Shown one piece after another: positions 1-33,348 of a DNA stretch of 33,348 nucleotides. This stretch comes from Alphaproteobacteria bacterium (GTDB lineage Bacteria; Pseudomonadota; Alphaproteobacteria; GCA-2731375), in contig JAPYPT010000019.1 of the NCBI GenBank assembly GCA_029937535.1, positions 1 through 33,348 of the forward strand, read 5' to 3'. The number at the start of each line of letters is the position of its first letter. Within the stretch, counting starts at the first letter, position 1. Position numbers and translations under genes: made by a program. The notes under the pieces are model-generated. The model was given only the letters and a program-made list of their open reading frames with translations, did no database searches and had not been told where the DNA came from.

Positions 1-451
1 TGCGGGCGGCATCCTCGGCCGTGGCCAGTTGCTTGTCGTTCAGATGGCCGCATTTCTTGGGCAGGATCTGATCCTCGATCTGCACCGCCGCCGCCCCCAC
101 ATCCTCCAGCTCGCGCACCAGGCGCATGACGTTCAGCGCCTCGCCATAGCCCGTATCGCCGTCCACGATCAGGGGCAGTCCCGTGGCCCGGGCCAGGATG
201 CGCGTGGTGGAGCACAATTCCTCCATGGTCATGACGCCCAAATCGGGCAGTCCCATGCTGGCGGTCAGCGCCGCGCCCGAAACGTACAGGCATTCGAAAC
301 CGGCCTTGCGCGCCAGCAATCCCGACATGCCGTCATGGGCGCCGGGCACGCCCAAAATGCCGGGCCGCTCCAACAGCTCCGCCAGCCGCCGTCCCGCCGG
401 CTCCGCTTCCGCCCCGCCCGTGAACCAGATCGAATGTTCGCCGTTTTGCAT
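1..451 (-). CDS. Isocitrate lyase/PEP mutase-family lyase (methylisocitrate lyase-like), 3' end beyond window
   Basis: The gene reads leftwards off the window, so only the first 150 codons are visible. Residues 35-44 (VPGAHDGMSG), 56-72 (YVSGAALTAS then GLPDLG), 96-103 (VDGDTGYG) and 126-136 (EDQ, then PKKCGH) form the TIM-barrel signature of the isocitrate lyase/PEP mutase superfamily. D97 and D99 are expected metal ligands, and C134 lies in the KKCGH catalytic loop shared by methylisocitrate lyase, isocitrate lyase and 2,3-dimethylmalate lyase. Such enzymes split 2-alkylmalate- or isocitrate-type acids into a 2-oxo acid and a carboxylic acid. The ATG is preceded by AAGGAA about 8 bases upstream. 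It follows the cyclase gene by 28 bases on the same strand. The exact substrate is unknown; oxaloacetate decarboxylase or carboxyphosphonoenolpyruvate mutase-like activity is also possible. Confidence 0.9.
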   Translation of the reverse strand, partial: MQNGEHSIWFTGGAEAEPAGRRLAELLERPGILGVPGAHDGMSGLLARKAGFECLYVSGAALTASMGLPDLGVMTMEELCSTTRILARATGLPLIVDGDTGYGEALNVMRLVRELEDVGAAAVQIEDQILPKKCGHLNDKQLATAEDAAR

Positions 452-479
452 TAGGTTGATTCCTTAATTCGTGATCCGG

Positions 480-2237
480 TCATTCCGGCAAACCGGCCCG
501 GCGCAGATCATCGATAAATTTGTCCAGAACGTCCCGGTCCTTGTAGGGATGTGACATGGGGATATTTCCAAGCCGGTAGTTCGGGTTAATCTTGATAAGT
601 GTTTCCGCCTCGATCCTGGCTTCGTCGAGTTTGCCCGCGGCCGCGAGAGTGGCGGCCAAATGGGCCCGTGCCGCCGGAAATTCAGGCGTCGATTTCAAAA
701 CATCCCGCAACGACCGTTCCGCCTCATCATAGGTGCCGAGAAGATACTGCAACCGGCCGCGTATGATGCCGTAGTGCGCTGGATGGAGGGGGTTAAGCCG
801 CATGGCCAAATCAATAGCCTCCAGGCCGGCCTCCAGCTGTCCCGCGTAGGCATGGACAATGCCGATCAAGGAATGGCTCGTCGCATTATTGGGATTAATT
901 TTGATGGATTTTTTTGTACTTTCGATGGCACGGTCGTGAAAACCGGAATAAACCTCGGCGAGGCCGAGGATGCCATGAGCCCTCGCGTCTCTGTCGTCCA
1001 GGGAAATCCCCTTGATGGCGAAATCCAGGCCCAGTTTTAAAGACTTTTCGGCGTCCGTGCCCCAAAGTTGGATAATTTCGAAGGTGTGGGTTGTTGATAA
1101 TATTGCATATGCCCTAGCAAAATCCGGCGCCAGTTCGATGGCCTGAGTAGCGAGGCGGCGGGCTTCCAGATTATCCGATTTGCTCAAACGGGAGAAACGA
1201 TAGTCAGCCTGCAAGGTCAAATCATAGGCGTCCACATCGTTTGGATCCTTGCGCAAGGCCCTTGAGATATCGTCTTGAATTACCCTTCCGCCCACCGTGG
1301 CGGTGATGGTGCGGGTAATCTCATCCTGCAGTTCAAAAATGTCTTCCAGTTCACGATCATAACGTTCGGCCCAAAGATGATTGCCCGTCGCTCCATCGAT
1401 CAACTGCGCGGTAATTCTGACTCGCCGGCCGGCCTTGCGAATGCTGCCCTCGACAACGAAACGCACGCCCAGCTCAGCCGCGACCTGGGTCAAGTCGAGC
1501 GCGCGGCCCTTGTAGGCGAATGTGGAATTCCGGGCAGTGACATGAATGTCGCCATAGCGGGAAAGCTCGGTGATGATATCCTCGGTGATGCCGTCGGCGA
1601 AATATTCCTGCTCGGGATCGCCGGACATATTATCGAAGGGCATCACGGCAACGGACGGTTCTTCCGATACACTATCGGACGCCGGTTTCCCCCCCACGGG
1701 CACGGCGGCTTTGTCGGGAGACCAATGCCAAACCTGCACCGGCCGGGCGATATTCTTCAGGGTCAGTTCTCCGCCATTTTCGAAGGCGATGTCCAGGCGG
1801 TCCTGTACGTCCTCATAAACCCGCCGCGATATGGAGACACCGCCCGGCGCCGCGATGGTTTGCAGTCTGGCGGCGATGTTGACGCCATCACCCAAAATGT
1901 CCTCGCCCTCGACAATGATATCGCCAAGATTGACGCCGACGCGGAAGACGATGCGGCGCTCTTCGTCAACCTTGGCGTTGTGTTCCGCCATGGCTTGCTG
2001 AACCGCGACGGCGCATTCGGTGGCGTTGACCACGGAGGGAAATTCCAGCAACAAACCGTCGCCCATGGTTTTGACGATACGGCCGCCGAATTTGGCGATC
2101 AGCGGGTCGATGATGTCCTCGCGATGGCGGCGCAAATCGGCCAGCGTGCCGGTTTCATCCAGGCCCATGAGCCGGGAATAGCCGACCACGTCCGCGGACA
2201 CGATCGCCGCCAATTTTCGCAAGGGTTGCTCTGACAT
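480..2237 (-). CDS. Class III adenylate/guanylate cyclase domain + TolB-like domain + TPR protein
   Basis: A 585-residue, apparently soluble signalling protein. Residues 8-170 are a class III cyclase catalytic domain: metal aspartates D16 (SADVVGYS) and D60 (KTMGDG), purine-specifying K56 and D117, and transition-state residues N120 and R124 (DGVNIAAR). All needed residues are present, so it is probably active. From about residue 193 a TolB/FlgO-like segment begins (VAVMPFDNMSGDPEQEYFADG), the module that usually follows cyclase domains in this alphaproteobacterial family. TPR-like helices fill about 340-560. It is 26 bases after the epimerase gene and 28 before the lyase gene on the same strand, suggesting co-transcription. 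The start is fixed by the domain boundary, but no Shine-Dalgarno precedes it; the bases just upstream read CTTCCTCC. Ligand and downstream target are unknown. Confidence 0.93.
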   Translation of the reverse strand: MSEQPLRKLAAIVSADVVGYSRLMGLDETGTLADLRRHREDIIDPLIAKFGGRIVKTMGDGLLLEFPSVVNATECAVAVQQAMAEHNAKVDEERRIVFRVGVNLGDIIVEGEDILGDGVNIAARLQTIAAPGGVSISRRVYEDVQDRLDIAFENGGELTLKNIARPVQVWHWSPDKAAVPVGGKPASDSVSEEPSVAVMPFDNMSGDPEQEYFADGITEDIITELSRYGDIHVTARNSTFAYKGRALDLTQVAAELGVRFVVEGSIRKAGRRVRITAQLIDGATGNHLWAERYDRELEDIFELQDEITRTITATVGGRVIQDDISRALRKDPNDVDAYDLTLQADYRFSRLSKSDNLEARRLATQAIELAPDFARAYAILSTTHTFEIIQLWGTDAEKSLKLGLDFAIKGISLDDRDARAHGILGLAEVYSGFHDRAIESTKKSIKINPNNATSHSLIGIVHAYAGQLEAGLEAIDLAMRLNPLHPAHYGIIRGRLQYLLGTYDEAERSLRDVLKSTPEFPAARAHLAATLAAAGKLDEARIEAETLIKINPNYRLGNIPMSHPYKDRDVLDKFIDDLRRAGLPE

Positions 2238-2263
2238 GGAGGAAGTCTAGCAGCGGCGGCGGC

Positions 2264-3181
2264 TCAGGCCAACGTCGCGGTCAAGCCCGCCGCAAGTTCC
2301 GTCTCCGCCGCGAAGCCGAAGGTTTCCTCCAGCCGGGCCGGATCGCCGAGAGATTCGTAGATATCGCCGACCCGCGCCGGGCCATGGCTGATGTCGGGGG
2401 ATATATTCAGCACACTGGCGATGGTTTCCGCCAACGCCTGGATCGTTGTCGCCTTGCCACTGCAGATGTTGAAGACGTCGGCGACCGCACTCCTGTCGTG
2501 CAGGCGCGTCATGGCGGCCAGCAAATAACGCACCACATCGGCGACGAAAACGAAATCGCGGTACTGCCCACCATCGCCCAGGATGTTCACGCCCTGGCCC
2601 TGGGCCAGGCGGTCGGCGAAGATGGCGATGACGCCCGAGTAAGGCGAATTGGGGTCCTGGCGCGGGCCATAAACATTGAAGAAACGGAACCCCGTGGTGG
2701 CCACGCCGTGGACCTGGCCGGCGACGCGGGCATGCAGTTCGCAGCCCAGTTTATCGGCGCCATAGGCGCTCAGCGGTTTCGTCTCGGCATCCTCGTCCAG
2801 GGGCACGTTGGCATTGTCGCCGTAGACGGCGGCGGAAGAGGCATAGACCACGGGTACCTTACCCTGCTCCCGGGCAGCATCGAAGACAGCGATGGCGCCG
2901 GTCAGATTGGCGCTGTGAGTGGCCAGCCATTCCTCGTTGCCGCGCTGTACGGAGGCGATGGCGGCGAGATGGAAACAGCCCGCCATGCCGGCCATGGCCC
3001 GGCCCACCAAATCCCGGTCGGCCACATCGCCGACGATCAATTCCGCCGCATCCGGCACGTTATCGCGGCTGCCCGTGGACAGATCATCGATGATCCGGAC
3101 CCCGTGCCCCACCGCCAGCAGGCCGTCCACCAAGTGCGAGCCGATGAAACCCGCCCCGCCCGTCACCAGATAGGATGCCAT
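2264..3181 (-). CDS. NAD-dependent epimerase/dehydratase (UDP-glucose 4-epimerase-like extended SDR)
   Basis: A 305-residue extended short-chain dehydrogenase. The Rossmann motif GGAGFIGSH (G8-H16) binds NAD, D32-D33 sits at the adenosine ribose, and Y140/K144 (SAYGADK) with the upstream S115/S116 (YASSAAVYG) form the catalytic set. FFNVYGPRQDP in the C-terminal half and a YRDFVFVADV segment are typical of GalE/WbpP-type nucleotide-sugar epimerases. It should interconvert a UDP-hexose or UDP-hexuronate for surface polysaccharide. Its ATG directly abuts the TGA of the upstream alpha/beta hydrolase with no bases between, so translational coupling is likely. No glycosyltransferase lies nearby, so the sugar is not predictable. 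Confidence 0.93.
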   Translation of the reverse strand: MASYLVTGGAGFIGSHLVDGLLAVGHGVRIIDDLSTGSRDNVPDAAELIVGDVADRDLVGRAMAGMAGCFHLAAIASVQRGNEEWLATHSANLTGAIAVFDAAREQGKVPVVYASSAAVYGDNANVPLDEDAETKPLSAYGADKLGCELHARVAGQVHGVATTGFRFFNVYGPRQDPNSPYSGVIAIFADRLAQGQGVNILGDGGQYRDFVFVADVVRYLLAAMTRLHDRSAVADVFNICSGKATTIQALAETIASVLNISPDISHGPARVGDIYESLGDPARLEETFGFAAETELAAGLTATLA

Positions 3182-4354
3182 TCACTTAACCTTTTGATCC
3201 GCTAAAAACGCCAGCAGGCATTCGACCACCGCCTCGGGCTGCTCTTGTTGCACCCAATGGCCCGCGCCGTCCAGCAAATGCAGGGCACGAAAATCCGAAC
3301 AGGCGGTGGTTTGCATGATCTCGAGCGTGCCGGGGGATTGACGCATGCCCCAATCCGACGCACCCGCGACAAAACAGGCCGGCACGTCGATGGTCTTGCC
3401 AGCGAACAAGGCCTTGTCGGCGTTCAGGCTTGTATCGAGCCGGCTGCGGTACCAATTCAGGCCGCCTTGGAACCCGGTGCGGCTGTATTCTTCCGAATAA
3501 ACCACCAACTCATCATTCGTCAGCCAGGCACAATGTTCGATATCGGCCGCGGTGGGCATCTCCTTGGCCACGGTTTCAGCCATATTGTCGCCCAGATCCA
3601 TAATGTAATAAGTCGGCAACTGGGCCAGTTCCTCAGCCGTCCAGTCGGCCAGCGGAAACGGCCTGTTCCCGGGCCAATCGGCGCTCTTGTGGTGGTAGTA
3701 GGCGCGTAGGAAATCCTTTATGCCCTGGGGGCAGTTCACCATATCGTCGTTGGCGGGAGTGGTCGTGTAGTACGACCCATAATGTTTGCGGGGCCGGTCC
3801 AGGGCCGCCAGGGCCGCATTTATGTCAGGCCTAGGCTGGTCCGTTAGTGGCGGCGGTCCGCCGAAGGGCGCGCTCATGAGAGCGACGGAGCGAAAGATGT
3901 CGGGGCGGATCAAGGCGCAGTCGGCGGCGACCATGGAGCCGAAGTCATGGCCGAACACGGCGGCGACGGAACTATATCCCAAGGCATCGATTAGACAGAG
4001 TGCGTCCCGCAACAGATTGAGAAACCGGAACGGGGCCAGATCACCGTCATAATCGCCGTTCCAACCCCCATCCGAAAACGTCGTTCGGCCATAACCGCGC
4101 TGGTCGGGGGCGACCACGTGATAGCCGGCCCGGGCCAGGGGCACCATAACCTTGCGCCAGCTATAGGCCAGTTCGGGGAAGCCATGCAGCAGCAGCAAAC
4201 AAGGCCGCCCAGTCGTTTCATGGCCAGCCTCCAGAATGTGCATGGTCAAACCGTTCACATCCCTGACGAACCGGGACCGGATGCCGGGCGGCAGGGTGTC
4301 GGTGTCAAGGGCGGCGGGGCTTTGCATGGGCGCTTCCACTTTGTCGGAAAACAT
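3182..4354 (-). CDS. Alpha/beta hydrolase, epoxide hydrolase-like
   Basis: A 390-residue alpha/beta-hydrolase. H57-G-F-P-E61 is the oxyanion-hole HGxP motif of epoxide hydrolases and haloalkane dehalogenases. The nucleophile elbow G-H-D-F-G-S places an aspartate (D137), not serine, as nucleophile. H366 in GAGHWVQQEQP is the likely catalytic base. The Asp nucleophile supports epoxide or C-halogen hydrolysis over ester hydrolysis; the physiological substrate is unknown. It is longer than a typical 300-residue epoxide hydrolase, mostly through an insert at about 95-105 and a large cap. The given ATG lacks a clear Shine-Dalgarno; an in-frame ATG at 4327 (residue 10) follows a GGAAG and may be the true start. 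It is the first of four tightly spaced minus-strand genes. Confidence 0.9.
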   Translation of the reverse strand: MFSDKVEAPMQSPAALDTDTLPPGIRSRFVRDVNGLTMHILEAGHETTGRPCLLLLHGFPELAYSWRKVMVPLARAGYHVVAPDQRGYGRTTFSDGGWNGDYDGDLAPFRFLNLLRDALCLIDALGYSSVAAVFGHDFGSMVAADCALIRPDIFRSVALMSAPFGGPPPLTDQPRPDINAALAALDRPRKHYGSYYTTTPANDDMVNCPQGIKDFLRAYYHHKSADWPGNRPFPLADWTAEELAQLPTYYIMDLGDNMAETVAKEMPTAADIEHCAWLTNDELVVYSEEYSRTGFQGGLNWYRSRLDTSLNADKALFAGKTIDVPACFVAGASDWGMRQSPGTLEIMQTTACSDFRALHLLDGAGHWVQQEQPEAVVECLLAFLADQKVK

Positions 4355-4409
4355 TTGCGGCAGATTATAGCCTTTCCCACCCCGCCGTCAGCCTATTCCC
4401 GCGTTGCCC

Positions 4410-4438
4410 TTGAGTTATCGGTCCGGGGGCCCTAGATT
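4410..4438 (+). promoter_or_regulatory. Candidate sigma70-type promoter for the MoxR/VWA gene pair
   Basis: In the 133-bp divergent gap before the MoxR gene, TTGAGT (4410-4415) and TAGATT (4433-4438) are separated by exactly 17 bases. Each matches the consensus at four of six positions. The predicted transcript start would lie about 40 bases before the ATG at 4488. The call rests on pattern match only. Confidence 0.4.
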
Positions 4439-4487
4439 GACGGCAAATCTTTTCCCCTTTCCCCCCAGATATATGGCGTAGTGAACG

Positions 4488-5336
4488 ATGAAATTTGAAG
4501 GCACGGACAGTTATGTCGCGACGGAAGACCTCATGGTGGCGGTTAACGCCGCCATCACCCTGCAGCGGCCCCTGTTGGTCAAGGGCGAGCCGGGCACCGG
4601 CAAGACGGTGCTGGCCCATGAAGTGGCCAAGGCGCTGGACCGGCCGTTGATCGAGTGGCACATCAAATCCACCACCAAGGCGATCCAGGGATTGTACGAA
4701 TACGATGCGGTCTCGCGCCTGCGGGACAGCCAGCTTGGCGAGGAAAAAGTCCACGACATCTCCAATTACATCATCCGCGGAAAATTATGGGATGCCTTTA
4801 CCCACGATATTTCCCCCGTCCTGCTGATCGACGAGGTGGATAAGGCCGATATCGAATTCCCCAACGATCTGTTGCTGGAACTGGACCGGATGGAGTTCTT
4901 TGTCTACGAGACCCAGGAAACGATCATCGCCAAGAACCGCCCCATCATGTTGATCACCTCGAACAACGAAAAAGAATTGCCGGACGCCTTTCTGCGCCGT
5001 TGCTTCTTCCACTACATCCGCTTTCCGGAGCGGGAGACCATGCAGGAAATCATCGACGTGCATTATCCCGACATCCAGAAGAACCTGGTGCGGGAAGCCT
5101 TGAACATCTTCTACGAAGTGCGCGACGTACCCGGTTTGAAGAAAAAGCCCTCCACCTCCGAACTGTTGGATTGGCTGAAGCTGTTGATGGTGGATGACAT
5201 CTCGCCGGAGGTGTTGCGCAACAAGGACCCGAAGAAGCTGATCCCGCCCCTGCACGGCGCCCTGCTGAAGAACGAGCAGGACGTGCATCTGTTCGAGCGT
5301 CTCGCCTTCCTGGCCCGCCGGGAGCAAGGCAGCTAG
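4488..5336 (+). CDS. MoxR-family AAA+ ATPase
   Basis: A 282-residue AAA+ ATPase. Walker A is GEPGTGKT (33-40) and Walker B is LLIDEVDKAD with D115/E116. An ITSNNEKELPDAFLRRC stretch gives sensor 1 and the arginine finger. Length and the lack of other domains fit the MoxR/CoxD/NorQ group. These act as chaperones that insert cofactors or remodel target complexes together with a VWA-domain partner. The partner gene starts 20 bases downstream, a conserved two-gene arrangement in many alphaproteobacteria. The client complex is unknown; no metalloenzyme genes of the Cox, Nor or methanol dehydrogenase type are adjacent. Shine-Dalgarno is weak. Confidence 0.94.
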   Translation: MKFEGTDSYVATEDLMVAVNAAITLQRPLLVKGEPGTGKTVLAHEVAKALDRPLIEWHIKSTTKAIQGLYEYDAVSRLRDSQLGEEKVHDISNYIIRGKLWDAFTHDISPVLLIDEVDKADIEFPNDLLLELDRMEFFVYETQETIIAKNRPIMLITSNNEKELPDAFLRRCFFHYIRFPERETMQEIIDVHYPDIQKNLVREALNIFYEVRDVPGLKKKPSTSELLDWLKLLMVDDISPEVLRNKDPKKLIPPLHGALLKNEQDVHLFERLAFLARREQGS

Positions 5337-5356
5337 ACAACAAGGGTGGAGCGGAC

Positions 5357-6535
5357 ATGTTCTTCGATCTTTTCTTCGAACTGAAATCGGCCAAGGTTCC
5401 CTGCAGCCTGAAGGAATACCTGATGCTTCTGGAGGCCATGGAAGCCGGCGTGGCCCGCTATGACGTGAACGATTTTTACTACCTCTCCCGTAGCTGCCTG
5501 GTGAAGGACGAGCGCAACCTGGACAAGTTCGACCGGGTGTTCGGCAAGGTCTTCAAGGGTCTGGAGCCGCCCGAGGAGGGCGCCACGGCGGAAATTCCGG
5601 AGGAATGGCTGCGCAAGCTGACGGAGCTGCACCTGACGGACGAGGAAAAGGCGCAGATCGAGGCCCTGGGCGGCTGGGAAAAAATCATGGAGGAGCTGAA
5701 AAAGCGCCTCGAGGAACAGGAAAAACGTCACGAAGGCGGCAACAAGTGGATCGGCACGGGCGGCACCTCACCCTTTGGCGCCGACGGCTACAACCCCGAA
5801 GGCATCCGCATCGGGCAGGAAAAATCCCGCAACCGCCGCGCCGTCAAGGTCTGGGACAAGCGGGAATACCGCAACTTCGACGACTCAGTCGTGCTCGGCA
5901 CCCGCAATATCAAGATCGCCCTGCGCCGCCTGCGCCAGTTCGCCCGCCAAGGCGTGCCGGAAGAACTGGACATGGACGACACCATCCGCTCCACCGCCAG
6001 AAACGGCGGCTGGATCGACATCAAGATGCGGCCCGAGCGGCGCAACACGGTCAAGGTGTTGTTGCTGCTGGATGTGGGCGGTTCCATGGACGATCATATC
6101 CGCACCATGGAAGAGCTGTTCTCGGCCACGCGGACCGAGTTCAAGTATCTGGAATCCTATTATTTCCACAACTGCATGTACGAAAAGGTGTGGCGCGACA
6201 ACCGCCGCCGGCACACGGAACACATTCCGACCTGGCAATTGATTAATACCTACGGCCCGGACTGGAAGCTGATTATCGTCGGCGACGCCACCATGTCACC
6301 CTACGAGATCGTCTATCCCGGCGGCAGCGTGGAGCATTGGAACGAGGAAGCCGGCCAGGTCTGGATGGAGCGGCTGCTGGACCATTTCGACAATGCCTGC
6401 TGGATCAACCCGGTCCCCGAACGCCATTGGGAATACACCCCGTCCCTGCAAATGCTGCAACAGATCATGGGCGACCGCATGTTCGGCCTGACCCTGGGCG
6501 GCCTTGACAACGGCATGCGCAGCCTCAGCCGGTAG
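5357..6535 (+). CDS. VWA domain-containing CoxE-like protein
   Basis: A 392-residue partner of the preceding MoxR ATPase. The N-terminal ~170 residues are charged and helical (several EEL/KKRLEEQEKR stretches). The C-terminal half is a von Willebrand factor A domain beginning at about residue 233. The MIDAS motif normally DxSxS reads DVGGSM at D239, so the first serine is replaced by glycine (G241). This variant occurs in the CoxE-like family as I remember it, so metal binding may persist. GDATMSPYEI near residue 310 would carry later MIDAS residues. No signal peptide or membrane segment is visible, so the protein should act in the cytoplasm. Its stop codon lies in the first copy of a 25-bp tandem duplication. 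Confidence 0.92.
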   Translation: MFFDLFFELKSAKVPCSLKEYLMLLEAMEAGVARYDVNDFYYLSRSCLVKDERNLDKFDRVFGKVFKGLEPPEEGATAEIPEEWLRKLTELHLTDEEKAQIEALGGWEKIMEELKKRLEEQEKRHEGGNKWIGTGGTSPFGADGYNPEGIRIGQEKSRNRRAVKVWDKREYRNFDDSVVLGTRNIKIALRRLRQFARQGVPEELDMDDTIRSTARNGGWIDIKMRPERRNTVKVLLLLDVGGSMDDHIRTMEELFSATRTEFKYLESYYFHNCMYEKVWRDNRRRHTEHIPTWQLINTYGPDWKLIIVGDATMSPYEIVYPGGSVEHWNEEAGQVWMERLLDHFDNACWINPVPERHWEYTPSLQMLQQIMGDRMFGLTLGGLDNGMRSLSR

Positions 6536-6568
6536 GTTGTTCCAGCACCTCAGCCGGTAGGCTGTTCC
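6523..6568. repeat. Two-copy 21-bp direct repeat, period 25 bp, at convergent gene ends
   Basis: Positions 6523-6543 and 6548-6568 are identical except for one transition (T6537/C6562). The first copy contains the TAG stop of the VWA gene. The second contains, on the other strand, the TGA stop of the MFS gene. It looks like a short tandem duplication between convergent genes; no hairpin or T-tract suggests a terminator. Confidence 0.85.
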
Positions 6569-7782
6569 TGCAAGTGCACGACAGGTGACAGCGAAATCAC
6601 GATCGCTTGCATCGCGAAGATGAACACGGCGGCCAAGAGGGCGAATTCAGCCCCGGCTTGACTGCCGATCAACGCCCCTAGTCCGGCGCCCAACGGTCGT
6701 GCGCCATAGGCAAGGACGTTGATAGCCGAAACCCGGCCCAGCAAATCCGGCGGCGTAACGGTTTGGCGCAAGGTGGTTGTGCTGATGACCCATAGGATTG
6801 GCCCCGCACCCAGCAGAAAAAAACCCAAGGCCGCCGGCAGCGCACTGGACACCCAGGCCGTCGAAGCGATCAGTAAAGCACCCAGCAGGCCGGCGAACGG
6901 CCCAATCCCGATGACGATGCCGAAACCCAGCCGCCCGAGGACCTGACCGGCGCACAACGCGCCCATCAGCATGCCAAAACCAAGCATGGCCAGGGTCAAT
7001 CCCACCTCGGACGCCTCCAGTCCCAATCCGTGCACCGCATGGGGGACGAACACCGCCAATATCATGAACAGCCCGGCGCTAAATATAAACTGCGTCAGGA
7101 AAACCGGCGCCAGCAACGGATGGGTGGCGACGAAGCGCACGCCGTCGCCGATATCCCGCAGCGGACGGCGCGGCTGGCGTCGCTGTATCGGTTTTCTTGC
7201 TGGTTCCTTGATCCGATGCAGGAAACGCACCGCTAAAATCGATAGCAATGCCGCGCAGCCGAACGCGGCGCCCGCGCCGATCCCACCAACCAGGAGCCCG
7301 CCTAGCGCGGGGCCACCCGTGAACGCCGTCGTGCGGGCCAACTCGATGCGCGCGTTGGCCTTTGACAGGGTCTCCCTGTCGACCAGCGACGGCACCAGAG
7401 CGGGCGCGGCGATAGAAAAGATAACCGTGCCGCAAACCCCGATAAATCCCAATATAGTCAACAGGGTCCAGGTTATCTGGTCCGTTACGATCAAGGCGAA
7501 CAGCACCAACAAAGATACAGCGCGCAGCCCTTCCGCCCAGGCCATGAGGTTCTTGCGCGACCAACGGTCCACCATCAAGCCGGCCGGAATGGCAAAGAAA
7601 ACGAACGGCAGGGTCAAAATCGTTTGCAGAATACCGGTTTGGGCAACATTCGCCCCCAGCGCCAACACGGCGACCATGGGCGCGGCCGCCAGGGCAATCT
7701 GCTCCGCCGATTGCGCGAACAGATTGGCCCAGGCCAAACGCAGAAAATTTTGGTTGAATTCGGGTCGTTGTTTTAGGTTCAT
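6550..7782 (-). CDS. MFS transporter, EntS-like (MFS_3) exporter
   Basis: A 410-residue integral membrane protein with about twelve hydrophobic segments. A loop 2-3 motif (AGLMVDRWSRKNLM, about 67-80) matches MFS motif A, and a charged central loop (about 190-215, RIKEPARKPIQRRQPRR) separates the two six-helix halves. The pattern fits the EntS/MFS_3 group of proton-driven exporters of siderophores, macrolides or other small molecules. The ATG has AGGCAGGA a few bases upstream. The gene lies 108 bases downstream of the aminotransferase on the same strand and may be co-transcribed with it or have its own promoter. The cargo cannot be inferred. Confidence 0.93.
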   Translation of the reverse strand: MNLKQRPEFNQNFLRLAWANLFAQSAEQIALAAAPMVAVLALGANVAQTGILQTILTLPFVFFAIPAGLMVDRWSRKNLMAWAEGLRAVSLLVLFALIVTDQITWTLLTILGFIGVCGTVIFSIAAPALVPSLVDRETLSKANARIELARTTAFTGGPALGGLLVGGIGAGAAFGCAALLSILAVRFLHRIKEPARKPIQRRQPRRPLRDIGDGVRFVATHPLLAPVFLTQFIFSAGLFMILAVFVPHAVHGLGLEASEVGLTLAMLGFGMLMGALCAGQVLGRLGFGIVIGIGPFAGLLGALLIASTAWVSSALPAALGFFLLGAGPILWVISTTTLRQTVTPPDLLGRVSAINVLAYGARPLGAGLGALIGSQAGAEFALLAAVFIFAMQAIVISLSPVVHLQEQPTG

Positions 7783-7890
7783 CGTCCTGCCTCATCTTTC
7801 GATGACAAGGACGCTACAGCCGGCCGAGGATACGAACTATCCGGTTCCCGCCGGCAATGTTTGCTTCAATTCACTATCGATAAATTTCGG

Positions 7891-9261
7891 TTAGATCAGG
7901 CCGTCCGCCCGCACGGCCAGGAAGGATTGTTTGAAGGCTTCGATCACCGCATCCACATCCTCGACGCTGTGCGCGGCGGAGAAGAATGCCAGGTGAATGC
8001 CGGGCACGATGACGCCGTGGTCCAGCAGATGCAGATAGAACTCCCGCTCCACGTTGGCGTTTTCCGTCGTCAGATCGCGGGAGCTGTCGATATCGCCGCC
8101 CTGAAAGCGCATATGGAACATGGAGCCGGCGTTGAGGACTTGGGCCGGGATCTGATGCTCCCGGCAGAAAGTGTTGATGGCATCCGTGAAGCGGTTTCCC
8201 TGTGCCATGAGATAGGGATAAATTTCATCTTTGTGGGCCTGCATATGAGAGATAGCGGCAATGCCGGCGGCCATGGTCAGAGGGTTGCCCGAGAATGTGC
8301 CGCCCGAAAATACCCCGTCCTCCCGGCCGCGCTGTCCACTGAATTGCGCCATGACGTCGGCCCGTCCCGATAGCGCGCCAATGGGCAGGCCACCGCCGAT
8401 GGCCTTGCCATAAGTCACCAGATCGGCGCCGATATCGTAATAATCCTGGCAGCCGCCATAGGCGATACGGAAACCGGTAATCACTTCGTCCAACATGAAC
8501 AGAACATCATTGTCCCGGCAAACCTGGGCCAGTTCATGCAGGAAGTCCTTTGTGTCCAGGCGCGGGTTGGAGCTTTGCACCGGCTCGATCATCACCAGGG
8601 CCAATTCGTCCTTGTGCTCGCGGATCAGATCAAACGCGGTGGCGTCCCGATAGGGCAACACCAGCATGGTTTCATCCTTGATCATATCCGGCACGCCCTG
8701 CCCCATGCTTTTGGCTGACGGGCGGGAGCGGTCGCTGTCCATCACCGCCTTGGTCAGGGCATAGTCGTGGGTGCCGTGATAGGAGCCGTCGAAAAGTGCG
8801 ATCCTGGTCTTGTTGGTGAAGGCGCGGGCGGCGCGCATGCCGTACATGGTCGCTTCCGTGCCGGAATTACAAAAAATTGTCCGCTCGGTGTTGCGTCCCG
8901 CGTCCTGGATCAACCGCGCCAAGGGTTCCTGCAAGGGATTGTGGATGCCGAAATGCCAGCCCTTCTTGATCTGCGCCGCCAGGGCCTCTTCGACCACCGC
9001 CGGACGATGGCCCAGCACATGCGGCCCGAAACCCATGGAAAGATCGATATAGCTGTTGCCATCGATGTCCGTCATGCGCGCGCCCTGGGCCGATTGGATA
9101 TAGATCGGATGAGGCATATCCACCGTCGCCACCACCTCCATTGCCAGGACTTCCGCGCCCTGTTGGTTCTGTACGGCGGATTTCGGCGTGCGGACCCGTA
9201 ATTTATCGCGAACTTGTTGCGCAAGGGTCGCTTCACCGTCTTCGCTGATAGCCGTGGACAT
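7891..9261 (-). CDS. Class III PLP-dependent aminotransferase (glutamate-1-semialdehyde aminomutase-like)
   Basis: A fold-type I, class III aminotransferase of 456 residues from the chosen start. [16 protein letters not shown] binds the PLP phosphate, [10 protein letters not shown] follows, D258 ([11 protein letters not shown]) contacts the pyridine nitrogen, and K286 in [13 protein letters not shown] forms the Schiff base. Overall layout and the GGGLPIGA context match the glutamate-1-semialdehyde 2,1-aminomutase/omega-aminotransferase group. The N-terminal extension of about 50 residues and lack of other tetrapyrrole genes argue against HemL itself. The start at 9261 is preferred over a frame opening at 9294 because a strong GGGAGGG lies just upstream of it. 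It is divergent from gpt. Amine donor and acceptor are unknown. Confidence 0.92.
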
Positions 9262-9264
9262 ATT

Positions 9265-9274
9265 GTTCCCTCCC
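9265..9274 (-). promoter_or_regulatory. Shine-Dalgarno deciding the aminotransferase start
   Basis: On the minus strand GGGAGGGAAC ends four bases before the ATG at 9261. This near-ideal site supports that start over the upstream in-frame opening at 9294. Confidence 0.75.
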
Positions 9275-9354
9275 GGTCGATTGCGGCTCGTCACCTGTCC
9301 GCGCGGCAGCTAGATTATAGGAAATTCACGGCAAACCAAAATGGGGCGGCTGCA

Positions 9355-9840
9355 ATGGAAGAAAGTTACAACAAGGGGTTTCCCGTTTCCTGGGATCAGA
9401 TGCACCGGGACAGCAAGGCATTGGCCTGGCGGCTGGCCGAGAAAGGCCCGTGGAGCCGGATTATTTCAATCACCCGCGGCGGCATGGTGCCGGCCTGCAT
9501 TGTCGCCCGGGAGCTCGAGGTCCGGCTGGTGGATACCATCTGCATCAAAACCTATGACCACCAGGACATGGCGGAGCCGGAAGTGTTGAAGGGCGTCAGC
9601 GAAGATGGCGCGGACGTTCTGATTATCGATGACCTGGTGGATACCGGCGCCACGGCCAAGGTGGTCCGGGCCATGCTGCCCCTGGCCCATTACGCCGCCG
9701 TCTACGCCAAGCCACAGGGCCGGCCCCTGGTCGATACCTTCGTGACGGAGGTGAGCCAGGACACCTGGATCTTCCTGCCGTGGGATACGGAACTGCAATT
9801 CGTCCAGCCCATCGTCCGCAACGAACACCCTGGAAAATAG
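9355..9840 (+). CDS. gpt: Xanthine-guanine phosphoribosyltransferase
   Basis: A 161-residue type I phosphoribosyltransferase closely resembling E. coli Gpt (152 aa) along its whole length. Shared features are [31 protein letters not shown], the PRPP-binding loop [14 protein letters not shown] with D92/D93, [10 protein letters not shown] and [10 protein letters not shown]. It converts xanthine, guanine or hypoxanthine plus PRPP to the nucleotide for purine salvage. The reading frame is open further upstream, but homology and a GGGGCGG 6-12 bases before it select the ATG at 9355. It is divergent from the aminotransferase gene and followed by a 76-bp gap before the long catabolic operon. Confidence 0.97.
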
Positions 9841-9916
9841 TTAGGTTGGCGGCGGGGCTTCCCTGTTCCGCAAAGTGAGGCTATTTTGCTGGAAACAGTA
9901 AATTGGAGGAATTGAG

Positions 9917-10834
9917 ATGGGCGTGCTCGACGGCAAGATTATTCTGGTCACCGGCGGCGGCCGTGGCATCGGACGGGAGCATGCCCTGTTGGCGGCCCGC
10001 GAGGGCGCCAGGGTCGTGGTCAACGATTTGGGCGGATCCATCGCCGGCGATGACGCGGGCGCGGGCGGTCCGGCCCAGGAAGTCGCCGACGAGATCAAGG
10101 CGGCGGGCGGCGAGGCCGTTGCCAATTCCGACAGCGTGGCGGAGATGTCCGGCGCCAAGCATATGTTCGAACAGGCCATGGACAGCTTTGGCGGCCTGCA
10201 CGGCGTGATCGCGCCGGCCGGCATTCTACGCGATACCATGTTCCACAAAATGTCCGAGGAGGACTGGGACGCAGTCATCAACGTGCATCTCAAGGGCTCC
10301 TTCAACGTCACGCGCGCCACCATCAATCATTTCCGCGATCAGGAAGACGGCGCCTATGTCTTGTTCACCTCCACCTCCGGCCTGATCGGCAATATCGGCC
10401 AGACCAACTATGCCGCCGCCAAGATGGGCATCGTCGGGCTGTCCCGCGTTATCGCCATGGAAAACGAGCGCAAGAACGTCCGTTCCAACATCCTCTCGCC
10501 GTCTGCGTGGACCCGTATGATCGGCACCATCCCCATCAAGGACGAGGCCACGGCGAAGCGCATGGAATTGACCAAGGCGCGCATGCGGCCCGACCAAATC
10601 GCGCCTCTGGGCGTGGCCCTGGTGGCCGATGACGCCAAGGATCTGAGCGGGCAGATTTTTTCCATCCGCGGCAACGAGGTCTATATCTGGAGCCAGCCCC
10701 GGCCCATCCGCGGCATCGCCAATACCGAAGGCTGGACGCCGTCCAACATGCTGTCGAACGCCTTCCCCGCCTTTCGCGGCAACACCACGGACCTGGGCAA
10801 CGCCCGCACGGTCTTCACCTCCGACCCCCTGTAG
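9917..10834 (+). CDS. SDR-family dehydrogenase, HSD17B4/MFE-2 (3-hydroxyacyl-CoA dehydrogenase)-like
   Basis: A 305-residue classical short-chain dehydrogenase. TGGGRGIGREHALLAAREGA binds the nucleotide, and VVNDLGG with a long acidic/glycine-rich insert is characteristic of the (3R)-hydroxyacyl-CoA dehydrogenase domain of peroxisomal multifunctional enzyme 2. N-A-G is replaced by PAG (IAPAGIL). Catalytic Y165 and K169 (NYAAAKMG) and the serine in FTSTSG are present. The C-terminal ~55 residues (WSQPRPIRGI onward) extend beyond a minimal SDR. It probably oxidises a 3-hydroxyacyl-CoA. A GGAGGA lies six bases before the ATG. It is the first gene of the eleven-gene run, and a MaoC hydratase follows after 12 bases, matching the two catalytic steps of MFE-2. 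Confidence 0.92.
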   Translation: MGVLDGKIILVTGGGRGIGREHALLAAREGARVVVNDLGGSIAGDDAGAGGPAQEVADEIKAAGGEAVANSDSVAEMSGAKHMFEQAMDSFGGLHGVIAPAGILRDTMFHKMSEEDWDAVINVHLKGSFNVTRATINHFRDQEDGAYVLFTSTSGLIGNIGQTNYAAAKMGIVGLSRVIAMENERKNVRSNILSPSAWTRMIGTIPIKDEATAKRMELTKARMRPDQIAPLGVALVADDAKDLSGQIFSIRGNEVYIWSQPRPIRGIANTEGWTPSNMLSNAFPAFRGNTTDLGNARTVFTSDPL

Positions 10835-10846
10835 GCGGATAAAATC

Positions 10847-11701
10847 ATGGCAATGAATTACGACCATCTGATGTCCCTGAAAAAAGAGGGCATGGAATTC
10901 TCCTACAGAGACCAGGAGACCATGTTGTACGCCCTTGGCGTCGGCTTCGGGCGGGATGCCATGGATGCCAAGGAACTGGAGTATGTCTATGAAGGCGGCA
11001 CTCTGAAGACGGTGCCGTCTCTCGCCGTGGTGCTGACCCGGAATAATCTGCTGGCGAAATGCGGCTGGGACTACACCAAGGTTCTGCATGGTGAGCAGCG
11101 GTTGGAACTTTACCGCCCCCTGCCGCCCGAGGCCGAATTGATCGCCGACGCGCATGTCGCGGAAGCCTATGACAAGGGCGAGGGCAAGGGCGCCTTGGTG
11201 CTTAGTGAGATTAACGTGCGGCTGAAATCCGACGGCCAGCCGCTATTCAAGGTGGGCAGCACCATCTTCGCCCGCGGCGACGGCGGCTTTGGCGGGCCCG
11301 GCGGCAGCGGTCCCGAACCCCATCCCACGCCGGAGCGGGACCCGGACGTGACCTGCGCGTTGGAGACCCGCATCGATCAGGCCCTGTTGTATCGCCTGAA
11401 TGGCGACCGCAATCCCCTGCACGCCGACCCGGTCCTGGCGCAAAAGGTCGGCTTCCCCGTCCCCATCCTGCATGGTTTATGCACCTACGGCACCGCCTGC
11501 CGGGCAGTTCTGACAACGATTTGCGATTACGACCACACCATGATCCGGGGTTTCAATGTGCGCTTCTCGGCGCCCGTCTACCCCGGCGAAACCATTATCA
11601 CCGATATGTGGCGGGACGGTAACATCGTCTCCTTCCAATGCCGCCTGAAGGAACGCGACCTGGTCGTGGTCCGGAACGGCAAATGCACACTGGCTTCTTA
11701 A
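10847..11701 (+). CDS. MaoC-family (R)-specific enoyl-CoA hydratase, MFE-2 hydratase-2-like
   Basis: A 284-residue double hot-dog protein. The C-terminal half carries the hydratase-2 signature YRLNGDRNPLHADP with catalytic D187 and H192, and a following FPVPILHGLCTYG. The N-terminal hot-dog (about 1-135, with LLAKCGWDYTKVLHGEQ) lacks the motif and should form the acyl-binding half, as in eukaryotic MFE-2 hydratase 2. A glycine-rich linker (GDGGFGGPGGSG) joins the halves. It should hydrate trans-2-enoyl-CoA to the (3R)-hydroxy product for the adjacent SDR. The ATG at 10847 and another at 10853 are both possible starts. It lies 12 bases after the SDR and 13 before the crotonase gene. Confidence 0.93.
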   Translation: MAMNYDHLMSLKKEGMEFSYRDQETMLYALGVGFGRDAMDAKELEYVYEGGTLKTVPSLAVVLTRNNLLAKCGWDYTKVLHGEQRLELYRPLPPEAELIADAHVAEAYDKGEGKGALVLSEINVRLKSDGQPLFKVGSTIFARGDGGFGGPGGSGPEPHPTPERDPDVTCALETRIDQALLYRLNGDRNPLHADPVLAQKVGFPVPILHGLCTYGTACRAVLTTICDYDHTMIRGFNVRFSAPVYPGETIITDMWRDGNIVSFQCRLKERDLVVVRNGKCTLAS

Positions 11702-11714
11702 AGGACAAATAGAC

Positions 11715-12500
11715 ATGGCTGACTACGACGATATTGAAGTAACGCTCACGGGCAACGTGGCGCTGATCGAAATCCAGCGCCCGCCCCATAATTTTTTCGA
11801 TCGCGCCCTGATCTGCCAACTGGCCGATGCCTGCGAGGAGCTGGACGCGAATACCGATTGCCGCGCCATCGTTTTGGCCGCCCAGGGTAAATCGTTTTGC
11901 GCCGGCGCCAATTTCAGCGACGGCTCGGGCCAGAATATCCTCGAAAAAGACAAGCCGAAGACGGAAACCCATCTCTATGTGGAAGCCGTCCGCCTGTTTT
12001 CCAACAAAAAGCCCATTGTCGGCGCCATTCAGGGCGCCGCCATCGGGGGCGGTCTGGGCCTGGCCCTGGTGCCCGACTTCCGGGTGACCTGCCCCGAAGG
12101 CCGGTTCAGCGCCAACTTCACCCGCCTCGGATTTCATCCCGGTTTTGGCCTGACCCACACCCTGCCGGCCCTAGTCGGTCAGCAGATCGCCACCATGATG
12201 ATGTACACGGGCCGTCGCATCAAAGGCGAGGAAGCCGTGGCCATGGGCCTGGCGGATGTGCTGGTGCCCTTGGATCAGGTTCGTAGCGCGGCCATGGAAT
12301 TGGCGGAAGAGATCGCCATTTCAGCGCCCCTGGGCGTGGTCGAAACCCGCGCCACCATGCGCGCCGGCCTGGCCGACCGGGTCAAGGCGGCGACGGATCA
12401 CGAATTGGAGGTCCAAAACGAACTACGCGTAACGGATGACTTCAAGGAAGGTACCGCCGCCTCGGCCGAGAGACGCCTGCCGAACTTCCAAGGCCGGTAA
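11715..12500 (+). CDS. Crotonase-family protein lacking both canonical hydratase glutamates
   Basis: A 261-residue enoyl-CoA hydratase/isomerase fold protein. The CoA-binding segments GKSFCAGANFSD and IQGAAIGGGLGLAL (oxyanion hole) are intact. Aligning by eye with rat mitochondrial enoyl-CoA hydratase, E144 corresponds to G115 (GGGLG instead of GGGCE) and E164 to F135 (SANFTRLG instead of GQPEILLG). Neither catalytic glutamate is kept, so ordinary syn-hydration is unlikely. H141 in GFHPGFG could contribute chemistry, which is speculation. It may act as an isomerase, a C-C bond hydrolase or a binding protein. The MaoC protein upstream could cover the hydratase step instead. Spacing is 13 bases upstream and 10 downstream. 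Confidence 0.9.
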   Translation: MADYDDIEVTLTGNVALIEIQRPPHNFFDRALICQLADACEELDANTDCRAIVLAAQGKSFCAGANFSDGSGQNILEKDKPKTETHLYVEAVRLFSNKKPIVGAIQGAAIGGGLGLALVPDFRVTCPEGRFSANFTRLGFHPGFGLTHTLPALVGQQIATMMMYTGRRIKGEEAVAMGLADVLVPLDQVRSAAMELAEEIAISAPLGVVETRATMRAGLADRVKAATDHELEVQNELRVTDDFKEGTAASAERRLPNFQGR

Positions 12501-12510
12501 GAACATAACT

Positions 12511-13563
12511 ATGGATGAAGCCGAAAGCCTGGTCCGGGATGCGGCAACCCGCATCTTCCAAGACCTGGGCGATCCCCAAACCATCAATAACGCCGAAAAT
12601 GATGCGTGGCGGGCGCCCCTGTGGTCAGCCTTGGAAGAGGCCGGCCTGAGCACCGCCTGGGTTCCGGACGACTTGGGCGGCGCGGGCGCGGGCATCGGTT
12701 CGGGGTTCGCGGTGCTGCGGGTCGCGGGGGAATTCGCCGCCCCCCTCCCCCTGGCCGAGACCCTGCTGGCGGGCTGGCTTTTGGCCCAGGGCGGTATCGT
12801 CATGCCCGGAGGGACCATGTCCCTGGCGCCCACGCGGCGGGGCGACAAAATTTCTCTGGTGGATGGTAAATTGTCGGGCACGGCGCGGGCGGTCCCCTTC
12901 GCGGCGGAGGTGGATCATCTGGCGGTCCTGGCGGATGATGTTGTCGCCTTGGTCGGCACGGCGGATTGCGTCTGCAGGGACGGCCGGAATTTGGCCGGCG
13001 AGGTCATGAACAATGTAGACTTTGATGGCGTCACGCCGCTCGAGATGGCGCCATTGCCCCCCGGCATCAACGCCGGGTCAGTAAATATGATGGGAGCCGC
13101 GGTGCGATCCATGCAAATGGCCGGGGCGTTACAGTCTGTTCTAGAAATCGCCGTGCAATATGCCGAAGAGCGCGTTGCCTTTGGCCGCCCCATTGGCAAG
13201 TTTCAGGCGGTACAGCAAAACCTGGCCCGCCTGGGCGAGGAAGCCGCCGCCGCCATCGCCATCGCCAATTCGACCGCCCACACCATTGAGCATCTGGATT
13301 CTTGGGATGACGACGGGGTGTTTCTCGATGTCGCCTCCGCCAAGATCCGGGTGGGCGAGGCCGCCGGACAGGGCAGCGCCATCGGGCATCAGGCCTTTGG
13401 CGCCATCGGCTTTACCCAGGAACATATTCTGCACCGTTTCGTCCAGCGCCTGTGGTCGTGGCGGGATGATTTCGATAATGAGGCGGTCTGGGCCGCCGAA
13501 CTGGGCCGCCGGGCCGCCGCCAAGGGTGGCGCGGGCCTGTGGCACAGCCTGACCGCAGCTTAA
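12511..13563 (+). CDS. Acyl-CoA dehydrogenase family protein, small/alpha-type subunit
   Basis: A 350-residue acyl-CoA dehydrogenase-fold protein. Recognisable parts are TAWVPDDLGGAGAG near the N-terminus, ERVAFGRPIGKFQAVQ (about 220-235) and HQAFGAIGFTQEHILHRF near the C-terminus. The central beta-domain is short, and the usual catalytic E-G-T-x-E segment is replaced by RFVQRLWSWRDDF. Together with the full-length dehydrogenase 13 bases downstream this resembles heteromeric dehydrogenases such as mycobacterial ChsE1-ChsE2, where one subunit carries the catalytic base. The frame is open upstream from 12436 inside the crotonase gene, but the ATG at 12511 clears the preceding stop by 10 bases and fits family length. 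Confidence 0.9.
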   Translation: MDEAESLVRDAATRIFQDLGDPQTINNAENDAWRAPLWSALEEAGLSTAWVPDDLGGAGAGIGSGFAVLRVAGEFAAPLPLAETLLAGWLLAQGGIVMPGGTMSLAPTRRGDKISLVDGKLSGTARAVPFAAEVDHLAVLADDVVALVGTADCVCRDGRNLAGEVMNNVDFDGVTPLEMAPLPPGINAGSVNMMGAAVRSMQMAGALQSVLEIAVQYAEERVAFGRPIGKFQAVQQNLARLGEEAAAAIAIANSTAHTIEHLDSWDDDGVFLDVASAKIRVGEAAGQGSAIGHQAFGAIGFTQEHILHRFVQRLWSWRDDFDNEAVWAAELGRRAAAKGGAGLWHSLTAA

Positions 13564-13576
13564 TAGGTAGAGCCAT

Positions 13577-14728
13577 ATGTCAGTCGCCATTCAATTCGAT
13601 CCCATCCGCCTGCCCCCCGAGGCCGAGGCCCTGCGCGGGGAAGTCCGGCAATTTCTGCAAGACGAAATCGCCGCCGGCACCTTTGACCCCCAGGGCGGCA
13701 GCCGTGACAATCCCGAATTCAGCCGCAAGGTCGGCGAACGGGGCTGGATCGGCATCACCTGGCCGAAAAAATACGGCGGCCAGGAACGCAGCTTTCTCGA
13801 ACGCTATGTGATCAACGAAGAATTCCTCGTCGCCCGCGCGCCGACCCGGAAGCATTTCACCGCCGATCGGCAAAGCGGCCCGGTGTTGATCAAATATGCC
13901 TCGGAAGAGATTAAACAGGACATCCTGCCGCGTATCATAAAGGGCGAGGTGTCCTTCTGCATTGGCATGAGCGAGCCGGATTCAGGCTCCGATCTGTTCG
14001 CCGCCAAGACCAAGGCGGAGCGCACGGACAAGGGCTGGCTGATCAACGGGCGCAAGCTGTGGACCTCGCGCGCCCATGAATCCGACTATATGATCGGGTT
14101 GTTCCGCACCTCGCCCTCGACGACGGACAACCGCCGCCATGGCCTCTCCCAATTTCTGGTCGACATGAAGACGCCGGGTATTACCTGCCGCCCCGTACTG
14201 CATCCCAACGGCAACTACGAATTCAACGAAGTGACCTTCGATGATGCCCTTCTCCCCCTCGATAACCTGCTGGGCGAGGCGGACATAGCCTGGAAACAGG
14301 CCACATCGGAACTGGCCTACGAACGCAGCGGATCGGAGCGGTTTCTGGAAACCATCCAGGTGCTGATGGAACTGGTCGATTTCATCGGCGAAAACCCGGA
14401 TCTGCGCGAGGCCGAGGGCCTGGGCCGCCTGGTCGCCCAACTGCATACCCTGCGCCGCATGTCGATCTCGGTCGCGGGCATGTTGCATGCGGGCAAGGAA
14501 CCGGTGCTGGAAGCCTCCGTGGTCAAGGACCTGGGCACGGTGTGGGAGCAGGCCCTGCCTTCCGTGGCGCGGGATCTGGCCGCCTTCGTGGACCGCGATC
14601 CCGGCAACCGGGTCCGGTTCGAGGAAATTTTGTCGCAAAACATCATCATCGCACCCAAGCTGACCATCCAGGGCGGCACTACTGAAATTCTGCGCGGCAT
14701 CGTCGCCCGCGGACTGGGATTGCGTTAG
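13577..14728 (+). CDS. Acyl-CoA dehydrogenase, large/catalytic subunit
   Basis: A 383-residue FAD-dependent acyl-CoA dehydrogenase. It has ITWPKKYGGQERS, FCIGMSEPDSGSDLFAAKT (FAD/substrate loop), WLINGRKLWTSRAHESDY and the C-terminal QGGTTEILRGIVARGLG. The glutamate equivalent to E376 of medium-chain dehydrogenase is G366 here. The likely catalytic base is E249 in LAYERSGSER, the helix-G position used by isovaleryl-CoA and ChsE-type enzymes. It should form an alpha,beta double bond and pass electrons to ETF. It probably forms a heteromer with the subunit encoded just upstream. It is 12 bases before the acyl-CoA synthetase gene. Confidence 0.94.
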   Translation: MSVAIQFDPIRLPPEAEALRGEVRQFLQDEIAAGTFDPQGGSRDNPEFSRKVGERGWIGITWPKKYGGQERSFLERYVINEEFLVARAPTRKHFTADRQSGPVLIKYASEEIKQDILPRIIKGEVSFCIGMSEPDSGSDLFAAKTKAERTDKGWLINGRKLWTSRAHESDYMIGLFRTSPSTTDNRRHGLSQFLVDMKTPGITCRPVLHPNGNYEFNEVTFDDALLPLDNLLGEADIAWKQATSELAYERSGSERFLETIQVLMELVDFIGENPDLREAEGLGRLVAQLHTLRRMSISVAGMLHAGKEPVLEASVVKDLGTVWEQALPSVARDLAAFVDRDPGNRVRFEEILSQNIIIAPKLTIQGGTTEILRGIVARGLGLR

Positions 14729-14740
14729 GACCCATCCATC

Positions 14741-16870
14741 ATGCCTGATCTGTCAGCCCTGTTGTGGCCGAACGTTGTCGCCGTCATCTCCGCCTCGCCC
14801 GACCCGACCATTCTGCGCGGGCGTTTGATGGAGGTGATGAGCAGCCATGACTATCAAGGCACGATCTACCCTATCTCCCGCAGCCACGACGAGATCCTGG
14901 GCCGGCGTTGTTACAAGAGCATTGACGACGTACCGGAAAAGGTCGACCTGGCCATTCTGATCATCCCGGCTGAATTCATCCCCGATACCCTGGCCCGGTG
15001 CGGTGAACTGGGCGTGCGGGCGGCGCAAATTCTCACCTCCGGTTTCGCCGAAGAGGGCGGCGAGGATGGCGCGGCGGTGCAGGCGGAAATCCGCGCCATC
15101 GCCGAACGCTACGACATGGCCGTCATGGGCCCCAATTCGGAAGGTTTCGCCAACAGCGCGGCGGCCCTGTGTCCCACCTTCAGCCCGGCGGTGGACAAGA
15201 CCGAATTGCCCCTGCTGCCGCCCTGGCGCACCGATGGCCATATCACCGCCATCGCACAATCGGGCGGCATGGGTTTTGCCTTCTACGATCAAGGCCGGCC
15301 CAAGGAGCTGCCTTTCAATTACATCATCACCACTGGTAACGAGGCCTGTATCGAAACCCTGGACGTGGTCGATTATTTGCTGGACGAGGGCAAGACCGAC
15401 GCCTTCATCCTGTTCATGGAGGATGTGAAGAATGGCGACCGCCTGGCCCAGGTCGGCGAAAAGGCCCTCCGTGCCGGCAAACCCATCATCTTGACCAAGA
15501 TCGGAACTTCGGATGCGGGCGCCCGGGCGGCGGCCTCGCACACGGCATCGCTGGCGGGCTCCTACCAGGCCTATCAGGGAATTTTTCAGCGCTACGGCAT
15601 GATCGAGGGGCGGGATACCGAAGAACTGGTCGATATCGCCGCCGCCTTTTCCTTTCATGGCCGTAATCTGCCCAAGGGCAAGCGGGTCGGCATCTGCACC
15701 GCCTCGGGTGGGGGGGGCGGCTGGCTGGCCGATCAATGCGTCGCCGCCGGTCTGGAAATTCCCCCGTTGGATCCAGAAACCCGCGCCACCATCGATGCCT
15801 TTTTACCTGCCTACGGCACCTCGCAAAACCCCATCGACGCCACGGCCCAAGCCGTGCGCCGCACCGGCTACGGCGGCCTGGCGCGCATGGCGGCGCAGTC
15901 GGACGTGTTGGACGCCATTATTGTTCTGGCCTCGTGCCGCAACCCCGCCACCTTGATGCGGGAGCGGGAGGATTTGAAACAGCTGACCAGGGATGTGGAC
16001 AAGCCCATCCTGTTCTGTTCCTACACCCAGCCCCACCCGGAGGCGGCGGTGATCCTGAGCCAGGCCGGCATCCCGTTGTATGGCAACATGCGCAATTGCG
16101 CCCGCGCCACGGCGGAGCTGGCCAATTACCGCCAGCACCGGGAGCGCTTCCTCAAGGCCCCCAACATAAAAATTGAGGGCGACAAAAACGGCGTTGCCGA
16201 AAAATTGGCGGCGGCGGGAGAGGTACTTTGTGAATATGAGGTCAAACCCCTGCTGGCCGATTACGGCATTGCGGTGGGTGACGAGGCCCTGGCGAAATCC
16301 GCGGATGAAGCCGCCTCATTTGCCGCAGGCTACGGCGGCCCGGTGGTCCTGAAAATTCAATCGCCCGATGTCTTGCACAAGACCGAGGCCGGTGGTCTGG
16401 CCCTGAACCTACACGATGAAGCAGCCGTCCGGGCCGGCTACGACCGGGTCATGGGCGCCGCCACCGATCAAACCCACGGCGTGCTGGTCCAGGCCATGGC
16501 GCCCAAGGGACACGAGATGATTATCGGCATCAATCACGACGCCACCTTTGGGCCGATGTTGATGCTGGGCTTCGGCGGTATTCATGTGGAGGTGAACCCG
16601 GACGTGGCGCTGTCTCCCGTGCCGCTGGACAAGGACGGCGCGGCACAATTGCTCGACCGGCTGGATGGCCGGGCGCTGCTGGATGGGGTACGCGGCGCAG
16701 GGGCGGCGGATATCGAGGCGCTGTTGGATCTGGTGGTGAAGGTATCGTGGTTCGCCGCCGACCATGGCGAGGTGATCGGTGAACTGGATCTTAATCCCGT
16801 GCTGGTGCATGAAAAGGGGGTCAGCGTGGTTGACGCATTGTTGGTGAAACGGTTGGTGAAACGCTCATGA
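14741..16870 (+). CDS. ADP-forming acyl-CoA synthetase (acetate--CoA ligase family)
   Basis: A 709-residue fused NDP-forming acyl-CoA synthetase. Domain order is CoA-binding Rossmann (about 5-135), succinyl-CoA-ligase-like flavodoxin domains (about 150-450) and a C-terminal ATP-grasp domain (about 485-705). H267 in RAAASHTASLAGS is the expected phosphohistidine. The ATP-grasp region shows PVVLKIQSPDVLHKTEAGG and ELDLNPV. It would activate a carboxylic acid to its CoA thioester with ADP and phosphate formed, or run in reverse to conserve energy. In this operon it is the obvious candidate for substrate activation. The alpha/beta hydrolase start overlaps its stop by four bases (ATGA). Confidence 0.93.
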   Translation: MPDLSALLWPNVVAVISASPDPTILRGRLMEVMSSHDYQGTIYPISRSHDEILGRRCYKSIDDVPEKVDLAILIIPAEFIPDTLARCGELGVRAAQILTSGFAEEGGEDGAAVQAEIRAIAERYDMAVMGPNSEGFANSAAALCPTFSPAVDKTELPLLPPWRTDGHITAIAQSGGMGFAFYDQGRPKELPFNYIITTGNEACIETLDVVDYLLDEGKTDAFILFMEDVKNGDRLAQVGEKALRAGKPIILTKIGTSDAGARAAASHTASLAGSYQAYQGIFQRYGMIEGRDTEELVDIAAAFSFHGRNLPKGKRVGICTASGGGGGWLADQCVAAGLEIPPLDPETRATIDAFLPAYGTSQNPIDATAQAVRRTGYGGLARMAAQSDVLDAIIVLASCRNPATLMREREDLKQLTRDVDKPILFCSYTQPHPEAAVILSQAGIPLYGNMRNCARATAELANYRQHRERFLKAPNIKIEGDKNGVAEKLAAAGEVLCEYEVKPLLADYGIAVGDEALAKSADEAASFAAGYGGPVVLKIQSPDVLHKTEAGGLALNLHDEAAVRAGYDRVMGAATDQTHGVLVQAMAPKGHEMIIGINHDATFGPMLMLGFGGIHVEVNPDVALSPVPLDKDGAAQLLDRLDGRALLDGVRGAGAADIEALLDLVVKVSWFAADHGEVIGELDLNPVLVHEKGVSVVDALLVKRLVKRS

Positions 16871-17664
16871 CGGAAATCCATCTCCATTACGAAGTATTGG
16901 ATGGCAACGGCCCCCACATCATGATGCTGCATGGCATGCTGTCATCAAAGGCGCAGTGGGACCTGAATGTCGAGGCGATCCAAAAGGTCGCCCGCCCGGT
17001 CTTGGTTGAGTTGCTGGCCCATGGACGATCCGCAGCGCCGGACGGCGCGGAAGCCTATGACCCGGAATATTATGTGGTCATGTTCGAGGCGATCCGGAAA
17101 AAACTTGGCCTTGAGACGTGGTTCCTGTGCGGCCAGTCCTTCGGCGCCTCCCTGACCCTGCGCTATGCCCTGCGGCATCCAGAACGCATCATCGCCCAGG
17201 TGTTCACCAATTCATCGTCCGCCCTGGCGGGCGAAGAGTATCTGAAAACCTACCGTGGCACGGCGGAAGAGCGCGCCCGATTGATGGAACAGGGCGGCAT
17301 GGAAGGCATCAAGAAATTGCCCATATTTCCCGGCCGCGCCCGCCGCCTGCCGATCGAGGCCCGCGATGCCCTGGTCAGGGACGCCGAATTGCTGCAACCT
17401 AAGGGGCTGGCCCAGACCTTCCGATATTCTTCACCCTATTTATCGGTTCGCGAGGAAGCCGCGAACACCGCCGTGCCCACGTTACTGGTTTGCGGCGCGC
17501 TGGAAAAACGTTTCAAGCCGAACTATGAGTTTGCGGTCGAGAATATTCCGAATTTAAAGGTCGTTGAGGCCGATGCGGGCCATGCGGTAAATATCGAGGC
17601 GGCGGATATCTTCAACGAAGCCATAACGGCGTGGATCAAGGAACATAACCATGACGCAGGGTAA
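16867..17664 (+). CDS. Alpha/beta hydrolase (serine nucleophile)
   Basis: A 265-residue alpha/beta-hydrolase with the oxyanion HG motif (MMLHGMLSSKAQW), nucleophile elbow GQSFGAS with S91, and H239 in DAGHAVNIEA. The usual acid position reads CGALEKRF, with glutamate where aspartate is common. Size and the serine nucleophile fit ester, thioester or meta-cleavage-type C-C hydrolases. Context suggests hydrolysis of a lactone, ester or CoA thioester intermediate in the acyl-CoA pathway. It overlaps the synthetase gene by 4 bases and the LeuC-like gene by 14, strong signs of co-translation. The substrate is unknown. Confidence 0.9.
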   Translation: MTEIHLHYEVLDGNGPHIMMLHGMLSSKAQWDLNVEAIQKVARPVLVELLAHGRSAAPDGAEAYDPEYYVVMFEAIRKKLGLETWFLCGQSFGASLTLRYALRHPERIIAQVFTNSSSALAGEEYLKTYRGTAEERARLMEQGGMEGIKKLPIFPGRARRLPIEARDALVRDAELLQPKGLAQTFRYSSPYLSVREEAANTAVPTLLVCGALEKRFKPNYEFAVENIPNLKVVEADAGHAVNIEAADIFNEAITAWIKEHNHDAG

Positions 17665-19081
17665 GACCCTATTCGATAAAATCTGGGGCAGCCACGTTGT
17701 CCGCTCGCTAGGCGAAAACCTGGATCTGCTCCATGTTGACCGTCTGTTGATCCATGACCTGAGCGGCAGCCGGGCCCTGATGGACCTGAAGGAACGCGGC
17801 CTGTCCGTGCGCAATCCCGAACTTTGCCTGTCCATGCCCGATCACAGTGTCTCCTCCCTGCCCGGCCGCACCCTGGCCTCCAGCCCCGACGGCGTGCGCC
17901 TGGGCAACGCCTTGCGCGATATGTCGGCGGCGGCGGGTATTCCCCATTACGGCATCGATCATCCGAACCAGGGCATCGTCCACGTGGTCGGCCCGGAAAT
18001 CGGCTTCACCCTGCCCGGCTGCTTGCTGGTCTGCGGCGATAGCCATACCTCGACCCACGGCGCCATGGGGGCCCTGGCCTGGGGCATCGGCTCCTCGGAA
18101 CTGGTGCACGTTCTGGCCACCCAGACCATCCGCCAGCGCCGGCCCGGCACCATGCGCATTACCATCGACGGGGACCTGGGCGAAGGGGTCGAGGCCAAGG
18201 ACGTGATCCTGCACATCATCGGCCATCTCGGCGTGGCTGCCGGAATTGGCCATGCCATTGAATATGCCGGTTCCACCATTCGCGGCATGAGCATCGAGGA
18301 ACGTCTGACGATTTGTAATCTGTCCATTGAGTTCGGCGCCCGCATGGGCATGGTCGCCCCCGACGAGACCACATACGCCTATATCAAGGAGCTGCCCTTG
18401 GCGCCCAAGGGCGAGGCCTGGGAGGCCGCACTTGCCTATTGGCGCGGCCTGCCCACGGATGAGGATGCGGTGTTTGACCGGGAGGTGAGCTTCGATGCGG
18501 CGGATATGGCCCCGCAGATTACCTGGGGCACCTCGCCTGGCCAGACCGTGGCGGTCAATGCCACCATTCCAGCGCCCGACAGCTTCGTCGAGGCGGAATT
18601 GCAAGGCAACGCCGAAACCGCCCTGGAATACATGGGTCTGACCCCTGGCGAGACCATCGCCGGCACCAAGGTGGACCGGGTCTTCATTGGCTCGTGCACC
18701 AACAGCCGCCTGTCCGATCTGCGCCGGGCCGCGGCCGTGGCCCAGGGGCGTCAGGTCGCGGCCAACGTCACCGCCTGGGTGGTGCCGGGATCCGTGCAAG
18801 TCAAAACAGAGGCCGAGGCCGAGGGCCTGCACGAAATATTTCTTGCCGCTGGATTTGAATGGCGGGAGCCGGGCTGTTCTCAATGCGTGGCCACGAACGG
18901 CGAGACCGTGGCGCCGGGAGAACGCTGTATCTCCACCTCCAACCGCAACTTCGTGGGCCGTCAGGGGCCGAAAGCCCGGACCCATCTGGCCGGCCCGGCC
19001 ATGGCGGTGGCCGCCGCCATCGCCGGCGAGATTACCGATGTGCGCGAACTGGCGCCCATCGAGCTTGAGGGGAATACCTGA
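17651..19081 (+). CDS. leuC: LeuC-family hydro-lyase large subunit (3-isopropylmalate dehydratase-like), likely catabolic paralogue
   Basis: A 476-residue aconitase-superfamily large subunit that aligns along its whole length with E. coli LeuC (466 aa). C349 (GSCTNSR) and C409/C412 (PGCSQC) bind the [4Fe-4S] cluster. CGDSHTSTHGAMGAL, MVAPDETT, ERCISTSNRNF and GRQGPKARTHL are conserved family blocks. With the LeuD-like product it should dehydrate/rehydrate a 2-alkylmalate-type acid. Unlike leucine operons, no leuB lies nearby; neighbours are acyl-CoA catabolic genes, so a non-leucine substrate is likely (inference). AAGGA precedes the ATG, and the start overlaps the upstream gene by 14 bases. 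The symbol reflects homology rather than proven role. Confidence 0.92.
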   Translation: MTQGKTLFDKIWGSHVVRSLGENLDLLHVDRLLIHDLSGSRALMDLKERGLSVRNPELCLSMPDHSVSSLPGRTLASSPDGVRLGNALRDMSAAAGIPHYGIDHPNQGIVHVVGPEIGFTLPGCLLVCGDSHTSTHGAMGALAWGIGSSELVHVLATQTIRQRRPGTMRITIDGDLGEGVEAKDVILHIIGHLGVAAGIGHAIEYAGSTIRGMSIEERLTICNLSIEFGARMGMVAPDETTYAYIKELPLAPKGEAWEAALAYWRGLPTDEDAVFDREVSFDAADMAPQITWGTSPGQTVAVNATIPAPDSFVEAELQGNAETALEYMGLTPGETIAGTKVDRVFIGSCTNSRLSDLRRAAAVAQGRQVAANVTAWVVPGSVQVKTEAEAEGLHEIFLAAGFEWREPGCSQCVATNGETVAPGERCISTSNRNFVGRQGPKARTHLAGPAMAVAAAIAGEITDVRELAPIELEGNT

Positions 19082-19710
19082 TGGAAAAGCTACAGCAAAT
19101 CCAAGGCGTCGCGGCCCCCCTGCCCCGCGCCAATATCGATACCGACATCATCACGCCGATGAAATATCTGACCTCCGCCAATTCGAAGGATATCCATGAG
19201 CATACTTTCGAGCCGCTGCGCTTTCTGAGCGACGGCAGGGAAAATCCGGACTTCATTCTGAACAAGCCCGGCTACCGTGACTCGGTCTTCCTGATCGCGG
19301 GGCGCAATTTCGGCTGCGGCAGCAGCCGGGAGACCGCCGTTTGGGGCATTCGGGGCCTGGGCATCCGGTGCGTGATCGCGGAGAGTTTCGGGGATATTTT
19401 CTTCAACAATTGTTTTCAGAATTCGGTGCTGCCGATCCGCCTGCCGGCGGCAACGGTCGCCGAGCTGATGGCGGAGGCCAGCGACGATCAGGGCAATATG
19501 CAATTCCAGCTCGATGTGGCCAGCCGCACCCTGACCACGCCATCGGGCCGCACCATAACCTTTGATATAACCCCCGACCGGCAAACTTCCCTGCTGGAAG
19601 GTTTGGACGATGTCGGCCAGACCATGAAGGAAGACGCCGCGACCACGGCCTTCCAAGGCAAGGACCGTACGGAACGGCCCTGGATCTACGATCTGGGCAC
19701 AATTGATTGA
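19081..19710 (+). CDS. leuD: LeuD-family hydro-lyase small subunit with altered substrate-loop residues
   Basis: A 209-residue swivelling-domain subunit, matching LeuD in length and in NIDTDIITP, ENPDFILNKPGYR, NFGCGSSRE, DIFFNNCFQN and GLDDVGQT. Compared with E. coli and alphaproteobacterial LeuD as I recall them, the substrate loop KQ(F/Y)L...(K/T)RTG(F/L)G is replaced by MKYLTSANSKDIHEH. The HAPWAL after GCGSSRE becomes TAVWGI, and the RHC before the NGLD block becomes QTS. These sites shape substrate recognition, so a different substrate is likely. The ATG shares one base with the LeuC stop (TGATG), indicating coupled translation. The C-terminus has an extra tail (ERPWIYDLGTID). Confidence 0.92.
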   Translation: MEKLQQIQGVAAPLPRANIDTDIITPMKYLTSANSKDIHEHTFEPLRFLSDGRENPDFILNKPGYRDSVFLIAGRNFGCGSSRETAVWGIRGLGIRCVIAESFGDIFFNNCFQNSVLPIRLPAATVAELMAEASDDQGNMQFQLDVASRTLTTPSGRTITFDITPDRQTSLLEGLDDVGQTMKEDAATTAFQGKDRTERPWIYDLGTID

Positions 19711-19717
19711 GAGCAAT

Positions 19718-20680
19718 ATGTCAAACGTAACCGATCTGATTGCCGGCATGTCCCTGCCGGTGATCGCGGCGCCCATGTTCACGGTCTCAAACCTGGAGAT
19801 GGCGCTTGCGACCTGCGCCCAGGGCATGATGGGCAGCTTTCCCGCCCACACCACCCGCAGCGGCGAGATGCTGGAAGATTGGCTGATCACCATGGCCGAG
19901 GGTGTCGTTCGCCTGGCGGATGAAGGTGTTGAAACCGTGGGGCCCTATGGCGTCAACCTGGTTGTCGCCGCCGGCAATCAGCGCCTGGATCAGGATCTGG
20001 CGCTGTGCATCAAACACAAGGTACCGGTTATTCTCACCTCCAAGGGCGCGCCGGGGGAGGTTTTCGATGCGGTGCATGCCTATGGCGGCCTGGTCTTTCA
20101 TGATATTGGCGCCGCCCGCCACGCGGAGAAAGCCTTGGCCGCGGGCGCGGACGGTCTGATCGCAGTGTGCAGCGGGGCCGGCGGACATGGCGGCACCCTT
20201 AACCCCTTTGCCCTGGTCAACGAAGTGCGCCAGTTGACCGACAAGACGATCATCCTGGCCGGCGCCATCTCCACCGGGCAAGACATTCTCGCCGCTCAAA
20301 TCATGGGGGCGGATCTGGTCTACATGGGCACGCGCTTTATCAATACGGAGGAATCCGGCGCCACCGATGGCTACCGGGAAATGATCATCGAGGCCCGCGC
20401 CACGGATATTTTTTGGGGCACCATCACCGATGCGCCGTCCAATACCTTGACGCCCAGCCTGCTTCGCGCCGGCGTCAAGCTGGAAGACCTGCGCCGCCAG
20501 GATCCGGACGCCCTACTCGCCATCTCGGAACGCAAGAAGCGCTGGAAAGATGTCTGGTCCGCCGGCCACGGCGTCGGCGCGATCCACGATGTGCTGTCGG
20601 TCGAGGCGCTGTGCAATCGATTGAAGGCCGAGTACGCCGCCGCCCAGGCCGGTTTGAGCCGCTTTCAAGCGGCGGAATAA
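19718..20680 (+). CDS. Nitronate monooxygenase (2-nitropropane dioxygenase) family flavoprotein
   Basis: A 320-residue FMN-binding TIM-barrel protein. LPVIAAPMF at the N-terminus, SGAGGHGG with H157 at the family's catalytic histidine position, and LAGAISTGQDILAAQIMGADLVYMGTRF (phosphate-binding end, spanning about 180-210) are diagnostic. Members oxidise alkyl nitronates, but the family also includes enoyl-reductase-like enzymes and many with unknown substrates. Within an acyl-CoA operon an enoyl-CoA or related flavin reaction is possible. The frame opens at a TTG at 19703 overlapping leuD, but the ATG at 19718, seven bases after the leuD stop and preceded by a weak GAGAG, is preferred. Confidence 0.88.
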   Translation: MSNVTDLIAGMSLPVIAAPMFTVSNLEMALATCAQGMMGSFPAHTTRSGEMLEDWLITMAEGVVRLADEGVETVGPYGVNLVVAAGNQRLDQDLALCIKHKVPVILTSKGAPGEVFDAVHAYGGLVFHDIGAARHAEKALAAGADGLIAVCSGAGGHGGTLNPFALVNEVRQLTDKTIILAGAISTGQDILAAQIMGADLVYMGTRFINTEESGATDGYREMIIEARATDIFWGTITDAPSNTLTPSLLRAGVKLEDLRRQDPDALLAISERKKRWKDVWSAGHGVGAIHDVLSVEALCNRLKAEYAAAQAGLSRFQAAE

Positions 20681-20683
20681 GGA
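20679..20683 (+). promoter_or_regulatory. Shine-Dalgarno supporting the TTG start of the MFS gene
   Basis: AAGGA overlaps the TAA stop of the preceding gene and stands eight bases before a TTG at 20692. No ATG lies in frame before the first membrane helix, so this site decides the start. Confidence 0.55.
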
Positions 20684-20691
20684 CCGCTTCC

Positions 20692-22107
20692 TTGGCCGAG
20701 GCGCAAAATTCGAAGGCCGGCGGCTGGCACGAGTTGAGGCAAGGCCCCGGCCTGGTGCGCCTGGCCCTGATCTCCACCTGCGTCTCCCTGCACGCCATGG
20801 ACGTCTTCGTGACCTCCACGATTTTACCCAGCGTGGTCGCCGATATCGATGGTGTCGCCTATTACGCGTGGCCATCGGCGCTCTACCTGATCACTTCAAT
20901 CGTGGGGGCGGCCAGCGGCGGCATGGTGGGCGCCAATCTGGGCCTGCGCCGCGCCTTGGCGATCGCGGTCTCCGTCTACTTGTTGGGCGCGCTGTTTTGT
21001 GCCGCCGCGCCACACATGGCGGTGTTTTTGATGGGCCGCACGACCCAGGGTCTCGGCGCCGGCATGTTAGTGGCATTGGCCTATACCATGGTCCGGCAGT
21101 TGTTCGACGACGACCTGCGGCCCCGGGTTTTCGCCGTCATGTCGGCGATCTGGGGCCTGGCCGCCCTGGTTGCCCCCCTTATCGCGGGGGCCTTCGCGCA
21201 AATGGGTTTTTGGCGCGGGGTTTATTGGCTGACCGTGCCGATAGTCGTGATCATGCTGGTCCTGGCCCGGCGCGCCGTGCCCGGCACCGCGCCGTCAGGC
21301 GATGGTAGCGGCCTGCCGTGGGGGCGTTTGCTGTTGCTTGGCGCGGCCGTGCTATGCGTCACTGTCAGCGGGCGGATCGACGAGCCTCTCCTGCGTCTGA
21401 TCCTGATTGCCGGCGCCCTGTTCGGTGTCGGCGGCATGCTTCGGCTGGATCACCTGGCGGACAATCCACTGTTGCCGAGCGCGCCAACCTCGTTCCGCCA
21501 CCCCGTGGGCACGGGCTATTGGATCTTTTTCCTGATGTCGCTCAGTTTTGCGCCCTTGAGCATCTTTTTGCCGCTGTTGGCCCAACGCCTGCATAGCGTC
21601 GAGCCGATCATGGCGGGCTATATCGCCGCCGTGATGTCACTGGGCTGGTCGGTGGGCTCCTTCGCCGCGGCCGGGGCCGCGCCGTCCCTGCAACGGATTC
21701 TGATCGTTACGGGGCCCTTGTGTCTGCTGATCGGCATTGCCGGGCAAGGCCTGTTCGTGGCCAGCGGCCCCCTGGCGCCGTTGATCGGCCTGATTTTCCT
21801 TTCCGGCCTGGGCATCGGGCAATGCCACCTGCATGTCTCCAACAACGTCATGATGGCCGCCAGGAAGGGCGAGGAAACCTTGACCGCCGGCGCCATCCCG
21901 ACCATGCAGTCCCTGGGCATCGCCTTCGGCGCGGCCACGGCGGGGCTGCTGGCCAATATGGCCGGACTATCGGACGGCATCTCCGTCGCCATCCTGACCG
22001 ACGTGACCGAATGGATATGGGGCTTCGCGCTGATCCCGGCCGGCTGCACGGTTCTGGTGGCCGCCCGCCTGGTCTGGCTGATCAATCGGGCGCCGACCAC
22101 GTCCTGA
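20692..22107 (+). CDS. MFS transporter (DHA1/DHA2-type)
   Basis: A 471-residue membrane protein with roughly 12-14 hydrophobic segments. VFVTSTILPSVVADI after the first helix start resembles motif D1 of drug:H+ antiporters. MGRTTQGLGAGMLVALAYTM and WRGVYWLTVPI resemble family motifs B and the post-helix-5 region. As last gene of the catabolic run it may take up the substrate or expel an intermediate. The start is a TTG 11 bases after the previous stop; the frame is open much further upstream but only as a shadow inside the flavoprotein gene. Its 3' end overlaps the convergent CaiB gene by 26 bases. Confidence 0.88.
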   Translation: MAEAQNSKAGGWHELRQGPGLVRLALISTCVSLHAMDVFVTSTILPSVVADIDGVAYYAWPSALYLITSIVGAASGGMVGANLGLRRALAIAVSVYLLGALFCAAAPHMAVFLMGRTTQGLGAGMLVALAYTMVRQLFDDDLRPRVFAVMSAIWGLAALVAPLIAGAFAQMGFWRGVYWLTVPIVVIMLVLARRAVPGTAPSGDGSGLPWGRLLLLGAAVLCVTVSGRIDEPLLRLILIAGALFGVGGMLRLDHLADNPLLPSAPTSFRHPVGTGYWIFFLMSLSFAPLSIFLPLLAQRLHSVEPIMAGYIAAVMSLGWSVGSFAAAGAAPSLQRILIVTGPLCLLIGIAGQGLFVASGPLAPLIGLIFLSGLGIGQCHLHVSNNVMMAARKGEETLTAGAIPTMQSLGIAFGAATAGLLANMAGLSDGISVAILTDVTEWIWGFALIPAGCTVLVAARLVWLINRAPTTS

Positions 22108-23275
22108 TCACGCCGCGCCCCCGCAGGCCGGCAATGGCATCGGTGTCAAAGCCCAACTCGCCCAAGACCTCGTCACAGTGCTGTCCGGTCACGGGCGAGG
22201 TGCCGGTGGGCGTACCCGCTTCGATCTTCGGAATGCCTGGCGGGTTCGGGATTGGTAGCGGGCTATCCAGGCCCTTCAGTTCCAGATAGCTCATCAGCTC
22301 CGTCGCCGAGACCTGGGGGTGCTCGAGAAATTGTTGGAATTCCTGCAGGATTTCGTTCTGCAAACCGGCTTCGGTAAACATCTCGTTCCAATAGACAGCA
22401 GGCTTGGTGAGAAAAATTTCGCCGAACCGGGCCTTCAGGCTATCACCGCGCTCCCGGCGGGCGGGCAGACCCAGCAGACTTTCATCGGCCCGCAAATCAT
22501 CCAGACCGAGGAGGTCGCATAGGCTATGGAAATCACTGTCCTTGACGATGCCCAGTTGCAGCCAGCCATCCGAGGTCAGGTGAATGCCCGAGGGCGGCGA
22601 TCCGGCGGTCGTGCTTAGATCCCGCTGAGAGGAGGCCATGATCCGAATGCCGGTCAGGTTGGCGGCGCCGCGCATGAGAGAAACATCGAGATACCGCCCC
22701 GGCGCCCCGTCACGCTTGGCATGCAGCGCCGGCGCCACGGCGGAAAAGGCGTAGAGCGCCGTGGACATATCGTTGATGATGGTGTTGGCGCGGTGGGGAA
22801 TGCCATCGTGACCCTCGTTGTCCATCATAAAACCGGTGAAGGCCTGCAATACCGGATCCATGGCCGGCTTGTCGCGCAACGGCCCGACCTGGCCAAAGCC
22901 GGAAATGGAGACATAGATCAGACCCGGGTTCAGTTTCATCAGACGTTCGTGACCGAAGCCGAGACGGTCGATCACGCCGGGACGGAAGCCTTCGAGAAAG
23001 ATGTCGGCCTTGGCCACCAGGGCATCGATGATGCCCGGCGCCTCGCTATTTTTCAGATCGATGGCCAGGCTGCGCTTGCCCAGGGAACCGAGGAAGGAAA
23101 ATTCCGTATGGTCCGATATGGGCGTGCCGAGGACACGGGCCCAATCACCCTGCAACGGCTCCACCTTGATCACGTCGGCGCCATGCTGGGCCAGCAGCAT
23201 GCCGCAATAGGGCCCGGCGATGCCCTGGCTCAAGTCCACCACCCTGACGCCTTCGTAAGCTCTGTCGTAACTCAT
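22082..23275 (-). CDS. CaiB/BaiF family (class III) CoA-transferase, second tandem copy
   Basis: A 397-residue class III CoA-transferase. GVRVVDLSQGIAGPYCGMLLA, GADVIKVEP, GKRSLAIDLKN, FLEGFRPGVIDRLG and SGFGQVGP are family hallmarks. D169 (INDMSTALYAF) matches the number and context of the catalytic aspartate that forms the acyl anhydride. It moves CoA between carboxylic acids. It is strongly similar to the copy immediately upstream, especially in residues 1-205, and diverges most at about 205-300. The ATG overlaps the upstream paralogue's stop (four bases). Its tail overlaps the convergent MFS gene. The acid substrates are unknown. Confidence 0.94.
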   Translation of the reverse strand: MSYDRAYEGVRVVDLSQGIAGPYCGMLLAQHGADVIKVEPLQGDWARVLGTPISDHTEFSFLGSLGKRSLAIDLKNSEAPGIIDALVAKADIFLEGFRPGVIDRLGFGHERLMKLNPGLIYVSISGFGQVGPLRDKPAMDPVLQAFTGFMMDNEGHDGIPHRANTIINDMSTALYAFSAVAPALHAKRDGAPGRYLDVSLMRGAANLTGIRIMASSQRDLSTTAGSPPSGIHLTSDGWLQLGIVKDSDFHSLCDLLGLDDLRADESLLGLPARRERGDSLKARFGEIFLTKPAVYWNEMFTEAGLQNEILQEFQQFLEHPQVSATELMSYLELKGLDSPLPIPNPPGIPKIEAGTPTGTSPVTGQHCDEVLGELGFDTDAIAGLRGRGVIRTWSAPD

Positions 23276-24471
23276 GATGCCCCCAGCCCCGTCCAGGTGG
23301 TGATAACACCGCGTTGACGCAGCCCGGCGATGGCCTCGGTGTCGAAGCCCAGTTGGGCCATGATTTCGTCACTATGCTGGCCGGTAACGGGCGAGGTGCC
23401 CAGGGGCGTGCCGTCTTCGAGCTTGGGAATGCCGGGTGGGTTCGGAACGGGCAACGGTTTCTCCAGTCCCGGCACGGCAAAGTGTGAAAACAGCTCTGTT
23501 TCGGCCACTTGCGGGTGTTCGAGGAACTGCTGAAAGTTCTGCAGCATCTCGTTCTGCAAACCGGCCTCCGTGAACATTTCCCGCCAATGGGCGGCAGGTT
23601 TGGTCAGTAGAACCGCGGCCACCCGGTCCAACAGCATCGGGGCCTCTTTCAATCGGGCTTCGTTGCCGCGCAAGCTCTCGTCGGCCTTCAAATCAGCCAA
23701 TTCCAGCAGATCACAGAGTGCTAGAAAATCCTTATCCTGCAATATGACCAATTGCAGCCAGCCTTCGGCGCACTGGAAGATACCCGACGGCGCCGTGCGC
23801 GGCGTCTGGTTCATCTCGCCGCGCGAGGCGGTCATGAGGCGGATGGCGCTGAGGTTGGCGGCGCCCCGCATCAATGAAACATCCAGATACCGGCCCGGCA
23901 CGCCGTCGCCTTTATTGTAAAGGGCCGGCGTCACGGCAGAGAAAGCATACAGCGCCGTCGACATGTCGTTGATCACGGTATTGGCCCGATGGGGAATGCC
24001 GTCCTGGCCCGCGTTGTCGAGCATGAAACCGGTAAAGGCCTGCAGGATAGGGTCCATGGCCGGTTTATGGCGCAGCGGCCCGGTCTGCCCGAAACCGGAT
24101 ATCGAGACGTAGATCAGGCCGGGATTGAGCGCCATGAGGCGTTCATGGCCAAAACCGAGGCGATCGATCACGCCGGGGCGGAAGCCTTCGAAAAAAACAT
24201 CCGCATCGGCCACGAGGGCATCGATGATAGGGGGCGCCTCTTCGTTCTTCAGATCGATCGCCAGGCTGCGCTTGCCCATATTGGAGCCGAAGGAATATTC
24301 CGTGTGATCGTGCACCGGCGTGCCCAGCATGCGGGTCCAATCACCCTGATGGGGCTCCACCTTGATCACATCGGCGCCGTTTTGGGCCAGCAGCATGGCG
24401 CAATAGGGCCCGGCGACCCCCTGGCTCATATCCACCACCTTGATGCCCTCGTAAGGCCGCTCGAAACTCAT
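23272..24471 (-). CDS. CaiB/BaiF family (class III) CoA-transferase, first tandem copy
   Basis: A 399-residue class III CoA-transferase with the same landmarks as its downstream neighbour: GADVIKVEPHQGDW, GKRSLAIDLKN, FEGFRPGVIDRLGFGHERLM and catalytic D169 (INDMSTALYAF). By eye about two thirds of positions match the second copy, so this is a tandem duplication. The two may form a heterodimer or act on different acids; class III enzymes work as interlocked dimers. It lies 12 bases after the metallo-hydrolase gene and overlaps the second copy by four bases, so all belong to one minus-strand unit. Confidence 0.94.
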   Translation of the reverse strand: MSFERPYEGIKVVDMSQGVAGPYCAMLLAQNGADVIKVEPHQGDWTRMLGTPVHDHTEYSFGSNMGKRSLAIDLKNEEAPPIIDALVADADVFFEGFRPGVIDRLGFGHERLMALNPGLIYVSISGFGQTGPLRHKPAMDPILQAFTGFMLDNAGQDGIPHRANTVINDMSTALYAFSAVTPALYNKGDGVPGRYLDVSLMRGAANLSAIRLMTASRGEMNQTPRTAPSGIFQCAEGWLQLVILQDKDFLALCDLLELADLKADESLRGNEARLKEAPMLLDRVAAVLLTKPAAHWREMFTEAGLQNEMLQNFQQFLEHPQVAETELFSHFAVPGLEKPLPVPNPPGIPKLEDGTPLGTSPVTGQHSDEIMAQLGFDTEAIAGLRQRGVITTWTGLGAS

Positions 24472-24483
24472 GTGGAAACGCTC

Positions 24484-25338
24484 CTAGACATCCAGGCGAT
24501 AGGCATCGCCGTCGCGTTTGAGATAACCGGCGGTGGGGGTATGGAAATGGGTGCCGATGATGAGAGTTGGCGTCTCGGCATATTGACCGAATACATCCCG
24601 GCGGGTAACCGCTGATTGCACCGGATCGGTATCGACGGAAGCCGACCATTCCGGATGCGCGAACTGGCAGGGGTGATGGATAAAATCGCCGGTAATCATG
24701 GCCTCTTCACCCTGGCTTCTGATCATCACCGAGACATGGCCGGGGGTATGCCCCACGGTGGGGATCAGACTAACCTGATCGCAAATTTTGTGGTCCGTCG
24801 GCACCAGATCCACCAGCCCGGCATCGAACACGGGCAGCACGGAATCCGCCATCACCACGGCCTGGTCCGTGTCCTCATGCTGGCGCCAATGGTCAAACTC
24901 TACCTGGCCCATGAGGTAACGGGCCTTGGGGAAGGTGGGCATCCATTTGCCGTCCACCAGCATGGTGTTCCAGCCCACGTGATCAATATGCAGATGGGTG
25001 CACAACACATTGTCGACTTGATCAATGGCGTAACCGGCCTTGGCCATGTCGTCGAGGAACGTGGTCTGCAACTGGTTCCAGGCGGCATTGCCCCGCTCCT
25101 TGTCGTTGCCGACACAGGTATCGACCATGATGGTGCGGTCCGGCGTCTCGATGATCAGTGCATGAATGGAACCGCGCATGCGGCCGCCCTCGTCGACAAA
25201 ATGCGGATACAGCCAGCCGATCTCTCTAAGCCTCTCCCGCGTCGCCTCGGGGATGATGCGGCTCATGCCACCCGTCGCCTCGATCTCCACCACGCGGGTG
25301 ACCGTAACCTCGCCGATACGCCACTTACCCTGGTTCAT
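24484..25338 (-). CDS. Metallo-beta-lactamase-fold hydrolase
   Basis: A 284-residue MBL-fold protein. The dizinc motif is H115-L-H117-I-D119-H120 (CTHLHIDHVGW). VGHTPGHVS supplies the next histidine, MITGDFIHH the bridging aspartate and GTHFH the last histidine. The layout matches the lactonase/glyoxalase II-like branch, so hydrolysis of a lactone or thioester in the pathway is plausible. The ATG at 25338, with GGAG eleven bases before it, is used. A TTG at 25362 overlapping the upstream stop (ATTGA) would add eight residues and cannot be excluded. It lies between the PrpD-like and CaiB genes. Confidence 0.92.
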   Translation of the reverse strand: MNQGKWRIGEVTVTRVVEIEATGGMSRIIPEATRERLREIGWLYPHFVDEGGRMRGSIHALIIETPDRTIMVDTCVGNDKERGNAAWNQLQTTFLDDMAKAGYAIDQVDNVLCTHLHIDHVGWNTMLVDGKWMPTFPKARYLMGQVEFDHWRQHEDTDQAVVMADSVLPVFDAGLVDLVPTDHKICDQVSLIPTVGHTPGHVSVMIRSQGEEAMITGDFIHHPCQFAHPEWSASVDTDPVQSAVTRRDVFGQYAETPTLIIGTHFHTPTAGYLKRDGDAYRLDV

Positions 25339-25358
25339 CTGTCTGTCAACTCCGTCCT

Positions 25359-26735
25359 TCAATTGGCTTTCCAGTCCGCCACATGGGCTAGCAATTGACC
25401 CGTGTCGTCCAAATTTTCTACCCTGTGCAGATCCGCCAGCAACGCCTCCGCCCTTGCCTCGCCCAGCAACGGAGAGGCGAGGCTGCGGAATTTTTCATCG
25501 ATCTTAAGACCCTGGGCGCCGACATCCTCGGCCGGGACGCCAACATCAAAACTGCGTTCCAGGCTGCGGCCGTCGTGCAAGGTAACACGCGCCGTGGCGA
25601 GGGTCGCGGGACCGCCCGTGTCTTCAACCCTGACCTTGCGACGCAGGGCGACCAACTCGGGATCATTGGCGTTGGCGTCGCTATAGCTGCCGATATCCGC
25701 CGTGTCCGTGCCCGTCAAGGCCAGGGCGGCGGTGTGGCGCAGGCTGAACTTTACCTCCAGACCGGTCCGGGGCTCCTGAATATTGCAGACCTTGAGATTG
25801 GCCGGATCGACGGACAAGATGACCGCATCGATTTGATTGGGCTGGATATTTTCCTCGTCCCGCAAGGCCGCCAGAATTTCCATGGTCGAATGGGTCCGGT
25901 AACAGGCGGCATGGTATTTGAACAGGTTCTCGCGCACGTGGAAGCCCCGCCGTGGCCGTTCCAGGGCCCGGGTGTAATCGAAATCATCGCTTTGAGAGGC
26001 CGCGAAGCCCTGATCGACCTCCAATATATCCGGACGGGATGTGAAGCCGCGCGCCGCCAGCCGCGCCGCCAGTAATCCGTTGCCCGCCGCCTTGCCCGCA
26101 TGCAGCGGTTTGCACATGGTGCCGAACTGGGACTTCAGGCCGGCGGCCTGGGTGCCGGCGATGCCGAAGGCCCGCGCCATGGCGCCTTCGTCCAGTTCAA
26201 GCAGACGTCCTACGCCCGCCGCCGCGCCGAAGGTACCGACCGTGGCGGTGGCATGAAAACCCTTTTGATAATGGCTGGGCGCGACCAGCCCGCCGACGCG
26301 GCATTCGGCCTCGTAACCGGCCACGAAGGCCACCAGCAGATCCCGGCCGCTGGCGCCCAGATCCTCGGCCACCGCCAGGACGGCCGCCGCCACCTGGGCC
26401 GTCGGATGGCCGCCCAAGGTGCGGTTGACATCGTCGTAGTCCAGGGCGTGGGAGGCGCTGCCATTGACCAGACAGGCCTGGGCCAGCGTACCCTTGCCCG
26501 CCGCGCCGATCAGCGTGGCGCGGGGCCGGCCGCCTTCCTCCGCCGCCTCCGCCATCAGCAAGGCCGTCAAGGGCTCCCGCGCACCCGCGAGCGTGACCGC
26601 GAACCAATCGATCAGGCACTGCCTGGCCACCGCCAGGCTGTCGCCGTCGATATCGGCGAAGCGCAGGCGGGCGGCGTCACGGGCCAGGGTTTCGGTGATC
26701 GGGGGGGTGGCGTCGTCCAGGGCGAGGGTGCTCAT
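25359..26735 (-). CDS. MmgE/PrpD family protein (2-methylcitrate dehydratase-like)
   Basis: A 458-residue MmgE/PrpD protein. The N-terminal helical domain contains CLIDWFAVTLAGA and LVNGSASHALDYDDVN followed by GGHPTAQVAAAVLAVAEDLG, the family's signature region. The C-terminal domain includes HVRENLFKYHAACYRTHSTM. Family activities include 2-methylcitrate dehydration, cis-aconitate decarboxylation and imidodisuccinate-type epimerisation. Lack of prpC or prpB next to it, and the CaiB and MBL genes downstream, argue against the standard methylcitrate cycle. The frame opens at 26837, but ATG 26735 begins a normal N-terminus. It is the first gene of the four-gene minus-strand unit. Confidence 0.92.
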   Translation of the reverse strand: MSTLALDDATPPITETLARDAARLRFADIDGDSLAVARQCLIDWFAVTLAGAREPLTALLMAEAAEEGGRPRATLIGAAGKGTLAQACLVNGSASHALDYDDVNRTLGGHPTAQVAAAVLAVAEDLGASGRDLLVAFVAGYEAECRVGGLVAPSHYQKGFHATATVGTFGAAAGVGRLLELDEGAMARAFGIAGTQAAGLKSQFGTMCKPLHAGKAAGNGLLAARLAARGFTSRPDILEVDQGFAASQSDDFDYTRALERPRRGFHVRENLFKYHAACYRTHSTMEILAALRDEENIQPNQIDAVILSVDPANLKVCNIQEPRTGLEVKFSLRHTAALALTGTDTADIGSYSDANANDPELVALRRKVRVEDTGGPATLATARVTLHDGRSLERSFDVGVPAEDVGAQGLKIDEKFRSLASPLLGEARAEALLADLHRVENLDDTGQLLAHVADWKAN

Positions 26736-26820
26736 GATCAAGTTCCGATGGTGGTTAGTTGTGGCGGCTGGGGATTGCGGCCCCAAGTGTGTCCCCTTGG
26801 CGCGCCCGCGTCCAGCCCGC

Positions 26821-26848
26821 TTGTCACGGCAACGCAATATGCTATGTG
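26821..26848 (+). promoter_or_regulatory. Candidate sigma70-type promoter for the small orphan gene
   Basis: TTGTCA (26821-26826) and TATGTG (26843-26848) are spaced by 16 bases in the 145-bp divergent gap and end 32 bases before the ATG at 26881. The -35 box matches consensus at five of six positions. The call is pattern-based only. Confidence 0.4.
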
Positions 26849-26880
26849 GGGGAAAACAAGCTGATCACGGGAACATCGAA

Positions 26881-27096
26881 ATGAGCATTAGCAAGATCGT
26901 CAAGAAACATCTCGACGCCGCCGTCGCGGAAGCTGGTGAACAAGGCCACCCGCCCGAGAACGTGGCCCGCACCATGCTGTCCTTTGTCATCGAGACCTAT
27001 CGCGAGCACCGCGAGATCGCGGATATCCGCGAGGAACTGGAATATGCCATTCAGAACCTGGACCCCAACGAAACCTATGAGTTCATGCGCCCTTAG
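26881..27096 (+). CDS. Small hypothetical protein, 71 aa
   Basis: I do not recognise this family. It encodes a compact, probably all-helical protein: a basic N-terminus (MSISKIVKKHLDAAV), a central amphipathic stretch (VARTMLSFVIETYREHREIA) and an acidic tail (EELEYAIQNLDPNETYEFMRP). It has no cysteine, signal peptide or membrane segment. GGGAAC lies six bases before the ATG and a fair promoter match lies upstream, which supports a real gene. The frame continues open upstream only as a shadow of the divergent PrpD-like gene. It ends nine bases before the convergent cyclase stop. Confidence 0.75.
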   Translation: MSISKIVKKHLDAAVAEAGEQGHPPENVARTMLSFVIETYREHREIADIREELEYAIQNLDPNETYEFMRP

Positions 27097-27105
27097 GGTA
27101 CGTCG

Positions 27106-28617
27106 TCAGGCTTCAATGGTGTAAATTTCCGTCGGCTCGGGCACATTTCGCAGTTCGAATTGACCAAGCGGGGTCAGGTCCTCGCCCAGAGCGCGTTGTA
27201 CGGCGCCCGACAGCAGCAGGGATTGATCCAATACCTTGCATTGATCGGACAACCGGGCGGAGAGGTTCGCGGCACTGCCGATGACGGTAAAATCCAGCCG
27301 CTCCGGGGCGCCCACATTACCGAACGTCACCTCGCCCACATGCAGGCCAATGGCGCAACGCAGGGTTGGCGACTGGGTCTCGGCCAATCGGGCAATAATC
27401 TCCAACGCGGCGTCACGGGCCAGACCGCAGGCATCGGCGGGGTCGCCATCCACCGGGAAAATCGCCAGCACGCCATCGCCAATGAACTTCAGGACCTCGC
27501 CCCAGCGGGAGAGGATCGGGTCGGTGACGGTCTCGAAAAAGTCGTTCAGTAAATCCAGATAAGCCAAGCGGGGCAATGAGGCCGCCAGCTGCGTGGAATT
27601 GCGCAGGTCGCAGGTCAGGATCGCCGCCGAAATCTCTTCTCCCGCGCCGCGCTGGGTTTCCCCGTTCAGAACACGGGTACCCGACCGCATGCCCAGATAT
27701 GTAGTCAGCAATGTTCGGGTATTCTGGCGCAGGGTCATGGTTTCGTAAAACCGGCTGAGCCCAAACACACATTGAAAAACCGAGCCGAGATCGGCGGTGG
27801 AAAAACCCTCCGCGTGGTCGGAGGTCAGGGTCATGGTATTGATCTGGCCGTCGGAAAACGGCAACGGCATGGCGACGTAATCCGTACCGCCCTGCGCGCG
27901 CAGCTCTTCCATCACGGGAAAGCGGAATTCGCTCTCCCCGTCCCCATCAAGGCGCTGGCGCACGCCGCCCAAACCTTCACTGACATAGCGCACGGGACTG
28001 GTCAGATAGTCCGGTTGCGACAGCATGCCGTGCGGTGTGTCCACTTCGCGGACACCGTCCACATCCCGGCGCCAGATAAAGCCACGGCCCGCCAATTGCG
28101 GATGCAGGGTCCAGATACCGACGCTGATACGCCATAGGGGGATGCCGCCGGCGATCATGGCCTTGCCGAATTGCTCCGTCAGTTCGCCGGCGGTCTGGCA
28201 CATCCAGGCATCGCGCAGCAGCCATTCCACCAGGGGCCCCGAGTAATCCATTCTGGTGGTGTCCAGACACAACGGCTGATCCAGGCCGTCATCGAGAAAT
28301 GCGATATACCCCGCAACCTCGCGCACGGTCGCGAACGGCGTTTCATAACTGAAGGCGCCATTTTCGACCCTGCCGCCGGGCAAATCCAGGTGCCAATAAC
28401 TGGCCGTGCCCTTAAAGGGACAAAATGTGCGCCGGTCCGAGGGCTGCAAAATGCCCGTCATCACCGCATCGCGGGGAAAATATTGGTAGGACGGCAACCC
28501 GGTTTCATGCATCACCAAAACGTCCGCGCTGTCCGCCAATAGAACGCCGTCACGCACGGCTTGTACCTGCCCGGGCGCGGGCACGACAGTTATTCGGTAG
28601 GCTTTATGTTCGGTCAT
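27106..28617 (-). CDS. DUF427-class III adenylate/guanylate cyclase fusion protein
   Basis: A 503-residue protein with an unusual order. Residues ~15-115 are a DUF427 domain (VLLADSADVLVMHE, YQYFPRDAV, then TFCPFKGTASYWHL). Residues ~125-320 are the sensor-like region common before alphaproteobacterial cyclases (GGIPLWRISVGIWTLHPQ, GRGFIWRR). Residues ~330-500 are a class III cyclase domain with metal aspartates D337 (LTCDLRNST) and D381 (KFIGDGVLAIF), purine-selecting K377, an aspartate in LDFTVIG, and N/R in AANLSARL. All catalytic positions are present. There is no membrane segment. A GTG nine bases upstream (28626) could add three residues. It is divergent from a second cyclase. What DUF427 senses or does here is unknown. 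Confidence 0.9.
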   Translation of the reverse strand: MTEHKAYRITVVPAPGQVQAVRDGVLLADSADVLVMHETGLPSYQYFPRDAVMTGILQPSDRRTFCPFKGTASYWHLDLPGGRVENGAFSYETPFATVREVAGYIAFLDDGLDQPLCLDTTRMDYSGPLVEWLLRDAWMCQTAGELTEQFGKAMIAGGIPLWRISVGIWTLHPQLAGRGFIWRRDVDGVREVDTPHGMLSQPDYLTSPVRYVSEGLGGVRQRLDGDGESEFRFPVMEELRAQGGTDYVAMPLPFSDGQINTMTLTSDHAEGFSTADLGSVFQCVFGLSRFYETMTLRQNTRTLLTTYLGMRSGTRVLNGETQRGAGEEISAAILTCDLRNSTQLAASLPRLAYLDLLNDFFETVTDPILSRWGEVLKFIGDGVLAIFPVDGDPADACGLARDAALEIIARLAETQSPTLRCAIGLHVGEVTFGNVGAPERLDFTVIGSAANLSARLSDQCKVLDQSLLLSGAVQRALGEDLTPLGQFELRNVPEPTEIYTIEA

Positions 28618-28620
28618 ACC

Positions 28621-28637
28621 GTTCACTATTTATGAAC
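28621..28637. promoter_or_regulatory. Inverted repeat overlapping the -10 of the DUF427-cyclase promoter
   Basis: GTTCA-N7-TGAAC is a perfect 5-bp dyad just upstream of the ATG at 28617. It covers the predicted -10 region and could be an operator. It is not the alphaproteobacterial LexA box, which is a direct GTTC-N7-GTTC repeat. Confidence 0.4.
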
Positions 28638-28655
28638 ACTGCCCATCACATTCAA
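28627..28655 (-). promoter_or_regulatory. Candidate promoter for the DUF427-cyclase gene, near-leaderless
   Basis: On the minus strand TTGAAT (28655-28650) and TAAATA (28632-28627) are spaced by 17 bases. A start about seven bases further on falls near 28620, only a few bases before the ATG at 28617. No Shine-Dalgarno is seen there, consistent with a leaderless or very short-leader message. Confidence 0.4.
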
Positions 28656-28717
28656 GTGGACAGCCCGGAGCCGGATAACTACCTAATAGCCGTGCAGTTT
28701 CGGGGAGCGAGGGCAAC

Positions 28718-30043
28718 ATGACCATGGGCCAAGCCGTTACGGCAACGGAGGACGATGGCAATTGGGGGCGCATGAGCCGCCGGTTGATATTTCTGGACAA
28801 CGAGCTGGAGCGTGATTTCCGCAGCGCCGAGCGGAGCGGGAATTTGGGTCAGGCACGGTTCGTGCTGTGGCTGGCCTTAATAATTCTGGCGATATTTGCC
28901 GTCTCCGATACTTTTGTCTTGCCCGCCGACGCCATGACATTCGTCGCCTGGCGCGCCGGGCTGTTGTCTTTGGTCCTGGTTATCCTATTGGCGGGGACCT
29001 ACGCCCCCTTTTTCCGCACCCGCTGGCCCGGGTTGATGGCCCTGGCCGTGCTTTCCATGACCATTGCCGCCGGCCTCACCAATGCCCTGGTGGACGTTCC
29101 GATGCTGTATCCGTCGGGTTTCATGCTGTTGATCCTGGCCGGCTATTTAGTGGTGCCGTTAATATTCGCCTATTGCATCGGCACCATGACCGCGGCGACG
29201 GTTATTTATCTCATATTTACGTCTTTCACCGAAGTGGCGGATGACGGCATCCTGGCGCAGTATGCGTTGCAAATGCTGATGGCGAACGTGATCGGTATCG
29301 CCGCCCTGCACCGCTCGGAACGCATCCGCCGGATGGAACATCTCAATGCCCGCCGTCTGGATGAGCAGCGCCTGCGGTACCGAGAGCTGTTGACCTCGAT
29401 CCTGCCCGAACCCGTGGCGGACCGTCTGCAACGCGGCGAGACGGTGGTGGATGAATATGCCGACGCCACCGTGCTGTTCGCCGATATCGTCGGCTTCACC
29501 GCCCTGGCCGCCCGTTTTCGGCCCGATCAGATCCTCGATCTGTTGAACCGGATCTTCGCCAGGTTTGACGACCTGACGGCGGATCATGGCTTGGAGAAGA
29601 TCAAAACCATCGGCGACAGCTATATGGCGGCCGGCGGCGTCTTCGGCGATCAATCGGAATACCTGCCCGCGATGGCGGATTTGGCCCTGGCCATGCAACG
29701 GGCGGCCAGTCAAATCGATGATCCCGATGGCCAGCCCCTGCATTTGCGTATTGGTATCCATGTGGGCGGCTTGACGGCGGGGGTTATTGGCCAGCGCCGC
29801 TTCATGTATGATCTGTGGGGCGATACGGTCAACACCGCCTCGCGCATGCAGACATTGGGGGAGCCGGACCGTATTCAGGTTTCGGACGATGTGCGCCAAC
29901 GACTGGATGCCCGCTACCGACTGGCGCCCAGGGGCGAGATCGCGGTCAAGGGCAAGGGACAGATGGCGACCTGGTATCTACTGGGCCGCGTGGATGACGA
30001 CGAAGATGAAAATGCAGACGGAAAGGCAGCGGACATAACATGA
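28718..30043 (+). CDS. Membrane-bound class III adenylate/guanylate cyclase
   Basis: A 441-residue protein with a short cytoplasmic N-terminus, about six hydrophobic segments between residues 48 and 200, a helical linker ([20 protein letters not shown]) and a cyclase domain from about 250. Metal aspartates are D256 ([12 protein letters not shown]) and D300 ([12 protein letters not shown]). The segment [13 protein letters not shown] supplies the substrate aspartate and the N and R of the transition state. The catalytic set is complete. The layout resembles six-helix membrane cyclases such as rhizobial and mycobacterial types. GGGGAGCGAGGG precedes the ATG; a second ATG is six bases on. The esterase start overlaps its stop (ATGA), so the two are co-translated. 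Confidence 0.93.
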
Positions 30044-30984
30044 GCCTCGATCCACAATGCGCCGAAATTGTCGCGGCGGCCGAGGTGGCGGGCGGTTCCC
30101 CCCTGCAGGAAAGCGACCATAACCGCGCGCGCAAGGCCTATGAGGCCAGCACCGTCGTTTATCGCCACGGCAGCGGTGATTTGGACAGCGTGAAGGACCG
30201 CACAATACCGGGGCCGGCGGGCAATGATCTGGCCATTCGCATCTACAAACCCGTTTCCGCCGACAAATACCTGGGCGTGGCGATGTTCTTTCATGGCGGC
30301 GGCTGGGTCATTGGCTCGTTGAACAGCCACGATCATATGTGCCGGTACCTGGCCCAAGGGGCGGGCTGCATCGTCGTCGCGGTGGACTACCGCCTGGCGC
30401 CGGAACATAAATTCCCCGCCGGCCTGGAAGACTGCATCACGGCCACCCGTTGGGCGGCGGCCCATGCCGATAGCTTCGGCGGCGATCCTGCCCGCCTGGC
30501 CGTGGTCGGCGATTCCGCCGGCGGCAATCTGGCGGCCGTCACCGCGCTGGAGCTGCGCGATGCGCCCAAGAATGTTGCCCTGGGTCTTCAGGTGCTGATC
30601 TATCCGGCCGTGGATTTCACCGCCGACACGGACTCCAAGACGGAAAATGGCGAGGGTTATCTGTTGACCCGCCAGGCAACCGAGACCTTCGCGGATCTGT
30701 ATCTGCCCAACCGGGAGGCCAGGGACAACCCGCGCGCCTCGCCACAACTGGCCAGCCACCATACCGACCTGCCCCGGGCCTGGATTCAAACCGCCGAGTT
30801 CGATCCTCTGCGCGACGAAGGCCGCATCTATGCCGAAACCCTGGCCAAGGCCGGCGTGCGGGTGGAATACAAATGCTATCCCGGCATGGTGCACGGCTTC
30901 GCCCGCATGGGCGGCAAGGTGGATATGGGTATCGTGGCCCTGAATAATGCCGCCCATGCACTCCGCTCGGCCTTCGAAGGTTAG
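30040..30984 (+). CDS. Alpha/beta hydrolase, hormone-sensitive lipase (HSL) family esterase
   Basis: A 314-residue HSL/family IV esterase. The oxyanion motif HGGGW starts at H85. The nucleophile is S159 in GDSAGGN, with D255 (EFDPLRDEG) and H285 (MVHGFARM) completing the triad. Length and spacing match bacterial family IV carboxylesterases acting on short- to medium-chain esters. No signal peptide is visible, so it is cytoplasmic. It overlaps the membrane cyclase gene by four bases, so translation is coupled, though a functional link is not obvious. dusA starts five bases after its stop. Confidence 0.95.
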
Positions 30985-30989
30985 TCGCC

Positions 30990-31988
30990 TTGACCCTAGA
31001 CCGGCGCTTTTGCGTGGCGCCCATGATGGAATACACAGACCGGCATGAGCGTTATTTTCTGCGCCTGATCAGCCGCCGCGCCTTGCTGTATACGGAAATG
31101 GTCACGGCGGAGGCGGTCATCCATGGCGAGCGTGAACGCTTGCTGGGTTTTTCGCACGAAGAACACCCCATTGCTCTGCAACTGGGCGGCGCCGACCCCA
31201 ATCGCATGGCCATGGCCGCCACGATCGGCCAGGAATTCGGTTATGACGAAGTGAACATTAATGTGGGCTGTCCCAGTGACCGGGTGCAATCGGGCCGCTT
31301 CGGCGCCTGCCTGATGGCGGAACCCGACATCGTCGCCGCTTCGGTCCGGGCCATGCGGGCGGCCACGGATTTGCCCGTTACCGTCAAATCGCGGATCGGC
31401 ATCGATGATCGGGACGACTATGATTTTCTGCGCGGCTTCGTCGAAGTGGTGGCCCAAGCCGGGTGCCTAACCTTCATCGTTCATGCCCGCAAGGCCATAT
31501 TGTCCGGCCTTAGCCCAAAACAAAACCGGGAAATCCCACCTCTCGATCATGACCGCGTCTACCGCCTGAAATCGGATTACCCGGAGCTTGAAATCATCAT
31601 CAATGGCGGCATCGATAGCTTGGCGCAATGCCGCGAACATCTGGCTCATGTGGATGGCGTGATGATGGGCCGCACCGCCTACCAGGCGCCCTATATTTTG
31701 GCCGATATCGACCATGATCTGTTCGGTGATGACGGGCCTGTTGCCAGCCGCACGGCTCTGGTCGACGCCATGCAGCCCTATATCGCGCGGCAATTGGCCA
31801 AGGGGGTACGCCTCAACGCCATCAGCCGCCACATGCTGGGCCTCTATTACGGCCAGCCCGGCGCCCGGACCTGGCGGCGTTATATCTCTGAACGCAGCCA
31901 TCTGCCCGGCGCTGACGGCGGCCTGTTGCAGGCCGCCGTTGAACAGCTACCGGAAGCATACCAAAGGTCACTGATAGAGACCCTTTGA
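30990..31988 (+). CDS. dusA: tRNA-dihydrouridine synthase A
   Basis: A 332-residue FMN-dependent TIM-barrel enzyme that reduces uridines (U20/U20a) in the tRNA D-loop. It follows E. coli DusA closely: VAPMMEYTDRHERYFLRLISR, LLYTEMVTAEAVIHG, HPIALQLGG, NINVGCPSDRVQSGRFGACLM (catalytic C107), IGIDDRDDYDFL and SGLSPKQNREIPPLD. The start is a TTG at 30990; later ATGs would delete the conserved VAPMM strand, and GAAGG lies about 11 bases upstream. The last nine codons and stop (YQRSLIETL) lie in the left arm of the palindromic element, so its C-terminus appears to have been rewritten by that insertion. Confidence 0.96.
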   Translation: MTLDRRFCVAPMMEYTDRHERYFLRLISRRALLYTEMVTAEAVIHGERERLLGFSHEEHPIALQLGGADPNRMAMAATIGQEFGYDEVNINVGCPSDRVQSGRFGACLMAEPDIVAASVRAMRAATDLPVTVKSRIGIDDRDDYDFLRGFVEVVAQAGCLTFIVHARKAILSGLSPKQNREIPPLDHDRVYRLKSDYPELEIIINGGIDSLAQCREHLAHVDGVMMGRTAYQAPYILADIDHDLFGDDGPVASRTALVDAMQPYIARQLAKGVRLNAISRHMLGLYYGQPGARTWRRYISERSHLPGADGGLLQAAVEQLPEAYQRSLIETL

Positions 31989-31990
31989 GA

Positions 31991-32084
31991 TCGCCTCCGG
32001 ATCTCATCGGGTAGGAGTGAAGCCGCCGGCGATACGGTGTATCGTCAAGGCTTCATGACGCCATCCGATGATATCCGGAGGCGA
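31991..32084 (+). repeat. Left hairpin unit of the palindromic element
   Basis: Stem 31991-32010 pairs with 32065-32084 at 19 of 20 positions. Inside, TGAAGCC pairs with GGCTTCA, and CGATAC (32030-32035) pairs with GTATCG (32039-32044) around a GGT loop. Blocks CGGGTAGGAG and GACGCCATCCGA recur in the right unit. Confidence 0.8.
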
Positions 32085-32091
32085 CCGCAGG

Positions 32092-32185
32092 CGCCTTGCG
32101 GACGATTTCGGATGGCGTCGCGCACGGCTGACGATGCACCGCATCGCTGCACCGCACGCTCCTACCCGAAATCGCCCGCAAGGCG
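32092..32185 (-). repeat. Right hairpin unit of the palindromic element (inverted homologue of the left)
   Basis: Stem 32092-32111 pairs with 32166-32185 at 19 of 20 positions. The inner hairpin is CGATGC (32132-32137) with GCATCG (32141-32146), loop ACC, which reads GGT in the orientation of the left unit. The reverse complement shares CGGGTAGGAG and GACGCCATCCGA with the left unit. Confidence 0.8.
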
Positions 32186-32217
32186 TCTCAAAGGGTCACT
32201 ATCAATGACCTTTGGTA

Positions 32218-33270
32218 TCAGTTCACTAGGACGTAACGGCCCACCGTCTTGCCCTCGCGCAGATCGGCGATGGCGTCGCCGGCTTCGCTCAGCGGCCGGG
32301 GCGTGGTGGGCACGGGCTTTACCTTGCCGGCCTTCACCAATGCCATCAGCTCGTGCATTTCCTCCAACGTGCCTACATAGCTGCCGATGATGCTCATCAT
32401 CTTTAGCGGCAGGGTCGCCAGGGGCAAGGGCACGGCGCCACCGAACAGGCCGACGACGACAATGGTGCCGCCGCGCGCCAAGGTCTGCATGGCGAACCCG
32501 CTGGAGGCCGGCGCGCCGACGAAATCGATCACCCCATGAACGCCGCCGCCGGTGCTTTCCATCAATTCGGCCACCGCGCTCGCATCGCCGTTATCGATCA
32601 CCATGTCGGCGCCGGCCGCCAGTGCCGCCGCGCGCTTGGCCGGATCGATATCGGCGACCACCAGCTTGGCGTTGACCACGGCCTTGGCCATGCCGATGCC
32701 GGCCAGGCCCACACCGCCCGCCCCGATGATCATCAGATGTTCCTCCGCCCGCAAATGCTTCAGCTTTTTCAGGGCGCTGTAGGCGGTTACGCCGGAACAG
32801 GCGCAGGTCGCCGCATGGGTTTCCTCAACGCCCTCGAAGGGCACCAGATATCTTGAATGCTGGGCAATGCAATATTCCGCATAGCCGCCGGCATAGCGGG
32901 TACCCGGCGTGCGCGGCGCGGGACATAGCAGTTCCTCGCCGCGCTGACAGACCTTGCATTCGCCGCAGCCGATCCAGGGGAAGTAGATGCGTTTGTCGCC
33001 GACTTCGACGCCGGTCGCGTCCGGACCCAGGGCGACAACCTCGCCCAGAATTTCATGGCCCATGGTGAAGGGCAGGGTCATGCCGCGGTCTTCCAGGCGC
33101 ATCTTCACATCGCCGCCCATATCGAAATAGCCGTCCCAAAGATGGATGTCGCTGTGGCAGATGCCCGAGGCAGTGACCCGCAACAGCACCTGTGTGCCCT
33201 GTGGCGCCGGCGTATCAACCTCCCGCTCTTCCAAGGGTTCGCCCCATTTCGTGATCTGATAGGCAAGCAT
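32218..33270 (-). CDS. Zinc-dependent alcohol dehydrogenase (medium-chain dehydrogenase/reductase)
   Basis: A 350-residue MDR-family enzyme. Catalytic zinc ligands are C38 (GICHSD), H72/E73 (MGHEILG) and C158 (CACSGVTAY). C102, C105, C108 and C116 (GCGECKVCQRGEELLC) bind structural zinc. GAGGVGLAGIG is the Rossmann motif and the acidic VVADID after it favours NAD. It oxidises a primary or secondary alcohol or reduces an aldehyde; the substrate is unknown. GGGAGGA precedes the ATG by a few bases. Its TGA stop begins at the junction with the palindromic element, whose first base is the A of the stop. The 78 bases upstream to the window edge show no clear gene or convincing promoter. Confidence 0.95.
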   Translation of the reverse strand: MLAYQITKWGEPLEEREVDTPAPQGTQVLLRVTASGICHSDIHLWDGYFDMGGDVKMRLEDRGMTLPFTMGHEILGEVVALGPDATGVEVGDKRIYFPWIGCGECKVCQRGEELLCPAPRTPGTRYAGGYAEYCIAQHSRYLVPFEGVEETHAATCACSGVTAYSALKKLKHLRAEEHLMIIGAGGVGLAGIGMAKAVVNAKLVVADIDPAKRAAALAAGADMVIDNGDASAVAELMESTGGGVHGVIDFVGAPASSGFAMQTLARGGTIVVVGLFGGAVPLPLATLPLKMMSIIGSYVGTLEEMHELMALVKAGKVKPVPTTPRPLSEAGDAIADLREGKTVGRYVLVN

Positions 33271-33348
33271 ATCGTCCTCCCAAGTTCTCTATAATTTTTG
33301 TTGCCGCCAACCTATGGCAGCGGTCCCTTCCGGTCCACCCCTCAGGTC

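Follow-up and report, generated by a model that had tools for sequence, protein, structure and literature searches.

MITEs of the IS5 or IS1380 type are short, non-coding, bounded by inverted ends and flanked by target duplications, and these features are shared by the element described here, which in two lineages also appears to carry the ends of autonomous insertion sequences. To our knowledge, MITE interiors are normally common only within one family of terminal inverted repeats (TIRs). In contrast, the present element keeps a fixed-length double-hairpin interior over unrelated termini and transposase families. REP/BIME sequences with RAYT proteins resemble it in their inverted hairpins, GTAG-like motif, intergenic position and strand-specific fold, but the element has 97-nt units, 32-bp TIRs and a target duplication, with no adjacent RAYT. 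The CIR repeats of Caulobacter and Brucella, the closest two-armed repeats of the Alphaproteobacteria, are intergenic as well, about 110 bp long, with a conserved GANTC in a terminal loop and without end-to-end pairing (PMC2229807). The ends of the element do pair, and identity with CIR is rejected because 29 of 32 copies lack GANTC. Palindromic intergenic repeats are also known from other Alphaproteobacteria, namely RIME and Sm of rhizobia and Br-REP1/2 of Bradyrhizobium (PMC2573895, PMC5082802); the published Br-REP consensus differs from the element.

No family in Rfam 15 scored above its gathering threshold (best 24 bits, against 197 needed), and no description was found in a literature search that left out most subscription papers and ISfinder, such that an existing name for one TIR lineage is not excluded. 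The first-pass annotation had likewise been unable to name a matching family. As far as the literature could show, the element family is previously undescribed, and we place it among the MITE-like elements, as one whose double-hairpin core is conserved, strand-specific and not tied to the terminal type.

The window copy and the mobility of the element

The window, which is the whole 33,348-nucleotide stretch of alphaproteobacterial DNA that was analysed (contig JAPYPT010000019.1), contains a palindrome at 31958–32218 (table 1). The target duplication puts the limits of the element itself at 31959–32217. On recount, 31 of the 33 positions of its terminal arms pair, leaving two mismatches, as the first-pass annotation had stated, and the arms enclose two inverted homologous hairpin units of 97 nt each rather than the approximately 94 nt given there. 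The gap had also been said to contain nothing but repeats. The inverted repeats are indeed there, but the gap is not purely intergenic: a dusA-like ORF (30990–31988) extends into the left arm, which supplies its last codons and stop, and the stop of an alcohol dehydrogenase (ADH) ORF (32218–33270, minus strand) starts at the final base of the right arm. Folded as a single strand, the palindrome reaches −103.6 kcal/mol, compared with −50.4 ± 3.9 kcal/mol for dinucleotide shuffles (z −13.6, 0/100). Elsewhere in the window, two adjacent divergent genes (27106–28626 and 28718–30043) resemble, by eye, nucleotide-cyclase-domain proteins.

Table 1. Coordinates of the window copy of the element
Feature	Positions	Strand	Remarks
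Left target triplet	31956–31958		GCA here, TNA family-wide; pair GCA/TCA in window copy
Left terminal inverted repeat, 33 bp	31958–31990	+	Also codes last residues and stop of dusA ORF
T-type hairpin, 97 nt	31990–32086	+	Functional strand +; covariance model 100 bits on + vs 39 bits on −
T hairpin, conserved internal-loop strand GGGTAGGAG	32009–32017	+	Near-invariant columns, 24 units, several genera
T hairpin, conserved opposing strand GACGCC	32057–32062	+	Invariant columns
Linker between hairpins	32087–32089		3 nt here; ~3–6 nt elsewhere
C-type hairpin, 97 nt	32090–32186	−	Functional strand −; covariance model 101 bits on − vs 36 bits on +
C hairpin GACGCC	32114–32119	−	Column conservation and sequence
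C hairpin GGGTAGGAG	32159–32167	−	Column conservation and sequence
Right terminal inverted repeat, 33 bp	32186–32218	−	Arm pairing
Right target triplet TCA	32218–32220		Doubles as ADH stop (TGA on minus strand)

The element moves, as is observed from its copy number (several to dozens in a genome), an empty orthologous site and the duplication of a TNA target. The window genome holds about 20 or more copies (25 BLAST matches), and the TIR pattern occurs there 17 times in forward and 17 times in reverse orientation, compared with 0 for the reversed control. Among the relatives compared, which were alphaproteobacterial metagenome-assembled genomes, several of them marine going by their record names, the window element has matches in ten of ten congeneric genomes, in one further genus of its family and in a single genome from another family. 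In an initial alignment of 36 copies the usual size was approximately 258–265 bp and the terminal repeat read TACCA-N8-TGATAG-N-GACCCAT-NN-AGA, the variable octamer of which differs among copies and is largely identical at the two ends of any one copy. The target duplication is a 3-bp TNA, mostly TAA/TTA followed by G. It is exact in 36 of 61 copies and fails in the other 25, including the window copy, where it is mutated (GCA/TCA). TNA is present on both flanks in 52 of the 61, and in 36 of these 52 the central base is identical, against 17.8 when shuffled (0 of 20,000 shuffles reach this value).

In seven congeners the orthologous dusA/ADH junction is empty and the two stops nearly abut, and the window insertion is thus lineage-specific. 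Of some 50 copies, approximately 18 have the stop codon of a flanking gene as their duplicated triplet (distance 0), which means that insertion leaves the flanking protein intact. The 261 bp contain no transposase gene, with a longest stop-free stretch of 87 codons and stops in all frames in half of the copies. Terminal inverted repeats, a target site duplication, an empty orthologous site and the lack of an internal transposase gene are features that the element shares with MITEs. The first-pass annotation had suggested a non-autonomous mobile element or a structured RNA/DNA family, a proposal that a single copy without homologues or membership in a catalogued family would have refuted. Neither is the case, the latter as far as Rfam and the literature searched can show, and the many copies with conserved ends, the target duplications and the empty sites in congeners confirm the mobile character. 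Genes called by a simple codon-usage script place 26 copies between tandem, 12 between convergent and 12 between divergent genes, with 2 inside a called ORF. Copies thus do not favor gene ends above promoters, which speaks for a selfish role and against one in 3′UTRs.

Derivatives with one hairpin missing also carry duplications, and one such type occurs twice in genome G021; the full core is therefore not strictly needed. The minimal derivative (L129, 521–574) is a perfect 54-bp palindrome of only two TIRs with a TTA/TTA duplication. Two 158-bp copies (L079, 918–1075; L144, 329–486) have a single hairpin whose 5′ arm is of one type (T or C) and whose 3′ arm is of the other, a product of exchange at the hairpin tips. 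Other odd copies include an element apparently inserted in another (L167 in G021, 965–1336, with the nested 173-bp copy at 1164–1336) and a 301-bp relative with ends TACCAAAGGTCATTGATATTGACTCC and a different interior (L170 in G021, 1010–1310). In Nitratireductor thuwali a 174-bp derivative (L333, 2503–2676) lies inside an ABC-transporter operon just past the permease CDS, which ends at 2500, and is overlapped by a short annotated "hypothetical protein". In G000 and G001, elements of two different subfamilies lie close upstream of an apaG-like gene, the same gene in both cases but reached independently (L015, 1–157; L053, 1530–1790), at different distances to the gene start.

Conserved core hairpins and changing ends

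Each full copy contains one T and one C hairpin, inverted relative to each other. In 24 units drawn from several genera, nearly all of the basal stem sequence has been replaced between lineages, yet the stem remains paired: 96.8% of cells pair, 29 of 35 pairs have changed on both sides, and covariation is 0.751, compared with 0.245 when shuffled and at most 0.148 when slid. Sequence is conserved in the internal loop, [G/C]TAGGAG opposite GACGCC, and in the apical CGATG...CATCG. On the strand reading from TAGGAG to GACGCC, a choice made by core sequence and not by the model, the inner stem has 116 G.T against 7 A.C. Counted by lineage, which does lean on the strand choice of the model, G.T exceeds A.C in 26 and the reverse holds in 2. 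Lower stems have 38 G.T and 19 A.C. The excess of G.T on one strand of the inner stem indicates that selection acts on each inner hairpin in its folded state, as a single strand of one polarity; whether it is recognised as ssDNA or as RNA cannot be distinguished from the present data. The covariation and the strand-specific wobble pairs confirm that the structure is under selection. In the outer arms there is no wobble bias (13 G.T vs 19 A.C), and an RNA-level pairing constraint was rejected there on that ground. The outer palindrome is maintained at the DNA level, perhaps partly through template switching, as the chimeric and deletion derivatives suggest.

A covariance model of the single hairpin finds matches in 36 of 385 sampled alphaproteobacterial genomes and 30 of 276 genera, with a patchy distribution. 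The common layout is a TIR of approximately 31–35 bp, a 97-nt hairpin, a linker of 3–6 nt, an inverted 97-nt hairpin and a second TIR, amounting to 260–275 bp in nearly all cases and 288 in one copy from G197. This layout recurs in G346, G118, G306, G015, G135, G240, G286, G300, G067, G376 and others, and across those genomes the terminal sequences are unrelated (GTGTGGTG..., GGGTCCGGACCC..., GGAGCCTGTCTGAG..., GTACCCCC..., TAGCCCGCATTTCTCACC...). Most TIR types other than that of the window lie at a CTAG-like site. Core structure, length and internal-loop sequence are conserved over many alphaproteobacterial families, and stems and termini turn over with compensation. The window TIR type is also present in G021, G208, G317, G279 and G672, and a 261-bp copy of this type with a TGA/TGA duplication is found on a plasmid of Agrobacterium sp. 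MA01; on plasmids of sphingomonads the element is 268 bp long. BLAST of the whole window element against plasmids and phages gave no match, but short TIR queries did match. The phylum-level search (R1) gave hits from the same class only, and since the class make-up of its sample was not shown, absence outside the Alphaproteobacteria is not established.

Judged by terminal sequence, the ends of two other lineages equal those of autonomous insertion sequences. The outer 17–20 bases of the TIR in G300 and G376 match the termini of two IS1380-family insertion sequences of approximately 1.66 kb (PF13701), from Pseudomonas putida pKF715A and Bradyrhizobium sp. 62B p1. The TIR in G306 and G378 likewise matches the termini of approximately 840-bp IS5-family insertion sequences (PF01609, PF13340) in Methylocapsa and Sinorhizobium fredii. 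One and the same interior thus rides on termini belonging to two or more transposase families. For the window TIR type, no transposase-bearing copy was found in the TIR scans or at PF01609/PF13586 loci: none of these (IS4/IS5) loci in ten element-bearing genomes has window TIRs, and G208 and G279, both carriers of the element, lack PF01609/PF13586 hits. Lone TIRs in G001 and G317 were considered as an autonomous partner and rejected, as they are internal fragments without a transposase.

Competing explanations and the proposed mechanism

Given these findings, we favor the hypothesis, at a probability of about 0.72, that this is a non-autonomous, MITE-like element of approximately 261 bp which DDE transposases move in trans and which has a conserved module of single-strand hairpins, recognised by an unidentified factor. 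It could instead be primarily a structured RNA, one hairpin per direction folding in the transcript of the neighbouring gene and protecting or terminating the mRNA, with spread being incidental. The strand-specific G.U preference, the conserved internal loop and the frequent position of copies directly at stop codons would all be consistent with such a role. Yet gene contexts follow the 1:2:1 ratio expected at random (12 of the 52 copies lie between divergent genes), the outer arms are without wobble bias, the transposition footprint is clear and no Rfam family corresponds, and we consider this explanation unlikely. Folding is strand-specific, either strand offers one correct hairpin, and gene ends are not preferred to promoters; together these facts favor a role in propagation of the element over one at mRNA 3′ ends.

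Two further explanations are weaker still. That the element is of the BIME/REP type and moved by a RAYT (Y1) transposase would agree with the single-strand, strand-specific constraint, with the resemblance of GTAGGAG-stem-CGAC to published REPs (Xanthomonas GTAGGAGCGCACCtGGGCGCGAC, also Pseudomonas; PMC2817692) and of the inverted units to BIME-1, and with the occurrence of Y1 genes in 9 of the 11 genomes bearing the element. The motif likeness offers a lead to RAYT-like recognition. However, neither core nor TIRs flank any of the Y1 loci, Y1 is absent from the carriers G208 and G279, and a 97-nt unit is far larger than a REP; long TIRs and target duplications are moreover features of DDE transposition. 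Mobilization by RAYT is rejected, given that Y1 genes are present but not associated with the element, and we regard the explanation as a whole as very improbable. We give even less credence to an inert palindromic repeat with an unselected core, in which nothing but the correction of quasi-palindromes by template switching maintains the pairing. The outer arms do covary without wobble bias, and the chimeric and 54-bp perfect-palindrome derivatives show template switching within the element, but an unpaired internal loop has been conserved across families instead of being corrected into a perfect stem, and the wobble imbalance of the inner stem also speaks against it. Inertness is thus largely refuted for the core; the outer arms remain open.

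Under the favored MITE-like reading, DDE transposases would cut and paste the element in trans via its ends, which may be replaced or drift as partner transposases change. An unidentified factor that serves propagation of the element may recognize each hairpin in folded, single-stranded form, whether ssDNA or RNA, and the inverted pairing would let either strand present one correct hairpin. More tentatively, and with considerable doubt, the double-hairpin core could be a module of its own that a factor conserved widely among Alphaproteobacteria reads in folded, single-stranded form and that has moved between unrelated transposon shells (IS1380-like, IS5-like and others), making this a two-tier mobile element.

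A non-coding interior that is conserved class-wide while the ends change affiliation is unusual for MITEs, and conservation over changing ends implies that the interior does something selectable, either for the element or for the host. The strand-specific wobble points to folded ssDNA or RNA and an unidentified factor, a question that is addressable in cultured strains, namely Agrobacterium sp. MA01, Sphingobium yanoikuyae and Novosphingobium. In many alphaproteobacterial genomes, the element may also lie behind palindromes that lack annotation and behind breaks in the assembly.
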